Shown: in pieces, positions 1-64,000 of the stretch
Position numbering within the stretch: the stretch's first letter is position 1
How the letters are laid out: the number at the start of each line of letters is the position of its first letter
From: Acidilobaceae archaeon
Lineage (GTDB): Archaea; Thermoproteota; Thermoprotei_A; Sulfolobales; Acidilobaceae
DNA length: 64,000 nucleotides
Assembly (NCBI GenBank): GCA_025058835.1
Contig: JANXEI010000002.1
Coordinates: 124,001 to 188,000, forward strand
Direction: 5' to 3'
Notes under the pieces: generated by a model
Seen by the model: the letters and a program-made list of their open reading frames with translations, nothing else
Told to the model about the DNA's origin: nothing
The model's database searches: none
Made by a program: the position numbers and the translations under genes

Positions 1-1
1 C

Positions 2-979
2 ATCGTGCTGGACAAGGAGGTTGTACACCCTGATATGCCGAAGAGGGTGGAGAGCGCAAAGATCGCCCTTCTCGATGCGCCTCTAGAGATAGAGAAGCCG
101 GAAATAGATCTAGAGATTAGTATCTCCAGCCCCGATCTCATGAGGAAGCTAATGGAGAAGCAGGAGAAGATCCTAGCGTCCAAGGTAGAGAAGATAGCTG
201 CAACTGGTGCCAACGTAGTCATAACCCAGAAGGGGATCGACGATGTGGCCCAGCACTTCCTAGCGAAGAAGGGCATACTTGCAGTGAGGAGGGTAAAGAG
301 GAGCGACATAGAGAAGCTGGCAAGGGCTACGGGAGCAAAGATAGTCACCGACATAGAGGACCTGAGTGCCGACGACCTTGGCTTCGCAGAACTAGTCGAG
401 GAGAGGAGAGTCGGAGAGGACAAGATGGTGTTCGTGGAGGGCGCAAAGAACCTTAGGAGCGTGACCATTGTGGTGAGAGGAGGATTTGAGAGGCTGGTAG
501 ATGAAGCTGACAGGGCACTCCACGACGCCCTGAGCGCGGTAGCAGATGCGGTTATGGACGGCATGGTGGTAGGGGGAGCTGGTGCCACTGAGGCGGAGTT
601 GGCAAAGAACATATACGAGTTCGCTAGGACGCAGCCTGGCAAGACTCAGCTGGCCGTAGAGGCCTTCGCTAGAGCCCTGGAAGCGATACCTCAGATACTC
701 GCCTTCAACGCGGGCCATGACCCAATAAACGTGCTGGTGAAGCTCAGGAGTGCTCATGAGAGGCCCGACGGGACTTTCCTAGGGATAGATGTGGAGACAG
801 GGGAGCTGCTGAACACCTGGGAGGCTGGCATAGTGGACCCAGCCAGAGTAAAGGCTAACGCGCTGAAGGCTGGTACCGAAGCGGCTTCCCTCATACTCAG
901 GATAGATGACATGATAGCAGCAAAGAGGTCAGAGGAGAAGGAGAAGAAGGAAAAGGGCGGAGCTGAGAAGGAAGACTAG
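2..979 (+). CDS. thsA: thermosome subunit (group II chaperonin), C-terminal part
   Basis: ATP-dependent cytosolic protein-folding chaperonin (archaeal CCT/thermosome family). The reading frame is open from the first base of the window, so the N-terminal ~220 residues, including the equatorial ATP-binding part, lie upstream; the GTG at 5 is not the start. What is present matches the apical domain (the VVHPDMPKRVESAKIALLD block) and the C-terminal equatorial domain, with the AGATEAELA block and the conserved GIDVETGELLNTWEAGIVDP stretch near the end. The tail is charged and Lys/Glu-rich, as in other thermosomes. A hairpin plus T-run follows the stop. Ring partners (other subunits) are not in the window. 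Confidence 0.96.
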   Translation: MVLDKEVVHPDMPKRVESAKIALLDAPLEIEKPEIDLEISISSPDLMRKLMEKQEKILASKVEKIAATGANVVITQKGIDDVAQHFLAKKGILAVRRVKRSDIEKLARATGAKIVTDIEDLSADDLGFAELVEERRVGEDKMVFVEGAKNLRSVTIVVRGGFERLVDEADRALHDALSAVADAVMDGMVVGGAGATEAELAKNIYEFARTQPGKTQLAVEAFARALEAIPQILAFNAGHDPINVLVKLRSAHERPDGTFLGIDVETGELLNTWEAGIVDPARVKANALKAGTEAASLILRIDDMIAAKRSEEKEKKEKGGAEKED

Positions 980-1005
980 ACGAGATCGTCTTTTTAGGGC
1001 TTTTT
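978..1005 (+). terminator. hairpin and T-run after thermosome gene
   Basis: AGACGA, a 2-base spacer and TCGTCT form a small stem overlapping the stop codon, followed at once by TTTT and a few bases later by a second run of five T. Archaeal terminators are mainly T-runs, so this is a reasonable end of the thermosome transcript before the S17e gene. Confidence 0.5.
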
Positions 1006-1031
1006 CCCTCTCCACCTTCCTGGGTTCAGAA

Positions 1032-1262
1032 GTGGGAAGAGTCAGGAGCTCCCTCGTCAAGAGGACTGCTAGGAAGCTCTTGGAGAGCTATCCGGATATA
1101 TTCACGGGCGGCTTCGAGCACAACAAGGTGGTGGTAGGGCAGCTGTTGGAGCTGAAGAGCAAGAAGCTGAGGAACCAGATAGCCGGCTACATAACGCATA
1201 AAGTGAACGCTGCCCTCAAGAGGAAGGGCAGCACGCAGAAGGAGGAGCCGGAGGAGCTATAG
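1032..1262 (+). CDS. rps17e: 30S ribosomal protein S17e
   Basis: Small-subunit ribosomal protein shared by archaea and eukaryotes. The 76-residue product starts at GTG and begins MGRVRSSLVKRTARKLLE, which is the diagnostic S17e N-terminus; the middle NKVVVGQLLELKSKKLRNQI also fits. Length is typical of archaeal S17e (60-80). The C-terminus is a charged tail. It sits 52 bases after the thermosome stop and 13 bases before the MoaD-PRTase gene, so it may be cotranscribed with the latter. Confidence 0.97.
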   Translation: MGRVRSSLVKRTARKLLESYPDIFTGGFEHNKVVVGQLLELKSKKLRNQIAGYITHKVNAALKRKGSTQKEEPEEL

Positions 1263-1275
1263 CGGTGTCCTCGCT

Positions 1276-2001
1276 TTGTCGAAAATAACTATCAGGTTCC
1301 TCGGTCACCTCTCAGAAGTCCTAGGGAAGGAGAGCATAGAGATAGAAGCAGAGGGGTGGAAGGAGGCATTACTGAAGCTGAGGGGTATGAGTGAGCGGCT
1401 GGCAGATGTGATAGAGCCCTCCGGAGAGCCCTCTCCTGCATATATGGTCTTCGTCGATGGGGTTGACTATAGGATAGCCGAGAGCTCCCAGGCAAGGGAA
1501 ATCGTGCTGTTCCCAGTGGTCCATGGAGGCAGCGTGAGGCTACTCTCCTGGGAAGAGATAGCAACGACGTCACAGGCAGTAGCAGACAAGATCTTGAAGT
1601 CAGGCTTCATGCCAGACGTTGTAGTGGGTATACTCAGAGGGGGCATTGTGCCGGCCCTCCTTGTTGCTGACCTGTTGGGCGTTGACGACGTGGGGACCAT
1701 AGAGGTCAAGCTATATCAAGCTCCTAGGGAGAGGAGGGAGAGGCCTTTCCTCAGACAGCCCCTCCTGCTTGACGTGAGGGAGAAAAAAGTCCTCCTCGTA
1801 GACGATGTGAGCGACAGTGGCCTCACGCTAGAGCTCGCCATAGATTACTTAAAGCATCACTCGCCTGCTATGGTGAAGACTGCGACCCTCTACGTGAAAC
1901 CTTGGACTCGATTCGTGCCCGACTACTATGCAGAGACTACAGAGAGCTGGCTCGTCTTCCCTTGGGGGAGAGGGGAATTCCGCAGGGCCTCCAACGCTTG
2001 A
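1276..2001 (+). CDS. MoaD-like beta-grasp domain fused to phosphoribosyltransferase
   Basis: A two-domain protein of 241 residues starting at TTG. Residues 1-85 look like a MoaD/ThiS/SAMP ubiquitin-like protein and end in VVHGG, exactly where free MoaD proteins stop with Gly-Gly. Residues ~87-241 are a purine-type phosphoribosyltransferase with the GILRGGIVPA loop (118-127) and the PRPP loop VLLVDDVSDSGLT (172-184). A GTG codon at 1534, two codons after the Gly-Gly, could start the PRTase alone (155 residues, the usual size). PRTases of this type salvage xanthine/guanine; MoaD proteins carry sulfur or modify proteins. Whether the product is one protein, is cleaved after GG, or is also made from the internal start cannot be told from sequence. 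Confidence 0.85.
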   Translation: MSKITIRFLGHLSEVLGKESIEIEAEGWKEALLKLRGMSERLADVIEPSGEPSPAYMVFVDGVDYRIAESSQAREIVLFPVVHGGSVRLLSWEEIATTSQAVADKILKSGFMPDVVVGILRGGIVPALLVADLLGVDDVGTIEVKLYQAPRERRERPFLRQPLLLDVREKKVLLVDDVSDSGLTLELAIDYLKHHSPAMVKTATLYVKPWTRFVPDYYAETTESWLVFPWGRGEFRRASNA

Positions 2002-2447
2002 CAGGTCGCAGGGTTCTCGTGAACGTGGGTCAGAGGAGGCTCGAAGTAGTTAGACTGTTCCTAGAGAGGCCCATCCCTCCGCGACCTCTCCGTTCCTCTA
2101 TGGACCACGTGCTCATTGCAGGCCTCCCGCGAGAGGTCGACCCCTGCTCCGCGATCCTCGCTTATATGTATGTGACTGAGGACGTTCTGTTAGGGACTAA
2201 AGTGAAGAACAAATCCCTTCTTTTCGCGATGAACATCCTAGGCCTGAAGCAGACTAAGGAGGTCGTAGAGGGGGTAACGGAGTTTCTCTCAGTAGTCGTC
2301 GCAGGGCCAGAAGGAAAGGCAAGTGAGGCCCTGGAGGAGGTGAGGCAGCAGCTGGGAGCGGATTTCATAGACGTAAGATACGACAGCTTCTCCTGCTCCC
2401 CAGAGGAACTGGAGAGAATAACGAGAGAAAGAGTGGAGAGGCTATAG
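1998..2447 (+). CDS. Cgi121-like KEOPS subunit (tentative)
   Basis: 149-residue product if it starts at the TTG at 1998, which overlaps the TGA of the preceding gene (TTGA) and suggests translational coupling; an open frame extends further upstream inside the PRTase but is unlikely to be used. The order of elements, a SSMDHVLIAG strand, a helix-rich middle (AILAYMYVTEDVLLGTKVKN then LLFAMNILGLKQTKEVV) and a strand LSVVVAG with a final helix, resembles Cgi121, the KEOPS-complex subunit that helps make t6A in tRNA. The match is by pattern only and no catalytic residue exists to confirm it. Otherwise a conserved protein of unknown function. Confidence 0.5.
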   Translation: MTGRRVLVNVGQRRLEVVRLFLERPIPPRPLRSSMDHVLIAGLPREVDPCSAILAYMYVTEDVLLGTKVKNKSLLFAMNILGLKQTKEVVEGVTEFLSVVVAGPEGKASEALEEVRQQLGADFIDVRYDSFSCSPEELERITRERVERL

Positions 2448-2495
2448 AACCCCAGAGTTAAAGGATTTAGTTATCTGTTGAAAAGAGGAGCAACT

Positions 2496-3674
2496 TTGAA
2501 AGAGGTCTACATAGTAGATGGGATCAGGACCCCAATCGGTAAGTTCGGCAAGAGCCTGAAGGATTACTCTGCAGTTGACCTGGCAGCTTTTGCTATGAGG
2601 AAACTTTTCGAGAAGGCAAGGGTTTCCCCAGAGAGCGTAGAGCTTGTGATTATGGGTCATGTGATAAGGGCGGGCACGGGCATGAACACGGCTCGCCAGG
2701 CAGCAATAAGAGCTGGAGTGCCCGCGGCAGTGGATGCATTCAACGTTGATATGGTCTGTGCCAGCGGGATGAGCTCAATAGTGACAGGTGCTATGTACAT
2801 AAAGAGCGGTCAATATGATGTGATCTTAGCAGGCGGTATGGAGTCCATGAGCAATGCTCCCTTCATCCTGCACCAGAAACACAGGTGGGGGGTGAGGCAC
2901 TTCGTGCTCAGTAGAGGGAAGGGAGAAATATATGATGCAATGGTGCACGACGGTCTCTACGATCCCCTTCTCGGCTACGTCATGGGAGAGGAAGCGGACA
3001 TAACGGCAAAGAGATACGGAGCGCAGAAGGAGGAGCTCGACTGGATCGGCTATGAGAGCCACAGGAGGGCGGCCAAAGCATGGGAGGGGGCCATGGAGAG
3101 GTACGTCGCTCCTTTCCCAAGCAGTCCCCCTCTCGAGAAGGACGAGGGGATCAAGTGGGACATAACGCTCGAGGAGGCGAGGGCTCAGCAGCCGGTTTTC
3201 AGCAAAGACGGTTTACACACTGTTTACACCTCTAGCCAGCTCAGCGACGGGGCCAGCGTTGTTCTCCTCGCTTCGAAGGAGGGGCTCAAGAAGTTGGGAG
3301 TAGAGGGGAAGGCAGTGATAAGCGGTCACGCCTATGCTGCCACAGATCCCGTGGAGTTCCCCATAGCTCCAGTATACGCGGTGAGAAAGCTCCTCTCGCA
3401 GCTTGGCTGGAGCGTAGACAAGGTAGACTTCTGGGAGAACAACGAGGCCTTCGCTGTTAACAGCTATCTGATGAACAGGCAGCTAGGAGTCCCTTACGAG
3501 AGGTTAAACGTCCATGGCGGAGCGATAGCCCTAGGCCACCCGCTGGGGGCAAGCGGGGCTCGAATCACCATAGAGCTCCTCAATGTGCTGGAAACGAGAG
3601 GGGGGAGGAAGGGGATCGCGTCGATCTGCCATGGCCTAGGCGGAGCTGCTGCTCTGGCCCTAGAGCTCCCCTAG
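2496..3674 (+). CDS. acetyl-CoA C-acetyltransferase (thiolase)
   Basis: Condenses two acetyl-CoA or cleaves acetoacetyl-CoA in the cytosol. All three catalytic elements are intact: the nucleophile Cys in DMVCASGMSS, the His in VHGGAIALGHPLGASGA, and the second Cys in SICHGLGG near the C-terminus. I chose the TTG at 2496 (MKEVYIVDGIRTPIG, the normal thiolase N-terminus) because AGAGGAG lies just upstream; an alternative TTG at 2478 adds six residues. About 392 residues, the standard length. It ends convergently with the recombinase gene, sharing 4 bases. Unlike the two thiolase-like genes at 36-38 kb, this one should be an active thiolase. Confidence 0.95.
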   Translation: MKEVYIVDGIRTPIGKFGKSLKDYSAVDLAAFAMRKLFEKARVSPESVELVIMGHVIRAGTGMNTARQAAIRAGVPAAVDAFNVDMVCASGMSSIVTGAMYIKSGQYDVILAGGMESMSNAPFILHQKHRWGVRHFVLSRGKGEIYDAMVHDGLYDPLLGYVMGEEADITAKRYGAQKEELDWIGYESHRRAAKAWEGAMERYVAPFPSSPPLEKDEGIKWDITLEEARAQQPVFSKDGLHTVYTSSQLSDGASVVLLASKEGLKKLGVEGKAVISGHAYAATDPVEFPIAPVYAVRKLLSQLGWSVDKVDFWENNEAFAVNSYLMNRQLGVPYERLNVHGGAIALGHPLGASGARITIELLNVLETRGGRKGIASICHGLGGAAALALELP

Positions 3675-4564
3675 CGCCTCCTCCAGTCCTGCCATTGACC
3701 TACCTGAGCCGGAGGGGCGAGAAAGACTCTTTCGTACTCTCTCCTCACGTCCTCCGAAGTCAGGTGGAGGTAGAGCTGTGTTACTTTCAGGTCGCTGTGC
3801 CCCAGAAGCCTCTGGAGAGCAGAGAGGCTCATGCCCCTTCTCAGCGCTTCGGTAGCAAAAGTGTGCCTCAGGATGTGGGGCCTCACAGAAGCCGGATCGA
3901 GGCCTGCCCTCTCTGCTAGCCTCTTGATCCTTTTGTACAGCGCCTGGTATGAAATGTCTATTAGCCTATCTCTGGCACTCTTCCTCACGATACTCAGGTA
4001 CTCGCTCAACGCCGCCCGCGAGGCTGGGCCGAGGACGACAACTCTCTGCTTGCCGTACTTACCCACCACCCTTACCACTCCGCTGTTCACATCTACGTCG
4101 CCAACCCTCAACGAGAGGAGCTCTGATGCGCGGAGGCCTGACTCTGCCATCATGGACACGCAGAGGAGGTCGACGAGATCTCGGGACGAGTTCAGCATCC
4201 TCTCCACCTCCTCCCAGCTGAGCGTGCCGCTATACCCCCTCTTGGAGCTCGGGACTGTGGGCACCTCCTCTATACCGAGCCACTTCAGAAACCTCCTCAC
4301 AAAGACAGAATAGTAGTGGATCGTGCTCTGCTGCCTCTTTCCTGACCTCAGTCGACTGAGCCACTCCATGTAGTCCTTCACGGTTATGCTACTTACCGGC
4401 CTCTCCTCCCCAACTAAAGAGACGAAACTCTTTATTGCAGCCCAATATGCCTTCACTGTCTTTTGGCTTAGCCCAAGGCCCTCGAGGCTCGACCTGAAGA
4501 GCTCTGCCGCATCCTTCACGCTCTGGGAACTCGTCCTCAGCTGGGGGAGGCTCACGCGCGGCAA
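3671..4564 (-). CDS. xerA: tyrosine recombinase XerA
   Basis: Site-specific recombinase of 297 residues, the size of archaeal XerA, which resolves chromosome dimers at dif. An N-terminal SAM-like core-binding domain (residues ~15-100) precedes the catalytic domain. The catalytic set is complete: R145 (SGLRASEL), K172 (KYGKQR), H230-x-x-R233 (RPHILRHTFA), H256 (LLGHSD) and the nucleophile Y265 (TQLYLHL). Start is TTG; the AT-rich block at 4611-4620 on this strand is a plausible TATA box. There are no integration genes or repeats beside it, so a housekeeping Xer role fits better than a mobile element. Confidence 0.93.
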   Translation of the reverse strand: MPRVSLPQLRTSSQSVKDAAELFRSSLEGLGLSQKTVKAYWAAIKSFVSLVGEERPVSSITVKDYMEWLSRLRSGKRQQSTIHYYSVFVRRFLKWLGIEEVPTVPSSKRGYSGTLSWEEVERMLNSSRDLVDLLCVSMMAESGLRASELLSLRVGDVDVNSGVVRVVGKYGKQRVVVLGPASRAALSEYLSIVRKSARDRLIDISYQALYKRIKRLAERAGLDPASVRPHILRHTFATEALRRGMSLSALQRLLGHSDLKVTQLYLHLTSEDVRREYERVFLAPPAQVGQWQDWRRR

Positions 4565-4610
4565 GGTCTTCCCATATCGTCCTATGAGTTGGGGGGCTAT
4601 TCGAGCAAAA

Positions 4611-4620
4611 GCTAAATAAT
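4611..4620 (-). promoter_or_regulatory. TATA box of xerA
   Basis: TATTATTTAG on the minus strand, about 50 bases upstream of the xerA TTG, which would give a leader of roughly 25 bases. It lies back to back with the TATA box of the divergent histidine-rich gene. Confidence 0.5.
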
Positions 4621-4646
4621 ACTTTTGCTGCCCTGAACGTCAACGC

Positions 4647-4655
4647 CTATAAAAA
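4647..4655 (+). promoter_or_regulatory. TATA box of the histidine-rich protein gene
   Basis: CCTATAAAAA is a near-consensus archaeal TATA box; transcription would begin near 4677, giving a leader of about 9 bases before the TTG at 4686. Confidence 0.6.
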
Positions 4656-4685
4656 CTCACAGAGGCGTTTTCGCCGAGGGCCCTG

Positions 4686-4994
4686 TTGAGCAAGCGGCTA
4701 GGGTTTCCCAAAAAGAGAGAGGACATAGAAAAAATAGTAGAAGAAGTGAGTTCGGAGCATGAACACGAGCACGAACATCATCACCACCACCATCACGAAG
4801 AGAGCCCAGAGCTAAGGATGGTGATAGACTCGCTTAGCGCAAAGCTCACTCTCATGGAGGAGAGGCTAGAGGCGCAGAGCGCAGAGATAGCAAGACTTTA
4901 CAAGGTCTTAGCGCACCTCGTGGAGGCGCTGGCTGCCGACTCTGAGGAGGAGAAAAGGAGAGCTCTGAATGGGGCTCTTGCTGCGCTAGAGTGA
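4686..4994 (+). CDS. histidine-rich coiled-coil protein, function unknown
   Basis: 102 residues from a TTG preceded by GAGGG. Residues ~24-38 alternate His and Glu and then run through seven consecutive His, an obvious potential binding site for Ni, Zn, Co or Cu. The rest (residues ~42-100) is predicted helical with heptad-like spacing (IDSLSAKLTLMEERLEAQ, IARLYKVLAHLVEAL), so a coiled-coil oligomer is likely. No signal peptide or membrane segment, so cytosolic. It has its own TATA box and is followed 5 bases later by a ribbon-helix-helix gene, suggesting one operon. I do not recognise a family; metal storage or sensing is inference. Confidence 0.8.
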   Translation: MSKRLGFPKKREDIEKIVEEVSSEHEHEHEHHHHHHHEESPELRMVIDSLSAKLTLMEERLEAQSAEIARLYKVLAHLVEALAADSEEEKRRALNGALAALE

Positions 4995-4999
4995 TCTAG

Positions 5000-5311
5000 A
5001 TGAGCAGCGAAAGAAAAGCTCCCCCTATAAAGCCTTCAAAAGTAGTTCCGGTGAGCTCAAAGCTCACAGAATATGAGAACTCAATTTTAGAGGCAATAGC
5101 TCAGGCATGCGGTGTCACGAAGAGCTCGATCGTTAGGGTTGCAGTGCTGAGGTTGCTGGAAGAGGCCATAGAGAACGATCGGCTTGAGATAAAAAAGAGA
5201 TTGGTGCCGGGCTACATAACCATGTTCGAGCTGTTGAAGGAGGAAGCCTTGGAGAGCTATAGGAAGTGTCTCGCGAGGATGAGAGGCGACGGAACTGAGC
5301 AGGCGCGATGA
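5000..5311 (+). CDS. ribbon-helix-helix (CopG/MetJ-type) DNA-binding protein
   Basis: 103 residues. After a basic, proline-rich N-terminus, residues ~15-52 have the ribbon-helix-helix pattern: a short strand VVPVSSKLT, helix 1 YENSILEAIAQACG and helix 2 KSSIVRVAVLRLLEEAI. Such proteins bind operator DNA as dimers. The remaining half is helical and charged, with a single Cys, and has no ligand-binding ACT domain, so it is not a full NikR. It starts at ATG 5 bases after the histidine-rich gene; the two are probably cotranscribed, and a regulator acting on its own divergent promoter region is a natural guess. Target and signal are unknown. Confidence 0.72.
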   Translation: MSSERKAPPIKPSKVVPVSSKLTEYENSILEAIAQACGVTKSSIVRVAVLRLLEEAIENDRLEIKKRLVPGYITMFELLKEEALESYRKCLARMRGDGTEQAR

Positions 5312-5335
5312 GGTAAGGCACCTCTCTGAGAATGT

Positions 5336-5407
5336 GCCCTGCCTGACCGGTGCGCCCTCATCGTCATCCCCTCCTTAGGGTCTCAGGCGACGTGAGACCG
5401 GCAGGGC
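5336..5407 (+). ncRNA. candidate structured RNA element between RHH gene and thrS
   Basis: Two perfectly complementary blocks, GCCCTGCC (5336-5343) and GGCAGGGC (5400-5407), enclose a second perfect hairpin, GGTCTCA (5379-5385) / TGAGACC (5393-5399), with a 7-base loop. The inner hairpin abuts the 3' side of the outer stem; the 5' side carries a 35-base single-stranded bulge containing CCTCC. GCGCCC (5352-5357) could instead pair with GGGCGC (5404-5409), so two folds compete. It lies upstream of the thrS TATA box, hence not in the thrS leader; it could be the 3' UTR of the regulator gene or an independent small RNA. It is not tRNA-like and has no clear C/D or ACA box. Confidence 0.45.
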
Positions 5408-5430
5408 GCTTTGTAGAGTAGAGACGAAGG

Positions 5431-5438
5431 CTATAAAG
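5431..5438 (+). promoter_or_regulatory. TATA box deciding the thrS start
   Basis: CTATAAAG. Initiation about 26 bases downstream falls near 5460, beyond the first ATG at 5444 but just before the ATG at 5468. This argues that thrS is translated from 5468 on a very short leader. Confidence 0.6.
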
Positions 5439-5467
5439 AGCAGATGTCCCCCTCAAGATTAAAGGCT

Positions 5468-6892
5468 ATGGAGAACCCCTGGGGGAGAGACGTGAGTGGG
5501 GAGAAGGACCACATAGACTATGCCCACGAGCTGGACGTGGCTATAAAACCAGATTCCACTGTGCCCCTCATAGGAAAAGAGTACGGCTACTTTTCCGGCC
5601 CCGGAGTCCCACTGTTCAGCATAGGAGGCGGTTTCCTCAGGCAGGCATTGCAGCAGATACTCGTAAGCTTCCATGCCAGGAGGGGTTACTTCATAGCGGA
5701 AACGCCTACCCTGGCCAGCAGCGAGCTCTTCAAGCTGTCGGGCCACATGGACTTCTACCGGGAAAACATGTACGTTTTCAACATAGAGGACAGGGAGTTC
5801 ACAGTCAAACCCATGAACTGTCCCTATCACTTACTCATCTTCCTGAGCCACCTAGCTCGCTTCAGGAACAGAGTGAAGCTCCCCTTCAAGATATTCGAGA
5901 TGGGTAGAGTTCACAGGTATGAGCCGAGCGGGAGCCTCTACGGCCTCCTCAGGGTGAGGGGGTTTACGCAGGACGATGCGCACATCATAACTCCAGAGGG
6001 AGAGGCAGCAAGAGTCATCTCAGACGTTTTCGAAGAGATGAGGTCTCTGATGGAGCTCGTCTTCGGCCTGCCCATAGATGAGGGTAACGTGAGGCTAAGG
6101 CTGAGCCTCTCCGACAGATCGCAGATAGGCACTCATTTCATGGGTAGCTGGGAGGAGTGGTCGGCAGCTGAGAGCGCACTAGAGGAGATAGCAAGCAAGA
6201 TAGCAGAAAAATACAAGGTGAAGGTGAGCAGAGGCGTGGGAGAGGCAGCCTTCTATGGGCCGAAAATAGATCTGATGATGTCTCTCAGGGGGAGCAGTGG
6301 AGTGAAGGAGTGGCAGATGGGAACCATCCAGTTCGACTTCAACTTGCCTCGGAGGTTCAAGATCTACGATTACGTGAAGGAGATCTATGGAGACATGAAC
6401 GTTTTCATCATCCATAGGGCCCTCCTCGGCTCGATAGAGAGGTTCATCGGAGGCTACCTTGAACATTACAAGGGCAGGCTCCCCTTCTCTATGGCCCCTC
6501 TTCAGGTGGCTATTATTGCCATAAAGGCAGGGGGAGAGCTAGACGTAAAGGTAGAGGAGGTCTCAGAGAGAGTGAAGAGGGAGCTCCTCAGCAGGGGGCT
6601 GAGGGTGGCAGTGAAGGAGAGCTCTAGGACCGGCCTCTCTGGAGATGTGAGGCTGCTGGAGTCTTCTATCAAGCCGCCGCTGATCGTTTACATAGGCCCA
6701 AAGGAGGTGAGAGAGTCAACGCTTGCTGTTGCCGTTTATGATCAGAGGACAGGGAGGAGGAGCAACATGAGCGTGAAGTACGGAGAAACCCTAGAGGAGC
6801 TGATGAAGATAATAGAAGAGCAGGAGAAGAGCGTGAGAGAGGCGAGTGGGGTATCGCCAAGGATACCCGCGGACCTATCCCACATGGTCTAG
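5468..6892 (+). CDS. thrS: threonyl-tRNA synthetase, catalytic type without editing domain
   Basis: Charges tRNA-Thr. The protein (474 residues from ATG 5468; 482 from 5444) begins directly in the class II catalytic core, without the TGS and N2 editing domains of bacterial ThrRS or the N-terminal editing domain of euryarchaeal ThrRS. Motif 2 is visible as FEMGRVHRYEP...RGFTQDDAH; zinc ligands expected in this family appear as Cys in KPMNCPYH, His in TQDDAH and His in FIIHRALLGS. An anticodon-binding domain (PLQVAIIAI onward) follows. Known biology: several crenarchaea have this ThrS-cat plus a separate ThrS-ed that clears Ser-tRNA-Thr; no ThrS-ed gene is in the window. It meets the nucleotidyltransferase gene tail to tail with no gap. 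Confidence 0.95.
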   Translation: MENPWGRDVSGEKDHIDYAHELDVAIKPDSTVPLIGKEYGYFSGPGVPLFSIGGGFLRQALQQILVSFHARRGYFIAETPTLASSELFKLSGHMDFYRENMYVFNIEDREFTVKPMNCPYHLLIFLSHLARFRNRVKLPFKIFEMGRVHRYEPSGSLYGLLRVRGFTQDDAHIITPEGEAARVISDVFEEMRSLMELVFGLPIDEGNVRLRLSLSDRSQIGTHFMGSWEEWSAAESALEEIASKIAEKYKVKVSRGVGEAAFYGPKIDLMMSLRGSSGVKEWQMGTIQFDFNLPRRFKIYDYVKEIYGDMNVFIIHRALLGSIERFIGGYLEHYKGRLPFSMAPLQVAIIAIKAGGELDVKVEEVSERVKRELLSRGLRVAVKESSRTGLSGDVRLLESSIKPPLIVYIGPKEVRESTLAVAVYDQRTGRRSNMSVKYGETLEELMKIIEEQEKSVREASGVSPRIPADLSHMV

Positions 6893-7663
6893 CTACAGGT
6901 GCACGTAATGAGGGACCTCGCAGCTCACTCCCATCATTTCTTCCACGTGCTCGTGATCTAGCTTCTCGTACCTTTCGCTGCTCCCCACATCGTACCAAGG
7001 CCCGGGATGAACCATAGCCCTCACCTTCATTCCTGCCTTTATCATGGCTGGCACAAGGTCTCCGGTGATGTCGAAAGAGTGACCGAGCGAGTATTCTTTT
7101 ATGATCCTCGTGGCGCTTTTCACCTCTATCGCCATAACCCCAATGCTAACCTTCATGTCCACCTCCGGCTTCTCCTCTACGCTCTTCACGCTCCCATCTC
7201 TTTCCATCTGAACTACGCCCACTGGCACTCTGTAGCCGGAGGAGACGACTATGGTCGCATCTGCGCCCTCCTCCTCATGTCTGCTCAACAGCTCCCTTAT
7301 GTTCACTGGCGCCAGTATGTCTCCGTACCATATCAACGCAAGGGTCGGCTCGCTCAGTAGCCCTTCATCGATAGCCCTCTTGAGCGCTCCCCCCGTGCTA
7401 GAGTACGGCGCCTTGTCCACCAGGTACTTCATGTTAACTCCGAAGCGGGAGCCGTCGCCGAAATAGTTGACTATTTGCCTCCACCTGTATCCTACTAGCA
7501 CCAAGATGTCCCTTATTTCGGCCATATGAAGCCAGATCACAATATATTCCAAGAGAGGCCTCTCGCTCCTGCCCACTGGTACCATCGACTTAGGGATGTA
7601 GTAGGTCAGCGGCCGAAACCTCTTCCCCTCTCCTCCTGCCAGGACTACCCCTACGGTCCTCAA
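6893..7663 (-). CDS. sugar-1-phosphate nucleotidyltransferase
   Basis: Transfers a nucleotide to a sugar 1-phosphate to make an activated sugar for glycan or cell-surface synthesis. The N-terminal signature VVLAGGEGKRFRPLT with KSMVPVG (residues ~6-31) and the later STGGALK, WYGDI and VEEKP blocks define the NTP_transferase (RmlA/GlmU N-terminal) fold. At 256 residues it lacks the C-terminal left-handed beta-helix of bifunctional enzymes, so it is a stand-alone nucleotidyltransferase. Which sugar and nucleotide are used cannot be read from sequence. Starts at TTG (MRTVGVVLAG). Confidence 0.9.
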   Translation of the reverse strand: MRTVGVVLAGGEGKRFRPLTYYIPKSMVPVGRSERPLLEYIVIWLHMAEIRDILVLVGYRWRQIVNYFGDGSRFGVNMKYLVDKAPYSSTGGALKRAIDEGLLSEPTLALIWYGDILAPVNIRELLSRHEEEGADATIVVSSGYRVPVGVVQMERDGSVKSVEEKPEVDMKVSIGVMAIEVKSATRIIKEYSLGHSFDITGDLVPAMIKAGMKVRAMVHPGPWYDVGSSERYEKLDHEHVEEMMGVSCEVPHYVHL

Positions 7664-7747
7664 CGCGAACCCCCATGATCACCGAGAGCCAGGATCAGAT
7701 CCGTTAACCGTTTTAGGTTCTATCTGTTCTTCAATAAGGGAGGGGCA

Positions 7748-7924
7748 TTGGAGAGAGTAAGAGGTCTGGTGACCTCGTGGAGGAGAATAGTAGCGCTGTC
7801 AAGAAAGCCGGACAGCGAAGAGTATACTCTGCTGTTGAAGCTTGTGCTCATAGCCTTCGGCCTTGTCGGCCTCATGGGCTATACCATTCACATGATCTAC
7901 GTTCTCCTCACGTCTTCCGGGTGA
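7748..7924 (+). CDS. secE: protein translocase subunit SecE
   Basis: A 58-residue gene that simple length cut-offs miss. From TTG at 7748 it reads a short amphipathic helix (MERVRGLVTSWRRIVALSRK), the conserved KPDSEEY block and one membrane helix ending GLVGLMGYTIHMIYVLL. This is the layout of archaeal SecE/Sec61-gamma, the clamp subunit of the SecYE channel. It is followed 4 bases later by the Spt5/NusG gene, the normal archaeal arrangement, and GGTGA near its 3' end can serve as the ribosome binding site of that gene. Confidence 0.93.
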   Translation: MERVRGLVTSWRRIVALSRKPDSEEYTLLLKLVLIAFGLVGLMGYTIHMIYVLLTSSG

Positions 7925-7928
7925 TTTC

Positions 7929-8375
7929 ATGGAGAGGAAGTCCAAGTTCTACTCCCTCTACGTCACCGGTGGAATGGAGGTGAGGACTGCGCTAGTCATA
8001 GCAGAGAGAGCTAGGAACATGAACCTGGACCTGCGGAGCATAGTAATACCACCTGAAGCCAAAGGGTTCATCTTCCTAGAGGTGGGAGACCCGGGAGCGC
8101 TCGTGTTGGTCCTAAGAGGCCTGAGGCACGTGAAGAGGAAAAGGCCTATCCAAGTAAAGGAGGAGGACGTCATGAAGATCGCAAAGCCCGTCGTAGAAGT
8201 GCCTACCATATCCAAAGGGCAAGTTATAGAGGTCATAGGGGGCCCCTTCAAAGGCATGAAGGGGAGGGTAGTAGAGGTATACGAGGCAAGAAAGGAGGCA
8301 GATGTAACTCTATTGGAGACCGACTACAGGATGGTCGTTACTATCTCCCTAGACCTCCTCAAGCCAGCTACATAG
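7929..8375 (+). CDS. spt5: transcription elongation factor Spt5 (NusG)
   Basis: Processivity factor that clamps RNA polymerase together with Spt4. 148 residues: an NGN domain (residues ~5-90, KFYSLYVTGGMEVRTALVIAE at the start, KGFIFLEV in the middle) and a KOW domain (GQVIEVIGGPFKGMKGRVVEV, residues ~98-118). Length and order are those of archaeal Spt5. ATG is preceded by GGTGA at good spacing and the gene follows secE by 4 bases. The next gene is convergent with 1 base between. Confidence 0.96.
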   Translation: MERKSKFYSLYVTGGMEVRTALVIAERARNMNLDLRSIVIPPEAKGFIFLEVGDPGALVLVLRGLRHVKRKRPIQVKEEDVMKIAKPVVEVPTISKGQVIEVIGGPFKGMKGRVVEVYEARKEADVTLLETDYRMVVTISLDLLKPAT

Positions 8376-8376
8376 G

Positions 8377-9006
8377 CTACTTGCCGAAGTTCCTCTTCCT
8401 GGAATAGAACCAAGCAAGGGCCTCCTCCAACTCCCTCTGAGTGAAGTCAGGCCAGAGGGATTGAGTGAAGTAGAACTCTGCATACCTCACAAGGGAGGGG
8501 AAGAAATCGCTCAGCCTCTGCATCCCTCCCGTCCTTATAACTAGATCGATTTGTGGTATCCCCTCTAATGGCCTTATGCCTTTCCTCATTACCTCCTCCT
8601 CCCACTCCTTCCCGTAACATAGCCCCACGTTGAGGGAGAGCTCTCCCTCGAGCCCCTTGACAGACTCGACCGCCTCCCTAACCCTTGGCGTGCTCATCTG
8701 GAGGTCTCCTACGACCCTCACAGAAAAAGTATACCCCCTCAAGTACCTGCCGCTCTTGAGGTCGCTGAGCGCCTTATCCACCAGCTTGAACAGTATTTCT
8801 CTCTCAAAGCTCTCCCTCCTGGCACAGTTGTCCCTGCTCATAGCAAACACAGTTATGTGCCTTACTCCCTCATCAGCTAGTCTTTCAACAGTAGACCTCA
8901 TGACTTCATAACCTCTGCTATATGCCTCAGCCAGGGCCAGCCCCCTTCTCCTAGCCCATCTCCTGTTGCCATCCGGTATTATGCCGACGTGCAGCAGCGA
9001 TTTCAT
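8377..9006 (-). CDS. uppS: cis-prenyltransferase (polyprenyl diphosphate synthase)
   Basis: Builds the long-chain polyprenyl (dolichyl-type) diphosphate that carries glycans for N-glycosylation, at the membrane surface. Residues 9-18 IPDGNRRWAR contain the catalytic Asp of the Z-prenyltransferase family; DLVIRTGGMQRLSDFFP and FTQSLWPDFT (C-terminal third) complete the substrate-binding signatures. 209 residues is slightly shorter than the ~230-260 usual for the family, but no signature is missing. Single gene, convergent with spt5, 40 bases from the DUF373 gene. Confidence 0.94.
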   Translation of the reverse strand: MKSLLHVGIIPDGNRRWARRRGLALAEAYSRGYEVMRSTVERLADEGVRHITVFAMSRDNCARRESFEREILFKLVDKALSDLKSGRYLRGYTFSVRVVGDLQMSTPRVREAVESVKGLEGELSLNVGLCYGKEWEEEVMRKGIRPLEGIPQIDLVIRTGGMQRLSDFFPSLVRYAEFYFTQSLWPDFTQRELEEALAWFYSRKRNFGK

Positions 9007-9046
9007 GGCTCCCCCTGGTACTCCCTCCCGAACTAAAAAGTAGCGC

Positions 9047-10141
9047 TTATCTCTTCATTCTACCGATCATTTCGAAAAGCATGCCGAGAGCTGTTCCTGT
9101 TATGACTATAGGGATGAAGTTGCTATCGAGAGTCGCCCTGTAGAGGGCCTCCGCTGGCTGTATGTCGCCTACAGTAAGGGAACTTGCGAAGTGAGTGCCG
9201 AGATTGTGAAAGGCCAGCGCAGAGGCTAGAAACACAGAGATTATGGCAAGGTGCTTGAAGACCCTAAAGCTCCAGCTGATCATAGACTCAAGAGCATGAG
9301 CCACCGCAACGTACATGACCACGCCTATGAGCATGAGGGGAATGCTCGTAGTAAGGGAGCGCGCAACGGCTTCATAGAACCCTTCTGTCACGTAGGCATG
9401 ATACGCCGCTGAGACTCCACTTGCAGTGAGAGCCAACATGAGGATCATGCCAGCTAACTTGATATGCGGCGTCTCCCTGATGTTCTCGAGGATCCTACCC
9501 GCAAGGCTAGCGATAGGCTTCTCGAGGGCAAAGCCCTTAATCGTCATGGCAACGCCAAGGATGAGGAGCATGAAAGTAACTGCCTCTAAGAGGAGTCCAA
9601 ACATCGAGAAGGCAGCAAGTACAAATATCATGATGCCAGGAATGCCAAGAGTATACTTGGAAAACCTGGGGTCCGTTAGAGCCTTCCGCGCATACCTCGC
9701 GATGAGAGCATAGCTAGTCTCTATTGACTCCTGCTGCTCTACTATGACCCTCTTCACGGCTGCTACCGGCGCAAGATCTCCTAGGACCTCTGCCACCAGC
9801 ACCTCATCAAGCCCGTCGCCAACGATGTAGAGCTCCCGTTTTCCCTCCATCTCCTCTAGGACCTTCCTCACCCGCTCCCTCACTTTGATCTGCGCGTCCA
9901 CCTCGTCCCTCTTCGAGCCTCCTACTATTGCTATTTCTGGCTCTAGCCCTTTGGACTTGAGCTTCCTGTAGAGGCTGAGGCCCGTGAAGATGGCATTCAG
10001 GTCTGCGTCCTCCGGTCTTTCCATAGCGTAAGAGAGGGCAACATCGAGGACCATCTCCTCCCCTACCGCAAGGCTTTGACCTATGACTTCAGAGATGTCG
10101 TCATCGAGATCTACGACAATAACTAAAGGCTTGAGGTTCAT
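9047..10141 (-). CDS. DUF373 family membrane protein
   Basis: 364 residues. The N-terminal ~150 residues are soluble and begin LVIVVDLDDDISEV, the hallmark of the archaeal DUF373 family; the segment also has GGSKRDEVDA and LYIVGDGLDEVLVAEVL. From residue ~165 on there are about six hydrophobic segments (for example IPGIMIFVLAAFSMFGLLL and IPLMLIGVVMYVAVAHAL), so the C-terminal half is membrane embedded with the N-terminal domain probably cytosolic. The function of DUF373 is not known. It lies between uppS and the pcna operon, all on the minus strand, with no evident promoter link. Confidence 0.88.
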   Translation of the reverse strand: MNLKPLVIVVDLDDDISEVIGQSLAVGEEMVLDVALSYAMERPEDADLNAIFTGLSLYRKLKSKGLEPEIAIVGGSKRDEVDAQIKVRERVRKVLEEMEGKRELYIVGDGLDEVLVAEVLGDLAPVAAVKRVIVEQQESIETSYALIARYARKALTDPRFSKYTLGIPGIMIFVLAAFSMFGLLLEAVTFMLLILGVAMTIKGFALEKPIASLAGRILENIRETPHIKLAGMILMLALTASGVSAAYHAYVTEGFYEAVARSLTTSIPLMLIGVVMYVAVAHALESMISWSFRVFKHLAIISVFLASALAFHNLGTHFASSLTVGDIQPAEALYRATLDSNFIPIVITGTALGMLFEMIGRMKR

Positions 10142-10200
10142 GCCTTTGGACCCCAGCCCCTCACCTCCATAAGGAGGGAGGAGTTATAAGGCGAGTGAGC

Positions 10201-10467
10201 TCAGCCCGTCTTTTCCTGTACCTTCAGCGTGTTTATTATCGTAGAGGCAAGGTGCTGGGGCTTTGTATACCACTTGTCATAGCTGTACTTCTTCCCTTTA
10301 TACGACAACTCTACATAGTCCTTCAGGTCCCTTATAGTCATGACGACGTCCTTCGCCCTCATGATGTTCAAGGCCTCTTTCGAGAGGCTCGGAGTGAGGC
10401 CGTACTTTGAGAGCTCCTCCTTTATGAGGTCTCTTAGCTGCTCCAGATACTCCGTCAATTCTTTCAC
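10201..10467 (-). CDS. small protein downstream of pcna, function unknown
   Basis: Not recognised. From the GTG at 10467 the product is 88 residues: a helical half (VKELTEYLEQLRDLIKEELSKYG), an IRDLKDYVELSYKGKKYSYDKWY segment rich in aromatic and basic residues and a short helix. An ATG at 10524 gives 107 residues but overlaps pcna by 23 bases. I prefer 10467 because a TATA-like GTATAAAGG on this strand spans the pcna stop (about 10500-10508) and would initiate near 10478. It is the only gene directly downstream of this pcna, so a replication-linked role is possible but unsupported. Confidence 0.6.
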   Translation of the reverse strand: MKELTEYLEQLRDLIKEELSKYGLTPSLSKEALNIMRAKDVVMTIRDLKDYVELSYKGKKYSYDKWYTKPQHLASTIINTLKVQEKTG

Positions 10468-10501
10468 CGCAAGTGAGGGAGAGCTTAACGCCTTAATACC
10501 T

Positions 10502-11242
10502 TTATACAGCTGGAGCCAGTACATACCTCAGCTTCGTGCCGTCCAGACTACTCATAACTATTTCCAGAGGCCCTCCAGAAGAGAGGGACAGCGTCAACGA
10601 CTGCGTAAGCCTTGCGAGGCCCAAGATCTTCTTAATGTACCCGATGTCGTAGACTCCCTTCGCCGTTTTCTCTACCTCCAACAAAATTAGGGCCGCAGAG
10701 CCCCTGCCTATCGTGATCGTGGCTCTCCCCTTGCTCTCTGGTGCTCTGATCGTGAGCCCTCCCTCTCCTGCCTCTAGCTCTACTAGGTCAGAGATAACCT
10801 CTACGTCCTTCAGGGCCTTCACTAGCACGTCTCCCATTATACCCACCTTCGCGCTGTAAGAGGCCTTCGGGGCAACGGTCTCCTGCTGGACCTCTAGGTT
10901 TGGCATAACGTACTTCCTCCTCGTCTCCTCCTCCCATTCCAGCTCTACCTCCTCATGGGACACCCTTATCAGTATAGGCCTCCCAGCCTTTCCCTTCAGT
11001 ATTTCTCTTAGAACATTCAGGTTGACACCCGCCGCTGCTTCCTGCTCCAGTGAGAAGTGTCTCGTAGCGCTCTTCGGTATCTCAAGCTCTATATATGCCA
11101 TTCTTGCCGGATCGAGACCGCCTGCCGTAATGCCGCTCTCGGTGAAACGTAGGAGAACCTCATCTAGGACGTTTGAGAGCGCTGAGAACAGATCTGAGAA
11201 CCTCTTCGCGTCTGGATATTCTACCTCTGCTAGATATGTCAT
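10502..11242 (-). CDS. pcn: DNA polymerase sliding clamp (PCNA), first subunit
   Basis: Ring-forming clamp that tethers polymerase, ligase and FEN1 to DNA. 246 residues, the standard length. The N-terminal domain starts FSDLFSALSNVLDEVLLRFTESGITAGGLDPARMAYIEL, a characteristic PCNA reading with the D-P-x-R/hydrophobic loop; the C-terminal domain has ATITIGRG and ends with the usual DIGYIKKILGLARLTQSLTL strand-helix and SLDGTKLRYVLAPAV. A second, clearly different PCNA lies at 52-53 kb. Crenarchaea commonly make heterotrimeric clamps from three genes (established), so this is probably one subunit of such a ring. Confidence 0.95.
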   Translation of the reverse strand: MTYLAEVEYPDAKRFSDLFSALSNVLDEVLLRFTESGITAGGLDPARMAYIELEIPKSATRHFSLEQEAAAGVNLNVLREILKGKAGRPILIRVSHEEVELEWEEETRRKYVMPNLEVQQETVAPKASYSAKVGIMGDVLVKALKDVEVISDLVELEAGEGGLTIRAPESKGRATITIGRGSAALILLEVEKTAKGVYDIGYIKKILGLARLTQSLTLSLSSGGPLEIVMSSLDGTKLRYVLAPAV

Positions 11243-11256
11243 AGCGATAACCCCCT

Positions 11257-11279
11257 ATTTCTCCCCGTACAGGGGAAAT
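11257..11279. promoter_or_regulatory. inverted repeat upstream of pcna
   Basis: ATTT-CT-CCCC, a 5-base spacer GTACA, then GGGGAAAT: an inverted repeat of two 4-bp arms interrupted by a 2-base bulge on one side. It sits 15 bases upstream of the pcna ATG, where a repressor or a 5' hairpin could act. Confidence 0.35.
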
Positions 11280-11291
11280 AAGAGGGAAGGC

Positions 11292-11576
11292 CTAGCGTTG
11301 GGCCAGGAGGACCTTCTCCCTCATGAAGTCTTCGAGGCCGCTCTCCTTTATGGCCTTGAGGACTTCCTCGTCGCTAGCCCCTTTCTGCACGTTTACTTTC
11401 TTGCCAATGGGCTCTATGTGTCTTATGTTCACCTTCCTCCTCCTAACTCCCGTGAGGCTCTTTGGACCGGTTACGAGGACGTTGTTCTCGTCTACTATGT
11501 CAACTATCACGCACTTCCTGCCCGCCTCTCTTCCCCTGCTCTTGACGCATATGCTGCCTATCTCCAGTACTTTCAT
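11292..11576 (-). CDS. rpl14e: 50S ribosomal protein L14e
   Basis: Large-subunit protein of archaea and eukaryotes with a KOW-like fold. The start is set at ATG 11576 (MKVLEIGSICVKSRGREAG) because a run of GGAGGGGG precedes it; upstream in-frame codons would only add a Gly/Arg stretch that is itself the ribosome binding site. The CVIVDIVDENNVLVTGP block and the RRRKVNIRHIEP segment are typical. It ends the secY-adkA-DUF106-cmk-rpl14e gene order, a conserved crenarchaeal arrangement. Confidence 0.94.
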   Translation of the reverse strand: MKVLEIGSICVKSRGREAGRKCVIVDIVDENNVLVTGPKSLTGVRRRKVNIRHIEPIGKKVNVQKGASDEEVLKAIKESGLEDFMREKVLLAQR

Positions 11577-11608
11577 GCTCCGTCCCCCTCCCCCTCTCAT
11601 CCTATCTC

Positions 11609-12175
11609 CTAAAAGCTTTTCCTCTTCCTGATGGTCAGAAGCGCTGCCTCTCTTATTATGTGGTAGACCTCTTCAACGCCGTAGATGGAGGTGTCTACCA
11701 CCAGGTGGAACACTGTGAGATCCCTCAGGTCAACCCCATAGTAGCGTAGGAACCTCTGCCAGTGACTCCTCTCCCTCACTAATATCTCCCTCAGTGCCTC
11801 CGAGTACTCCTTTCGATCTCTCTCTGCTATCCTCCTCGCCCTTACCTGCAGGGGCGCCTTTACGTATACGAGGAGATCGGCCAGCCCCACAAGCAGCCAG
11901 GCAGCAAGGTGGCTGTCTATCACGACGTTACCTTCTTTGGCAATCTCCATAGTCTTCGCTTCAATTTTCGCATCTATCTCTGCACTGCCCTCGGCCCTCT
12001 TGTTGAGCTCTTCAAGGCTAATCCCCATCTCTGCTGCCAGCCTCCGGAAAAGGGTCCCTGTGCTGTAGTACTTTAGTCCCAGCTCGCTAGCTAGCCTAGC
12101 TGCATAGGTCGACTTGCCAGAGCCAGGAGGGCCAGAGATCACTATCACTGGGCCCCTCTCTACTCCTTCCCCCAA
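11609..12175 (-). CDS. cmk: cytidylate kinase
   Basis: Phosphorylates CMP/dCMP. P-loop ISGPPGSGKST close to the N-terminus, then LKYYSTGTLFRRLA and the CMP-kinase-type VIDSHLAAWLL; RRIAERD is the lid-region arginine block. The start is uncertain: TTG 12205 gives 198 residues but lacks a binding site, TTG 12175 has GGAG at 6 bases and is used here, GTG 12148 would begin right at the P-loop strand (VIVISG). Its place after DUF106 and before rpl14e is conserved in archaea. Confidence 0.92.
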   Translation of the reverse strand: MGEGVERGPVIVISGPPGSGKSTYAARLASELGLKYYSTGTLFRRLAAEMGISLEELNKRAEGSAEIDAKIEAKTMEIAKEGNVVIDSHLAAWLLVGLADLLVYVKAPLQVRARRIAERDRKEYSEALREILVRERSHWQRFLRYYGVDLRDLTVFHLVVDTSIYGVEEVYHIIREAALLTIRKRKSF

Positions 12176-12220
12176 AGCTCTCTCCGCTGTCCCCGCTCGA
12201 CTCAAGCTTATTAGGAAATG

Positions 12221-12649
12221 TCAAAGGATGAGCTCCCTAAAGAGGAGCATGGCATATATGAAGGAAAAGAAGTTTATGTAGAGCATAGGCATGTAGAAGG
12301 AGCCCTCGTATTCCACTACTATGAATGGAATGTAAAACGGAACCTTTGCGACGGGGAAGGCAAGAGTAGAGAGGAGGGCAACTCCTACGTAGGCTATAGT
12401 GATCATTATGAACTTAGCCAACAACCCTCTCAGGAGGAAACTCCTGGCCTTCTTATACTCGGGTCCTATGCTCCTCAGCTTCCTTAGCCCCCTCTTGCTC
12501 CTTATGAACTCGGACAAGGACCTATACTCTGTTGCCAACTCGAGAGCCCTCTTGGTCTCCTCGTAAGGGAACAGGAACCGGTACGCAAGTCCAGAAAGAT
12601 AGAGCGAAAGGATAGAGGCGATCATCACCAGGGCCGGCGCTATGTCCAT
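12221..12649 (-). CDS. DUF106 membrane protein, Oxa1/EMC3/TMCO1 superfamily
   Basis: 142 residues with three hydrophobic segments: an N-terminal one (IAPALVMIASILSLYLSGL), then a positively charged cytosolic helical hairpin (residues ~30-70, RSKRGLRKLRSIGPEYKKA), then two near the C-terminus. This topology matches archaeal DUF106 proteins, which structural work places in the Oxa1 superfamily of membrane-protein insertases. Position between adkA and cmk beside secY supports a role in membrane insertion. No catalytic residues are expected. Confidence 0.88.
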   Translation of the reverse strand: MDIAPALVMIASILSLYLSGLAYRFLFPYEETKRALELATEYRSLSEFIRSKRGLRKLRSIGPEYKKARSFLLRGLLAKFIMITIAYVGVALLSTLAFPVAKVPFYIPFIVVEYEGSFYMPMLYINFFSFIYAMLLFRELIL

Positions 12650-12659
12650 CGACTCCCCC

Positions 12660-13268
12660 CTATATTGACTCGGCTATCTTCAGGATCTCGGCAGCCGCGG
12701 CCCAGGGCTCCCCCTCCCTGTTGTATACCACAGCAACGGTTGAAGCATACCAAACTGCACTAGCCATGGCCGTAGCCCTCGCCAGCTCCATCATCCTCCT
12801 AACGCCCTCCACGCCACCTATATCTCCTCTCTGCCTTCCCTTGTCTCTCACCTGCCTCTCGACCACCAGTTCTGGCTCTGCCTCTACCACAACTATCGCG
12901 TCAGGCTTCAACCTCCTCAGCACGTGCTCCGGAAGACCGGGCCAATAGCCCGCAGGAGTCTTCACCAGAGCATGAGTGTCCACTACAAGGATACCCCCTT
13001 CCTGTAGGGATTCTTCGGCTCTCTCTACAATTTTTGCCGCAGCGAGTGCCTGGAGCTCTAGCTGTTTCCTAAGCGGGAGCTTCCTCAGCTCGTCCCTGCT
13101 CTTAACTATGCCCTCCTTTATGGCGTTCTCTACCATGAAGTCCCCGAAGTTAACCGTCAGGACCCTCATGCCCTTCTCCTCAGCCATCTTCGAGAGGTGC
13201 TGAAGCAGGGTTGTCTTCCCTACTCCAGGCACGCCGGTGACTACGAGCACCTTGAACTTGTTCCTCAC
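12660..13268 (-). CDS. adkA: archaeal adenylate kinase
   Basis: Interconverts AMP + ATP and 2 ADP. P-loop VTGVPGVGKTT at residues ~10-20, followed by the MRVLTVNFGDFM and VKSRDELRKLPLRKQLELQ blocks typical of the archaeal AdkA family (not the bacterial Adk), and VVDTHALVKTPAGYWPGLP for nucleotide binding. 202 residues, normal for the family. The GTG start overlaps the last base of the secY stop (TAGTG), so the two are translationally coupled. Confidence 0.95.
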   Translation of the reverse strand: MRNKFKVLVVTGVPGVGKTTLLQHLSKMAEEKGMRVLTVNFGDFMVENAIKEGIVKSRDELRKLPLRKQLELQALAAAKIVERAEESLQEGGILVVDTHALVKTPAGYWPGLPEHVLRRLKPDAIVVVEAEPELVVERQVRDKGRQRGDIGGVEGVRRMMELARATAMASAVWYASTVAVVYNREGEPWAAAAEILKIAESI

Positions 13269-14635
13269 TACTCCTCACCCAGTATCCTCTTGATGAGCGG
13301 GTATGCCTCGAGAGCTCTCTCCCTCAAGATCAGAGCATAGTATTGGTTCACTATTCCCACTGAGAGGAGGAGACCCGTACCGGTCCCATAAACTCCAAGT
13401 ATGTCTGAAGTGATAACTATAAAGGCCACTATTATGCTGCTGAGAACAGCAAGCGGGTATATGTACTGAGACAGCTCCATCTCGACCGCTTTCGGGTTCC
13501 TCCTGAAACCCGGTATCTCCAGCCCACTCTTCACCAGCTTCTCAGCCTGCTCCTTTGGCCCAAGGCCTGCTATCTCGACCCACAGGAGCCCAAAGGCTAT
13601 AGACAGGACTAGCCATGAAATAGCAAAGGTGAGGGTCCTAATCGGGTCGAGGGATGCCTCAATGATCCCCCTCGGAGGCGTCAGGTAGTACAGAACGTCA
13701 GAGTACACCTTGTAGAACGCGTTGTCCCTGCCTAGGAAGTCTGCGAGGAGTCCCTGGATCAGCTGGAGGTCTGCGATGAGGATGCCTACTAGGAGGATGG
13801 GGATGTTGGTGACGTAAAGGAACTGGAGAGGAACCCTGCTCCTAATCCCCCTGAACCGCTGAGATGCTACAGGTATCTCGACCCTCATTGACTGGAGATA
13901 CGCAAGGAGCAGTACCATTGAGACGGTGGCGAGAGCTCCCGTTATGTCTGGGTAGGCGTTTGGCCTAGCGAACATCAATAAGTTTCCCTCCTCTATCATA
14001 GAGGGGAGGAGACCGAAGGCAACCACTCCTGGCACGTAGCCGAAGAAGCTCCACGCAACGCCCTGCGCTACGCCCGCAAGGATGAAGAGGCTTATGGCAC
14101 TACCTATGCCCCACCCTTTCTGGACAAGCTCGTCCAGGTACAGTACTATGATGGCACCGAAGGCTAGCTGGAGCGCAACTATGGCAAGATCATAGTATGT
14201 CGGCTCTATTCCGGTGCCTGCCCAGTACCTCTTTCCGAGAGCAAAGGCCGTAGCCTCAAGGAAGGCAAAGACTATAGCCAGCGTCTTCTGAGCCCCCGTG
14301 AACTTCTTCCTGTTCTCAGGAACTGTGAGGTCGAGGTCGATGATCTTGGCGCCTACCAAGATCTGTAGGATAAGGCTTGCAGTAACTATCGGGCCTATGC
14401 CCAACTCCATGATAGTTCCAGCGCTGCTGGCAAAGATGATCCTCAGGAGGTTAAGCTCCCCTCCTATTTGCTGCTCGGGGATCCCGTATAGAGGTATGTT
14501 GGCCATCACAAAGTAGGTGAGGAGCGCGAGGCCCGTTATGAGGAGCCTCCTGTAGAGAGTCGGTCGAGGAGCAGGTTTTGCGACGCTGGGCAACTTCTCT
14601 GCTACTCCTGCTAGCGCGCCGATGAAATCTACCAT
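13268..14635 (-). CDS. secY: preprotein translocase subunit SecY
   Basis: Channel subunit of the Sec translocon, integral membrane protein with ten helices. About 455 residues; the N-terminal PTLYRRLLITGLALLTYFVM, the plug-region GPIVTASLILQILVGAKI and the late GLEIPGFRRNPKAVEMELSQYI cytosolic loop are clear SecY markers. I use ATG 14635 with GGTGG upstream; GTG 14647 adds four residues. It is the first gene of the operon running to rpl14e, and its promoter faces tRNA-Leu. Confidence 0.96.
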   Translation of the reverse strand: MVDFIGALAGVAEKLPSVAKPAPRPTLYRRLLITGLALLTYFVMANIPLYGIPEQQIGGELNLLRIIFASSAGTIMELGIGPIVTASLILQILVGAKIIDLDLTVPENRKKFTGAQKTLAIVFAFLEATAFALGKRYWAGTGIEPTYYDLAIVALQLAFGAIIVLYLDELVQKGWGIGSAISLFILAGVAQGVAWSFFGYVPGVVAFGLLPSMIEEGNLLMFARPNAYPDITGALATVSMVLLLAYLQSMRVEIPVASQRFRGIRSRVPLQFLYVTNIPILLVGILIADLQLIQGLLADFLGRDNAFYKVYSDVLYYLTPPRGIIEASLDPIRTLTFAISWLVLSIAFGLLWVEIAGLGPKEQAEKLVKSGLEIPGFRRNPKAVEMELSQYIYPLAVLSSIIVAFIVITSDILGVYGTGTGLLLSVGIVNQYYALILRERALEAYPLIKRILGEE

Positions 14636-14674
14636 ACTATGGGCCACCGACCAAGGGCAAAGGGGTATAGAAAA

Positions 14675-14686
14675 CTTATAATCTTA
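14675..14686. promoter_or_regulatory. shared TATA region of secY and tRNA-Leu
   Basis: CTTATAATCTTA reads as a TATA box in both directions (GATTATAAG on the minus strand). Initiation 26 bases to the right falls at about 14706, next to the tRNA 5' end at 14708; 26 bases to the left falls near 14654, just before the secY start. Confidence 0.6.
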
Positions 14687-14707
14687 TTTTGAGCTCAAAA
14701 AAGAGGC

Positions 14708-14792
14708 GCGGGGGTGCCCGAGCCTGGTCAAAGGGGTCGGGCTCAGGACCCGATGGCGTAGGCCTGCGTGGGTTCAAATCCCACCCCCCGCA
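14708..14792 (+). tRNA. trnL-CAG: tRNA-Leu (CAG)
   Basis: Acceptor stem GCGGGGG/CCCCCGC, D-arm GCCCGAGCCTGG..., anticodon stem TCGGG/CCCGA with loop CTCAGGA giving anticodon CAG, a long type II variable arm, and T-arm GTGGG-TTCAAAT-CCCAC. Discriminator A at 14792; the 3' CCA is not encoded. No intron. Reads CUG codons. Confidence 0.95.
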
Positions 14793-14811
14793 CTAGCTTG
14801 AGGTGAGAGCA

Positions 14812-15216
14812 GTGCACGACGCGCCGGGTATCCCTGGACATGCGAGCCATAACCGCCACCTGCTCAGGCTACAGAGGGCCCTGAAAGAGCTCGGCTATAG
14901 CTATGAAGCAGAAGGGGACGTGACGAGAGTCCACGTCGAGGGAGCCCTGGTCGAGGTGAGGGACGAGCCTGGCATCGGTTTGGCCCTCCTCCTCACAGCA
15001 GCCCTTCCGTACAGCTGTAGGGAAGACTGCGCCTCGTCAATAGTTCCCTTCTCTTTCCTCCTCTCTTCCATGGGGAGAGAGGTAGAATACGAGCTGGACA
15101 AGAGCATCCCCGGCTACCCTATGCTCAGGGCCAGAGTGGTCTTCGAAAACACAGAAAGTCTTGTAGAAACTCTCATCAAGTCGCTTGACGAATTTAGAAA
15201 GAAAACTACTCATTAA
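14812..15216 (+). CDS. conserved-looking protein of unknown function
   Basis: Not recognised. I choose GTG 14812 because GAGGTGA, a near-perfect anti-SD match, ends 5 bases before it; GTG 14803 lies within that site. The 134-residue product has a His-rich start (HDAPGIPGHASHNRH), a strand-rich middle (YEAEGDVTRVHVEGALVEV), a segment with two Cys (YSCREDC) and a C-terminal helix. No signal peptide or membrane helix is convincing. It follows tRNA-Leu by 19 bases. Confidence 0.65.
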   Translation: MHDAPGIPGHASHNRHLLRLQRALKELGYSYEAEGDVTRVHVEGALVEVRDEPGIGLALLLTAALPYSCREDCASSIVPFSFLLSSMGREVEYELDKSIPGYPMLRARVVFENTESLVETLIKSLDEFRKKTTH

Positions 15217-15236
15217 TAAACTTTCGCCTATATATT
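15213..15236 (+). promoter_or_regulatory. AT-rich promoter region of the malic enzyme gene
   Basis: Two TATA-like boxes, TTAATAAACTT (15213-15223) and CTATATATTA (about 15228-15237). The first predicts initiation near 15243, which would keep the GGTGATC ribosome site and the CTG at 15255 in the mRNA; the second predicts initiation near 15258 and would favour the ATG at 15291. Confidence 0.45.
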
Positions 15237-15254
15237 ATGTAGTGGTGATCTTGG

Positions 15255-16586
15255 CTGAGTTCAAAGGACTGGTTCAAGGCCTCCCTCGAAATGCACAAGT
15301 TCTACAGGGGCAAGCTCGAGGTCATGGCAAAAGTGCCCGTCAGGGGCATGAAGGACTTTTCTATCTGGTACACTCCCGGCGTGGCAGAGCCTTCAAGAGC
15401 AATAGGAAAAGACCCGGACCTCAGCTTCGAGTACACATATCGATGGAACCTTGTGGCCGTGGTGAGCGATGGGACAAGGGTTCTGGGCCTTGGGAACATA
15501 GGGCCGGAAGGAGCCCTGCCAGTAATGGAAGGCAAAGGTCTCCTGTTCAAGTTCCTCGGAGGTGTAGACGCGATAGCCCTTGTGCACAGGGCGAAGAGCG
15601 TGGAGTCCTTCCTTACTCTTCTGGAGTGGGTGGAGCCCAGCTTTGGAGGAATTAACCTGGAAGACATAGAGAGTCCAAAGTGCTTCACCATTCTAGAGGA
15701 GGCACAGAAGAGGCTGAAGATACCCATCTGGCACGATGATCAGCAAGGTACCGCAGGAGCCACGCTTGCCGCTCTGATCAACGCTCTCAAGATCACCGGC
15801 AGGAACATGAAGAGTAGTAGGATAGTCCTCTTCGGCGCAGGAGCTTCCAATATACCGCTATATAGGATCTTGAGAAAGTTAGGGGTGCCTGCAGAAAACA
15901 TGGTCATGCTGGACTCGAAGGGAACCCTCCACCCAGATCGAGAGGATATAGACAAACTCTTCCTGACCCACCCTTGGAAGTATAGGATTGCTGTGGAGAC
16001 GAGGGGAGGCGGGCTGAAACCAGGTGCAGGGCTAGGAGAAGCGCTGAAGGGAGCAGATGTGCTGATAGCTGCAAGCACTCCTGGACCGGGAATAGTGAAG
16101 AAGGAGTGGGTGGCCCAAATGAACAAGGATGCCGTAGTCTTCGCAATAGCCAACCCAGTGCCAGAGATCTGGCCGTGGGAGGCCAAGGAGGCGGGGGCGA
16201 GGATAGTTGCGACGGGCAGGAGCGACCTACCAAACCAAGTGAACAACAGCCTTGTCTTCCCAGCCATGTTTAGGGGCCTCCTCGACGTGGGAGCGAAGGC
16301 GGTGGTGGACGAGACCATAATCAGCGCTGCAATGGAGCTGGCCAAGTATGCTGAGGAGAAAGGGCTAAGGGAGGACTACATCATCCCGACAATGGAGGAG
16401 TGGGAGGTCTTCGCCAGAGAGGCCGCAGCAGTGGCCGTGAAGACAATGGAGCTAGGGTTGGCCAGGAGGAACACCACTTTCAAGGAGGAGCAGGAGAGGG
16501 CGCTGACTATAATATCTCAGACGAGAGAGAAGTGGCGGAAGCTGTGGGAGGCGGGACTTATCCAGAGGCCTCCGGGTGAGGCATGA
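15255..16586 (+). CDS. mae: malic enzyme (oxaloacetate-decarboxylating malate dehydrogenase)
   Basis: Converts malate to pyruvate + CO2 with NAD(P)+. The FSIWYTPGVAEP block, FGGINLEDIESPKCF with the catalytic-site acidic residues, HDDQQGTAG and the nucleotide fold VLFGAGASN are all present, and the family C-terminus TGRSDLPNQVNNSL is complete. The first canonical start is ATG 15291, but the frame codes MSSKDWFKASLE immediately upstream, which looks like the true malic-enzyme N-terminus before MHKFYRGKLEV. The only start-like codon there is CTG 15255, preceded at 4 bases by GGTGATC. I therefore draw the gene from CTG (443 residues); ATG gives 431. Its stop overlaps the next start (ATGA). Confidence 0.93.
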   Translation: MSSKDWFKASLEMHKFYRGKLEVMAKVPVRGMKDFSIWYTPGVAEPSRAIGKDPDLSFEYTYRWNLVAVVSDGTRVLGLGNIGPEGALPVMEGKGLLFKFLGGVDAIALVHRAKSVESFLTLLEWVEPSFGGINLEDIESPKCFTILEEAQKRLKIPIWHDDQQGTAGATLAALINALKITGRNMKSSRIVLFGAGASNIPLYRILRKLGVPAENMVMLDSKGTLHPDREDIDKLFLTHPWKYRIAVETRGGGLKPGAGLGEALKGADVLIAASTPGPGIVKKEWVAQMNKDAVVFAIANPVPEIWPWEAKEAGARIVATGRSDLPNQVNNSLVFPAMFRGLLDVGAKAVVDETIISAAMELAKYAEEKGLREDYIIPTMEEWEVFAREAAAVAVKTMELGLARRNTTFKEEQERALTIISQTREKWRKLWEAGLIQRPPGEA

Positions 16587-17059
16587 TGTACGAGGTCAAC
16601 TACATAGTTAGGAGGGCCGTAGAGGAGGACGCAAAGGAGCTGGCAAAGCTCATACTGAGGTTCTACATGTTCAACGAGGAGTTCGACAAAGCGATGGAGG
16701 TATCGAGCGAGGCAGAGGAGGTTTCGCTTAGGATAGCGGAGGAGAGGATAAGAGGGAATAACCTCCTCATGGTAGCTGCCATAGACAGCAAGGTCGTAGG
16801 CTACGTCTATGGAGCAGTGCTCGAGAACCCCCTGTTGGTGAGGAAGGAGATAGGCGTCCTTAAGGAGCTCTACGTTGCCCCCGGCTTTAGAGGTATGGGC
16901 ATCGCGAGGGCGCTTGTCGAAAATGCTTCGCGAGAGCTCATGAAAATGGGCGTGAAATACATTGCTGCAGAGTTCCCATCTATGAACTTGGTTGCAGAGA
17001 AGTTCTACGAGAAGCTGGGCTTCAGGAGGTTCGTAAGCATATATTTGAGGGAGGTGTGA
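16583..17059 (+). CDS. GNAT-family N-acetyltransferase
   Basis: Transfers an acetyl group from acetyl-CoA to an unknown amine. 158 residues spanning a whole GNAT domain: N-terminal strand-helix YIVRRAVEEDAKELAKLI, strand KVVGYVYGAVL, then the acetyl-CoA loop LYVAPGFRGMGIARAL with an intact R-G-x-G-I/A motif, and the C-terminal LVAEKFYEKLGF motif. It overlaps the malic enzyme stop by 4 bases (ATGA) and is 3 bases from a second GNAT gene. The acceptor could be a protein, polyamine or drug; sequence does not say. Confidence 0.88.
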   Translation: MMYEVNYIVRRAVEEDAKELAKLILRFYMFNEEFDKAMEVSSEAEEVSLRIAEERIRGNNLLMVAAIDSKVVGYVYGAVLENPLLVRKEIGVLKELYVAPGFRGMGIARALVENASRELMKMGVKYIAAEFPSMNLVAEKFYEKLGFRRFVSIYLREV

Positions 17060-17062
17060 GGG

Positions 17063-17536
17063 ATGAGGTTGGAGGTCAGGCTTGCAGGTCAAGGCGATGC
17101 GGAGCAACTCTCCTACCTCATAGCTCGGCTCAAGTCCCTGAACGAGGAGCTTGATCCGCTGTTCAAAACAGTGAACAATCTACATGAAGTGGTGCAAGAA
17201 TACGTAAGGGAAAGCGTGGAGAGCGACAGGGTGTTCATCCTCATAGCGCAGAACGGAGAGAACGGAGAGATAGCAGGCATCGTGAGAGTAGAGATGGAGG
17301 ACAGGCTGTTCTACGTCCCACGCATAGTAGCAGTGATCTCAGACATCTACGTGAAGCCAAAGTACAGGAGGAGGAAAGTGGCGACTCTGCTCCTCGAGAG
17401 GGCAAAAGAGGAGGCAAAGAAGAGGGGAGCAGGCATGCTCATTGCAGTATACCCAGCCAACAACATGATAGCGGAGAGCTTCTACAGCAGAGCCGGCTTC
17501 AAGTTGCTGCAGGTAGAGAAGTACGTTCCCCTCTAG
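17063..17536 (+). CDS. second GNAT-family protein with altered acetyl-CoA loop
   Basis: 157 residues, a paralogue of the preceding gene with the same layout (LEVRLAGQGDAEQLSYLIARL at the start, AESFYSRAGFKLL near the end). In the pyrophosphate-binding loop, however, VKPKYRRRKVATLLL replaces the usual R-x-x-G-x-G/A: both glycines are missing. Either cofactor binding is changed or this subunit is inactive and pairs with its neighbour. Tandem duplication with divergence is the likely origin. Starts at ATG 17063 after GTGAGGG. Confidence 0.8.
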   Translation: MRLEVRLAGQGDAEQLSYLIARLKSLNEELDPLFKTVNNLHEVVQEYVRESVESDRVFILIAQNGENGEIAGIVRVEMEDRLFYVPRIVAVISDIYVKPKYRRRKVATLLLERAKEEAKKRGAGMLIAVYPANNMIAESFYSRAGFKLLQVEKYVPL

Positions 17537-17586
17537 AATTCTTTTTCTTATAAGCCTTAGCTATTCCTTTCGAGAGGGAGCTCTGT

Positions 17587-18288
17587 GTGTCCTCAGACTA
17601 TAGAGATCCTCGGGGAGAGGCAATCAAGCTTCTGAAAGTCCTCTCCTACCACTACAGCTTTAGAGACCTGGAAAAGCTCCTAGGAATTCACTTCCAAAGC
17701 CTGTGGCGTTATGCAACGCTTAACAGCGTCCCGGAAAAGGAAACGGCTGAAAAGATATTGGTGAGGGCTACAGATGCAGACCTCGTAAAGTCCATGATAG
17801 ATAGCTTCTTGAGCAAGAACGGCAACGAGTACCATGTCCTCCTCAGGTTTCCCGGCTTCGTGAGCGCCTTTGCCCACATATCTATAAACGCTCTCGGCGA
17901 GAATGATCTTGATGCCGTTGTGGCCCTCTCCCCCGAGGCTCTCACGGTAGCTACCGCAATAGCCATGGACAGGGAAGCCCTCATATGTCATCTAAGGCAG
18001 GAAGCGAGGCTAGAAAGGGGAGGGCTCCTCGCCTTCCATTACAAGTCCAAGAGAGAGGGGAGCATCAAGTCGCTCGTAATACCCAAAGAATGTCTCGAGG
18101 AATCTTCCGTCGCCCTGGTGGACGTGATCCTCGACCCCGACAAGGTCTTCGCCCTCGAGTATCTAGCGAGGAAGAACAGATCAAAGATATCCCTCGTCTC
18201 TGTGATATCGAGCGACAAAGAGAGCATAGAGGACCTAAAGCGTAGGCTGAACGGGACAAAAATAGTGGTGATGAAGGTAGAGGCTTAG
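17587..18288 (+). CDS. HTH regulator with degenerate phosphoribosyltransferase-like domain
   Basis: 233 residues. Residues ~12-60 form a helix-turn-helix (FRDLEKLLGIHFQSLWRYATL), and residues ~80-230 follow a type I PRTase fold: strand DAVVALSPEALTVATAIAM in place of the PRTase flexible-loop strand, LVIPKECLEESSVALVDVIL for the PRPP-loop strand. The PRPP loop itself is lost: the family's D-D-x-x-x-T-G-x-T has become VDVILDPDKVFAL. This architecture resembles the archaeal GfcR-type regulators built on an orotate-PRTase fold, so a transcription factor sensing a metabolite is the best reading. Starts at GTG after GGGAGCTCT; convergent with the solute-binding gene, sharing 4 bases. Confidence 0.72.
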   Translation: MSSDYRDPRGEAIKLLKVLSYHYSFRDLEKLLGIHFQSLWRYATLNSVPEKETAEKILVRATDADLVKSMIDSFLSKNGNEYHVLLRFPGFVSAFAHISINALGENDLDAVVALSPEALTVATAIAMDREALICHLRQEARLERGGLLAFHYKSKREGSIKSLVIPKECLEESSVALVDVILDPDKVFALEYLARKNRSKISLVSVISSDKESIEDLKRRLNGTKIVVMKVEA

Positions 18289-19481
18289 CCTACGATCCTC
18301 TCGTAGGAGCTCGTTATGTCAGTGAGGTAGCGGGAGAGCGGGAAGGGCCTGCCCAACCTCTTGAGGACATCTGGGGTTATGTCGCCGAAAAGCCTCTGCT
18401 TGGCCTTCTCGCTCACCTTATCCATGACGTAAGTACCGTCTATGCCTGGGTACCAGTTGTACTTCTCCACTATCACCTTCGCCTGCACCTCGGGGCTCGT
18501 TATGAACTCGATTAGCTTGATCGACTCCTTTACGTTACATGCCTTTGCAGGGATGACCAGGTACATGGGCTGTCCGGGGAGACCTGGCTCAGGTATGAAG
18601 AGCCTAATGTGTTCAGGGATCTTGCCCTCGTTCATCCATGTGTAGAACATGTCCACCCACACTGGTCCCATCCATATCTCTTCCCTTGCCAGCATGTCGA
18701 GGGTTCCCACGTTACCTGCAGTTATCCTGACGTTCTTGTTGAACTCCTTCAGCTCCTGCAGGGCGGCCTCTATCTTGCCCTTGAGGGCCTCGTCATATGG
18801 GCCTTTAGTGAGCCTCTCGAACTCTCCGGTCTTCCAGTAGACCCAGCCCACCACAAAGCCTACTCCAGACATACCGCCCTTCACTCCGTTGTAGCCGAAC
18901 TTGCCCGGGTTCTGCCTCACCCACTCCACGAGCTCAGCGTAGCTCTTGGGTGGGTTCTTGACGTACTTGGTGTTGTATGCAATGGCGATCTGGCTGTGGA
19001 AGAGGGGTATGCCGTAGCCCTCCATAGGAGTGCCAAGGGCGTTGAAAGCATGGTGAGAGGTGACGAACTTCCACGTAGAGGCGTTCTTTGCATAAGGAAG
19101 CAGGAGGTTCTCAGGCAGCGCCCAAGACATGAAGATCTGGTGTACAACAGCTACGTCTATGTCCCAGCAGGCCTTGCCTGCCTCCTTTGCTACCTTCAGC
19201 TTCTCGAATATGAGCCTGCTGCCTGACTCTCCAGGGCCTGTGTGGATCGTGTTGATCATGACGTTAGGCGTCTTGTTTTCATACATAGGAGCTATGAGGT
19301 TCTGCATCAAGGCTAGCATGTTTACGTCGCCCGCAGTAGCATATATTAGCCTGATCTTCTCCTGCTTAGCCGGAGCAGGGCTTGGCTGGTTAAGGTAAGA
19401 GGGGAGGACCAGAGCTCCTATAACCACGATCGCTAGCAGGGCTCCCACGCCTATGAGCATCAGGCTTCTAGAGCTGTCCAT
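18285..19481 (-). CDS. extracellular solute-binding protein (ABC family 1-like), paralogue A
   Basis: About 398 residues from ATG 19481 (GGTGA 5 bases upstream; the open frame continues 16 codons further). One N-terminal membrane segment (LMLIGVGALLAIVVIGALVL) then a Pro-rich linker suggests a membrane-anchored lipoprotein-like receptor outside the cell. The body (GDVNMLALMQNLIAPMYE, HTGPGESGSRLIFEKLK, IPLFHSQIAIAYNTKYV, LVIPAKACNVKESIKLIEFIT) is a periplasmic-binding-protein type II fold. Two Cys (KACWDID and AKACNVKE) could form a disulfide. No permease or ATPase gene is adjacent. Close paralogue of the next gene; the ligand is unknown. Confidence 0.85.
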   Translation of the reverse strand: MDSSRSLMLIGVGALLAIVVIGALVLPSYLNQPSPAPAKQEKIRLIYATAGDVNMLALMQNLIAPMYENKTPNVMINTIHTGPGESGSRLIFEKLKVAKEAGKACWDIDVAVVHQIFMSWALPENLLLPYAKNASTWKFVTSHHAFNALGTPMEGYGIPLFHSQIAIAYNTKYVKNPPKSYAELVEWVRQNPGKFGYNGVKGGMSGVGFVVGWVYWKTGEFERLTKGPYDEALKGKIEAALQELKEFNKNVRITAGNVGTLDMLAREEIWMGPVWVDMFYTWMNEGKIPEHIRLFIPEPGLPGQPMYLVIPAKACNVKESIKLIEFITSPEVQAKVIVEKYNWYPGIDGTYVMDKVSEKAKQRLFGDITPDVLKRLGRPFPLSRYLTDITSSYERIVG

Positions 19482-19544
19482 CCAGTTCACCGGGAGAACT
19501 GGGGGGTTCGTCCCCCTAAATCTTCTCAAACCTTAGTGAAAAAT

Positions 19545-19556
19545 TTCTATATAGAA
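19545..19556 (-). promoter_or_regulatory. palindromic TATA box of solute-binding gene A
   Basis: TTCTATATAGAA, a perfect 12-base palindrome about 65 bases upstream of the start at 19481. The paralogous gene has TTCTATATAGAT at a similar distance. Confidence 0.55.
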
Positions 19557-19581
19557 CTCTACAAAAAAGAGAGGGGCGCAG

Positions 19582-20769
19582 TTATCCTACGATCCTCTCG
19601 TACATGGAGATTATCTCGGAGTAGTACTGCAGTATGGGGAAGAGCCTCCTGTACTTCCTCAGCATCTCAGGCGTTATGTCGCCGAAGAGCCTCTGCTTGG
19701 CCTTCTCGCTCACCTTATCCATGATGTAATCGCTGTCTATGCCGGGATGCCAGTTGTACTTCTCCACTACTACCTTCGCCTGCACCTCAGGGCTGGTGAT
19801 GTACTCAGCAAACTTCAGAGCCTCCTTCACGTTGCAGGCCTTGGCTGGGATAACTACAAGTAGAACGAGTCCGGGCAGGCCGGGCTCAATCATGGTAAGC
19901 CTTATGTGCTCCGGCATCTTGCCCTCTGCGACCCATGTGTAGAAGAGGTCTATCCAGACGGGGCCCATCCATATCTCTTCCCTCGCCAACATGTCCAAGG
20001 TCCCTATGTTACCTGCCGTTATCTTCACGTTCTTGTTGAACTCCTTCAGCTCCAACAGGGCGGCCTCTATCTTGCCCCTCAGAGCCTCGTCGTAAGGGCC
20101 TTTAGTGAGCTTCTCGTACTCTCCAGTCTTCCAGTAGATCCAGCCCATTATGAAGGCCGGGCCAGAGAGACCTCCCTTCACTCCGTTGTAGCCGAACTTG
20201 CCCGGGTTCTGCTTCACCCACTCTGCGACCTCGGCATAGCTCTTGGGCGGGTTCTTGACGTACTTGGTGTTGTATGCAATAGCGATCTGTGAATGGGAGA
20301 ACGGTATCACGTAACCCTCTATGTTGCGGCCCATAGCTGTCTTCGCATACTCTGAAGTTACGAACTTCGATGTGGAGACGTTCCTCGCGTATGGCAGCAG
20401 GTACTCCTCGGGAGAGGCCCAAGCGAAGAAGAGGGGATTAATTATGGCAACGTCTATGTCCCAGCAGGCCTTGCCCGCGTCTTTCGCTGCCTTCAACTTC
20501 TCGAATATGAGCCTGCTGCCAGGCTCCCCAGGGCCTGTGTGGATGGTAACGATTGAGACGTGAGGGTTCTTCTCCTCATATGCGGGAGCCACGACGTTCT
20601 GCATAAGAGATATCATAGTTAGGTCTCCTGCGGCAGCCCAAACCAACCTCGTCTTCTCCTGCACCACTCCCTGTTCCCTTGCTGGCTGAGTCGGTAGCAG
20701 GAAGAGGGCGATGGCTATGAGGGCTACGAGAGCCCCTCCGCCGAGAAGCAAGAGTTGCCTACTGTCCAT
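19582..20769 (-). CDS. extracellular solute-binding protein (ABC family 1-like), paralogue B
   Basis: About 395 residues from ATG 20769. Same layout as paralogue A: N-terminal membrane segment (LLLLGGGALVALIAIALFLL), linker, then the binding domain with GDLTMISLMQNVVAPAYE, HTGPGEPGSRLIFEKLK, GKACWDIDVAI and PAKACNVKEALKFAEYIT. Blocks such as KYVKNPPKSYAE and GTLDMLAREEIWMGPVW are identical in both copies, while the region after KACWDIDVA and the C-terminus differ, so the two may bind different ligands. The genes are separated by about 100 bases and each has its own TATA box. Confidence 0.85.
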   Translation of the reverse strand: MDSRQLLLLGGGALVALIAIALFLLPTQPAREQGVVQEKTRLVWAAAGDLTMISLMQNVVAPAYEEKNPHVSIVTIHTGPGEPGSRLIFEKLKAAKDAGKACWDIDVAIINPLFFAWASPEEYLLPYARNVSTSKFVTSEYAKTAMGRNIEGYVIPFSHSQIAIAYNTKYVKNPPKSYAEVAEWVKQNPGKFGYNGVKGGLSGPAFIMGWIYWKTGEYEKLTKGPYDEALRGKIEAALLELKEFNKNVKITAGNIGTLDMLAREEIWMGPVWIDLFYTWVAEGKMPEHIRLTMIEPGLPGLVLLVVIPAKACNVKEALKFAEYITSPEVQAKVVVEKYNWHPGIDSDYIMDKVSEKAKQRLFGDITPEMLRKYRRLFPILQYYSEIISMYERIVG

Positions 20770-20831
20770 ACGAGGCACCGGGCTAGAAACCTCAGATGAT
20801 GTTCATATCTCATACATCGCTAGAACGTCTT

Positions 20832-20843
20832 TTCTATATAGAT
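20832..20843 (-). promoter_or_regulatory. TATA box of solute-binding gene B
   Basis: TTCTATATAGAT, nearly identical to the palindromic box of paralogue A, about 65 bases upstream of the start at 20769. Confidence 0.5.
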
Positions 20844-20913
20844 CTCCTAGCAAAGGTGTCTAGGGTAAGCATATTAACGCCTTCGAACCTCCCCAGCGGG
20901 GGTGCCCTATTAG

Positions 20914-22752
20914 GTGTGCGGTATCATAGGGGTGAGCGCCAGCACGAAGAACGTCTCGCCGATCATATCGCTTGGGCTGAGAAGACTAGAATACAGGGGA
21001 TATGACAGCGTAGGAGCAGCGCTGATCTCTGACGGGAAGATCATGGTCTGGAAGGCTAAGGGAGACGTGCAGAGCTTCCTCAGGAGGTTCAAGCTAGAGG
21101 AGAAGGAGGGTAAGACGGGCATAGGGCATACGAGGTGGGCAACCCACGGTGCTCCTAGTGATGTGAACGCTCATCCTCATTTGGACTGCAGTGGGAAGAT
21201 AGCAGTAGTACACAACGGCGTGATCAGAAACTTTGCAATGATAAAGAAGGTGCTAGAGGCGCGAGGGCATAGGATAGTGAGCGAGACCGACACGGAGCTG
21301 ATCGCCCATCTCATAGAGGACGAACTCCCCTTCTCCTCGAGCTTCTTCGAGGCCTTCTACAGAGCAGTCTCCAGGCTCGACGGGAGCTTTGCCATAGTGG
21401 CGCTTTACGGGGAGGAACCCAACAGGGTATACTTCGCTAGGATGAAGAGCCCCCTCGTCCTCGGGCTGGGAGAGGGCCTTAACATAGTTGCAAGCGACAT
21501 ACCTGCGATCATTGACCACACGAGGAGGGTAGCAACTCTAGAGGACGGGGAGTTAGGTTGGCTCGATGATAAGGAGGTGAGGGTGTTCTCTCTCACCGAG
21601 CAGGGAGTAGTGGAGGTGAGCAGAGAGGAGATCAGGAACAGGATCATTACCGTGGACTGGAGCTTCGAGGAGGCCAACAGGCTAGGCTACCCGCACTTCA
21701 TGCTAAAGGAGATAGTAGAACAGCCCTTGGCTGTCAAGAACACTTACGATGGCAACGTAGATGAGCCTATGCTCTCCTTCGCTGCTTCCCTCCTGCTAGA
21801 TGCTAAGCGAATAATAGTTGTGGGCGCTGGCACTAGCTATCATGCTGCGTTGGCGCTCTCCTACTATCTGGCGAGGACCTCGCGACTGCCCTCGCTCCCA
21901 GTTATATCCTCTGAACACAAGAGCGCTGAGAGATTCGTGGAAGAAGGCGACGTTGTGGTAGCAATAAGCCAAAGCGGGGAGACCTACGACACTCTCGAAG
22001 CTGTAAGGGCCTTCAAAAGGCAGGGGGCTAAAGCGATAGGGATCACGAACGTGGTGGGCAGCGCTCTGAGCAGGGAGACAGATGTAGTGATCTACATGAG
22101 GAGCGGGCCAGAGATAGGAGTAGCTGCCACGAAGACCTACACTTCTCAGCTGATGGTGGCATCCCTCCTCTCTTTGAGGGCAGCCCAGGCCAGGGGTTTG
22201 CTCCTAGAGGGAGAGGTGCAGGAATTGTTAAGAAGGCTCTCCCTCTCCCCAGAGATCCTAAAGGCGGCCGTGAGCGCCTCTATGAAGATTGTAGGAAAGG
22301 CTCCCCTGGTAGGGGTGAGGAGCATGTATGTCCTGGGCAGAGGTCTCGGGCACATCATATCGAAGGAAGCAGCTCTTAAAATAAAGGAGATAGCCTATGT
22401 GCATGCAGAGTCCTATCCTGCAGGAGAGAGCAAGCACGGCCCCATAGCCCTTGTGGAGCCCGGCTTCCCCGTGTTCTTTGTTGCCACAAGCGACAGTCCT
22501 GAGATCGAGGGGAACATCATGGAGATGGCAGCAAGGGGGGCACGCGTAGTTGTAGTAAGGCCTGAGGACTTGGATGTCCACGCGCCAGAGGGAACAGAGT
22601 TAATCGACATGCCCCCCGCTGGCAACGACGTCATGCTAGAGCCCTACTCCATGATGCCATACTTCCAGGTCTTGGCATACGTAGAGGCCGTTGCAAGAGG
22701 CTATGATCCAGACAAGCCGAGGAACCTGGCAAAGACGGTAACGGTGGAGTAG
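20914..22752 (+). CDS. glmS: glutamine-fructose-6-phosphate aminotransferase
   Basis: Makes glucosamine 6-phosphate, the entry to amino sugars. Starts GTG-TGC so the mature N-terminus is the catalytic Cys (CGIIGVSAS), followed by the class II glutaminase blocks GHTRWATHG and HNGVIRNF. Two SIS domains follow: one with VVGAGTSYHAAL and ISQSGETYDTLEA (residues ~290-420), one with VLGRGLGHIISKEAALKIKE and ESKHGPIALV (residues ~450-600). The C-terminus KPRNLAKTVTVE is the family signature. 612 residues is the full length. The next gene starts immediately after the stop. Confidence 0.97.
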   Translation: MCGIIGVSASTKNVSPIISLGLRRLEYRGYDSVGAALISDGKIMVWKAKGDVQSFLRRFKLEEKEGKTGIGHTRWATHGAPSDVNAHPHLDCSGKIAVVHNGVIRNFAMIKKVLEARGHRIVSETDTELIAHLIEDELPFSSSFFEAFYRAVSRLDGSFAIVALYGEEPNRVYFARMKSPLVLGLGEGLNIVASDIPAIIDHTRRVATLEDGELGWLDDKEVRVFSLTEQGVVEVSREEIRNRIITVDWSFEEANRLGYPHFMLKEIVEQPLAVKNTYDGNVDEPMLSFAASLLLDAKRIIVVGAGTSYHAALALSYYLARTSRLPSLPVISSEHKSAERFVEEGDVVVAISQSGETYDTLEAVRAFKRQGAKAIGITNVVGSALSRETDVVIYMRSGPEIGVAATKTYTSQLMVASLLSLRAAQARGLLLEGEVQELLRRLSLSPEILKAAVSASMKIVGKAPLVGVRSMYVLGRGLGHIISKEAALKIKEIAYVHAESYPAGESKHGPIALVEPGFPVFFVATSDSPEIEGNIMEMAARGARVVVVRPEDLDVHAPEGTELIDMPPAGNDVMLEPYSMMPYFQVLAYVEAVARGYDPDKPRNLAKTVTVE

Positions 22753-23655
22753 GTGGGCATAGGTCTAGGCTTCTTCTGCTCGACGAGCGATAACCGCCTC
22801 TCCACCAACCACAAGTTCGTCCTAAAGAACCTATCGAAGGAGAGGGTGATGCAGACTTTCGCGAGGAACTACGAGGACCTCCTAAAGCTCCTCGAGCTGT
22901 CCCGTTCCATGGACCTCACCGTCTTCAGGTTGGGCTCAGACTTCGTCCCATTCGCTTCTCACCAGCGTTTCGAGAGGGCGTGGATGGAGGAGATACTAGG
23001 TTTCCTCAAGAGGGAGGGGGAGGCGGTCAGGTCCTTTGGGGTTAGGCTCACTATGCACCCAGGCCAGTTCGTGGTGCTTAACAGCAAGGAGCAGAGAGTC
23101 ATCGAGAACTCGCTCAGAGAGCTGAAATACCACTACGATGTGCTTGACGCGCTAGGCCTAGGGAAGGAAGCCGTTGTAGTGGTGCACGTAGGCGGAGTCT
23201 TCGGAGACAAGAGGAGAGCCATGAAAAGGCTGGAGGAGGTGATAGATGAGAACGAGTGGCTCAAAGAGAGGCTTGCATTAGAGAACGATGAGAGACATTA
23301 TAGCGCAGAGGAGGTCCTAGAACTCTCGGAGAGCCTAGGCCTCCCTATGGTGTTTGACTACTACCATCATGTACTGAACCCCTCGAGGTTAGACTTAGGG
23401 AGGCTTATCTCTACGTGGCAGGGGAGAGTCCCAGAGGTTCACCTCTCCTCTCCGCAGGCGGGAGGGAGGTTCGGGGAGCACGGCGATTACGTGAGACCAG
23501 AGGACTTTGAGGCATTAGCATCTCTCTTCGAGGGGGAGAGAGTTGATGTAATCATAGAGGCCAAGAAGAAGGAGAAGGCCATAGATAGGCTGCTGAGGGA
23601 GCTGAGAGAGAAGAACAGTCCCTCGCTGCGGAAGATTGTGGGACTGCGGGGCTAG
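22753..23655 (+). CDS. uvsE: UV DNA damage endonuclease UvdE/UvsE
   Basis: Nicks DNA 5' of UV photoproducts and some other lesions, starting excision repair. 300 residues of TIM-barrel fold. Diagnostic segments: VFRLGSDFVPFASH, RLTMHPGQFVVLNS, VVVVHVGGVFGDK, LALENDER and MVFDYYHHVLNP, which carry the His/Glu/Asp ligands of the metal centre, and PEVHLSSPQ. GTG start directly after the glmS stop, so probably cotranscribed with glmS. The N-terminus GIGLGFFCST is as in other UvsE proteins. Confidence 0.93.
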   Translation: MGIGLGFFCSTSDNRLSTNHKFVLKNLSKERVMQTFARNYEDLLKLLELSRSMDLTVFRLGSDFVPFASHQRFERAWMEEILGFLKREGEAVRSFGVRLTMHPGQFVVLNSKEQRVIENSLRELKYHYDVLDALGLGKEAVVVVHVGGVFGDKRRAMKRLEEVIDENEWLKERLALENDERHYSAEEVLELSESLGLPMVFDYYHHVLNPSRLDLGRLISTWQGRVPEVHLSSPQAGGRFGEHGDYVRPEDFEALASLFEGERVDVIIEAKKKEKAIDRLLRELREKNSPSLRKIVGLRG

Positions 23656-23698
23656 CTTATTTTAACACAACTCGACGTCCTTCGCGTGGGGTTTCGTC

Positions 23699-24202
23699 GT
23701 GAGCTTACGGGACAAGGTGCTCGTGTGGCTAGCGGAGGAGGGGCTGGAGACAAGGATAGAGAACGTGCCTCCGGGAGTGCCTGTGGAGTGGGCAGTCTCG
23801 GCGTTCCTGCCAGGCCCCATCAGGATAGGGGTCATAATACAACAGCCGAAAGACAGGAAGGACATCATCATGCTGACGCTCGGAGTCATGGTAGGGAGCG
23901 AGCATAGGGACGGGCTCATGAAGCTCGGGGTCGGGGAGAGGGTTCAAATAGCTCACGATATGTTGAAGTCCCTCCTCTATTTGTGTCCTGACTGCTCAAT
24001 TTTCATGCAGCCCTCCTTGGAAGACTTACAGTATATCAATGTGTCAAAAATACACTACGTGAATAGCCTTACTAGAGAAGACCTAATGTACTCCGTGAGG
24101 GTTCTCGGCAACACCTTCATCCTCATAGTGTCAGAACTCAACACTTCGCTGACAGTGAAGGGGGTTCTAAAGAAGCGGGATGGGGAGGGGATATCGATAT
24201 GA
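23699..24202 (+). CDS. conserved archaeal protein, DUF2299-like (tentative)
   Basis: 167 residues of a compact alpha/beta protein: helix RDKVLVWLAEEGLE, strands IRIGVIIQQPKDRKDIIMLTLGVMVG, a HRDGLMKLGVGERVQIAHDMLKSL helix, and a C-terminal strand-turn-helix. Two Cys occur as CPDC (residues ~92-95). The order recalls the crenarchaeal DUF2299 family, but this is from memory of pattern and not secure. Starts at GTG after a TATTTTAAC promoter-like element near 23658. Its stop overlaps the next start by 4 bases (ATGA), so the two form a unit. Confidence 0.6.
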   Translation: MSLRDKVLVWLAEEGLETRIENVPPGVPVEWAVSAFLPGPIRIGVIIQQPKDRKDIIMLTLGVMVGSEHRDGLMKLGVGERVQIAHDMLKSLLYLCPDCSIFMQPSLEDLQYINVSKIHYVNSLTREDLMYSVRVLGNTFILIVSELNTSLTVKGVLKKRDGEGISI

Positions 24203-24681
24203 GGGTCAGGCCTTCAATCGTTTTGGCTAAGGGAGAGTGCCTCTCAGTCTCCGCCTCCCTCGACGATGACAGGTTGCCAGTACTGGAGGAGGTGGAGAAA
24301 GCCGCTGTTGCAGCCTTCTCAGGGGATGAGGGGATAGAGAGGCTCGAGGGGCTGAAAAGGGTGTTAGCATACAACGCTGTTTACGGAGGCCTCCTCCTCT
24401 CCTACATCTGTGGCCCTATAGTTCCCATATCGAGAGCTCACATAGACGCGACCATAGAGCTGACAGAGAAAGGGGAGGAGAGGGGGCTTAGCGATGGGGA
24501 AATACTCAGGGCTTGGGCGTTCATCTATGCAGGAGAGGAGGAGAGGGGGCTTAGCCTTCTCGAGGGCATGACCGTGTTCCCAGTTAAGCTTGGCTGGAGA
24601 GTCGGAAAGGGGGCTCAAGTTCTACCTGTGGGCGTGGAGGTCAATCTTTCAGAAGATCTTCCCAGAAGCTCTTCTCCCTGA
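24199..24681 (+). CDS. protein of unknown function coupled to the preceding gene
   Basis: Not recognised. 160 residues: an N-terminal strand pair with VRPSIVLAKGECLSVSASL, a long helical middle (EEVEKAAVAAFSG, LKRVLAYNAVYGGLLL) and a charged region repeating a GEERGLSDGE / GEEERGLSLLE pattern. It could be a helical bundle protein. The ATG overlaps the upstream TGA, and the last ~41 bases overlap the 3' end of the thioredoxin-like gene on the other strand, an unusually long convergent overlap. No transmembrane helix is certain. Confidence 0.6.
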   Translation: MRVRPSIVLAKGECLSVSASLDDDRLPVLEEVEKAAVAAFSGDEGIERLEGLKRVLAYNAVYGGLLLSYICGPIVPISRAHIDATIELTEKGEERGLSDGEILRAWAFIYAGEEERGLSLLEGMTVFPVKLGWRVGKGAQVLPVGVEVNLSEDLPRSSSP

Positions 24682-25156
24682 CCAGCCCTATCACTATTGC
24701 CTTTATCTGGTCACCAGATATAACGACAGTGTGGGGAACTCCGTATACCTCAGGCGATGCGCCTGCCTGGAGCTCTGCATCTACGAGCTCCATGAAAGTA
24801 GCGCGCGCGGTCTCGTTCACGTTCACCCAGAGGGGCTTGTACAAGTCCTTGAACTGCTGGGTGAACATCTCGTCTTGTGCCTTACAGTAGGGACACGTGG
24901 TAGTACCAAACATCACTATGACTTTTGAGCCATTTATGCCATGCCTCTCCCTTATCATCTTCACGACCTCCTTCATCTTGTTGGGCTGGAGGTTCAACTT
25001 CTGCCCAGAGCTCTTGCCAAAGTAGAGGCTCACCTCTCCCTGCTTCTCCCCATCGCTCCCCATCATATACCTAATGGCTATGATGGAGCCGAGGGCTAGG
25101 AAGAGCGCGACTATTAGAACGAGAGCTATCCCTACGTTCCTACCTGCCACCTGCAA
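24641..25156 (-). CDS. membrane-anchored thioredoxin-like protein
   Basis: 171 residues. An N-terminal hydrophobic helix (IALVLIVALFLALGSIIAI) anchors an extracytoplasmic thioredoxin fold. The active site is CPYC (residues 88-91) in VIVMFGTTTCPYCKAQ, and the cis-proline loop is GVPHTVV. Such proteins reduce or form disulfides outside the membrane. The gene follows a CcdA homologue by 6 bases on the same strand, the classical pairing in which CcdA passes electrons from cytosolic thioredoxin to a surface thioredoxin. The target protein is not evident nearby. Confidence 0.88.
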   Translation of the reverse strand: MQVAGRNVGIALVLIVALFLALGSIIAIRYMMGSDGEKQGEVSLYFGKSSGQKLNLQPNKMKEVVKMIRERHGINGSKVIVMFGTTTCPYCKAQDEMFTQQFKDLYKPLWVNVNETARATFMELVDAELQAGASPEVYGVPHTVVISGDQIKAIVIGLVREKSFWEDLLKD

Positions 25157-25162
25157 ATCCCT

Positions 25163-25846
25163 CTAAGGGTAATAGTAGGTCCACAGTATATAAAGCGACA
25201 CCAGTATCGCTATGACGCCTCCTAGCACCTTCACCTGCTCTGTTCTAGATATTATGAAGAGGCTCACGGTTGGGATGGAGGCTGTGAGGACGAAGATCGC
25301 AGAGATCAGAATAAGGGGGAGCACGAAGACAAAGTTGTAAATAAACGTATATAATATCCAGAGCATCAAACCCACCTCTTGCATCAAGACGTTGTATACT
25401 ACATACATGCCAGAGGTACACGGTAGCAGAGTTATTGCTGTCACGAAGCCGAGGATCCCCGCAACGAGGGAGTTGCGCGGAGAGGCTCCATACAATCCCA
25501 TAGCGCTCGCCAGCCTACATGGCAAGTCGTCCTGCCTGCACTCGAGGCGGGCCTCTCTCGGCCTGATAGCCCTCGGTAGGCTGGTGTATATAACGAGCAA
25601 ACCATAAAGCATTAGCACAAGAGCAAGGAAGCGCCTGTCTATAGACAGTAAGGTCAGCACGTTCTTTAGCAGGAGACCAAAGGAGAAATAGCCGACGAAA
25701 ACCCCTAGGATGAAGGAGGCAGAAATCGTTAGCACAGCCCTTATCCCCGTCGTGGCAAGGGAGGCCAGGATGCCCAAATACAGGGCGAATATGCATGGAT
25801 CTACGGAGTCTATCAGTGCCAACATTATTACGGTAAAGATGTCCAT
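25163..25846 (-). CDS. ccdA: CcdA/DsbD-type thiol-disulfide electron carrier
   Basis: 227-residue polytopic membrane protein with about six helices. The two redox cysteines sit in the CcdA signatures DSVDPCIFAL (Cys18) and LLPCTSGMYVVY (Cys143); two extra Cys, 103 and 110, lie in a charged loop (LECRQDDLPC). In the DsbD/CcdA family the pair carries reducing equivalents across the membrane. Partner is the adjacent CPYC protein. No cytochrome c maturation genes are in the window, so the role may be general surface-protein redox control. Confidence 0.9.
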   Translation of the reverse strand: MDIFTVIMLALIDSVDPCIFALYLGILASLATTGIRAVLTISASFILGVFVGYFSFGLLLKNVLTLLSIDRRFLALVLMLYGLLVIYTSLPRAIRPREARLECRQDDLPCRLASAMGLYGASPRNSLVAGILGFVTAITLLPCTSGMYVVYNVLMQEVGLMLWILYTFIYNFVFVLPLILISAIFVLTASIPTVSLFIISRTEQVKVLGGVIAILVSLYILWTYYYP

Positions 25847-25936
25847 TGCGTTCCCTCCCCTTTCCGAAATCCTGGCAAAATATCCTCGTATAGAGCTAAA
25901 ACCCTATCTCTTGAGAGGAGGGGAGGGCGTTTAGAG

Positions 25937-26584
25937 TTGAGCTACGGAAGGTTGCTACTGCTCGTGTTGGCAATAACCCCCAGCGGCGCCCTGAGCCCGG
26001 GACCTCTCTCTGCCTCAGCAGTGGCAGTCGGAGCGGCGCTGGGGGCGCTCGGAGGTCTCATGGTAGCAGTCGGACACATGATGGTAGAGCTGCCCTACAT
26101 CCTGCTTATACATAGGTTCATGCAAAACTTCAAGGAGCTGCTAGAAAGAGCACGGCGTATCTTGAACGTCCTCATTTTCTTCCTCCTCCTCTACTTCTCC
26201 TACCTCCTGATATCGGATTCTGTGGCGATACTGAGGGGCGAGGACGTGAGCAGTGCAGGCATTACTGCCAACAGCTACCTAGAGGCCATTCTTGTCGGCG
26301 CGTTGTTCACAGGATTCAACGCTCATTTCTTGGCTTGGTGGCTTACCATAGGATATCCGCTCCTAGAGTCTGCATCAAAGCTGGGAGCTAGGGGCATAGG
26401 CGTCATGTACGTTAGTCATGTCTCCATTGATTACCTATGGCTCACGCTGCTGGCAGCAGGGGGAGGAGCATCGAAACTGATAGGGGACTTTGCCTATGCT
26501 CTTCTCCTTATAGCGCTGGCGCTGGTGCTCCTCTTTTTCGCCTTCAATGTGGCACGAGAGATAGTGAGGAACATCAGACCCTGA
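25937..26584 (+). CDS. LysE-family membrane exporter
   Basis: 215 residues, about six membrane helices. The start SPGPLSASAVAVGAALGALGGLMVAVGH is the LysE/RhtB signature (S/T-P-G-P followed by a glycine-rich helix and G-H). Family members export amino acids or related solutes; the substrate cannot be predicted. Starts at TTG, in its own orientation between the ccdA pair and the ABC transporter, and its end overlaps the permease gene by 11 bases tail to tail. Confidence 0.82.
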   Translation: MSYGRLLLLVLAITPSGALSPGPLSASAVAVGAALGALGGLMVAVGHMMVELPYILLIHRFMQNFKELLERARRILNVLIFFLLLYFSYLLISDSVAILRGEDVSSAGITANSYLEAILVGALFTGFNAHFLAWWLTIGYPLLESASKLGARGIGVMYVSHVSIDYLWLTLLAAGGGASKLIGDFAYALLLIALALVLLFFAFNVAREIVRNIRP

Positions 26585-27356
26585 GGGATTTCTCCCTGAA
26601 GTACATGACTATAGTTACTGCAGCAAGGGTAATGATAACCGTAACGAGAACGATGGAAAGGCCCCTACTCAGGCTTCCCTCGAACTCTTTGAGCATCAAT
26701 ATGGGCAGCGTCTCTGTCCTGTAAGGGATCTGGCCAGAAACTATCAGGGTAGCCCCGAACTCTCCAAAGGCGCGGAAGTACGCTACGATAAAGGTCGCGA
26801 TCAGGCCGGGAAGGGCTGCTGGCAACACCGCATCTATGAAGGTACGGAGCCTAGTAGCCCCCATGGTCATAAAGATGTCCTCTGTTTCTCTCTCTACATA
26901 GTCGAAGACCTCCCTCGTAAGCCTCAGGACTACCGGTATCTCCACAGTGAACTGGGCAAGGATGATGCCAGGTAAATTATACAGTATCCCGATTCCCCTC
27001 TCCACCTCCCTCAGAGGCTCGAGGCTGAGGGTCGCGAGTATGAGGATTCCTATGCTTATGGGGGGCAGGGCAAGGAGGACGAGGGAGGCGCTGTCAACCA
27101 GAAGCTTGCCGGGGATGAGTCCCCTAGAGAGCATGTAACCGAGAGGGACGGAGACAGACATGCTCAGGAGAGAGGCAAACAGGGCGGTGAGAGCGCTCAC
27201 GAAGAGGGCGCTCCTGAACCTCTGGCTAGAGAGCAAAGAGAGCATGTCCTCTGAGCTCACGTTAACGGTCAGGGAGAAGAGGAGGAGGGAAACGTAGATC
27301 AGCATCGTTATTGCAACAGATATTCCCGCGATCCTGAACAGGTCCAAAGCGCTCAC
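26574..27356 (-). CDS. ABC transporter permease, molybdate/tungstate type
   Basis: 260 residues with six predicted membrane helices. The EAA loop that contacts the ATPase reads MGATRLRTFIDAVLPAALPG, followed by AYFRAFGEFGATL, which is the ModB/WtpB/CysT reading of this family; YRTETLPILM near the end also recurs in molybdate/tungstate permeases. It follows the binding protein directly and the three genes overlap or abut, so they form one operon transcribed leftward from 29.25 kb. Sulfate cannot be excluded, but the Tfx neighbour favours Mo/W. Confidence 0.88.
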   Translation of the reverse strand: MSALDLFRIAGISVAITMLIYVSLLLFSLTVNVSSEDMLSLLSSQRFRSALFVSALTALFASLLSMSVSVPLGYMLSRGLIPGKLLVDSASLVLLALPPISIGILILATLSLEPLREVERGIGILYNLPGIILAQFTVEIPVVLRLTREVFDYVERETEDIFMTMGATRLRTFIDAVLPAALPGLIATFIVAYFRAFGEFGATLIVSGQIPYRTETLPILMLKEFEGSLSRGLSIVLVTVIITLAAVTIVMYFREKSLRV

Positions 27357-28196
27357 CTATGGCTTGTAGCTTATAGGAGAGGCAAAGGGCGCTGCAGAGT
27401 TCAGTTCTTCGGGCAATATGTACCCCAGCTCCCGGAGCCTCGACCTCACGCCAGGGCTTTCAAAGATGGAAATGAAGGCCTCTGCCCTTTCCCTATTGTT
27501 GCTATATCTCAGGACAGCCGCCGTAACAGGGTTCACCCGTAAGTTGAGCTCGTCCTCTATCTTCACCATATCTGCCCCTTGCGGGTCCAATTTGTAGTAC
27601 ACCTCATATGTCAGGCCTGCATCCACTAGGCCCAGCTTTACTGAGTTGAAAACGTCGGGGGCTGACCTCTTAAACACGACTTCATGGCTCTCCAGTATGA
27701 GCTCCCAATATGTCTTGTTCCCTAGCCTTAGGGAGGAGAGCAGTTCCCTTGCAAGCTGCCCGGCAGCCACGCTCTCAGGTTCAGCCAAGGCGAGCCTCAA
27801 GCCCTTCCTCTCTACTAGGTCTCTCAACCCCTTGATCCCTAACGGGTTGCCCTTCTGAACTACTATGTCCAGCTTTAGATACGCTATAACCCTGACGTCC
27901 TCGCTCCTCACATGTCCTTCCAGTATGGCTTGCCTCATGGATAACGCAGAGACAGAGGCGTAGACATCGCCCTTCCTCTGTAGCCTTATGGAGCTAAGCA
28001 CCGCGCCGGTCGGTCCGCTGTTTATCACTTGGTTCACGCAGCTCCCATGATTACTCTCGGCAGCTAGCTCGAGTATAGGCCTAAAGGCTATGTCGGCATA
28101 TATAATGAGTTCCTCGCACTCTCTATCCCTCACGACCAAGAAACTCAACGCTATTAAGATCGCTACAGCAATCCCTGCTGCCCAGATGACCCTCAC
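27357..28196 (-). CDS. substrate-binding protein, molybdate/tungstate type
   Basis: 279 residues with an N-terminal membrane anchor (VIWAAGIAVAILIALSFLVV) and then a binding domain: ELIIYADIAFRPILELAAE at the N-terminus, SGPTGAVLSSI for oxyanion binding, DVYASVSALSMRQAILEG and DAGLTYEVYY, which follow the order of ModA/WtpA proteins. Exports and captures oxyanion outside the cell for the permease. Two Cys (REC and GSCVN) may form a disulfide. It overlaps the ATPase gene by 4 bases and is followed immediately by the permease. Confidence 0.82.
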   Translation of the reverse strand: MRVIWAAGIAVAILIALSFLVVRDRECEELIIYADIAFRPILELAAESNHGSCVNQVINSGPTGAVLSSIRLQRKGDVYASVSALSMRQAILEGHVRSEDVRVIAYLKLDIVVQKGNPLGIKGLRDLVERKGLRLALAEPESVAAGQLARELLSSLRLGNKTYWELILESHEVVFKRSAPDVFNSVKLGLVDAGLTYEVYYKLDPQGADMVKIEDELNLRVNPVTAAVLRYSNNRERAEAFISIFESPGVRSRLRELGYILPEELNSAAPFASPISYKP

Positions 28197-29251
28197 TTCC
28201 TTCTCCCCTCTCTGTCATAGCATATAGCTCCCCTCACAGTCACCCTTAGCCTCTTCCCCCCTATATCTCTCATGAGAGCCTCTAGTTTCCTCTCTGCCAC
28301 TCTCAGCACTGCCGTGATCCCAAGGGGGCCTGAGGCGTAGGATTCCAGCTCTACCTCTACTCCTCCTGTACCGTCGCGATCGAACATCCAAGGGGGTATC
28401 CAGGCTCTGGTCGAGTCCTCCTCACATCTCACGCCGAGGGAGCGAGCGAGGCCGTCGTTGAGGGGGAGGAGGTTCCTCGAATATACGTCTAGAGTCTCTA
28501 TTACGGCGACGTGAGGCGGTTTATGAACGAGTTCTTCAACAGTGGACTCTACTATTAGCTCTCCCTCATAGATCACCCCTGCCCTGAGCTCCATGCCTAG
28601 CACTATAGCGTCGTCAAGTCTTGGAGTGGCCACGACGGCAGGGAGCCCGAGCTCTCTTACTGCCCTTCTCAGCTCCTTCGCCACCTCCAGGGTCCACTCC
28701 CTGGTCAAATGGTTGAAAGGTTCGTCAACCAACAGTGCCCTCGGCCTAGAGAGCACGACTGTTGCGAGACCCACCTTTTGCCTCTCGCCCATGCTGAGCT
28801 CCCTTGGCCGCCTGTTCAAAAGGTGCTCTATGCCGAAATCCAGGGCAACTCTCCTTACCTCTCCCTGCGCATCTTTCTCCGAGAGGCCTGCCAGCCTAGC
28901 AGAGATCAGCATGTTCTCCCTCACGCTCCTAGCCCTCACTAGGGGGAAGGGGGAGGTGAACAGAGCAAACCTCCTCCTCCAAGCGGGCAAACTCGAGTAG
29001 TCCTCACAGGAGTAAAGCACCTTACCCTCCGCCTCTAGGAGTCCTGCAACGGCGCGGAGGAGGGTAGACTTCCCAGACCCGTTCCTCCCAACCAGCACAT
29101 ACGTCTCTCCCCCCTTCACCGAGAAGGATACCCCCTTGATCACTCTTCTGTTACCATAGCTCACCCCAATGTCTACTACCTTCAGGGCTCCCTGGCAGTC
29201 CGATCTCTCCAGCAGTACTCCCCATGAGCGATCGTATAGTTTCCAGCCCAT
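28193..29251 (-). CDS. ABC transporter ATP-binding protein with atypical switch residues
   Basis: 352 residues: ABC ATPase domain (1-~240) and a C-terminal regulatory-like domain (~245-345). Walker A VGRNGSGKST (54-63), Walker B ALLVDEPF (172-179) with the catalytic Glu, and D-loop are present. The signature is LSMGERQ instead of LSGGQ, the Q-loop position reads FTSPFPL without Gln, and the switch His is absent (VVATPRLDDA where V-T-H-D is usual). The true start may be later than 29251, since the only TATA-like element (GTATATAAT) abuts that ATG. First gene of the transporter operon, divergent from the Tfx gene. Confidence 0.85.
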   Translation of the reverse strand: MGWKLYDRSWGVLLERSDCQGALKVVDIGVSYGNRRVIKGVSFSVKGGETYVLVGRNGSGKSTLLRAVAGLLEAEGKVLYSCEDYSSLPAWRRRFALFTSPFPLVRARSVRENMLISARLAGLSEKDAQGEVRRVALDFGIEHLLNRRPRELSMGERQKVGLATVVLSRPRALLVDEPFNHLTREWTLEVAKELRRAVRELGLPAVVATPRLDDAIVLGMELRAGVIYEGELIVESTVEELVHKPPHVAVIETLDVYSRNLLPLNDGLARSLGVRCEEDSTRAWIPPWMFDRDGTGGVEVELESYASGPLGITAVLRVAERKLEALMRDIGGKRLRVTVRGAICYDREGRRK

Positions 29252-29268
29252 TATATACCATTACGTAA
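29251..29268. promoter_or_regulatory. divergent promoter and TTACGTAA palindrome between ABC operon and tfx
   Basis: TTATATAC (29251-29258) can serve as TATA box for tfx, predicting initiation near 29280; reversed it serves the ABC operon. The adjacent TTACGTAA (29261-29268) is a perfect 8-base palindrome placed between TATA box and the predicted tfx start, where a repressor would block transcription. Confidence 0.45.
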
Positions 29269-29293
29269 AACTCTTGGCGTGAGGGGGAGGACG

Positions 29294-29743
29294 ATGAGCT
29301 CCAGGAGGGTCTTCCTAACCAAGAGGCAGCTAGAGGTGTTGAGGCTTAGACTTCAGGGACACACCCAGGCAGCGGTAGCCTCCAGCCTCAAGACCACGCG
29401 GGAAAACGTCGCTGTGGTAGAAAGGAGGGCGAGGAGGAACGTCCAAAGGGCTGTCTACACGCTCCTCACATACCTAGAGCTGTCCTGCAAGACAAAGGTG
29501 GAGCTGAAGAAGGGCGAGAGCCCGACTCTGGCGGCGAAGAAGGTCCTCAGGGAGGCCTCCAGCCTCGGCATAAAGCTGAAGGATCACCTTCCGGAGCTGG
29601 CCCAGCTGCTCCTAAAGGTAAGCGGAGAGGAGAACGGGAAGTTGAAGAGGGACGTGGTCGTCTACATCTCCGCCAGGGGTTCTGTCTCCATGATTTCGTT
29701 AGGTGGAGACGAAGAATTCACATTATTTGCTACTTTTGGCTGA
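29294..29743 (+). CDS. tfx: Tfx-family DNA-binding protein
   Basis: 149 residues from ATG 29294, preceded by GGGGGAGG; GTG 29279 adds five. The N-terminal half is a basic helix-turn-helix of the Tfx family: FLTKRQLEVLRLRLQGHTQ, AVASSLKTTRENVAVVE and RRARRNVQRAVYTL. The C-terminal half is an acidic-basic domain that could sense a ligand. Tfx was described as binding near the promoter of molybdenum formylmethanofuran dehydrogenase genes in a methanogen. Here it sits head to head with a Mo/W-type transporter, with only about 40 bases between, so control of metal-oxyanion uptake is a strong inference. Confidence 0.85.
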   Translation: MSSRRVFLTKRQLEVLRLRLQGHTQAAVASSLKTTRENVAVVERRARRNVQRAVYTLLTYLELSCKTKVELKKGESPTLAAKKVLREASSLGIKLKDHLPELAQLLLKVSGEENGKLKRDVVVYISARGSVSMISLGGDEEFTLFATFG

Positions 29744-29791
29744 GGTTCATATTTACCTCACTCTATTAACTTATCTCTCGTTCTTGATCCG

Positions 29792-30952
29792 GTGGCTTCT
29801 TTGGCCCATCACTTCGAAGCCCACAAAGTAGAGGAGGTCTTACCGTTCATAGATGCAGCAGTCAGCCTCCGCAGGTTCATAGACGAGGAGGGCAATCCCG
29901 TAGAGGAGACGAAGGTCCAGCTGAGCTCAGAGCTGTTGTTGAAGATGTACGTAACTATGGTGAGAGCCAGGATACTGGACGAGTGGTTGCTCAAGATGCA
30001 GAGGGTAGGAAGGGTCGCCATTCATGCTCCGAACGCCGGCCAGGAGGCCATTGCTGGCGCTGTGATGGCCTTGAGGGAAGAGGACTGGCTCTTCCCTAGC
30101 TACAGGGAGCTCTCTGCCTACATAGCTAGAGGGATGAGCGAAGAGGAAATAATAGACAGAGCCATGGCAAACGCCGATGACCCGCTCAGGGGGAGCGAGT
30201 TCGCTGTTTACGGGAACGAGAAGTATAACATAGTGCCAGCGCCGGTGCCGGTGGGGGCTCAAATACCCCTAGCTGTGGGCGCTGCCATAGCAGCAAAGAT
30301 CCTTGGTCACAAGGTGGTCGCTATGACTATATTCGGCGATGGTGCTACGTCGAGAGGAGACTTCCACTCTGGCATGAACTTTGCAGGAGTGTTCAAGGCC
30401 CCCGTGGTGCTAGTGATCCAGAACAACGGTTGGGCCATATCTCTCCCCTCCAGGCGACAGACTGCGGCAAAGACCCTGGCGATCAGGGGAGTAGGTTACG
30501 GCGTGCCGGGCATCAGAGTTGACGGAAATGACATCGTAGCAATGTACATTACAGCCCTCGAGGCAGCGGAGAGGGCGAGGGCTGGAGAGGGGCCTACGCT
30601 GATAGAGGCTCTGACTTACAGGCTAGGGCCCCACACCACGGCAGATGACCCAGATAGGTACAGGTCAAAGGAGGAGGTAAAGCTGATGGAGAGGCTCGAC
30701 CCGATAGTTAGGTTCGGCAAGTACTTGAAAGGGAGGGGCGTGATGACGGAGAGGGAGGAAAGGGATATCTGGAAAGAGTGGGGGGAGAAAATAGAGAGCA
30801 TTGTGAAGAAGTGTTACGAAAAGCCCTCCCTGCCAGTAAGCGTGATCTTTGAAAACGTGTACTCAGAGCCTACCTGGAACCTGAAAGAGCAAATGGAGGA
30901 ACTCGAGGAGTCCTTGAGGATCATGAAGGAGTTGGGTGTGAAGGTGGAGTGA
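29792..30952 (+). CDS. pdhA: 2-oxoacid dehydrogenase E1 alpha subunit
   Basis: Thiamine-diphosphate dehydrogenase subunit that decarboxylates pyruvate or a branched-chain 2-oxoacid. 386 residues. The ThDP-binding motif runs from GDGATSRGDFHSGMNFAG to VIQNNGWAIS (residues ~182-215), and the conserved YRLGPHTTADDP loop with YR is present. It starts at GTG 29792 and is the first of four genes E1alpha-E1beta-E2-E3 in an operon. Substrate is not decided by sequence: archaeal complexes of this type studied so far prefer branched-chain oxoacids and, less often, pyruvate. Confidence 0.95.
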   Translation: MASLAHHFEAHKVEEVLPFIDAAVSLRRFIDEEGNPVEETKVQLSSELLLKMYVTMVRARILDEWLLKMQRVGRVAIHAPNAGQEAIAGAVMALREEDWLFPSYRELSAYIARGMSEEEIIDRAMANADDPLRGSEFAVYGNEKYNIVPAPVPVGAQIPLAVGAAIAAKILGHKVVAMTIFGDGATSRGDFHSGMNFAGVFKAPVVLVIQNNGWAISLPSRRQTAAKTLAIRGVGYGVPGIRVDGNDIVAMYITALEAAERARAGEGPTLIEALTYRLGPHTTADDPDRYRSKEEVKLMERLDPIVRFGKYLKGRGVMTEREERDIWKEWGEKIESIVKKCYEKPSLPVSVIFENVYSEPTWNLKEQMEELEESLRIMKELGVKVE

Positions 30953-30953
30953 G

Positions 30954-31931
30954 ATGGTCGTCATGAACATGGTGCAGGCCCTGAACAGCGCCCTGAGGGA
31001 GGAGATGAGGAGGGACAGGAGAGTGGTGGTGCTCGGGGAGGACGTGGGGAGGAGGGGCGGCGTCTTTCTGGTAACGGAAGGACTCATCGACGAGTTCGGG
31101 CACGAGAGGGTTATGGACACGCCTCTGACGGAAGGAGGTATAGTGGGCGTCGCGATAGGGATGGCCCTCTACGGTCTCAGGCCAGTGGCGGAGATACAGT
31201 TCATAGACTTCGTTTACGAAGCCTTTGACCAGATCGTGACGAACCTGTCGAAGGTGAGGCGGAGGACTGGCGGGATGTACTCTGCTCCAGTTGTGGTCAG
31301 AGGTCCTTGTTGCGGAGGAGTGAAGGGAGGCATGTTCCACAGCCAGAGCAACGAGTCATACTTCGTTCACACAGCAGGGCTGAAGGTCGTCATGCCCTCA
31401 AGGCCTTACGATGCAAAAGGGCTCCTAAAGGCCGCCATAAGAGGAGAAGATCCTGTGATCTTCCTTGAGCCCAAGATCCTCTACAGGTCGATAAGGGAGG
31501 AGGTCCCTGAGCATGATTACACTGTGCCCATAGGGGAGGCCAGGGTGGTCCAGGAGGGCTCTGACGTCACTCTCGTAACTTGGGGGGCAATGGTACACAA
31601 ATCTCTGGAGGCAAGCAAGATAGCTAGGGCAAAGTATGGTTGGGAGGTAGAGGTCATAGACCTGAGGACCCTCTTCCCGTTCGACAAGGAGGCCATATTG
31701 AAGAGCTTAGAAAAGACTGGGAGACTGGTAGTGGTGCACGAGGCCCCCAAAACCCTTGGTCTCGGGGCGGAGATAGCAGCGTATGTAGCAGAGAACGCCA
31801 TAGAGCTCCTAAAGGCTCCCATCGCGAGGGTGACGGGCTTCGATGTGCCGTATCCTCTGGCTCACGAGAAGTTGTACTTGCCTAATGAGGCGCGCATAAT
31901 TATGGCCCTTTCCAAGGTGATGAACTACTAG
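30954..31931 (+). CDS. pdhB: 2-oxoacid dehydrogenase E1 beta subunit
   Basis: 325 residues completing the E1 heterotetramer. Recognisable blocks: VVVLGEDVGRRGGVFLVTEGL, DTPLTEGGIVGVAIGMA, FIDFVYEAFDQI and the C-terminal transketolase domain VIDLRTLFPFDKEAI with FDVPYPLAHEKLYLP. The ATG at 30954 follows the E1alpha stop by one base, so coupling is likely. The pair with E1alpha is typical of branched-chain/pyruvate E1 with separate alpha and beta chains. Confidence 0.96.
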   Translation: MVVMNMVQALNSALREEMRRDRRVVVLGEDVGRRGGVFLVTEGLIDEFGHERVMDTPLTEGGIVGVAIGMALYGLRPVAEIQFIDFVYEAFDQIVTNLSKVRRRTGGMYSAPVVVRGPCCGGVKGGMFHSQSNESYFVHTAGLKVVMPSRPYDAKGLLKAAIRGEDPVIFLEPKILYRSIREEVPEHDYTVPIGEARVVQEGSDVTLVTWGAMVHKSLEASKIARAKYGWEVEVIDLRTLFPFDKEAILKSLEKTGRLVVVHEAPKTLGLGAEIAAYVAENAIELLKAPIARVTGFDVPYPLAHEKLYLPNEARIIMALSKVMNY

Positions 31932-31940
31932 GTGATCGAG

Positions 31941-33119
31941 ATGGAGGTCCGGTTACCTGACATAGGGGAGGGGCTGACAGAAGGAGAGATAGTAGAGTGG
32001 CTCGTCAAAGAGGGAGATAGAGTCAAGCAGTTCCAACCCCTCGTGAAGGTCCTCACAGCCAAGGCAACTGTGGAGATACCGTCCCCCTTCGAGGGAGTGG
32101 TTACTAAGCTCCTTGCAAAGCCAGGCGACGTGGTGAAGGTAGGCGAAGTCATAGCGGAGATCTCGAAAGAAGGGGAGGCAAAGCCTGCCGTGGGAACGGG
32201 CGAGGAGGGAGCGCAGGCAGCTGTGATCAGGGCTCCGCCGCGGGTCAGAAAGCTGGCTAGGGAGCTGGGAGTAGATCTTGCATCTGTAAGGGGTACTGGG
32301 CCAGGAGGAGTAATCACCGAGAGCGACGTCATGAGGGCAGCAGAGGAGATGAGAAGAGCCGTCGTAAAGGCGGAGAAACCGGTAACAGTGCCCCAGCAAA
32401 GCTTGCAGAGGGAGGAGAGGATAGCCCTCAGGGGGATAAAGAGGCTTATGGCCTCGAAGATGGTGGAGGCAAAGGCAAAGATACCTCATGCATATATCGC
32501 GGAGGAGGTGGACTTCACAGAGCTGGTGAAACTTCGCGAAAGCCTGAAGGAGGAGGCTGAGAAGAAGGGGGCGAGGCTTACGCTCCTTGCCTTCATTGTT
32601 AAGGCTTTGACGAAGGCACTGAAGAGCTACCCCCTCATGAACGCTAGCCTTGATGAGGGGAAGGGAGAGATAGTCATCAAGAGGTTCTACAACATAGGTA
32701 TAGCGGTGGACACAGAGGAAGGCCTGGTGGTGCCGAACATAAAGGACGCGGACAAGAAGGGGTTGTTCCAGATAGCTAGGGAGATACAGGAGCTCTCCCA
32801 GAAGGCAAGGGAGGGGAAGCTCTCCCTAGAGGATGTGAGTAACGGGACGTTCAGCATAACCAACATAGGCTCGATAGGCACGGTCTTCGGCATGGCCGTC
32901 ATAAACTATCCAGAGGCAGCTATTCTGGGAGTACATAGGATACAAGAGCTGCCTAGGGCCGTTGACGGTAAGGTAGAGCTAAGGAAGGTGGGTATAGTCA
33001 CCCTTAGCTTCGACCACAGGTTTATAGAGGGAGCATATGCTACCAGATTCTTGCTCCACCTCAAGCGGTTGCTAGAGAACCCTGTGCTGATAATGGCACC
33101 GGAGGAGGAATTCAAGTAG
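31941..33119 (+). CDS. pdhC: dihydrolipoamide acyltransferase (E2)
   Basis: About 392 residues from ATG 31941, preceded at 3 bases by the strong site GGTGATC; the GTG at 31932 is inside that site. Domains: lipoyl domain (1-~78) with the lipoyl-Lys in LTAKATVEI (the usual DKA is AKA here), E3-binding domain (~98-135, RVRKLARELGVDLASVRGTG), catalytic domain to the end. The active-site motif reads FDHRFIEGA: the catalytic His is kept but the Asp of H-x-x-x-D-G is Glu, noted in findings. Sits between E1beta and E3. Confidence 0.93.
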   Translation: MEVRLPDIGEGLTEGEIVEWLVKEGDRVKQFQPLVKVLTAKATVEIPSPFEGVVTKLLAKPGDVVKVGEVIAEISKEGEAKPAVGTGEEGAQAAVIRAPPRVRKLARELGVDLASVRGTGPGGVITESDVMRAAEEMRRAVVKAEKPVTVPQQSLQREERIALRGIKRLMASKMVEAKAKIPHAYIAEEVDFTELVKLRESLKEEAEKKGARLTLLAFIVKALTKALKSYPLMNASLDEGKGEIVIKRFYNIGIAVDTEEGLVVPNIKDADKKGLFQIAREIQELSQKAREGKLSLEDVSNGTFSITNIGSIGTVFGMAVINYPEAAILGVHRIQELPRAVDGKVELRKVGIVTLSFDHRFIEGAYATRFLLHLKRLLENPVLIMAPEEEFK

Positions 33120-33128
33120 GTGATCCAG

Positions 33129-34496
33129 GTGGAGAAGTACGATTTGGTCGTGATAGGAGGAGGGCCCGGAGGCTACCCCGCGGCTATCCGCGCTTCACAG
33201 CTGGGACTGAGAGTGGCACTAGTGGAGGAGAGGAGGCTAGGGGGAGAGTGCACGAACTACGGCTGTATTCCCAGCAAGTCCATGCTGAAACCCGTTAACG
33301 CGCTTTACGATCTGTCTAAGATGGCTTTTGTGAGAGGAAAGCTGGAACTAGACTTTGGAGAGTACATGAGCTGGGTAGACTCTATCAAGACTAGGATTTC
33401 TGAGAGCCTCGAGTCCCTCTTGAAGAGATACGACGTTGACATATTCGAGTCAAGAGCTAGGTTGAGCGACGGAGCGGTGGAGCTCAACTCAGGCCCCTCC
33501 CTCAGAGCAGGCAAGTTGGTCATCGCTACAGGCACAGAACCTGCATCTCTGCAGGGACTGGAGGCAGATGGGACAGTTGTTCACGACAACAGGACCATAT
33601 TTAACCTGAGGAGGAAGCCCTCTAGGGTGCTCATAGTAGGGGCTGGCTACATAGGCGTGGAGTTCGCAGGCCTTTTTGCAAAGCTGGGCGCGGAGGTCCA
33701 CGTTGTGGAGGCTCTCGAGAGGGTTCTCCCCACCATGGACGAGGACTTTTCCAAGCTTATCTCGAGGAGGCTCTCCAGGCTCGGCGTGAAGATCTACACT
33801 TCAACTTACGTAAAGGAGGTAGAGAGGAGGGAGGGCTACCTGAGGGCAGGCCTCACTAGTGGCGTGAGCATTGAAGCAGACATAGCCCTTGTGGCGGTGG
33901 GGAGGAAGCCTAGCTCTGTGGGCCTTGGATTGGAAAAGGTTGGGGTGAGGACCGACGGGAAAGGGTATGTGGTAGTGGACGAGACTATGAGGACTAGCAA
34001 TCCAGAGGTGTTCGCTGCAGGAGACATAGCTGGGCCCCCGCTCCTAGCCCACAAAGCATATGTGCAGGGCATTGTGGCAGCGGAGAACGCAGCAGGCCTG
34101 AAATCGTTCTATGAGCCGAAGGTTGTCCCCTCTGTCATATTCTCAGACCCTGAGATCCTCAGCGTAGGCTTGACGGAGGCAGAGGCAAAGAAGGCTGGTT
34201 ACGACGTAGGGGTCACGAAGCTGCCCATAGGGGGAGTGGCGAGGGCACTAATAGAGGATTCCATAGACGGCTTCGTGAAGCTAGTTTACGAAAACTCTAG
34301 CAAGGCTATCTTGGGCATTCACATGGCAGGCCCCCACGCCTCGGAGCTGGCAGGAGAGGCATCGCTAGCGATAGAGATGGGGGCTACGCTCGAGGACCTT
34401 GCTCTCACCATCCACCCCCATCCCACCGTTTCAGAGGCGCTACAAGAGGCAGCGGAGCTGGCGCTAGGGAAGCCAAAACACTATTACAAAAAATAG
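33129..34496 (+). CDS. lpdA: dihydrolipoamide dehydrogenase (E3)
   Basis: Flavoprotein that reoxidises lipoamide with NAD+. 455 residues from GTG 33129, again 3 bases after GGTGATC. FAD-binding LVVIGGGPGGYPAAI, redox-active disulfide GGECTNYGCIPSKSM (C-x4-C), NAD-binding RVLIVGAGYIGVEFAG, second FAD motif EVFAAGDIAG and the His-Glu catalytic pair HPHPTVSEAL are all intact. It closes the four-gene operon; the CBS gene begins convergently 8 bases later. Confidence 0.96.
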   Translation: MEKYDLVVIGGGPGGYPAAIRASQLGLRVALVEERRLGGECTNYGCIPSKSMLKPVNALYDLSKMAFVRGKLELDFGEYMSWVDSIKTRISESLESLLKRYDVDIFESRARLSDGAVELNSGPSLRAGKLVIATGTEPASLQGLEADGTVVHDNRTIFNLRRKPSRVLIVGAGYIGVEFAGLFAKLGAEVHVVEALERVLPTMDEDFSKLISRRLSRLGVKIYTSTYVKEVERREGYLRAGLTSGVSIEADIALVAVGRKPSSVGLGLEKVGVRTDGKGYVVVDETMRTSNPEVFAAGDIAGPPLLAHKAYVQGIVAAENAAGLKSFYEPKVVPSVIFSDPEILSVGLTEAEAKKAGYDVGVTKLPIGGVARALIEDSIDGFVKLVYENSSKAILGIHMAGPHASELAGEASLAIEMGATLEDLALTIHPHPTVSEALQEAAELALGKPKHYYKK

Positions 34497-34503
34497 AGGA
34501 GGT

Positions 34504-34923
34504 TTACTCTCCCCCTATCTCCTCTAGGTGCTCTAGGTACTTCTTGTACGCAGCAGCTATGTCCCTCACAGAGAGCATGCCCTTTACCTTGCCCTCCTCG
34601 TCCACTACCGGTATATGCCTGATCTTTTTCTCCGTCATGAGTATGACAGCTTTGGAGAGGGGCTCTCCCTCATGTATCGTTAAGGGCTCCTTCGTCATGA
34701 CCTCCCCGATCATGGTGTGGAGGGACTTCCCCTCCGCTATTATCCTCACCACGTCCCTCTCGGTGAAGATGCCGATCACTTTGCCCTCTGGACTCGTCAC
34801 GATCACGCTGCTTATGCCCTCCTTGTGCATGATCTTAACGGCGTCCAGCACAGAAGAGGTGGGCTGAACGGTAATGGGGGGCTTCTTCATAACGTCCACA
34901 ATCTTCACGGCTGCATAACTCAT
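34504..34923 (-). CDS. CBS-domain pair protein
   Basis: 139 residues consisting of two tandem CBS motifs: VKIVDVMKKPPITVQPTSSVLDAV to IFTERDVVRIIAEG (residues ~7-70) and IGEVMTKEPLTIHEGEPLSKAV to MLSVRDIAAAYKKYL (~72-130). Such Bateman modules bind adenine nucleotides or other ligands and often regulate other proteins. It has its own TATA-like element (TGTATAATC near 34940) and so is probably separate from the DUF35/thiolase operon upstream. Confidence 0.92.
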   Translation of the reverse strand: MSYAAVKIVDVMKKPPITVQPTSSVLDAVKIMHKEGISSVIVTSPEGKVIGIFTERDVVRIIAEGKSLHTMIGEVMTKEPLTIHEGEPLSKAVILMTEKKIRHIPVVDEEGKVKGMLSVRDIAAAYKKYLEHLEEIGGE

Positions 34924-34972
34924 GTTCTACACCTGACTGATTATACAGATCTAGACTAATATTTTTTCCCAA

Positions 34973-35428
34973 CTACTCCACTGGGATAAAATATAGAATG
35001 TCGCTCAGCACTCCCCTCCTCTCCTCCCTTGGCTTGAAGACAGGCCTCGCCTTGAGCCCCACAAAAACTTTCTCAGCTTTCAGATAGTGAATTAGACCCC
35101 CCTGAGCCCCTTCAGGCTTGAGGAGCGCTATTACCTGCGGCTCCTTCAGCCTCTCCCCCCTCATGTCTTTATAGATAATGGTGTAGGACTCTACCGTCCA
35201 AGGTCCCTGAACTTCTACGAGCTCTCCTCTGCCGTAATCAGGACAGTACGGGCGCGCTGGAACAAGCAAGTCGTTTCCGCACTTAATCCCCAACAATTTG
35301 CCTTCTAGCAATGCTTCTGCAACTCTTTCGCCAAGGGTGCCAGGTGGGTAAACGTACTTCTCTACCTCCATCTCCCCTTCCACATGTGCTACTTCCCCGT
35401 GGCTGCCCCTCTTGTTCACCTTCACCAC
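34973..35428 (-). CDS. DUF35 OB-fold protein with decayed zinc ribbon
   Basis: 151 residues. An N-terminal rubredoxin-like ribbon segment (LLGIKCGNDLLVPARPYCPDYG) precedes the OB-fold strand ELVEVQGPWTVESYTIIY and the KEPQVIALLKPEGAQGG block of the DUF35 family (acyl-CoA-associated proteins). Two of the four zinc ligands are gone: C-x-x-C has become CGND and the second C-P-x-C is CPDY. Overlaps the other DUF35 gene by 7 bases. It is the last gene of the operon that starts at 38275 and probably binds one of the thiolase-like proteins. Confidence 0.82.
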   Translation of the reverse strand: MVKVNKRGSHGEVAHVEGEMEVEKYVYPPGTLGERVAEALLEGKLLGIKCGNDLLVPARPYCPDYGRGELVEVQGPWTVESYTIIYKDMRGERLKEPQVIALLKPEGAQGGLIHYLKAEKVFVGLKARPVFKPREERRGVLSDILYFIPVE

Positions 35429-35949
35429 CTCTCAAAGCACTCTATGTCTGTTATGCTACCCCTCCTCTCCCCCTCTGGCCTCCAGCGAGGCCTAACCCTC
35501 GCGCCGAAGACCTTTCCCCCCTTTACCTCCTCCTCAGTTACTCCGCATAGCCTGTGGAAGATGCCCGGGAAGTCCGGCTCGTCCCCTCTATAGCCGGGGG
35601 CGTCCAGCCTGATTATGGCGACCACTTCAGGCTCCCTTAGCTTAGCTCTCCTAGCTGAGATGTAGCTGACAGAGGCCGTTTCCACCCGTCCCGTTCCTGG
35701 CAGCTCCACCCACTCTCCGGCTGGGGAGTGACAGTACTCACAGAACTCGCGGGGCGGCACCATGATCCTCCTACAGGAGTTACAAGTTCTCCCCACGATT
35801 TTCCCCTCTCTGAGTCCCTTGAGGAAGACGGAGAGAGCCTGCCCTGCGCTGTAAGCATACTTTGCTGTGGGCTTGTACTCGATTACCCCTGCCATCCTCT
35901 TGAGCTCTTCCTCCTTTACGTATCTGCCTGGGATCCCCATTTCTATCAC
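35422..35949 (-). CDS. DUF35 zinc-ribbon/OB-fold protein
   Basis: 175 residues. The zinc ribbon is intact: GRTCNSCRRIMVPPREFCEYCHS (four Cys, residues ~54-74), followed by the OB domain GEWVELPGTGRVETASVSY and VVAIIRLDAPG. DUF35 proteins are known to form complexes with thiolase-fold enzymes, for example bridging thiolase and HMG-CoA synthase in archaea, or activating a thiolase-like aldolase in steroid degradation. It overlaps the thiolase-like gene upstream by 4 bases (translational coupling). Confidence 0.9.
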   Translation of the reverse strand: MIEMGIPGRYVKEEELKRMAGVIEYKPTAKYAYSAGQALSVFLKGLREGKIVGRTCNSCRRIMVPPREFCEYCHSPAGEWVELPGTGRVETASVSYISARRAKLREPEVVAIIRLDAPGYRGDEPDFPGIFHRLCGVTEEEVKGGKVFGARVRPRWRPEGERRGSITDIECFERW

Positions 35950-37133
35950 CTCGACAGCACTATGACAGTACCTGCCTGCATGAGGTCTCCCCAGGAGTTA
36001 GCTACCGCCTTGTGTAGAGACTTCTTCACCTGCCTTGCGCCAGCCTCGTATCTCAGCTGCCAGAAGAGCTCTGCCGTCTTCATGACCCCGGAGGCCGCTA
36101 TAGGGTTACCCATGCCCAGCAACCCTCCGCTGGGGGACACTGGTAGCTCTCCGCTCCTCTCGAAATATCCCTCCCTCAACAGCTTCGGGGCCTCACATCT
36201 CCTAGCTAGCATAAGCCCCTCTAGGTTGTGAAGCTCCTTGTAATCGAAGGGGTCATGGGGCTCTGCCACGTCTATCTCCTTCCACGGCCTCTCTATGCCG
36301 GCCATCTTGTAGGCCATCCTTGCTGCCTGCTCCACATACCTCGGGTAAGAGAGGTCCCTGTTGTACCAGAAAGAGCTGTCCAAGGCGAAGCCTACGCCCT
36401 CTACCCACACTGGAGTGTCCGTGATCTTCCTAGCCACGCTTTCCCTTGCCAGCACGAGGGCCGCAGCTCCGTCGCTGACTGGACTTATGTCGAGCAGCTG
36501 GACCGGCCACACTAGCGTCTCGCTCTTTAGCACATCCTCCACAGTTATGTTTGCCGGAGCCTGTGCATGGGGGTTGTCTAGGGCGTTCCTCTTGTTCTTC
36601 ACGGAGACCAGCGCTATGTCTTCCTTACTCACTCTACACTCGTGCATGTACTTGGCCATCTCCAACGCGAATATCCAAATGAGGTTAGGCCCCAGAGGCC
36701 TTTCCAGAATGGGATGCCATATGTAGGCGAAGACCCCTTGGGGATGGGGGTAAGCGTGGCTCATCTTCTCCTCCCCCACGGCGAGCACTGTCTTGCATAA
36801 ACCGCTGGCTGCATGCCACCATGCAGTTATGGGAACCATCACTCCAGTGCCTCCTCCCACCGCGACTCGGATCACAGGCTTGGAGAAGCCTCCTGCTCCG
36901 TCAGCTAGGTACTCCCCTTTCATGTGCACGCCATCGAATGCGTCAACGGCAGAGCCGATCACTACACAATCTATGTCCCTCAGCGTGAGGCCCGCAGAGT
37001 CGAGGGCCCTACTAGCAGCCTCCCAGGCGAGCTCCTGCGGAGTCTCCAGGAGCCTCCTGGCGAAGAGGGTAAGGCCTGCTCCGACAATTGCCACCCTGTC
37101 CTTTACGTGGACGTTAGCCCTCACAGCCCTCAC
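35946..37133 (-). CDS. thiolase-fold protein without catalytic Cys/His (B)
   Basis: 395 residues, SCP2-type thiolase superfamily by overall order (VAIVGAGLTLFA at the start, RNALDNPHAQAPANITVEDVL in the middle, SPSGGLLGMGNPIAASGVMKTAEL near the end). Where thiolases have the nucleophile Cys the sequence reads RVAVGGGTGVMV, where they have G-H-P it reads GMGNPIAAS, and the C-terminal Cys/His segment is AVANSWGDLMQAG. It therefore cannot work as a normal thiolase. Related proteins with DUF35 partners are known as aldolases or as non-enzymatic scaffolds. Overlaps both neighbours by 4 bases. Confidence 0.85.
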   Translation of the reverse strand: MRAVRANVHVKDRVAIVGAGLTLFARRLLETPQELAWEAASRALDSAGLTLRDIDCVVIGSAVDAFDGVHMKGEYLADGAGGFSKPVIRVAVGGGTGVMVPITAWWHAASGLCKTVLAVGEEKMSHAYPHPQGVFAYIWHPILERPLGPNLIWIFALEMAKYMHECRVSKEDIALVSVKNKRNALDNPHAQAPANITVEDVLKSETLVWPVQLLDISPVSDGAAALVLARESVARKITDTPVWVEGVGFALDSSFWYNRDLSYPRYVEQAARMAYKMAGIERPWKEIDVAEPHDPFDYKELHNLEGLMLARRCEAPKLLREGYFERSGELPVSPSGGLLGMGNPIAASGVMKTAELFWQLRYEAGARQVKKSLHKAVANSWGDLMQAGTVIVLSR

Positions 37134-38275
37134 CTAGAGAGGACAGCGACTATAGAAGTGTAGGTGGGAACCCCCCTCCAGCTCGCCACTATGGCTCTCT
37201 CCCCCTCTACCTGCGTCCCCCCTGCCTTCCCCCTGAGCTGTAACACCGCTTCCAGAAGCCTCACCAGTCCTGTGGCCTCGAAAGAGGTGCCGAGGGAGAG
37301 AGAGCCCCCGCTGGGGTTCACTGGGTAGCCCCCTTTCGCATCGAAGTGTCCTGCTTCGAGCAGCCTATGAGCACCTTCGGGGGCCAAGCCTAGCTCCTCT
37401 AGCGAGAGGAGCTCCATGAAACTGAACCTGTCCTCCACCTCTGCGAAGTCCGTTTGCCTCCGCGGATCGCTAATGCCTGCCTGCCTATACGCCTCCCTAG
37501 CCGCTGCCTTCATGGACGGCATCCTTCCCCACTCGTGCCACTCCATAGTGCCGCTCCCTACCTCAGTTGACCACCAGATCCCCTCCAGCCAGACGGGCTC
37601 CCCCTTTAGCTCCCGCGCCTTCCTCTCAGATGCGATAACAACGTTCACAGCAACGTCAGTGTAGCCGGCTATCTCGTAGGCGGTGAGCGGGTATACTACC
37701 GGCTCTGAAGCCATCACGTCCTCTATGGTTATCCTAGCAGCGTGAGGGGCTCTCGCGTTCCTGAGGCCCCTGTTCCTGTTCTTTACTGCTACAAGAGCCA
37801 AGTGCTCCCTCTCCGCGCCGCTCCTCTTCATGTATGCCACCGCGTCGAGTCCTGCAGGGAAGAGGGGGTTGCCGGGCCCAAGAGTCCGGAGCTGGGGGTC
37901 GAGAGCTAGCTCGTAAACCCCTTGAAGGGTCTTGACGTCACTGGGCTTTGCATGGGTCTCTACCGCGACCACCTCTGCTAGACCACTCCTTATCATCATG
38001 AAAGCTTGACCTACGCACTGGAGACCGTCGCCGGCAACAGTCATGGTCGGCCTCATGACGCCTCCGATCGGATCGGGAGCGAACTCGTCGCTTATGGCAA
38101 TGCCCTCCCAGAAGTCCTCCTGGCAGGAGACGAAGACGTCTATGTCCTCCCGCGCCTCGACTCCTGCGTCCTCGTAGGCCCTAACGGCAGCCTCGTACAT
38201 CATCTCTGCGAACGAGAGCTCCGGGACGGAAGGCCTAAAACCGTGCCACCCTATGCCGAGAACGGCCGCCCTCAA
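37130..38275 (-). CDS. thiolase-fold protein without catalytic Cys/His (A)
   Basis: 381 residues starting at TTG; first gene of the thiolase/DUF35 operon. Thiolase layout: AVLGIGWHGF at the start, MTVAGDGLQCVGQAFMMI where the nucleophile loop should be (no Cys at the expected position), RNRGLRNARAPHAARITIEDVM, and VNPSGGSLSLGTSFEATGLVRL where G-H-P is replaced by G-T-S. Not closely similar to protein B, so the two probably make an A/B hetero-complex. Promoter TATA at 38306-38314. The chemistry is unknown; the partner DUF35 proteins suggest an acyl-CoA substrate. Confidence 0.85.
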   Translation of the reverse strand: MRAAVLGIGWHGFRPSVPELSFAEMMYEAAVRAYEDAGVEAREDIDVFVSCQEDFWEGIAISDEFAPDPIGGVMRPTMTVAGDGLQCVGQAFMMIRSGLAEVVAVETHAKPSDVKTLQGVYELALDPQLRTLGPGNPLFPAGLDAVAYMKRSGAEREHLALVAVKNRNRGLRNARAPHAARITIEDVMASEPVVYPLTAYEIAGYTDVAVNVVIASERKARELKGEPVWLEGIWWSTEVGSGTMEWHEWGRMPSMKAAAREAYRQAGISDPRRQTDFAEVEDRFSFMELLSLEELGLAPEGAHRLLEAGHFDAKGGYPVNPSGGSLSLGTSFEATGLVRLLEAVLQLRGKAGGTQVEGERAIVASWRGVPTYTSIVAVLSR

Positions 38276-38305
38276 CGGCCTCTCCTCGTGGGTTCAGTCT
38301 AGGAA

Positions 38306-38314
38306 GTTATATAC
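38306..38314. promoter_or_regulatory. bidirectional TATA box, Nudix/MoaD versus thiolase-like operon
   Basis: GTTATATAC reads as a TATA box on both strands. To the right it predicts initiation near 38336, almost at the Nudix ATG (38341, leaderless); to the left near 38284, about 9 bases before the TTG at 38275. Confidence 0.55.
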
Positions 38315-38340
38315 GCTACACTGAGTATGAGGGGCATGCT

Positions 38341-38817
38341 ATGGCTAGAGAGTATCCGAGGAGCCCCCAGGTAGGAGTGGGCTGCGTTTTAGTCAGGAGA
38401 GGGGAGGTGTTGTTGGTTAAGAGGAAGTATCCGCCTGGAAGGGGGAAATGGAGCGTACCAGGGGGACATGTAGAGCTGGGGGAGGACCTGCTAGAAACTG
38501 CGGTCAGGGAGCTAGAGGAGGAAACGGGCCTAAGGGCTAAAGCCGTAGGGGTCATCAATGTGGACACGCTGATCGTGAGGGACCTAGAGGGGAGGATCAA
38601 GTACCATTACGTTCTCGTAGATGTGCTCATGAAAGAGCCGAAGGGAGAGCTGAGGCCCTCGGAAGAGGTGGCAGAGGCGAGGTTCTTCCCGCTGGGGGAG
38701 GTCCTCCAGCTGGACCTCACCAGGTCCTCGAGGGGACTACTGGAGAAGTTGTCCAAGGGAGGACTACCCATAGAAAGCCCTTTACCCCAAGATAAGTACG
38801 AATACGTGGAGGGGTAA
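38341..38817 (+). CDS. Nudix hydrolase
   Basis: 158 residues. Residues ~41-63 carry a complete Nudix box: GGHVELGEDLL then RELEEETGL, matching G-x5-E-x7-R-E-U-x-E-E-x-G-U. It hydrolyses a nucleoside diphosphate linked to another moiety, for example ADP-ribose or oxidised nucleotides; the substrate is open. N-terminal strand VGVGCVLVRRGEVLLVKRKYPPG is typical of ADP-ribose-type members. The MoaD gene follows by 3 bases. Confidence 0.93.
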   Translation: MAREYPRSPQVGVGCVLVRRGEVLLVKRKYPPGRGKWSVPGGHVELGEDLLETAVRELEEETGLRAKAVGVINVDTLIVRDLEGRIKYHYVLVDVLMKEPKGELRPSEEVAEARFFPLGEVLQLDLTRSSRGLLEKLSKGGLPIESPLPQDKYEYVEG

Positions 38818-38820
38818 AGA

Positions 38821-39075
38821 GTGAGCGTGATCGTGAGGGTCTACGGAGATCTCAGGGAGGTACTGGGTTGGAGCCAAAAGGAGGTGGAGAGAGGGAGGAA
38901 CCTGGGGGAGACCCTCAGGAAAGTCCCCCTCCTTTGGGAATCCATAAGCAAGTACCCCTTTGACACCTTGATAATACTGATAAACGGTCGAAACGCCCGG
39001 CTCTCAGGAGGTTTGGAAGCAGAGGTAAAGGAGGGGGATGTTATAGACGTCTTCCCGCCTGCGGCAGGCGGCTAG
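38821..39075 (+). CDS. moaD: MoaD/ThiS-family sulfur-carrier protein
   Basis: 84-residue beta-grasp protein starting at GTG. N-terminal strand VIVRVYGDLREVLGW and a C-terminal VIDVFPPAAGG ending exactly in Gly-Gly, the residue pair that is activated to thiocarboxylate. It may donate sulfur for molybdopterin or act as a SAMP-like protein modifier. The 3' end is convergent with moeA, overlapping it by 4 bases, so it sits within a molybdenum-cofactor neighbourhood. Confidence 0.92.
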   Translation: MSVIVRVYGDLREVLGWSQKEVERGRNLGETLRKVPLLWESISKYPFDTLIILINGRNARLSGGLEAEVKEGDVIDVFPPAAGG

Positions 39076-41033
39076 AACTCCCTCACGATCTCGCCCATGA
39101 GAGGATCTGCCCGGTAACCGCCTAGCCTCCCTAGCTCCTCCCTGAAGCGCTCGCTCCGCAGGTGGGAGAGGAACCTCTTCACCGCCCCTTTCTCTAACTT
39201 CTCCCTCGGCACAAGGAAATCATACCTCTCCCACCCAAGACTTACGAAATCTAGCCCGTAGATCTCAGCAGCTGCCCGTATAGCGACCCCTACGTCAGCC
39301 TTACCTTGGGACACGGCTGCAGCCACTGCAGTGTGAGTCCGGACCTCATAGCTATAGCCTTCTATGGAGGAGGTCAGCTCCTCTAGACTCGCCCCCCTCT
39401 TCCTTGCCAGCTCTTTCAGCTTGGAGTCGAGCAGGAACCTAGTGCCAGAGCCCTTGTTCCTGTTCACAATCCTCAGCCTGAGGAGGTCCTCTATGCCTTT
39501 GATTTCCATCGGGTTCCCTCTAGGCACCAGTAGCCCCTGCTCGCGCAGGTAGCCCCTCACGAGCACCACGCCCTTTGCCCCGTACTTCTCCAGAATGGGC
39601 ACATTGTATTCGCCGCTCTCCTCATCTACTATATGTAACCCAGCGACGTCTGCCTCACCTCTTACTGCAGACCTCATCCCCTCGAGGGAACCCACGTTAA
39701 TCGTCTTTGCACGAATGCCTGACAGCGAGACGAGCCTGTCTAGAGCTACGTCGTGGCTCCCTACTATGTAGAGTTCTGCAGGGGAGTACTCATGGGAGAA
39801 GAGCGTTACCTCCACCTCCTCCCCTTCTGGCAAGTACTCCGTCGTCTCTGGCACCTGAAGGAAACCGTCAGCTTGGGCTAGCACCTTTATGGCGCCTGAC
39901 TCTGCAGAGAGCGGATATGCTACCACGCCTTTCCCAGTGTCTATGAGGCTGACCGGGTAGAGCCCCCTCCTCCCCCTCGCCCCCTCTGCCCTCACCGCAA
40001 GCCTGGCCTTTAGCCTCTGCTCCCTCTCCTCCTGGCAGAGCATCTTGAGGACTATGGGCTTCACGATGAGGCTGAATATCATGAGGGCAGAGCTGGGGTA
40101 GCCTGGGAGGCCTACGAGCGCCTTGCCGCTCCTCGAAACAGCCAGGACGGTCGGCTTGCCCGGCTTTACCTTCAGCCCGTGGACTATCACGCCCGGAGGC
40201 CCCATCTCAGCAAATACCTTGTATATCATGTCAGTAGGCCCAGCAGAGGTGCCGCCGGAAACTATCACCATGTCATACTGAGCCTCCGCCTCTCTCACCT
40301 TTCTCCTCATCTCATCCATGTCGTCCTTCACTATCCCTAGCAGGTGAGGCTCCGCCCCTAGCTTGAGGAGAGAGGAATATATTGAGTAGCTGTTTATGTC
40401 GTATATCTTCCCTATGCTGAGGGGTTCGCCCGGCGGCACCAGCTCGTCGCCAGTAGAGATCACGGCTACCCTTGGCTTCCTGAAGACCTGCACCTCCCTG
40501 ACTCCGAGGGCTGCGAGCACGCCCACCTCCCTCTCTCCTAGCTTCGTACACCTCCTCAGGACCAGCTCTCCTGCCGCAATGTCCCCTCCGGCGCTGAGCA
40601 CGTTCTCGCCCGGCACCGTCGGCCTGTACAGCATCACCTTCTCTCCTATCCTCTTGGTAAACTCCACCATGGCCACTGCGTTCGCTCCCGCAGGAAGGAA
40701 GGCGCCTGTAGAGATCTCTACTGCCTCTCCCCTCCCCACCCTGATCTCTGCCCTCCTGCCAGGAGAAACGGAACCCACTACCCTCAGCTCCACTGGGGAG
40801 AGCTCGCTTGCGCCGAAGGTATCCTCTGCCCTCAGGGCGTACCCGTCTACCGTGGACCTATCGAAGTGGGGCACGTCTATCGAGGCATAGACGTCCTCCG
40901 CAAGGACCCTGCCGAAGGCCCTATCCAAGCTGACCTTCTCAACGCCGAGAGTTTGAATGCTAAGCGATTTCTCGAGAGCTCCGAGTGCCTCTTCTGGGGT
41001 GAGGAGCTTGTGGTAGATCACTCTCTCCTTCAT
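39072..41033 (-). CDS. moeA: MoeA with C-terminal periplasmic-binding-like domain
   Basis: 653 residues, the long archaeal form. The MoeA part (1-~400) inserts Mo or W into molybdopterin-adenylate; signatures: YHKLLTPEEALGALEKS, FDRSTVDGYALRAED, VSGGTSAGPTDMIYKVF and LVGLPGYPSSALMIF. The C-terminal part (~415-653) is a PBP-like domain (AELYIVGSHDVALDRLV, NRNKGSGTRFLLDSKL, GKADVGVAIRAAAE) of the kind that binds oxyanions or ligands in ModA-like folds. FdhD lies directly upstream with a 4-base overlap. Confidence 0.94.
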   Translation of the reverse strand: MKERVIYHKLLTPEEALGALEKSLSIQTLGVEKVSLDRAFGRVLAEDVYASIDVPHFDRSTVDGYALRAEDTFGASELSPVELRVVGSVSPGRRAEIRVGRGEAVEISTGAFLPAGANAVAMVEFTKRIGEKVMLYRPTVPGENVLSAGGDIAAGELVLRRCTKLGEREVGVLAALGVREVQVFRKPRVAVISTGDELVPPGEPLSIGKIYDINSYSIYSSLLKLGAEPHLLGIVKDDMDEMRRKVREAEAQYDMVIVSGGTSAGPTDMIYKVFAEMGPPGVIVHGLKVKPGKPTVLAVSRSGKALVGLPGYPSSALMIFSLIVKPIVLKMLCQEEREQRLKARLAVRAEGARGRRGLYPVSLIDTGKGVVAYPLSAESGAIKVLAQADGFLQVPETTEYLPEGEEVEVTLFSHEYSPAELYIVGSHDVALDRLVSLSGIRAKTINVGSLEGMRSAVRGEADVAGLHIVDEESGEYNVPILEKYGAKGVVLVRGYLREQGLLVPRGNPMEIKGIEDLLRLRIVNRNKGSGTRFLLDSKLKELARKRGASLEELTSSIEGYSYEVRTHTAVAAAVSQGKADVGVAIRAAAEIYGLDFVSLGWERYDFLVPREKLEKGAVKRFLSHLRSERFREELGRLGGYRADPLMGEIVREF

Positions 41034-41737
41034 AGCTCCACCCTCTCTGGATACGTTAACACCCTGACCTCTCCTCCTCTTATCAGAACGAGCGTGAGGC
41101 CGAGGAGAGCAGCGTTCCTAAAGCCTCCATATAGCAAGCTCTTGAAGCCTGCTAGGATGGGGATGCCGCAATTAGCGACCATGGCGACGAGGTCAGCAGA
41201 GATCCTACCAGAGGCTATAGCAACAGACGAGCTAAGATCGGCGCCAGAGAGAAGCGACGTTCCTATCGCCTTTGCAACAGAGGAGAAACGGCTTACGTCA
41301 AAAGATACGAAGGCTCTCCTAGAGCTAGTGTCATATATACCCGCTGCCTGCAAGCCGTGGAACCTGTTCCTCTCCTCGAAGTCTCCCACCACCTCCCAGA
41401 AGACCTGCCTGTTTATCTTCAGCTTAGACCTCACGGGCGCCCCTCCCTCCACTAGTCCCACGCAGTCGTCCACGAAGAGCCTGGGCCTCTTGAGCTCCCC
41501 CCTAAGCCTCACGTCTACCCTCCTGTCGCTTCTGGAGATGCCCACAATGTCCCCCAGGGAGCTCACTGCGCGAGAGCCCACCAGAAAGCCCACCACTGCT
41601 TCCTCTACATGGCTGGGACTCATGACGAGCGTTGTAACGTAGGAGTCGTTAACGTAGAGGTCAAAGGCCTCGTCGATCGGCATTCTGATGTCCATCTCTT
41701 CCCTGAACTCTGCCCTTGCTTCGCTGACCTGGAACAA
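41030..41737 (-). CDS. fdhD: FdhD-family sulfurtransferase accessory protein
   Basis: 235 residues from TTG with GGGGGAGG upstream. FdhD hands sulfur to the molybdenum/tungsten cofactor of formate dehydrogenase-type enzymes. Matches: DIRMPIDEAFDLYVNDSYVTTLV at the N-terminus, HVEEAVVGFLVG, FHGLQAAGIYD, and the C-terminal VAMVANCGIPIL with LTLVLIRGGEVRVLTYPERVEL. The loop that holds two Cys (C-x-x-C) in E. coli FdhD has a single Cys here (FVDDCVGLVEGG). No formate dehydrogenase is in the window; its client must lie elsewhere. Confidence 0.85.
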   Translation of the reverse strand: MFQVSEARAEFREEMDIRMPIDEAFDLYVNDSYVTTLVMSPSHVEEAVVGFLVGSRAVSSLGDIVGISRSDRRVDVRLRGELKRPRLFVDDCVGLVEGGAPVRSKLKINRQVFWEVVGDFEERNRFHGLQAAGIYDTSSRRAFVSFDVSRFSSVAKAIGTSLLSGADLSSSVAIASGRISADLVAMVANCGIPILAGFKSLLYGGFRNAALLGLTLVLIRGGEVRVLTYPERVEL

Positions 41738-41801
41738 GGCGTCCTCCCCCTGATATGATACGGAGAGCTATTATTGATGAGGAGCCCGTGGGGCTATGTG
41801 G

Positions 41802-41898
41802 TGGGCCCGGAGGGATTCGAACCCCCGACCTACGGGTCTGGAGCCACAGCCCACGCCCCGGCGTGGTCCGCCGCTCTGCCTGGCTGAGCTACGGGCCC
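41802..41898 (-). tRNA. trnW-CCA: tRNA-Trp (CCA) with non-canonical intron
   Basis: Acceptor GGGCCCG/CGGGCCC, D-stem GCTC/GAGC, T-arm GGGGG-TTCGAAT-CCCTC. After removal of the 23-base intron the anticodon arm is GCGGG-CTCCAGA-CCCGT, giving anticodon CCA. Mature length 74. The 3' CCA appears to be encoded (41799-41801). A TATA box (CTATAAAC on the plus strand at 41927-41934) lies about 32 bases upstream. Confidence 0.92.
41845..41867 (-). other. 23-base tRNA-Trp intron at position 30/31 with BHB motif
   Basis: The precursor folds as a bulge-helix-bulge: 5' bulge GG|A, central helix CGGC paired with GCTG, 3' bulge TG|G, and an internal stem CCACGC/GCGTGG with a short loop. Cleavage after the second base of each bulge removes exactly 23 bases between tRNA positions 30 and 31, restoring a paired anticodon stem. 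Confidence 0.88.
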
Positions 41899-41926
41899 TT
41901 GCCCCCTCTGGAGAAGCTCCTGAGGA

Positions 41927-42409
41927 CTATAAACCTTTCAGGCTCCCGAGCAGTTTCTTCATAGCCCTGAGGGTAAAGCCCCACAGAACTAGATCTCCCT
42001 CTAGCGCTATACCCATAACCTTCCCCCTCCTCGGATGCATCACCTCTGCGGGTTCCTCCTTCGCGATCGAGAGAGGTATCCAGCCGACGAAGTCTATCTC
42101 CCTGCTCCTGGGCCTGGGCTCTATGGGGCCTGTGGGAGTACCAACTACGATCATGACCTTCCTCCTCCCCTTCCCCGCTGCCTCCACGCCTAGGTCCCCG
42201 AGAACCCTCACCGCAAAGGGCGGCACGTTCGCCTCTTCCCACGCCTCCCTCAGGGCTGCCTGGAGGGGGGTTTCTCCTCTCTCTATGGAGCCCCCCGGAA
42301 AGGCTACGTCACAGGCCCAATAGCTCTCTATGTCGCAGGACTTCCTCACTGCTAGCACCTTAGGCTCCCTTCCCCAGATGAGCGCTAGGACGGCCGAATC
42401 TGCCTCCAT
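41927..42409 (-). CDS. Nudix hydrolase, CoA-pyrophosphatase-like
   Basis: 160 residues. The Nudix box GGSIERGETPLQAALREAWEEANV (residues ~40-62) is complete. The preceding CDVAFPGG and the following GRRKVMIVVGTP and FTLRAMKKLL recall CoA pyrophosphatases (NudL type), though the diagnostic extra motif is not certain. Starts ATG, directly upstream of the tRNA-Trp promoter region and downstream of mptA by about 20 bases. Confidence 0.85.
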   Translation of the reverse strand: MEADSAVLALIWGREPKVLAVRKSCDIESYWACDVAFPGGSIERGETPLQAALREAWEEANVPPFAVRVLGDLGVEAAGKGRRKVMIVVGTPTGPIEPRPRSREIDFVGWIPLSIAKEEPAEVMHPRRGKVMGIALEGDLVLWGFTLRAMKKLLGSLKGL

Positions 42410-42430
42410 GGTTCCCCAATAAGGGAGCTG

Positions 42431-43294
42431 CTAGGTTAATATGGATTTGACGTCCTCCGCTCTAGCACTCAAATAGGCATAGAGGTTGTGAGGATGAATG
42501 CTCTCGTAGCTCTCAGCCTCCACCTCGAGCCACGCGTCGCCCCTCAGCCTGACCTCCTCTACCACGTTCTTGGCTGCTTCCCTTACCACGTCCTCGAGAA
42601 GCTTGGGCCTTCTGAAGGCCTCCCTCACGAGCTTTGCCTCCTCTGCCCTCTTCAGGAGGGATATGGAGGGGGCAGAGAGGCTCGCGAAGAGTGCCTTTGC
42701 AAGCTTCTCTATTCTCACCTGCTCCCCTCCTGTAACGACCCTGGCTCTAAGGTTGACCCTCTGCATGTGACTGACCCTCTCTCCATAGGTCGTCTCTGCA
42801 TACTCGAGGGCGCTGGGACAGACGGTCATCCCCGTGACCTCTACTGAGACCTTCCAGTTTCTCCCTTCCTCTCTCTTCATTTGGACCTCCGCCTCCACAT
42901 GGATGGGCTCAATGCCTCTGATGCCCTCGAATTCCACAGGAACGTAGTAGATGGTCTTGGCCCTCGTAACGACCTTTCTAGCATACGAATGTTTCTCCAG
43001 CAGCTTCCTGGCCACCTCTTCTAGATATTCCTCCAGACTTCTCCCCTCTCCTGAGAGCACTCCCAAGGCCTCCATGTTTCTAGAGAGGTGAGCGCCCCTC
43101 CTGTCTCCTGAGATCTCTACGTATAGCTCCAAGACAACGTCTAGGGCTATCTCGCCCTCTGGCGTGTGGAGCCTTATTCTCCTCTTTACGTCCTTGAACC
43201 CCACTTTTTCTATTACTAGGGAGATCTCGGGCGCCCTGTCCTGGAGCTCCACTCCTGCTCCCAGCAAGGGCTTCTCCCGAGCCCAAATATTCAA
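42431..43294 (-). CDS. mptA: GTP cyclohydrolase, FolE2/MptA type
   Basis: 287 residues. Family COG1469: DVVLELYVEISGDRRGAHLSRNMEA (residues ~52-76), the metal-site Cys in TGMTVCPSALEYAETTYG, and ESYESIHPHN near the C-terminus. It opens GTP as the first step to a pterin. In archaea with tetrahydromethanopterin the MptA product is a cyclic phosphate; in other archaea the same family may feed archaeosine or folate synthesis. The TTG start overlaps the pheT stop (TTGA), so it is translated in the pheS-pheT transcript. Confidence 0.93.
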   Translation of the reverse strand: MNIWAREKPLLGAGVELQDRAPEISLVIEKVGFKDVKRRIRLHTPEGEIALDVVLELYVEISGDRRGAHLSRNMEALGVLSGEGRSLEEYLEEVARKLLEKHSYARKVVTRAKTIYYVPVEFEGIRGIEPIHVEAEVQMKREEGRNWKVSVEVTGMTVCPSALEYAETTYGERVSHMQRVNLRARVVTGGEQVRIEKLAKALFASLSAPSISLLKRAEEAKLVREAFRRPKLLEDVVREAAKNVVEEVRLRGDAWLEVEAESYESIHPHNLYAYLSARAEDVKSILT

Positions 43295-44910
43295 GTCAGT
43301 TTGGAGAGGAGGGTAAGGTTGAGTTCTGCCACTGCAACTGGATATTCAAGGCCCACGGAGATTAAGATCTCAGGCCTTACCTCCCCTAGGAAGCCTATCA
43401 CCTCTCCCCTTACGAGGAGTTCCCCGGTCCTGCCGACCATGGTTATGGAGCTCTCCCCGGGCCTTGCGGAGAACTCTATTCCCAGGACCCTGAGGGCGCT
43501 GTAGAGGGGCGCCTGGATCTGCTCATAGCTTACCTCTTCGTCCATTATTGCCATAGCGAGGTGTTCCTCGTCCACTACCTTGCCCGACCTCGACCTGAAC
43601 GCCACAGGCCCTATCTCGAAGACCTTCACCGGCTTGCTGACGTGGGAAGCCTCTGAGAACATTCTTAGCATAGTGCTAGCAATGTTAGGCCTGAGCACGC
43701 TGTACTCTATCTGTACAGGGTTCAGGACCTCAACAGCCGCCTCCCTAAGTCCCATGGCCTCGAGCAGAGATGGACTAGTGAGGGAGAGCTGCATCACCTC
43801 TGTGAAGCCCATGCCCACGAGGAGAGAGCGGAGCCTCCTCTCAAGTAGGGAGAGCCTGTCATAGCTACCCCTAAGGGCGTAGAGCTCCCTTGGCCTCTCG
43901 GGGCCTAAGTTCTCATAACCTACGTATATGGCTATGTCCTCTGCCAAATCTATGGGCTTGAACACGTCCACGCGGAATGGCGGTACCTTCACGACCAACT
44001 GCTCCCCTGCCACGTCAACGTTGTACCTCATCCTCCTCAGCACTGCCGCTGCCTCCTCCAGCGACATCTTGGCCCCGAGCGATCCCACAACTTCCCTCTC
44101 GCTAACCCTGATCTCCTTCTGCTCCAAGAGCGGGTACTCTGCTCCTGCTACCAGAACCTTTCCGATCCTCCCTCCCCTCTCTGCCAGGTTAGATGTCAGC
44201 ACATCTAAGATTACAGAGGCCGTCTCTAGGTTAGTAGCCGTCACGTCTATGAAAAGGTCCCTCGTCCCCACCTCCACCCTTGTCAGCTCCGAGTTAAGGA
44301 CCGGAGGAACTGCTATGATCTCGTGACCTGCCTCTAGGACCGGATGTAGTTCCCCATACCTGGCTATTGCGCCATACTGAAATCCCTTTTCAGTCTCCTC
44401 TAGCACCTCCTTGATGCTCTTCCTCCCCCCGCCGAGGGGCTGGAACTCCCTATCTATCCTGTCCATCTTGTACACTATCTCCCTGGAGGGGAGCTTGGAA
44501 AGGTCGTGGAAGCCTATGGCCGCCTTCTTCCTCCTCCTGCCCAACCCCTCGTTCAGTTTCTCCTGGAACTGGATCAGCTCCTCCAGGAAGTCCTCGCTGT
44601 CCACGTTCACGCCGTAGACCACTGCTGCTACTATGTAAGGCCTAGTGGGCACCTGCTCCGCCTCCACCTTCACGCCGCTCCTCTCTGACAAAGGCTCCCT
44701 CCAGCCCTCCTCTCCCATGATGCCCCTCACTGCCCTTGCCAGCCCTTCTCCAATGAACATGTCGGGCCTATCGGCGTTGACCTCTACCACAAAGTACCCT
44801 TCCGCCTCCTCCGACTCGCTCTTGAGCCTGAAGAGGGCCTCCTTGAGCTCCTCAGGGCTAAGGCCGGTGAGGTCGCTCAGCCTCCACTGCTTGAACCTCA
44901 GGACTGGCAC
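43291..44910 (-). CDS. pheT: phenylalanyl-tRNA synthetase beta subunit
   Basis: 539 residues, the archaeal/eukaryotic length without the bacterial tRNA-binding N-terminal domain. Early VVEVNADRPDMFIGEGLARAVRG, B5 domain (EQKEIRVSEREVVGSLGAKMS...RVDVFKPIDLAEDIAIYVGYENL), and a degenerate class II domain with VLNPVQIEYSVLRPNI and LASTMLRMF-type elements. Acts as alpha2-beta2 with PheS in the cytosol. It begins 3 bases after the pheS stop and runs into mptA. Confidence 0.96.
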   Translation of the reverse strand: MPVLRFKQWRLSDLTGLSPEELKEALFRLKSESEEAEGYFVVEVNADRPDMFIGEGLARAVRGIMGEEGWREPLSERSGVKVEAEQVPTRPYIVAAVVYGVNVDSEDFLEELIQFQEKLNEGLGRRRKKAAIGFHDLSKLPSREIVYKMDRIDREFQPLGGGRKSIKEVLEETEKGFQYGAIARYGELHPVLEAGHEIIAVPPVLNSELTRVEVGTRDLFIDVTATNLETASVILDVLTSNLAERGGRIGKVLVAGAEYPLLEQKEIRVSEREVVGSLGAKMSLEEAAAVLRRMRYNVDVAGEQLVVKVPPFRVDVFKPIDLAEDIAIYVGYENLGPERPRELYALRGSYDRLSLLERRLRSLLVGMGFTEVMQLSLTSPSLLEAMGLREAAVEVLNPVQIEYSVLRPNIASTMLRMFSEASHVSKPVKVFEIGPVAFRSRSGKVVDEEHLAMAIMDEEVSYEQIQAPLYSALRVLGIEFSARPGESSITMVGRTGELLVRGEVIGFLGEVRPEILISVGLEYPVAVAELNLTLLSKLT

Positions 44911-44913
44911 TCC

Positions 44914-46362
44914 TCACCACCTCGCCCTGAACTTCCTAATGAAGTCCACATCGCTAGTGTACAAGATCCTTATGTCCGGAATGCCGAAGCTGGCTGCAGC
45001 AAGCCTCTCGATCCCGAAGCCCCAAGCTCCTACCGGATAGTCCAGCCCTGCCATCTCCAGCACCTCTGGCCTGAACAGTCCTGCACCGTATAGCTCCAGC
45101 CACTTCCCGTTGGGGAGCCTCACATAACCCTCTACGCTGGGCTCTGTGAAGGGGAAGTAGGCCGGCTTGAACTTCACCTCCAGGCCGAGCCTTTCGGAAA
45201 CGTCCTTTAGCGTGCCGAGGAGCTCCCTGAAAGTGTAACCAGGATACCCCTCTATGCCATCAAGCTGGTGGAACTCGGGGAGGTGAGTTGCGTCCACTGC
45301 ATCCCTCCTGTACACTCTCCCTATGGTGAAGAACCTCATCGGAGGTCTGGGCCTAGCGATGAGGGTGCGGGCGGAGACTGCAGTGGTCTGGCTCCGGAGC
45401 ACTAGTCTAGCTGCTACCTGCGGGTCCCACTTGTACCTCCAGCTCCTCTCATGTACCTGGGCGACCCTCCCGATCAGCTCCCCGTATTCCGATAGGTCGG
45501 CAGCCTCCCCCTTCAGCCAGAGGGAGTCGTGGATCTCTCTAGCAGGATGATCTTGAGCCTGGAAGAGGAGGTCGAAGTTGAACAGCTCTAGCTCCACAAC
45601 GTTACCCCTTACCTCCTTGAACCCCATCTCCTTGAAGAGGTCGCGAAGGCGCTCGATGAACTCTGCCAAGAAGTGCGCCCTTGCAGGGAGCACCTCTGGC
45701 GGTTCTGCCCTCACGTCATATGACCTGAACTTGAAGGACCGCCAGGCCCCGCTCTTCAGCATGGAGGACGTGAGCCGGGACATCTCTACCCTTGCATCCT
45801 TGAGGACTTCCTCGAGGTCCCTCGTAACGGTGACTAACAGCTCCTTCTCTTCTACCTCTTCGACGAGTCCTCTACTCCTCAGCTCCTCTAGCAGCTCCCT
45901 CTGCGGTAGCCTTCCCTCCCTGCACTCCTCTAGGGCCCTCCTCAAGTGAGCTACCCTCTCCAAGGCCTCCTCTCTTGGAAGGGAGAGCCTCACGACGCCT
46001 CCTGCTATAGATACTAGACCCTTCCTCCTTGCCTGCCCTACTGCTATGCCTGCTTCCTCCCCCAGCATTTCAGATAGCTCTTTAAGCGGTGTCCCTCCCT
46101 CGTCTATGCTCCTAATGAGCCTCTCCTCTGGCAGTCCCCTCCGGAGCGCGTCCTCTCCTCTCGAGGTGAGCCTAGGCCTCCAGATCGAGCTCTCCCTGAC
46201 CTCTACTATCCCCTTCTCTTTCAGCAACATCAGTATGCTGGCTAACTTTGACCTCTCGAGCCCAAGGACTGCGGATGCTTTGGAGAGGGAGCCCGAGGAG
46301 AACCCCCTCTCCCTCATCAGCCTCACTACTTCGTACTCCCCCTCGCTGAAGACATAAACAAT
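44914..46362 (-). CDS. pheS: phenylalanyl-tRNA synthetase alpha subunit
   Basis: Catalytic subunit. N-terminal winged helices (~1-130), then the class II core: motif 2 FFTIGRVYRRDAVDATHLPEFHQLDGIEG and motif 3 GFGIERLAAASFGIPDIR. The first canonical start is GTG 46326 (470 residues), but it would cut into the first helix. The frame upstream reads VYVFSEGEYEVV, which belongs to that helix. Between the TATA box (GCCTATAAG near 46394-46402, initiation ~46372) and this helix the only candidate is ATT at 46362, used here with low certainty. A small sequencing error near the G5 run is another possibility. Confidence 0.93.
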   Translation of the reverse strand: MVYVFSEGEYEVVRLMRERGFSSGSLSKASAVLGLERSKLASILMLLKEKGIVEVRESSIWRPRLTSRGEDALRRGLPEERLIRSIDEGGTPLKELSEMLGEEAGIAVGQARRKGLVSIAGGVVRLSLPREEALERVAHLRRALEECREGRLPQRELLEELRSRGLVEEVEEKELLVTVTRDLEEVLKDARVEMSRLTSSMLKSGAWRSFKFRSYDVRAEPPEVLPARAHFLAEFIERLRDLFKEMGFKEVRGNVVELELFNFDLLFQAQDHPAREIHDSLWLKGEAADLSEYGELIGRVAQVHERSWRYKWDPQVAARLVLRSQTTAVSARTLIARPRPPMRFFTIGRVYRRDAVDATHLPEFHQLDGIEGYPGYTFRELLGTLKDVSERLGLEVKFKPAYFPFTEPSVEGYVRLPNGKWLELYGAGLFRPEVLEMAGLDYPVGAWGFGIERLAAASFGIPDIRILYTSDVDFIRKFRARW

Positions 46363-46475
46363 AGCAGATCCCGTCCTCAGGGGAGCGCTGGGGCTTATAG
46401 GCTACATGGGTCAGGCCTCACACGGTCTCTCACTGGCAGTGCCTCGACCCGGAGTCGCTCCTCATCCCGCATACC

Positions 46476-49133
46476 TTACTCATGTGAGCCTAATATCTTG
46501 TCCAAGCTCCTCTGGCCCGTGATCTCCTCCCACTCCAGTCCGAAGGATTCCAACATCTGCTCGAAGGTTGTCCTCATGTGCTCCACATACTTACTAACGT
46601 CAACCTCAGAAAGCTTTGCAAGGCTTACAGGCTTGACCCCTACGGAGTCCTTCGTCTTTACGTAGGAGATTATGTTACCCCTAGTGACATTTATCCCTTC
46701 TGCCTGTAACATACGTGCAGCTTTCACGTGCTGGGGAGTGGTCTTCTTGTACTTCTCAGGATCTTTTGAGAGCATGACCCTAATGGCTAGCTCGTCGAGA
46801 GTGTAACCCCTGTTCTTTACCTTCTTGTACATTTCGAGCAACCTCTCCCTGATCTTCTCTAGCACCCTGTAGGCACTTTCCGGGTCCTCCAGCTCCCCCA
46901 GCACCTGTACCACCTTCTTGAACTCGTTCTTTATGAACTCTGGGGTGCTGCTCTTCTTGCCCACCATGCCCTTTATGACTACCTCGCCCTTCTCCGTCAC
47001 GCCTATGTAGTTCTTCTTTAGCCCTCCGAACAGAACTACCTTGAACTTCTTGTCGAGCTCTAGCTCCAAGCCGTACATGTCTGCGACATATTTTACTAGG
47101 AACTCCAGGTCCTCCTTCTTCGGGTCCCACACGAAGATGCTGTCCGTGTCTCCATATATTATGTATAAAGATCTCTCGCTGGCTACCCTCAATGTGTCTG
47201 TGAGCACCGTCCTACCTATCGCAGTTACACTCTCTGCCACTGGGAGGCTGTAGAACGGGAAGGCCTCGTTGCCAAAGACTCCATAGCTTGCATTGATGTA
47301 TACCTTAAGGGCGGACTGAACCGTATCGTACCACCTCCTCTGCTCCTCTGGCAGGCTGCTGTCCTTTGCCCTCTTCTTGTAGATCTTCACCCTGAACTCC
47401 CTGAGGAGGCCCACTATTTCGCTGGTGATCCCTCTGATGTCCGTACAAACCTCGTAGCCTACCTCGGGGATCTTCTTTCTCTCCCCGCACCTCGGGTTCT
47501 CTATTGTCTCATAACTTAGGTTCCAGTTCTTCACTATCGAGGGGTACAGGCTAGCGTAGTCGAGGACTGCTACGTTGAAGAACAGTCCAGTAGGCGGGTT
47601 GAGCACTATGGCTCCCCTATACCTCTTGTCCTTTATCATGGCCCTGCTCCTAGCCTCTCCTGCGCTCAGCTCCTCCCTGCTAGGGATAAGCCACCCCCTC
47701 CTCCTGTGCTCCCAGTTCATGAGCCCCCTGATCCAGGCAGATACCTGATGCCTCGTGACGTCCTCCAGCCCGAGCTTGCTTATCCTCATGACCATTATTA
47801 TGAGGTTCCAGACCAGGTCGTTAGAGAAGGTGGTTAGGTCCCTCGTGATCATGGCGTCGCGAGCGTTATACTCTATCAACTTGCTCAGGCTCACCCTCGA
47901 GACTATCTCGTCGAGCTTCACCTTCCCCACGCCGAGCAGAACCTCCGCCACGCTGTCCAGCCTGAGCTCCCTGTAGCTCCCGCCAAAAGCGTATACCTGG
48001 AGGGCCTTTATGCTGAAGAACTTGTGTAAGTCTACGTGAAGGGAGTGTCGGAAAGTGATCATGTCTTCGTGGACTTCTATCGGTATGTAAAGATCCTCTA
48101 TCCCGAGGCTTAACATCCTGTTATATAGATAGGGCAGGTCGAAGGCGTCTCCATTGAAAGTCAAGACGACTGGGTATCTCTCTAGCTCTCTCATGAGCTC
48201 GAGGAGCATAGCCCTCTCAGAATCGAAGATCTCCACCTCCGTAACTTCCTTCGGTATCTCCCCTCCTAGCTTGACCTTCTCTCTGTACAGCGCTAGTACC
48301 TTCACTCTGCCCTCGTTATCTGCCAGAGCTATGCTGACGACAGGGTACGGCGCTTTTGCAGGATCTGGAACCTTCCCCGCCTCAGGGGTGTATACCTCCA
48401 CGTCTATGGCGGCCCTCTTGACCCTCGGAGGCCTCTGCTCGAAGAGGAAGGCGAGCTCCTTCGCCATATCGGAGTACTCTTTCGACTCGCCTGCTGTGAT
48501 ACTCATCACGCTCGAGAGGAACGTCGGATCTATGTCCCAACCGACCCTTTCCATCCTCTTCCCTGCCCTGTATCGCATGCCCGGCACGAGCAAGTTGTCG
48601 AATATGTAGTTGTGGTGGTATCTTATGTCTGCCTCCCAGAACTTGAAGCCCTTGTCTCCCAAGATGCTCCTGAGCCTCCTAACTGCGAGGGGGTCGTTTA
48701 CTATGATCTTAGTGAGCCTTACCTTCTCTCTCCTGATGGAGTGGAACTTGCTTACTATGTCCATCTGCAATATGCGCTCGCTGTCCTCCGAGCTCAAGCC
48801 AAGTCTCTGGAGGTCCTCTGGGGTCGCGCTGGTGAGGAAGTAAGGTCTATGATCTGTCCTGTCTATCCATCTCGCCATCCTACCGTCTTCGCGAACTATG
48901 AAGGCTACTGCCCTGTTCAGTCTCCCGTCATACCTAACGTCTAGTAGGTAGCCCTCTACCTCCTCGTTGTTGTTCACGACCTCTCCCATGGTCCAAGAGC
49001 GGAGGGCCTTCTCTACCTTCGTGCTCCTCAACCTGTCCTCTGACGGAAAGCTCTCCACTATGCTCTTCACTTTCTCCCTCACGTCGTATCTCATGTACTC
49101 ATCCAGAGTCCTGACGTTCCTCTCCTTTGACAC
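46476..49133 (-). CDS. polB: DNA polymerase I, family B (PolB1 type)
   Basis: 885-residue replicative polymerase with proofreading. Exo I AIDVEVYTPE (D244, E246), Exo II LTFNGDAFDLPY (325-335), Exo III YNARDAMIT (Y422, D426), polymerase motif A DYASLYPSI (525-533), motif B KVYINASYGVFG, motif C YGDTDS (660-665) are all intact. The run LTKIIVNDPLAVRRLRS and the C-terminus PQHVKAARMLQAEGINV read closely like the Sulfolobus Dpo1. GTG start. It is not split by an intein. A TATA element near 49165-49175 (ATACCTAATAG on this strand) fits a leader of about 12 bases. Confidence 0.97.
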   Translation of the reverse strand: MSKERNVRTLDEYMRYDVREKVKSIVESFPSEDRLRSTKVEKALRSWTMGEVVNNNEEVEGYLLDVRYDGRLNRAVAFIVREDGRMARWIDRTDHRPYFLTSATPEDLQRLGLSSEDSERILQMDIVSKFHSIRREKVRLTKIIVNDPLAVRRLRSILGDKGFKFWEADIRYHHNYIFDNLLVPGMRYRAGKRMERVGWDIDPTFLSSVMSITAGESKEYSDMAKELAFLFEQRPPRVKRAAIDVEVYTPEAGKVPDPAKAPYPVVSIALADNEGRVKVLALYREKVKLGGEIPKEVTEVEIFDSERAMLLELMRELERYPVVLTFNGDAFDLPYLYNRMLSLGIEDLYIPIEVHEDMITFRHSLHVDLHKFFSIKALQVYAFGGSYRELRLDSVAEVLLGVGKVKLDEIVSRVSLSKLIEYNARDAMITRDLTTFSNDLVWNLIIMVMRISKLGLEDVTRHQVSAWIRGLMNWEHRRRGWLIPSREELSAGEARSRAMIKDKRYRGAIVLNPPTGLFFNVAVLDYASLYPSIVKNWNLSYETIENPRCGERKKIPEVGYEVCTDIRGITSEIVGLLREFRVKIYKKRAKDSSLPEEQRRWYDTVQSALKVYINASYGVFGNEAFPFYSLPVAESVTAIGRTVLTDTLRVASERSLYIIYGDTDSIFVWDPKKEDLEFLVKYVADMYGLELELDKKFKVVLFGGLKKNYIGVTEKGEVVIKGMVGKKSSTPEFIKNEFKKVVQVLGELEDPESAYRVLEKIRERLLEMYKKVKNRGYTLDELAIRVMLSKDPEKYKKTTPQHVKAARMLQAEGINVTRGNIISYVKTKDSVGVKPVSLAKLSEVDVSKYVEHMRTTFEQMLESFGLEWEEITGQRSLDKILGSHE

Positions 49134-49258
49134 TCCGCGCCCTAGTCACTAGTTCTGAGGACTACGGTCTATTAGGTATCTTGCCAAAGCTACTCGTAAC
49201 TGAATATATATACACCAATATTTATGCCATACTGTATGGTTGCTAGCGGTGCAAGGAG

Positions 49259-49570
49259 ATGGCAATAGGGCAGATACTCGGCTACCTTGGCGGTGCTCTT
49301 GCCGTAGTGTCTGGCCTTGTGAGCATAGCGTTGCAGAAGCCCCTCATATCTATATTGACTGGCATTGAGCTCGGCTTCATTCCTGCCAGCCTCCTCCCCA
49401 TATTGGGGGGCATAGGCATTATAGGAGGGCTAGTGGCCCTTTACTTCTCCTACACTAGAGTTCCTATGTACGTTATTATAGGAGGAATCCTCGGCCTAGC
49501 TCCGCCATGTGCTCTCTCGCTGCTCGCCATCATTGGCGGCTACCTCATGATGCAGGAGAAATCAGGTTAA
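49259..49570 (+). CDS. small hydrophobic membrane protein, function unknown
   Basis: 103 residues with three or four hydrophobic, Gly-rich segments (LGYLGGALAVVSGLVSIAL, LLPILGGIGIIGGLVALYFS, YVIIGGILGLAPPCALSLL). No recognised motif. The ATG is preceded by GGTGCAAGGAG. TATA-like CAATATTTATG near 49216-49226 gives a short leader. Its last 26 bases overlap the 3' end of the flavoprotein gene on the other strand. Could be a chaperone-like or channel-like membrane component; sequence alone does not say. Confidence 0.65.
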   Translation: MAIGQILGYLGGALAVVSGLVSIALQKPLISILTGIELGFIPASLLPILGGIGIIGGLVALYFSYTRVPMYVIIGGILGLAPPCALSLLAIIGGYLMMQEKSG

Positions 49571-50621
49571 GCAGAGCTGTCAAAAACACTTTTTCATGCT
49601 CATCATAATCCACCTCTTTGAGGAGCAGGTCTGCCCTCGCCAGGGAGGCCAGAGATATCATTAATCCCATAGCCTTGCTCCCCAACAGAATCCGTGCCAA
49701 GGCGTATTGTCTTCTCAGCCTGCTTGCCACGTACTTTAGAGAGAGAGACAGGGAACTGTTGAGGTCTCCGCTCTTCTCGAGAGTCCTCATGGCCAGCTCT
49801 GCTGCCAACGAGTTGGGATATAGACCTCCCCCAGTAAGGGGCTTGGTGAGCCCCGCTGCATCTCCCACCACATGTACCGAGCCGATGCTCAGTTTCTCTC
49901 CAGGCGGTCCCGTGAGGACGGGCCCTCCATAAACCCTCCTCCTCCCTGTCAGCCCTAACGCCCTCTCGAGTCTCAGCAGAGAGTGTTTAAGGGTCTCCGC
50001 TTTCGTCGTAGCGAGGCCTGCTACAATAGTGTTGTCCGCCCCCAGCGCCCACGAGAAGAAGCCCGGAGATATGCGCTCATCAAATATAACAAAAATCTCT
50101 CTGAGTCCGTGGTAGTTGGGGTATTCTGCGTTCAAGCCCCTCATGGGTTTCCCCGTAAAGCCGATAGAGAGTCCCCTCCTGAGCGAACCCCCATATCCCT
50201 CTGCCAGGATCACTGCGTCGTACTGAAGGCGTGAGCTCCCCACCTCTACGACGCCGCTGCTCGACACGCGGCTCACCCTCTCTGGCCTGAACCTCAGGCC
50301 AAGGGAGAGGGCCTCCTCTAGCATGAGTTCCTCTAACATCGTCCTCTCTAGCTTGTATATCCTCCCCTTCACGTCGACCTTCAGCCGCCTCCCCCCTCCC
50401 TGCAGGAAGAGTCCAAGGTAGGAGCTGATCACGCTGCGCCAGGCAGGCTTGCCGATGAGGTTCATTACCCTCTCTGAGACTATTCCTGTGCAGTGCGGGG
50501 GATATCCGACTCTACCATGCTCTTCGTACAGAGTAACGTCTACCCCCGACTGTAGCAGCTTCAGGGAGAAAATCAGGCCTGCGAATCCCCCTCCGACCAC
50601 TGCTGCCTTCAGACTGCTCAC
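49545..50621 (-). CDS. FAD-dependent oxidoreductase, GGR/FixC superfamily
   Basis: 358 residues. FAD fold at the start (AAVVGGGFAGLIFSLKLL), then VGYPPHCTGIVS, a hallmark of geranylgeranyl reductase-type flavoproteins, and VHVVGDAAGLTKPLTGGGLYPN (FAD-binding GD motif). Two roles are possible: reduction of archaeal lipid chains by GGR, or electron transfer from EtfBA to quinone as in FixC, which belongs to the same superfamily. Its divergent position beside etfBA favours the latter. It is shorter than FixC (~430) and no FixX ferredoxin is nearby. GTG start. Confidence 0.82.
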   Translation of the reverse strand: MSSLKAAVVGGGFAGLIFSLKLLQSGVDVTLYEEHGRVGYPPHCTGIVSERVMNLIGKPAWRSVISSYLGLFLQGGGRRLKVDVKGRIYKLERTMLEELMLEEALSLGLRFRPERVSRVSSSGVVEVGSSRLQYDAVILAEGYGGSLRRGLSIGFTGKPMRGLNAEYPNYHGLREIFVIFDERISPGFFSWALGADNTIVAGLATTKAETLKHSLLRLERALGLTGRRRVYGGPVLTGPPGEKLSIGSVHVVGDAAGLTKPLTGGGLYPNSLAAELAMRTLEKSGDLNSSLSLSLKYVASRLRRQYALARILLGSKAMGLMISLASLARADLLLKEVDYDEHEKVFLTALLNLISPAS

Positions 50622-50676
50622 CTTCCATGCTATCTTTTTTAAGTATTCTTAATTAATAAAATCAGAGGCGAGCTGG

Positions 50677-51477
50677 ATGAAGGACATAGCCGTACTCGTC
50701 AAGGCCTCCCTCAACCCAGAAATCGTTAGGCAAGGTTCCGATGGGAGGTTCGACATAGACTACACTCCCCTGAAGATCTCAGACATAGACAGGAACGCGC
50801 TAGAAGAGGCGGCAAGGCTGAAAGGCCTGCTGGGCGGAAAGGTCTACGCGATCTCTGTCCTCAGCTGGGGCCCAGTGAGGGCAAGGGACAAGGACGTGAA
50901 GTTGGCCGTACAAGAGGCCCTTGCTAAGGCAGCCGACGAGGCGTATCTGATAGAGGAAGAGGAGATCCTCCCCACAGACCAGGCTATTGTAGCAAGCGCA
51001 ATTGCTGCCCTCATGAAGAGCAAGGGGCTAAGGCCCGCAATAGTGCTCGCCGGGGAGGCCAGCGTGGACGAGTCAACCTCACAGGTCCCCGCTAGAGTGG
51101 CAGCTAAGCTCGGCTATTCTTTCGTAGGCCATGTCAACAAAATAATCGAAGTGAAGGGGGACAAGGTAGTGGTGGAGAGGGATGTGGAGGAGTACACAGA
51201 GATTTTGGAGGTGCCGCTCCCTCTAGTGATAAGCGTAACCCAGAGCATCAACGAGCCGAAGCCGCCCACCCTGATCCAGATAAGGATGGCTTCGAAGAAG
51301 CCCCTCCATGTGCTCAGCGCTAAGGACATAGGCTTCACTTCCCGACCGGCCAGGAGCATTGAGGAGATGAAGGTCGTCACGACTAGCAGGAAGCAATTGA
51401 TAATAGAGGAGGCAAACGTGGAGAAGGCTGTGGAGAAGCTTCTCGAGCTCCTTCATAAGGAGGGCGTCTTGAGGTGA
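50677..51477 (+). CDS. etfB: electron transfer flavoprotein beta subunit
   Basis: 266 residues. ETF-beta layout: DIAVLVKASLNPEIVRQGSDG at the start, NALEEAARLKGLLGGKVYAISVL, and AMP/ligand-binding block VLAGEASVDESTSQVPARVAAKLG; the C-terminus packs with ETF-alpha. It receives electrons from acyl-CoA or other dehydrogenases. TATA-like TTAATTAATA at 50649-50658 places transcription next to the ATG (nearly leaderless). etfA starts 5 bases after the stop with a strong GAGGTGATC binding site spanning the junction. Confidence 0.95.
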   Translation: MKDIAVLVKASLNPEIVRQGSDGRFDIDYTPLKISDIDRNALEEAARLKGLLGGKVYAISVLSWGPVRARDKDVKLAVQEALAKAADEAYLIEEEEILPTDQAIVASAIAALMKSKGLRPAIVLAGEASVDESTSQVPARVAAKLGYSFVGHVNKIIEVKGDKVVVERDVEEYTEILEVPLPLVISVTQSINEPKPPTLIQIRMASKKPLHVLSAKDIGFTSRPARSIEEMKVVTTSRKQLIIEEANVEKAVEKLLELLHKEGVLR

Positions 51478-51482
51478 TCCCC

Positions 51483-52382
51483 ATGATTATGGTAGTCTCG
51501 CAGGCCCCTGAGGACGTAGGGGAGCTCCTGGCAGTAGCAAGGAAGTTGGGGGAGCCCTTCGTCCTGGCATTCCAGACCTCTGCAGAGAAGGTAGACGAAG
51601 TAGCAGCATATGGTCACAAGGTGTTCAGGCTGAGGAGCGACAGGCCTGAGGCCCTCTTCTCTGCAGCCAACCGTCTCTACGGCGAGCTCAGGCCTCAGCT
51701 CATCTTGGGTCCCTCGACGAAGAACGTAAGGGACGGCCTGGCGCTCCTGGCAGGACTTCACGATCTACCGCTAGCCTCTGAAGTGACCCAAGTGAGCGAC
51801 GAGGGCTCCTACGTAAGATACTCAAGGGGTTTCATGAGCGAGAGGGTCATCATGACGGCCAAGGTTCCCAAGCCCGCTGTCCTCCTCCTGAAGCAGAAGG
51901 CGGTAGAGCCTGTAGGGAAAGGAGGAAAGGGAGAGGTAGTGGAGGTGAGCTCCGAGCAACAGGGCGTGAAACTGCTTGAGAGGAGGCCTAAGCAGTTCTC
52001 AGGCGTGAGGATCGAGGACGCAGAGGTTGTGATCGGGGTAGGGAGGGGGTTCAAGAGCAAGGAGGACATACAGCTAGCCTTCGAACTAGCGAAGGCCCTA
52101 GGAGGACAGGTAGGGGCTACTAGACCTATTGCAACAGACCTGAAGTGGTTACCAGAAGACGTGTGGATAGGCATAAGCGGCAAGAGGATAGCTCCTAAGT
52201 TGTACTTTGCCATTGGGGTGAGCGGCGCTCCCCAGCACATGGCAGGAGTGTCGGATGCAAAGGTGATCGTGGCCATCAACAAGGACAAGGCTGCCCCCAT
52301 ATTCAAGTACGCTGATTATGGCATAGTCGGAGACCTGTACAAGACTTTGCCAGTGCTCATTGCGAAGCTCAAGAGGCAGTGA
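51483..52382 (+). CDS. etfA: electron transfer flavoprotein alpha subunit
   Basis: About 299 residues from ATG 51483; the GTG at 51474 is part of the ribosome binding site GAGGTGATC. The C-terminal FAD-binding half is diagnostic: VIGVGRGFKSKEDIQLAFELAKALGGQVGATRPIATD, then WIGISGKRIAPKLYFAIGVSGAPQHMAGVSDAKVIVAINKD and a final APIFKYADYGIVGDLYKTLP. Forms the Etf heterodimer with etfB. The next open frame, pcna, starts 46 bases later. Confidence 0.96.
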   Translation: MIMVVSQAPEDVGELLAVARKLGEPFVLAFQTSAEKVDEVAAYGHKVFRLRSDRPEALFSAANRLYGELRPQLILGPSTKNVRDGLALLAGLHDLPLASEVTQVSDEGSYVRYSRGFMSERVIMTAKVPKPAVLLLKQKAVEPVGKGGKGEVVEVSSEQQGVKLLERRPKQFSGVRIEDAEVVIGVGRGFKSKEDIQLAFELAKALGGQVGATRPIATDLKWLPEDVWIGISGKRIAPKLYFAIGVSGAPQHMAGVSDAKVIVAINKDKAAPIFKYADYGIVGDLYKTLPVLIAKLKRQ

Positions 52383-52384
52383 CG

Positions 52385-52391
52385 TTATAAA
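52385..52391 (+). promoter_or_regulatory. TATA box of the second pcna
   Basis: TTATAAAC directly after the etfA stop predicts initiation near 52413, leaving a leader of about 16 bases before the TTG at 52429, which has GAGG upstream. It argues against the longer frame that opens at 52360. Confidence 0.55.
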
Positions 52392-52428
52392 CCTTTCTTT
52401 CCTAAGCCTACAACATAGGCGAGGACCA

Positions 52429-53169
52429 TTGAGGCTGTTCTACGACAGGGCAGAGAGGTTCAAGCACTTGACTCATGCTCTCTCGAGGCTTAACGATGAA
52501 GTGTTCATGGAGGTTAACAAGGACGGGGCAAGGTTCTGGCTGATGAGTCCGGACAAGACATCTATGGCATACATATACCTGCCTTACCACTCCTTCTCTG
52601 AGTTCGAGGTACCCGTCGAGACGGCGTTCTCTCTTTCCACAGACGAGTTGGACAAGGTGATGAGAAGGGCAGCTAGGAACGACCAGCTCTTAGTCGAGGA
52701 CAGAGAAGATGCCCTTGACTTTGTCCTGGTGAGCAAAAGGGAAGGGATAGAGAGACGCTTCTCTCTCCCGGCCTCCAGGAGAGAGGAGAGGTTCAGAGAC
52801 CTCAAGATAAGGCCGACGGTTGAGTTCACCATGACCTCTGAGGACTTCAAGGTACTCCTGAGCGACGTGAAGTTAGTGAGCGACAGCGTTACTTTCAGGG
52901 CAGAGGAGGGGCAAGTGATCGCAACGGCTAGGGGGGAGGAGAAGAGCTACGAGTGGGTGCTGAAAGAGAACGACCCACTACTTAGCTTGAGTGTCCGCGA
53001 GCCAGCTGAAGCTTCATACTCTACAAGTGCCCTCGAGGTAGCAATGAGACCCATTTTGGCATCTCAAGAGATCAGAATAAGCTACGCAACAGAGCATCCC
53101 ATGAAGATGAGCTTTGCTGTCGAGGGAGAGGAAATAATGGTGATATATATAGCCCCGCTGGCTGAGTAG
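52429..53169 (+). CDS. pcn: DNA polymerase sliding clamp (PCNA), second subunit
   Basis: 246 residues from TTG 52429, the same length as the clamp at 10.5-11.2 kb but clearly divergent in sequence. N-terminal LTHALSRLNDEVFMEVNKDGARFWLMSPDKTSMAYIYLP, domain linker LSLPASRREERFRDLKIRP, and a C-terminus MKMSFAVEGEEIMVIYIAPLAE as in other PCNAs. The interdomain connecting loop and C-terminal end differ from the first subunit, as in crenarchaeal heterotrimers whose subunits contact different partners. Two bases separate it from the CoA-transferase. Confidence 0.94.
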   Translation: MRLFYDRAERFKHLTHALSRLNDEVFMEVNKDGARFWLMSPDKTSMAYIYLPYHSFSEFEVPVETAFSLSTDELDKVMRRAARNDQLLVEDREDALDFVLVSKREGIERRFSLPASRREERFRDLKIRPTVEFTMTSEDFKVLLSDVKLVSDSVTFRAEEGQVIATARGEEKSYEWVLKENDPLLSLSVREPAEASYSTSALEVAMRPILASQEIRISYATEHPMKMSFAVEGEEIMVIYIAPLAE

Positions 53170-53171
53170 CC

Positions 53172-54791
53172 ATGAACAAGGTAGTAAACGTAGAGGAGGC
53201 GTTGGCAAGCATAAAGGATGGAGCAGTAGTAGCCATCTCCGGCTTTAATGTGGCGGTACTGCCAGAGTACCTCCTGCTGAATCTGTACAACAAGTACAAG
53301 AAAACAGGCCATCCCAAGGACCTGTTCCTCATAGCAGAGGCCTTCCCTGGAGCGCCGGGTAGGGGAATAGACTACATAGCTAGGGACATGATGAACACGG
53401 GCGACTTCGGCTTCATAAGAGGCCTGCTCTTCCCGTTCTACGGCTTCAGTGAAGTCCTCCAGAAAATGATCCTAGAGAACGTAGTAGAGGCCTATTCTTG
53501 GGGTCTCGGCATACTGTCCTACTGGTTCAGGGAAGTAGGGAGCGGTAGGCCTGGGGTGCTGACGAAGGTAGGGCTGGGCACCATATTTGATCCGAGGAAG
53601 GAGGGAGGGGCTCTTAACGAGCTAGCAAAGAAGAGGAGGAGTGCAACGGTGGAGATCGTCTACGTGGGGGACGAAAAGTACCTCCTGTACAGGGCTCCGA
53701 AGCCTGAAGTGGCCTTGGTGAGGGGAACTACCGCAGACGAGATCGGGAACCTCACCATGGAGGACGAGGCGGTCTACGGGACTGCCCTCAACATAGTGCA
53801 GGCTGCAAAGGCCTTACCCAACAAGGGTATTGCCATAGCTCAGGTGCTGAGGCTAGCCAGGTTCGGCAGCCTGCGGCCTCAGTACGTAGTGATCCCCGGT
53901 CCCCTCATAGACTATGTAGTTGTAGCTCCAAAAGAGTATCACAAGCAGACTGCAAGCATAGACTACGACCCCGTCGTATCGGGTAGGATCATTCCTCCAG
54001 AGTGGCAGGCGCAGGAGCCCACTCCCCTGGACGTCAGGAAGGTCATTGCAAGGAGGGTGCTCCTAGAGCTAGCAGAGATAGTTAAAGAGTGTAAGAGGCC
54101 CATCATAATAAACCTCGGTATAGGGATACCGGCAGAGGTATCTAACATAATAGCTGAGGAGAGGCTCTCCGAGTACATTTACTCTACTGTCGAGTCCGGC
54201 CCGTGGGGAGGGACATCGCTCCACGGCGCTGACTTCGGAGCGGTGAGAGGGCCTTTTGCCATACTTTCCATGCCAGATCAGTTTAGCCTTTACGAGGGCG
54301 GCATCATAGATGCTGCCTCGCTCGGTTTCCTACAGGTAGACGAGGAGGGCAACGTTAACCCTTCCATGTTACCGGGCAGGATGCCTGGGCCTGGAGGTTT
54401 CCCTGTGATAGCCGATGGGGCGCCCAGGCTCATATTTGCTGGGGAATTCAGTGCCGGCAGCAGGGATATAATAGTAAAAGACGGGCAGCTCAAGATAGAG
54501 AAGGACGGTAACATAACAAAGTTCGTGAAGAGGGTATACAAGATCATATGGAATGGCCGGGAGGGGTTGAAGAGGGGGCAGAAGGTGCTCTACGTCACGG
54601 AGAGGGCCGTCTTCAGGCTCACGCAAGAAGGCCTTGAGTTAGTAGAGGTGGCCCCCGGGGTCGATGTGGAGAAGCACATATTGAATAGGATGGAGTTCAA
54701 GCCAGTAGTGAAAAGATATGAGATAATGGACGAGAGGCTCTTCGACGAGGAGCCCATGAAGCTTTTGGCAGATCTGAGGGGGAGCCTCTGA
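53172..54791 (+). CDS. class I acyl-CoA:carboxylate CoA-transferase, fused alpha-beta
   Basis: 539 residues, both halves of a family I CoA-transferase on one chain (YdiF/propionate CoA-transferase-like). N-terminal half: VVNVEEALASIKDGAVVAISGFNVAVLPEYLL; C-terminal half contains IINLGIGIPAEVSNII and the catalytic glutamate in STVESGPWGG, with GADFGAVRGPFAILSMPDQFSLYEGG. Moves CoA between short-chain acids such as acetate, propionate or acetoacetate; the substrate is undecided. Lies in an operon with etf and pcna by spacing, and its TGA overlaps the start of the next gene (CTGA). Confidence 0.92.
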   Translation: MNKVVNVEEALASIKDGAVVAISGFNVAVLPEYLLLNLYNKYKKTGHPKDLFLIAEAFPGAPGRGIDYIARDMMNTGDFGFIRGLLFPFYGFSEVLQKMILENVVEAYSWGLGILSYWFREVGSGRPGVLTKVGLGTIFDPRKEGGALNELAKKRRSATVEIVYVGDEKYLLYRAPKPEVALVRGTTADEIGNLTMEDEAVYGTALNIVQAAKALPNKGIAIAQVLRLARFGSLRPQYVVIPGPLIDYVVVAPKEYHKQTASIDYDPVVSGRIIPPEWQAQEPTPLDVRKVIARRVLLELAEIVKECKRPIIINLGIGIPAEVSNIIAEERLSEYIYSTVESGPWGGTSLHGADFGAVRGPFAILSMPDQFSLYEGGIIDAASLGFLQVDEEGNVNPSMLPGRMPGPGGFPVIADGAPRLIFAGEFSAGSRDIIVKDGQLKIEKDGNITKFVKRVYKIIWNGREGLKRGQKVLYVTERAVFRLTQEGLELVEVAPGVDVEKHILNRMEFKPVVKRYEIMDERLFDEEPMKLLADLRGSL

Positions 54792-55234
54792 AGGGAGTCT
54801 ATGCTCTCCTCTTCTTTCTTTGCGACTCCTCTCCGAGAGTAGGCTCCCTCGGCACCCTTCGCTTCTCCTCAGGCCTCTATTTGTACATAGGGAGCGCCAG
54901 GGGGCAAGGGGGAGTAAGGGCCAGGATTTCACGTCATTTGAGGAAAGAGAAGGTCTTGCGGTGGCACATAGACTATCTGACATCTCTAGAGTGCTCACGC
55001 CCTCTCTTTCTGGCAGCTGCAGAGAGCCCTCTAGACGCAGAGGAGAGAGTGGCCTCGGAGCTGGAGAACTCGCTCTGCTTTTCTCCATCCTACAGGGGGT
55101 TTGGTTCCAGTGACAAGAGCAGCAGGACTCACCTGTTCCGCTGCGACTGTAGCGTTGAAGATTGCGCTAGGGAGGTCCTGATAGCTATGAGTAGAGCGGG
55201 ACTGAGGGGTGAGCTCCACCTATTTAGCCGCTGA
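54788..55234 (+). CDS. DUF123 GIY-YIG-like nuclease-fold protein, probable CTG start
   Basis: 148 residues if read from the CTG at 54788 (MKGVYALLFFLCD). The first canonical in-frame start is TTG 54881, which would delete the first 31 residues and split the signature. With CTG the two hallmark elements of DUF123 appear in place, GVY (3-5) and YIG (33-35, LYLYIGSARG), followed by VRARISRHLRKEKVLRWHIDYL. GAGGGGGAG lies 3 bases upstream of CTG and the codon overlaps the CoA-transferase TGA as CTGA, mirroring the ATGA/TTGA couplings used elsewhere. The function of DUF123 is unknown; the fold suggests a nuclease. Confidence 0.85.
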   Translation: MKGVYALLFFLCDSSPRVGSLGTLRFSSGLYLYIGSARGQGGVRARISRHLRKEKVLRWHIDYLTSLECSRPLFLAAAESPLDAEERVASELENSLCFSPSYRGFGSSDKSSRTHLFRCDCSVEDCAREVLIAMSRAGLRGELHLFSR

Positions 55235-55242
55235 CATCCTCT

Positions 55243-56607
55243 ATGCGGGCGAAACCCTTGATCTCAGAGGAGAAGCTAGAGCTCCTCTGGAAGGACCTTC
55301 TTCATAAGCAAGAGGAGAGGACTAGGAAGAGCAAGGCCGTTTTCGAGAGAGCCAAGAAGGTGTTGCCAGCCGGAGTTACGTATCATACTCGGTTCTTCAG
55401 CCCCTACCCAGTGTACGTTGAGAGGGCCAAAGGCTCTAGAGTCTGGGACGTGGACGGCAACGAGTACATAGACCTCTGGATGGGCCATGGAACTCACATC
55501 CTAGGACATCTGCCAGATGTGGTCCTGGACTCCATGAAAGAGATCGCTGGCGTGGGCACCCATCTAGGCTTCGAAAACCCCTACGCTGTAGAATATGCAG
55601 AGCTCCTCACGAAGGTGGTACCTAACGTGGAGATGGTGAGGTTCTCAAACAGCGGCACGGAGGCAAACATGTATGTGGTGAGGCTAGTAAGAGCGTACAC
55701 GGGCAGGAAGCACCTGATCAAAATAGAGGGAGGATGGCACGGGGGCTATGATGTGCTCCACACAGGCGTGACGCCTCCCTTCACAGGACCTGACTCAGCA
55801 GGCCTCCCAGAGGAAACGATCATGTACACGATATCGGTGCCCTACAACGACCTGAGTGCCCTAGAGGGAGCACTGAGAAGGTATCCTGCTGCTGCCATCA
55901 TACTGGAACCCGTGCTGGGCGCGGGCGGGTGCATAGAGCCAGTAGAGGGGTACCTCAAGGGAGTGAGGGAGCTGGCAGACAAGTATGGAGCCCTCCTCGT
56001 CCTGGACGAGGTCATCACCGGCTTCAGGCTCTCTCCCGGGGGCGGTCAGGAGTACTTCAACGTAGATGCAGATCTCGTAGTTATGGGTAAAATAGTAGGA
56101 GGAGGGTATCCAGGAGCGGGAGCTTTCGGCGGAAGGAGCGAGATAATGGAGATGCTAGATCATCTGAAGCGCCCCGACCCCAGGTCGAGGCCCTTCCATG
56201 GTGGCACCTTCACTGGTAACCCGGTCTCCATGATCGCCGGGATGGCTATGGTGAGCTACCTACACAAAAACAGAGGCCTTTACGAGAGGGCAAAGGAGAC
56301 GTGGGAGTGGGCAAAGAGGGAGATAGAGGGTATATGTGAAGAGCACGATAGGGCCTGCTGGACCACTGGTACAGCCACTATGTTAGGTGTTCACTTCACG
56401 CGCATAAGGCCTAGGAACGTAAGGGAGGCGTACGAGCTGAGGTGGAGCAGGAGGGCAGAGCAGGCCCTTCACCTCTACTCCAGGCTGAGGGGTATTCTGT
56501 ATATGTCTGAGAAGATGCCTCACTTCCTCCCCTCCCTTGTCCACACGCAGGAGGAGGCGAAGGCTACCGTAGATGCGGTGAGGGAGTTCCTCTCCCTCCT
56601 AAGATAG
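55243..56607 (+). CDS. class III aminotransferase, glutamate-1-semialdehyde 2,1-aminomutase-like
   Basis: 454 residues. PLP enzyme of fold type I: substrate/PLP blocks FSNSGTEANMYVVRLVRAYTG, HGGYDVLHTG, EPVLGAGGC, LVLDEVITGFRLSPGGGQ and the Schiff-base Lys in VVMGKIVGGGYPGAGAFGG; FHGGTFTGNPVSMIAG follows. It resembles HemL and related beta-amino-acid or GSA-type aminotransferases. No other heme-synthesis gene is in the window, so the role as HemL is a guess. Starts at ATG 55243, 8 bases after DUF123; ends convergently with mtnA, overlapping it by 9 bases. Confidence 0.9.
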   Translation: MRAKPLISEEKLELLWKDLLHKQEERTRKSKAVFERAKKVLPAGVTYHTRFFSPYPVYVERAKGSRVWDVDGNEYIDLWMGHGTHILGHLPDVVLDSMKEIAGVGTHLGFENPYAVEYAELLTKVVPNVEMVRFSNSGTEANMYVVRLVRAYTGRKHLIKIEGGWHGGYDVLHTGVTPPFTGPDSAGLPEETIMYTISVPYNDLSALEGALRRYPAAAIILEPVLGAGGCIEPVEGYLKGVRELADKYGALLVLDEVITGFRLSPGGGQEYFNVDADLVVMGKIVGGGYPGAGAFGGRSEIMEMLDHLKRPDPRSRPFHGGTFTGNPVSMIAGMAMVSYLHKNRGLYERAKETWEWAKREIEGICEEHDRACWTTGTATMLGVHFTRIRPRNVREAYELRWSRRAEQALHLYSRLRGILYMSEKMPHFLPSLVHTQEEAKATVDAVREFLSLLR

Positions 56608-57678
56608 GAGCTTGGGCAGGCTCTCTGAATAAGGCTTCGTCGCTATTCCCCTTTCTGTTACTATCCCTGATATGAGCTCCGGCGGCGTTACGTCGAATGC
56701 AGGGTTGTAGACCTCTATGTCCTTCAGAGTTAGCTGAGCCCTCCCCATCACGGTGATCACCTCATCTTTTCCTCTCTCCTCTATGACTATGGACTCTGCA
56801 TCCCACGACCTCTGGACGGTGCTGGTCGGAGCTGCCACGTAGAAAGGTTTGCCCGCATAGTTCGCCGCGAGTGCCACCTGTAAGGTTCCTATCTTGTTTG
56901 CCACATGTCCAGTTAGGACTATTCTGTCTGCTCCCACTATGGCAAGGTCAACTAGACCCCTCTTCATGACTATGGCAACAGCGCTGTCCACTATCAGCTT
57001 GAAAGGTATCCCCTCCTTCTTCAACTCCCAGACGTTGAGCCTAGCTCCTTGTAGCACAGGCCTGGTCTCCGTAGTTATAACCTCCACGCTCTTCCCCTCG
57101 TACCATGCGTACCTTACTATCCCGAGTGCTGTGCCAAAGCCTGCAGTGGCAAGGGCCCCGGTGTTGCAGTGGGTGAGCACCCTCGAGCCGTTCTCTATAA
57201 GCTTTGAGCCTATTCTCCCTATCTCCACGTTGGTCTTTACGTCCTCCACATATATCTTCATAGCCTCATCGACCACCCCCTCCGACACCTTACCCGGATC
57301 TCCAGAGAGAGCATCCCTGCTCGCCCTCCCCATCACCCTGTCCAGAGCCCAGAAGAGGTTGTACGCCGTAGGCCGGGTCGAGGCCAGGACCCTCTTCGCC
57401 TCCTCTAGCTCCCTTAACAGCTCCTCTACACTCCTTGCCTTGCTCTCCAGGGCGGCCAACGCCATGCCGAAGGCAGCAGAGACCCCTATCGCGGGCGCTC
57501 CTCTTATCTCCAAGCTCCTGATCGCCTCAGCCACCCTCCTGTAGTCCCTCGTCCTCCTGTACACCTCCTCGAAGGGGAGCAGCCTCGTGTCCAGCCAGAT
57601 GAACTCTTTGGTCTCCTCATCAAAGTACAGAGGCCTTATCTTGAGAAACCTCTCCAGCTTTGCTAGCTCTGAGTTCAA
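56599..57678 (-). CDS. mtnA: methylthioribose-1-phosphate isomerase-like protein
   Basis: 359 residues, eIF2B-alpha/MtnA family. Signatures: EIRGAPAIGVSAAFGMALA, VLTHCNTGALATAGFGTALG with the catalytic Cys, and LVDLAIVGADRI with the catalytic Asp and the later KIGTLQVALAA. It converts methylthioribose 1-phosphate to methylthioribulose 1-phosphate in methionine salvage; in archaea a related family converts ribose 1,5-bisphosphate to ribulose 1,5-bisphosphate, which cannot be fully excluded, though the C-G and D pattern is the MtnA one. Single gene. Confidence 0.92.
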   Translation of the reverse strand: MNSELAKLERFLKIRPLYFDEETKEFIWLDTRLLPFEEVYRRTRDYRRVAEAIRSLEIRGAPAIGVSAAFGMALAALESKARSVEELLRELEEAKRVLASTRPTAYNLFWALDRVMGRASRDALSGDPGKVSEGVVDEAMKIYVEDVKTNVEIGRIGSKLIENGSRVLTHCNTGALATAGFGTALGIVRYAWYEGKSVEVITTETRPVLQGARLNVWELKKEGIPFKLIVDSAVAIVMKRGLVDLAIVGADRIVLTGHVANKIGTLQVALAANYAGKPFYVAAPTSTVQRSWDAESIVIEERGKDEVITVMGRAQLTLKDIEVYNPAFDVTPPELISGIVTERGIATKPYSESLPKLLS

Positions 57679-57732
57679 GAGCGAATCCCAGCAAAAGCAG
57701 AGCTAAGGCTAAATAAGATCGGGGAGGGAGAG

Positions 57733-58578
57733 ATGGAGCCCTGCTCTGCCGTCCCCGCCCTCTCCTTTGGACTATACTACGAGCCCTCGCTGCATCCCAA
57801 GCCTGGCGCTGTGACCCCTCTGGCTCCTCACCGCGACAAGGACTTCCAGGACTTCCTCCTCAGCGCCTCTCTCGCGGAGCTTTCCCTCATGGAGTCTTGC
57901 AAGAAAGCCTCCCTATCTGCAGGGTTGAAGAAGTACAGGGAGCTTTCTATTGCCCTAGGGCTTACGACGAATGTGTCTATAGGTTCTGCCCTCCTCCATA
58001 TGCCGCTCTCGACTGCCCTGGGAGACGGCCTCGCATCTCCTGAACAGCTCGCCCGCAGGGCTCATCACATAGTTACCAAGAGCGGGGAGGAGGAGGCGAG
58101 GGAGTACTACATGTTGCTCGAGGCCTTCAAGCCATCTCACCTGGGCAGATACGAAGGCCCTGTGCCCTCAGTAGGATCTGGCTATCCGTCCTCCTTCATA
58201 GAAGTGTTGAAGGTAGCCTCCTGGGATATGGTGCATAGAGAGCTCCTTACCGGCTACCCGCTGTCGCTAGGAGTGCTAAGAGAGCTGAGAGGGGAGGGGC
58301 CGCTGAAGTCCAAGGCTCTGAGGGCTCTCCTCCTTCTTCTCTCCGAAAACGGGGACACGCTGATAGGGAGCAAGTACGGCTTCTCAGCGTATAAGAGAGC
58401 AAAGGAGGAGGCAAGAGAGGCTCTGCTCCTATCTGAGAGGGTAGGCGTGGAAAAAGCAATGAGCTGGCTAGATGACCTCTGGAGGCCGAGGGGCTGGAAC
58501 CCGGGCGCTGCTCTGGACGTTCTGAGCGTCTCGATCAGCTTTTACAACTACGAAAGAGTCTTGCCCTTCATCTCCTAG
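57733..58578 (+). CDS. CitG-family (triphosphoribosyl-dephospho-CoA synthase-like) protein
   Basis: 281 residues. The family reading is visible: YYEPSLHPKPGAVTPLAPHRDKDF with the P-K-P-G motif, LTTNVSIGSALLHMPLSTALGD, a helix FIEVLKVASWDMVHRELLTGYP, and a late WNPGAALDVLSVSISF. Bacterial CitG/MdcB make the phosphoribosyl-dephospho-CoA prosthetic group of citrate lyase or malonate decarboxylase; no gene for those is here. Many archaea carry a homologue with no known partner. It lies convergent with citrate synthase (11-base overlap), a suggestive but unproven neighbour. Confidence 0.85.
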   Translation: MEPCSAVPALSFGLYYEPSLHPKPGAVTPLAPHRDKDFQDFLLSASLAELSLMESCKKASLSAGLKKYRELSIALGLTTNVSIGSALLHMPLSTALGDGLASPEQLARRAHHIVTKSGEEEAREYYMLLEAFKPSHLGRYEGPVPSVGSGYPSSFIEVLKVASWDMVHRELLTGYPLSLGVLRELRGEGPLKSKALRALLLLLSENGDTLIGSKYGFSAYKRAKEEAREALLLSERVGVEKAMSWLDDLWRPRGWNPGAALDVLSVSISFYNYERVLPFIS

Positions 58579-59770
58579 CTGTCATCGGCTGATATTTCAG
58601 CCCCACAGGCCCTACGTACTTCTCCGTAGGCCTGATGAGCTTGTTGTCAAGAGACTGCTCTATGTAGTGCGAGGTCCAGCCCACTACCCTCCCCATGGCA
58701 AAGACCGGCGTGTACATAGGTACGGGTATATGGAGCTGGTAATACAGTATGGCAGTGTATAGGTCTATGTTCGCAGGTATCCTCTTCGCCTCCCACATGA
58801 CCTTCTCGGCAGCCTTGATCACTTTGTACCAGGTCTCCCCGTCCTTCAGCTTCCTCACGAACTCTGCAGCCACATCGGTCCTCGGGTCCTTGAGCTTGTA
58901 CACCCTATGACCGAAGCCCATGACCCTCTCCTTCCTCGCCAGCTTCTCTTTGATGTACTCCACTATGTACTCCTCCATTGGCACTCCCTTCTCGCTAGCC
59001 TTCTTCTTCACCTCCAGGAACATCTTCATGGCCTCTTCGTTAGCCCCCCCGTGGAGCGGGCCCTTGAGCGCGGCAATACCCGCAGCGACAGCACTGTACA
59101 TGTCGCTAAGGGTGCTCCCCACCACCCTCACAGCGAAGGTAGAGGCATTGAAACCGTGATCCATATATAGGATGAGCGAAGACTCGAAGGCCCTCACCTC
59201 CAGCTCGCTGTGATCTCTCATCGTTATCATCCTCAGCAAGTCATGAGCGTGGCTGAGCTCCCCTTCTGGCCTAAGGAAGGTGCCGTGGTAAGCAAGGTTG
59301 TACGCTGCGGCAAAAATCACCGGTAGCTGAGCGATCAACCTTATCTGGTGCTCGTACAGGTAGTCCTTGTCTAGCCTCCACTCCGGGGCGTATATCTGAC
59401 CCAAGAGCAAGGCTCCGTAAGCGCCATAGTACATAGGATGGGTCTGGGGGAGGAGCTTCAGGGCATCGTAGACCTTCTCTGGCACCCTTGTCCTCCAGTA
59501 GTCCACCTTCTTCCTGTACTCCTTGTACTCCTCCTCTGTGGGCAGGGTGCCGTAAGATATGAGGTAGGCAGCCTCGTAGAAGTCAGCGTTCATCCCCAGG
59601 TCCTCTATCGTGTACCCCCTGTAGAGAGTGTTCTCCCCTCTGGGGTCAACTCCGCTGATGCTAGTAGTGTCGGTTATGACCTGCTCTAGCCCCTTCGGCA
59701 CCACGATAAAGGAGCCAAGCCCAGGGATCTCCTCGATGCTAACGTTAACCTTCTTCAGGAGCTCACTCAA
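58568..59770 (-). CDS. gltA: citrate synthase
   Basis: 400 residues starting at TTG. Condenses acetyl-CoA and oxaloacetate, first TCA step. Catalytic histidines and Asp lie in LILYMDHGFNASTFAVRVVGST (family DHxxNAS), GPLHGGANEEAM, and VMGFGHRVYKLKDPR; the C-terminal LDNKLIRPTEKYVGP block is archaeal citrate/2-methylcitrate synthase. A TATA-like TTATTTATTAA at ~59805-59815 serves it. Family members can also use propionyl-CoA, so 2-methylcitrate synthase is possible. Confidence 0.95.
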   Translation of the reverse strand: MSELLKKVNVSIEEIPGLGSFIVVPKGLEQVITDTTSISGVDPRGENTLYRGYTIEDLGMNADFYEAAYLISYGTLPTEEEYKEYRKKVDYWRTRVPEKVYDALKLLPQTHPMYYGAYGALLLGQIYAPEWRLDKDYLYEHQIRLIAQLPVIFAAAYNLAYHGTFLRPEGELSHAHDLLRMITMRDHSELEVRAFESSLILYMDHGFNASTFAVRVVGSTLSDMYSAVAAGIAALKGPLHGGANEEAMKMFLEVKKKASEKGVPMEEYIVEYIKEKLARKERVMGFGHRVYKLKDPRTDVAAEFVRKLKDGETWYKVIKAAEKVMWEAKRIPANIDLYTAILYYQLHIPVPMYTPVFAMGRVVGWTSHYIEQSLDNKLIRPTEKYVGPVGLKYQPMTARR

Positions 59771-59829
59771 AGCCTACACCTGGGTCAAATGACGAATTTG
59801 GCTTAATAAATAATATCTTCATATTAGAA

Positions 59830-60945
59830 TTAGGCCTCTGCAAGGAGCTCCATGGGCTCTATGCCGAGCTCCTCTGCAAGGCCTGAGTAGGAAAGGATGC
59901 CGGAGACCATGAGCCTTTCTGCATCCTCCCTACTGAGCCCCCTCGAGCGCAGGTAGAAGAGGTGATCATGCGCTATGTGAGATATCCCTGCCGAATGGTT
60001 ACCCTTCGCGACGTCGCCGGAGTGGATCTCTAGCACTGGCACAGCAAAGCCTCTAGCCTCTTCGCCTATCATGACCACCTGCAGCTCTATCTCAGAGGAG
60101 GCTTGGTATGCGCTCTCTTCGACTATTGCAGAGCCGCGGAAGGAGAGGTAGCCCTTGTTCAAGGCCGCTCCTCTGCCGTTAACGGCTACGTCGCTGTATG
60201 CTCCTACGTTGTATGAGTTTAGGATGAAGTCCGCCCTAGTGTCTTTCCTTGCCACAGAGCTGGCGAGGGCCTTCAGCTTTGCCTCTTTGCCTTTCACAAC
60301 GTAGTCTACCTGCACTCTGCTCATCTTCCCGCCTGCCAACAAGCTCCTCGACTCGACCTCAGCTTCGTCGTGAACTAGGAGCTTCCCTGCCGTGAAGGCC
60401 ACGCTCTCGTGGGAGTGAACAGAAAGGAGGTGGACTCCGACCTTTGCCCTCTCCTCAACCACTCCCTCAAAGAGGAAGGTCTTCATGTTGCGGCCGAGGG
60501 GTAGGACGTCAAGTATGTAAATGTTGCCCAAAGATCCCTGGGCTACTCTCAGAGTGACGTGATGTCCCATGTATGATTCCCCTCCTATGCTGAGGATGAA
60601 CAGGTTGCCGAAGTCTCCCCTCAGCTCCAGATGGGCGCCTGCGCCCCACCTCGCTGCGTGGTAAGCAGTCATTTTGTCGCTCACCTGAATGAAACTGAAG
60701 GGATCCTTGGGAGACTCTGACACCTCTACGCCTTCTGCTCTGGCGTAGGACACTCCCTTCCCTAGTTTCACGTGAGCCTTCAGGTGGGAGAGGTAGTGCG
60801 GTAGTTCTAGCTCCCTCTCAGAGTAGGGCAGTCCCAGCCTCTCCTCAAAGGCCTTCCAGTCGGTATAGTACTTCACTGTGGGCGTGTCTGCGATATGTTG
60901 GAAGGGGAGGGAGCGAGAGAGCTCTAGGTACTTCTCCCTGTTCAT
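59830..60945 (-). CDS. sufD: Fe-S assembly protein SufD
   Basis: 371 residues of the SufB/SufD beta-helix family: FQHIADTPTVKYYTDWKAFEE at the start, LEIHSGDVAKGNHSAGISHIAHDHLFYLRSRGLSREDAERLMV near the end, with the conserved GNHSAG and RGLSREDA pattern. Forms the SufB-SufC-SufD scaffold that builds Fe-S clusters. It directly follows sufB (one base between), so it is the last gene of the sufB-sufD transcript. Confidence 0.93.
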   Translation of the reverse strand: MNREKYLELSRSLPFQHIADTPTVKYYTDWKAFEERLGLPYSERELELPHYLSHLKAHVKLGKGVSYARAEGVEVSESPKDPFSFIQVSDKMTAYHAARWGAGAHLELRGDFGNLFILSIGGESYMGHHVTLRVAQGSLGNIYILDVLPLGRNMKTFLFEGVVEERAKVGVHLLSVHSHESVAFTAGKLLVHDEAEVESRSLLAGGKMSRVQVDYVVKGKEAKLKALASSVARKDTRADFILNSYNVGAYSDVAVNGRGAALNKGYLSFRGSAIVEESAYQASSEIELQVVMIGEEARGFAVPVLEIHSGDVAKGNHSAGISHIAHDHLFYLRSRGLSREDAERLMVSGILSYSGLAEELGIEPMELLAEA

Positions 60946-62376
60946 CTAACCATAACCACCCAGTTTCTTGAACTCTAGCTGGACTACCCTTGCTAGCACC
61001 TGAGCATACTCGAACGGGAGATCTACCATGATCTCGTCCAGGAAGCCTAGCACAATGAGGCTCTTGGCCTCGTCCTCCTCTATGCCCTTGCTCTGCATGT
61101 AGAAGAGCTGTGCCTCGCTCAGCCTGCCAGTCCTCGCCTCGTGACTAACCGTGGCAGTGGGCTCATCGACCTGGTTGTGTGGATAGGTGTATGCCTTGCT
61201 CTTGCTGTCGAATATCATTGCCTCACACTCCACGTTCGAGGTAGCTTCCTTTGCTCCCTTCGCTATCCTTATGATGCCTCTGTAGGTGTTGATGCCTCCC
61301 TCAGCGCTCACTGACTTGTTTATTATTTTGCTCTTCGTGTTTCTGCCCACATGTATGGCCTTACTCCCCGTATCCTTGATCACAGGCCCCTTAGCTAGCT
61401 GGATCACAGTGTTCCGGGTAGCGCTGTTGTCCCCCTTCAGCACCGTGCTCGGGTAAGTGTAGGTGATCTTGCTCCCAATGCTCCCCTCCACCCAATCGAC
61501 CCTCGCGTTGTCCTCCGCTATCCCCCTCTTGTTGTTCAGGTTCACTACATCTCTGCTCCAGTTCTGCACGGTCACTATCTTCACCTTCGCTCCCCTGTGC
61601 GCATATGCCTCCACCATGCCGTCGTGGAAGCTGAACCTGCTTAGCCTAGGCGCACTGCAGCCCTCGATCCAGGTGATCTCTGCGCCCTCGTCAGCTACGA
61701 TGAGAGAGTGCTCGAACTGGCCCTCTGCGGACTTGCCTATCAAGAAGAAGGACTCGATGGGCTCAGGTATCCTAACTCCCTTAGGGACGTAGATGAACAC
61801 GCCCCCGCTCCAGAGGGCTCCGTGGAGGGCTGCGAACTTGTGCTCTGTGTACGGGTAGACCTTGAGGAAGTACTCTTTCACCAAATCTGGGTACTTCTTC
61901 ACGGCCTCCTCTATGGGCATCACTATAACTCCCTTCTCGCTCAGATGCTTCTTGACCTTTGCGTAAATGGTCTCACTGTCATATATCGTGGTCAGTCCAG
62001 CCAGGAGCTTCTTCTCCAGCTCTGGCAGGCCGAGCTTGTCGTAGTACTCCCTCAGCTCTCTAGGCAGATCTTCCCAGCTGCTCACCAGCTGGGCCTCAGG
62101 TTTAGAGTAAACCACTAGTTCCTCCAAATCTATGCTCTCAATGCCCGTCACCCACTTAGGCATGGGGAGCTTGTGGAAGAACTCGAGGCTCTTGAGCCTG
62201 AGCCTCTTCATCCACTCGGGCTCCCCCTTTATTCTGCTTATCTCCTCTACAGTGCTGGGGCTTATGTCCCCCTTGAGCTCCACCTCGCTCTTGTAGGGCC
62301 TCTCGTGACCTAGAAGCTCCACCGCTGCCTCGGTGCTCCTGAAGATCTCCTCCCTCAGCTCCACTGGCTTGCCCAT
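60946..62376 (-). CDS. sufB: Fe-S assembly protein SufB
   Basis: 476 residues. VSSWEDLPRELREYYDKLGLPELEKKLLAGLTTIYDSE near the N-terminus and the C-terminal block GINTYRGIIRIAKGAKEATSNVECEAMIFDSKSKAYTYP, HNQVDEPTATVSHEARTGRLSEAQLFYMQSKGIEEDEA define SufB, the cluster-assembly scaffold. ATG has AAAGGAGGTGG upstream, the strongest ribosome site in this region. It has its own TATA box (62411-62417) and operator, so it is transcribed separately from sufC although on the same strand. Confidence 0.96.
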   Translation of the reverse strand: MGKPVELREEIFRSTEAAVELLGHERPYKSEVELKGDISPSTVEEISRIKGEPEWMKRLRLKSLEFFHKLPMPKWVTGIESIDLEELVVYSKPEAQLVSSWEDLPRELREYYDKLGLPELEKKLLAGLTTIYDSETIYAKVKKHLSEKGVIVMPIEEAVKKYPDLVKEYFLKVYPYTEHKFAALHGALWSGGVFIYVPKGVRIPEPIESFFLIGKSAEGQFEHSLIVADEGAEITWIEGCSAPRLSRFSFHDGMVEAYAHRGAKVKIVTVQNWSRDVVNLNNKRGIAEDNARVDWVEGSIGSKITYTYPSTVLKGDNSATRNTVIQLAKGPVIKDTGSKAIHVGRNTKSKIINKSVSAEGGINTYRGIIRIAKGAKEATSNVECEAMIFDSKSKAYTYPHNQVDEPTATVSHEARTGRLSEAQLFYMQSKGIEEDEAKSLIVLGFLDEIMVDLPFEYAQVLARVVQLEFKKLGGYG

Positions 62377-62387
62377 TCAACCCACCT

Positions 62388-62405
62388 CCTTTAACGCTGT
62401 TAACG
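62388..62405. promoter_or_regulatory. operator-like palindrome in the sufB promoter
   Basis: CCTTTAACGCTGTTAACG. Core TTAAC-gct-GTTAA is a perfect inverted repeat. It lies about 17 bases downstream of the TATA box centre (TTATAAAG, 62411-62418, read on the minus strand) and covers the predicted start site. The same core at the same distance occurs upstream of sufC. Confidence 0.55.
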
Positions 62406-62432
62406 AAGAGTTATAAAGGGAGATAATAGCGC

Positions 62433-63182
62433 TCATTTCCTCCACTCCTTTGCAGCTGCGTATCCCTTCTCCTCTATTGCATATGCAAGCTCAGCCCCTC
62501 CCCTTGCCACTACCTCTCCCCCGATGAGGACGGTCACCTCATCTGGCGCCACGTGTTTCAGGAGCCTTGCATAGTGGGTAATGAGCATGACTGCCTTCCC
62601 CTCCTCTCTGAAACGCCTTACATATTCTGCCACCTTCTTGATCCCGTCCACATCGAGGCCCGAGTCCGGCTCGTCAAGGATGACTACCTTGGGCTTCAGG
62701 AGGACTGCCTGGAGGAGCTCGCTCCTCTTCTTCTCCCCGCCGCTGAAGCCCACGTTGGTCTCCCTCTGGAGGAGCTCTAGACTTAGCCCCAGCTCCGATG
62801 CCGTGGTCCTCATGTTCCTCATAATGCTCGGATCTTTTACCTTGGTGAGCTCTGCCTCCCCGAGCCTCTTGTTGGCAGCAGCCAGAATCAAGGTGCTAAG
62901 CCTCACGCCAGGGAGAGCTGGCGGGTCCTGCATCCCCAGGTAGATCCCTTTGAGGGTCCTCTCATGCGTCTCCAAGCCCAGTATACTTTCTCCGTCCAGC
63001 AAGATGTCGCCTTCAACGACCTCGTAACCCTCTCTGCCCATAATAGTGTATGCAAGGGAGGACTTGCCGCTGCCGTTTGGTCCCATTATTGCATGTATTG
63101 TCCCGTACTTCACGTTAAGACTTACTCCCCTTAGAACCATCTTGTCCCCTATCTTCACCGTCAGGTTCTTGACCTCTAGCAT
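62433..63182 (-). CDS. sufC: Fe-S assembly ATPase SufC
   Basis: 249 residues from ATG 63182 (MLEVKNLTVKIGDKMVLRG); a GTG at 63200 lies inside the palindrome and is not used. ABC-type ATPase: Walker A MGPNGSGKSSLAYT, signature FSGGEKKRSELLQ, Walker B KVVILDEPDSGLDVDG with catalytic Glu, and H-loop LITHYARLL. The FSGGEKKR reading is specific to SufC. It drives the SufBCD scaffold; SufS is not in the window. Confidence 0.95.
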   Translation of the reverse strand: MLEVKNLTVKIGDKMVLRGVSLNVKYGTIHAIMGPNGSGKSSLAYTIMGREGYEVVEGDILLDGESILGLETHERTLKGIYLGMQDPPALPGVRLSTLILAAANKRLGEAELTKVKDPSIMRNMRTTASELGLSLELLQRETNVGFSGGEKKRSELLQAVLLKPKVVILDEPDSGLDVDGIKKVAEYVRRFREEGKAVMLITHYARLLKHVAPDEVTVLIGGEVVARGGAELAYAIEEKGYAAAKEWRK

Positions 63183-63190
63183 CTCTGTTC

Positions 63191-63209
63191 CCTTTAACAC
63201 TGTTAAAGG
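63191..63209. promoter_or_regulatory. operator-like palindrome in the sufC promoter
   Basis: CCTTTAACA-C-TGTTAAAGG, a perfect 9+1+9 inverted repeat. It lies between a TATA-like CTATTAAAC (63213-63221, read on the minus strand) and the predicted start site, as in the sufB promoter, and upstream of the sufC ATG at 63182. Confidence 0.65.
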
Positions 63210-63215
63210 AAGCTA

Positions 63216-63953
63216 TTAAACCTGATCAAGACTCTTCACGTACTCTAAATACTCTCTGTCCCCGTAAATGGTGGACTGTTCCCTCGCTACCCTCTCCATC
63301 AGCCTCTCCCCTTCCCCCTCTATGATGCTGAGCACTAGCCCTATTCCCCTCTCGTTCCTCTCCCTCGGATCTATGGGTAGCCCCGCCCTCCCTATGCTCG
63401 CCTTTGCTAACAGCCAAGAGTAGAAAGCTACCTTGTCAGCCCTCGCCTCCCTTGCCCCTGCCCAGTACAACTCCCTCACATATGCCATACTAACCGTCTT
63501 GGCTATCTTCTGCTCAGCGTTCTCGTAGAGAGCCCTGGAGGACCTCAGCAAGTCCTCCATGATTTCTCTCTCATCGAGGCCAGAGAAAGGAGTCCTGAGG
63601 GCAGCCATTACGAAGGCACGAGATATAGCTGGGACGATGTCTCCGTGGAGGAGCGAGAGGGCGGCAGAGAAAGAGCTGCTTAGCAGAGCCTTCATGAAGG
63701 CTTCCTCTGGCTTTCCAACGCTCGGAGCGTACTTCCCAGATGCCATCTGCTCCACCTCCTCCGCAGAAACAGGATCTGTGGCAGCCGGACTCCCCCCTAC
63801 CTCTACCCAAGGAACGCTCACAATGCCTCTAGTGAGGGAGAGCTGAGGGCTCCTGAGCACCTTGAACTCGAGGCCCCTCAGAGATTTCCCCTTGAGCTCC
63901 TTAACGAGATGGTAGCTAGAGTAGCAAGTGGGGTGAACGTATATGGTTATCAT
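63216..63953 (-). CDS. glutaredoxin-like protein upstream of sufC, function unknown
   Basis: 245 residues. The first ~70 residues look like a glutaredoxin/thioredoxin fold: strand MITIYVHPTCYSSYHLVKEL with a C-Y-S-S where the usual C-x-x-C would be (the second Cys lost), helix and VPWVEVGGSP with cis-Pro-like context. Residues ~80-245 are helical (SSSFSAALSLLHGDIVPAISRA, LLRSSRALYENAEQKIAKTV) and unrecognised. ATG 63953 starts MITIYVHPT. It lies just upstream of sufC on the same strand, so a role in sulfur or Fe-S handling is possible. Confidence 0.7.
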   Translation of the reverse strand: MITIYVHPTCYSSYHLVKELKGKSLRGLEFKVLRSPQLSLTRGIVSVPWVEVGGSPAATDPVSAEEVEQMASGKYAPSVGKPEEAFMKALLSSSFSAALSLLHGDIVPAISRAFVMAALRTPFSGLDEREIMEDLLRSSRALYENAEQKIAKTVSMAYVRELYWAGAREARADKVAFYSWLLAKASIGRAGLPIDPRERNERGIGLVLSIIEGEGERLMERVAREQSTIYGDREYLEYVKSLDQV

Positions 63954-64000
63954 GCTTCTGACCCGCTGAAACGCCTCTGCTCGGTTAAATAGGCTATGAA

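Follow-up and report, generated by a model that had tools for sequence, protein, structure and literature searches.

The window analysed here is the whole 64,000-nucleotide stretch of Acidilobaceae DNA, and the gene under study is the open reading frame at 1276-2001 on the forward strand. The frame is open over 241 codons (241 amino acids) from a TTG start to a TGA stop at 1999-2001, and its product reads ...LFPVVHGG-S-VRLLSWEEI... at the junction of two domains. A complete phosphoribosyltransferase (PRTase) stands in frame behind a Urm1-type ubiquitin-like domain (Ubl) that ends His-Gly-Gly (HGG), which confirms the fusion at the Gly-Gly of VVHGG that an earlier, sequence-only reading of this DNA had reported. 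The gene begins 13 bases past the gene for ribosomal protein S17e, and its stop codon is overlapped by the start of the next gene. The features of the locus are as follows.

2-979, forward strand: thermosome subunit, truncated by the window edge (assigned from its sequence; a full-length thermosome gene lies at the same place in relatives)
1032-1262, forward strand: ribosomal protein S17e (PF00833, 4.7e-15), which adjoins the Ubl across the order in many relatives
1276-1530, forward strand: Urm1-like ubiquitin-like (beta-grasp) domain of 85 amino acids, from the TTG start to His83-Gly84-Gly85 (codons 1522-1530; NF053661 and a profile match to 4wwm)
1525-1533, forward strand: predicted processing site Gly84-Gly85 / Ser86, a putative cut suggested by HGG invariance and a dip in AlphaFold2 confidence
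1531-2001, forward strand: 6-oxopurine PRTase of the GpT-2 type with the PRPP motif VLLVDDVSDSG, stop codon at 1999-2001 (PF00156, 4z1o, Foldseek)
1534-1536, forward strand: internal GTG (Val87), with GGAGG upstream at 1525-1529
1998-2447, forward strand: divergent Cgi121-like protein (profile-profile match; same position as confirmed Cgi121 genes in relatives)

The protein encoded at 1998-2447 had no match in Pfam or NCBIfam, and comparison of its family profile with the Cgi121 profile by hhalign gave a probability of 86 and an E-value of 4.9e-6. Elsewhere in the window, a small open reading frame at 4686-4994 (forward strand) carries a His/Glu run (HEHEHEHHHHHHHEE) and is possibly metal-binding.

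Residues 6-85 of the fusion resemble the NCBIfam model Urm1_like (NF053661, 1.4e-7) and also moaD_arch, in both cases below the curated cut-off. A single-sequence PDB search with the Ubl domain alone returned no match, and the top PDB match of the profile of the fused Ubl was 4wwm (7.7e-11), which is Urm1 of Sulfolobus solfataricus (PMC4569737). The domain is thus a beta-grasp domain of about 85 amino acids related to Urm1, as in the Urm1/SAMP group; the earlier description of a MoaD/ubiquitin-like domain was right about the beta-grasp fold, and the affinity is to Urm1 instead of MoaD proper. The assignment of the second half as a purine-type PRTase was borne out. Residues 91-231 match Pfam Pribosyltran (PF00156, 1e-23) over its cut-off, and this half matches the hypoxanthine/guanine/xanthine PRTase GpT-2 of S. 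solfataricus (PDB 4z1o) at 4.4e-35 with 36-37% identity and, by Foldseek, at 4.1e-20. With the PRTase fold and a PRPP motif it is a type I purine PRTase, and by analogy with its closest solved relative it would act on 6-oxopurines. GpT-2 has the same fold but is free-standing. The AlphaFold2 model of the fusion has a mean pLDDT of 86.6, which dips to 67 over residues 81-90 where the Gly-Gly lies, and a pTM of 0.64, so that the relative placement of the domains is uncertain. The Gly-Gly of the Ubl is invariant yet internal in the gene product, and would become C-terminal only after a cut.

A search of related genomes for the fusion, proposed in the sequence-only reading, was made within a comparison that covers more than 140 genomes. 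The protein was matched in 47 of 48 Acidilobaceae genomes and in 14 of 14 genera, some of these matches being to a PRTase paralogue only, and we read 43 fused genes in the family, several of them from single-contig or closed genomes. The occurrence of the identical fusion in 43 genomes, closed ones among them, rules out an assembly or frameshift artefact. A resequencing correction, a frameshift in this assembly and absence of the fusion from relatives, each named earlier as a possible refutation, are likewise excluded.

Four further families of this order (f4, f7, f8 and f10) have Ubl and PRTase as distinct neighbouring genes. At the loci examined in detail, in f8 and f10, the Ubl ends exactly in HGG-stop, the PRTase starts at or just past that stop, and the pair is often adjoined by S17e. 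In a tree built from Ubl and PRTase, all 44 Acidilobaceae rows form one clade (support 94/93), and two members with split genes, G001 and G002, nest within the window's own genus beside G004 and G005 (support 99/97). Because G001 and G002 lie inside the fused clade, the fusion appears from these sequences to have arisen once and to have been undone once. Their split was also considered as the ancestral state, which the strongly supported nesting rules out. The loss of a stop codon and fixation of the fusion, one of three possibilities raised earlier, is supported as history by the adjacent genes with HGG-stop in the outgroups and by the single clade of fusions. In the re-split genes (L049 and L050) the last Ubl residues are HGGMLGG or HGGVFGG; across the overlap the PRTase is read in the +1 frame and starts at a TTG. 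Some fusion may still be produced at these two loci by a programmed +1 frameshift.

HGG is kept in 43 of 43 fusions, in a clade whose tree is 17.8 changes per column long. The Gly-Gly is written with 13 codon combinations and the His with both of its codons, which argues that selection acts on the protein. In contrast to this invariance, the residue directly after HGG has 12 identities among the 43 fusions, and the distance from HGG to a conserved Trp of the PRTase ranges from 5 to 15 residues, as in a freely drifting linker. A conserved Gly-Gly with residues behind it, the pattern of a JAMM-processed precursor, is thus present in every fusion. Free PRTases have a similar N-terminal length ahead of the conserved Trp, so a cut after Gly-Gly would free a near-native PRTase. 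HGG could be retained partly for structure.

A genome was scored as JAMM-positive when it had a match to PF14464 (Prok-JAB/JAMM) above the curated cut-off. The window genome, G000, carries two relevant genes.

G000:C22:355337-355738 (L074:1338-1739): JAMM protein with the motif HTHPSCPAVPSPAD plus an upstream Glu, and a PDB match
G000:C22:106683-107429: E1-like protein

The JAMM protein is the predicted cognate protease and has the catalytic motif, retaining the motif Glu, HxH, Ser and Asp. Its best match is Pyrococcus JAMM1 (PfJAMM1, 5lda; 9.4e-20), and it resembles the Haloferax desampylase model weakly. The E1-like protein is a candidate activator of the Ubl. The JAMM gene lies directly behind an MJ0936-type phosphodiesterase gene (L074, L238, L251), and this pair is conserved in several Acidilobaceae.

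Across the family, JAMM was over the cut-off in 41 of 48 genomes, with about 6.6 misses expected from summed incompleteness. Seven genomes that bear the fused or split gene had no JAMM over the cut-off (G001, G007, G062, G046, G048, G050 and G015). They were considered as counter-examples and rejected as such in three cases that contig ends explain: the end of the JAMM gene sits at a contig start in G001, the first half of the gene runs off a contig end in G007, and in G062 the contig stops at the conserved phosphodiesterase neighbour, on the side where JAMM would lie. Four incomplete family genomes, the sisters G048 and G050 among them, showed no sign of JAMM. The phosphodiesterase neighbour is missing as well from G046, G048 and G050, where either an assembly gap or a true loss of JAMM is possible, and the completeness of G015 is 55%.

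Most Acidilobaceae genomes checked, G017 included, also carry another MoaD/ThiS-type Ubl. The argument that the fused Ubl is the only one, and hence must be cut, is ruled out by a second Ubl ending VLSGG in G017 and by two more Ubls in the window genome; in the genomes with such a further Ubl the fusion need not be the sole Ubl source. One of these is a second, free MoaD/ThiS-type Ubl at 38821-39075 of the window (forward strand), which ends exactly in AAGG-stop beside a NUDIX-like gene. Outside the window, a SAMP1/MoaD-like protein encoded at L233:881-1204 on the reverse strand (G000:C22:347880-348203) has nine residues past its Gly-Gly (SGG-AEERLAHYF) and adjoins a MobB-like gene; it is apparently a further Ubl precursor of this organism. 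At L228-L231 a second Ubl ends LSGG; where it shares a contig with the fusion, the two are about 8-12 kb apart, and in L231 (G045) this type has an AKV tail past the Gly-Gly.

Throughout the order we read the Ubl orthologue that adjoins S17e, with Acidilobaceae excluded from the tail counts. Outside Acidilobaceae, 28 orthologous Ubls have residues past HGG and every such genome has a JAMM, whereas tails occur in 0 of 59 JAMM-less genomes. Within the order, tails were found in 0/46 JAMM-negative and 19/27 JAMM-positive genomes (Fisher 1.4e-11, related genomes treated as independent). Among genomes at least 90% complete the counts were 0/35 and 12/18, and by genus they were 0/26 and 6/8 (2e-5, ancestry ignored). 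The remainder of the phylum was then used as a new test set, with tails in 0/13 JAMM-negative and 9/27 JAMM-positive genomes; these nine are thaumarchaeal-type Ubl-Cgi121 fusions (6/6) and three short tails. With shared ancestry in mind, the association rests on roughly 4-6 independent gains of a tail; gains were seen in f1, f2, f3, f5, f13 and a few others, always with a JAMM. Exact HGG ends occur in 26 JAMM-positive genomes outside Acidilobaceae, so a JAMM does not by itself entail a tail. JAMM also takes off conjugated modifiers, and its presence thus needs no precursors.

Cgi121 is fused past HGG in the f2 genera g45 and g47 and in G027 of f5. The loci with this arrangement (L080-L086, L053) have a Urm1-like Ubl joined, directly after HGG, to Cgi121, a KEOPS subunit. 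They belong to crenarchaeal genera that are not Thaumarchaeota, and in their close relatives Ubl and Cgi121 are separate genes that overlap, with HGG-stop. The short tails of f5 and f3 read DI, ANV, IKI, SPRHM, SI, LA or KE, or have 14 residues, and are reminiscent of eukaryotic SUMO/NEDD8 precursors. Such variable tails of 2-14 residues were seen at L088, L098, L099, L055, L089, L125, L126, L127, L128, L132 and L134. In family f6 (L054, L057, L141, L142, L143) the related Ubl ends His-Arg-Gly, not His-Gly-Gly, in all genomes read.

We propose that the gene product is probably a Ubl precursor that is cut after Gly-Gly by JAMM to give a free Urm1-like modifier or sulphur carrier and a free PRTase. 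In this mechanism, one mRNA would yield a single chain in which the Urm1-like domain is joined via His-Gly-Gly to the 6-oxopurine PRTase, and a JAMM/MPN+ metalloprotease of the JAMM1 type would cut past the second Gly. The freed C-terminal Gly of the Urm1-like protein would then be adenylated by the E1-like enzyme and used in sulphur transfer, protein conjugation or both, and the PRTase would be released with a near-native N-terminus. Several lines of evidence argue for a precursor cut by JAMM: HGG is invariant beside a drifting linker, post-Gly-Gly residues go with JAMM, most family genomes encode a JAMM, the window genome has both a JAMM1-like protease and an E1-like gene, the re-split Ubl again ends in Gly-Gly, and cleavage has published precedents. 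MoaX of Mycobacterium tuberculosis must be cut, at Gly82/Ser83 (PMC4326299), HvJAMM1 cleaves a linear SAMP1-MoaE fusion (PMC4443979), and a Deinococcus JAMM cleaves MoaD-MoaE (PMC8832034). CsJAMM cleaves natural SAMP precursors, and CsRpn11 cleaves the Caldiarchaeum ubiquitin precursor after Gly-Gly (PMC6043591). A pro-protein cut after Gly-Gly, also among the earlier suggestions, is therefore the best supported of them, with the cut itself still a prediction. We infer the cut, JAMM as its agent, what becomes of the products and how they are used, and any benefit of co-production; possible reasons for the last are equal amounts, folding help or a control that the cut exerts on the enzyme.

The same observations could also be explained by a stable two-domain enzyme that is left uncut, with the Ubl staying on as a regulatory or docking domain of the PRTase or directing it to the proteasome. 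The open frame conserved throughout Acidilobaceae fits this explanation, N-terminal Urm1 fusions of Sulfolobus are recognised by the 20S proteasome in vitro (PMC4569737), and the SAMP1-MoaE linkage inhibits its enzyme (PMC4443979). We consider it unlikely, because it leaves unexplained why HGG is invariant beside a drifting linker, why post-Gly-Gly residues are associated with JAMM, and why the secondary split produced a free Ubl ending in Gly-Gly.

Internal initiation at the GTG past Gly-Gly-Ser, with GGAGG supplied by the Gly-Gly codons, would make free PRTase alongside the fusion. The sequence-only reading had taken the GTG-encoded Val after the Ser for the natural PRTase start. The window does have GGAGG at 1525-1529 and GTG at 1534, and in split relatives the Gly-Gly codons lie just upstream of the PRTase start. 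Of the 43 fusions, however, just two have a GTG at this position, L001 and L002 (from the window species and its closest relative, G003). In 24, the stretch from HGG to the conserved Trp lacks any ATG, GTG or TTG, and in the remainder the position of such a codon varies. Internal initiation is thus not the general design, although it is possible in the window species, and the Ubl would not be freed by it; as the explanation of the fusion we regard it as very unlikely.

A cut after Gly-Gly made mainly by a protease other than JAMM seems highly improbable. The enzyme that cuts M. tuberculosis MoaX is not yet named (PMC4326299) and four incomplete family genomes show no JAMM, but the distribution of tails points to JAMM, and the known cleavage of archaeal Ubl precursors is by JAMM enzymes (PMC6043591, PMC4443979). 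Finally, stop-codon loss comes easily between overlapping genes, but a neutral accident or assembly error of no functional meaning is hardly credible for a fusion that is shared by 43 genomes, closed ones among them, and in which both domains are constrained.

The fusion resembles several known systems. In eukaryotes, ubiquitin is made as fusions that need a cut after Gly-Gly. As in Ub-L40, Ub-S27a and FUBI-S30, a Ubl is placed here N-terminal to an unrelated housekeeping protein and joined to it at Gly-Gly, with a cut after Gly-Gly predicted. The present fusion differs in its archaeal Urm1-type Ubl, its purine-salvage partner and its predicted stand-alone JAMM, and the likeness is one of design, with no shared origin. 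The MoaD-MoaE proteins (M. tuberculosis MoaX, Deinococcus DR2607) also join a beta-grasp, sulphur-carrier-like protein at Gly-Gly to a downstream enzyme, and MoaX is cut at a Gly-Ser bond, as is predicted here. MoaE, however, is the Ubl's own working partner in MPT synthase, whereas the PRTase is without known link to Ubl chemistry; with PRTase in place of MoaE, the fusion is set apart from this group. The Caldiarchaeum CsUb-pre and SAMP precursors (PMC6043591) likewise have residues past Gly-Gly and a JAMM-family cut, but their tails are short and contain no whole enzyme.

Within archaea, the closest counterparts are found with related Ubls. Makarova and Koonin described in 2010 a Ubl-Cgi121 fusion in Thaumarchaea; in Sulfolobales they described a Urm1-like Ubl adjoining the genes for S17e and the thermosome. 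The main text of their paper has no mention of a PRTase (PMC2948915). The thaumarchaeal protein shares with ours a related Ubl, the S17e neighbourhood and fusion directly after HGG, and JAMM was present in 6/6 genomes read. Its partner is a KEOPS subunit, whereas here the PRTase sits between the Ubl and the Cgi121-like gene. Sulfolobus Urm1 (arCOG00540, Saci0669, PDB 4WWM) looks orthologous, with an HGG end and a place by S17e and thermosome genes, but is a free protein ending exactly in HGG; it forms protein conjugates and interacts with the proteasome (PMC4569737). The Sulfolobus genomes read had no PF14464 JAMM over the cut-off. A literature search for a fusion of Ubl, Urm1 or MoaD to a phosphoribosyltransferase in archaea, Aeropyrum included, found none in sources other than subscription papers, where a prior description is possible. 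The Urm1-PRTase fusion is therefore apparently new, whereas archaeal JAMM precursor processing and Ubl-Cgi121 fusions were already known.

Taken together, these results describe a natural, family-wide archaeal counterpart to eukaryotic ubiquitin fusions, in which a Urm1-type modifier is joined to a metabolic enzyme. They provide a testable rule for archaeal Ubl precursors, in that post-Gly-Gly residues are seen only where a JAMM is encoded, and many crenarchaeal JAMM proteases that lack an assigned role gain a concrete predicted substrate. The repeated capture of an operon neighbour as a tail suggests a common route to such fusions. More tentatively, in the crenarchaeal order and further afield Urm1-like modifiers may often be precursors where JAMM is present, the operon neighbour (PRTase or Cgi121) having repeatedly become the tail. 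The Acidilobaceae cut might then also switch on the purine-salvage enzyme or set its amount, which would link Ubl supply to nucleotide salvage and make the fusion an independent counterpart of the ubiquitin-ribosomal fusions.
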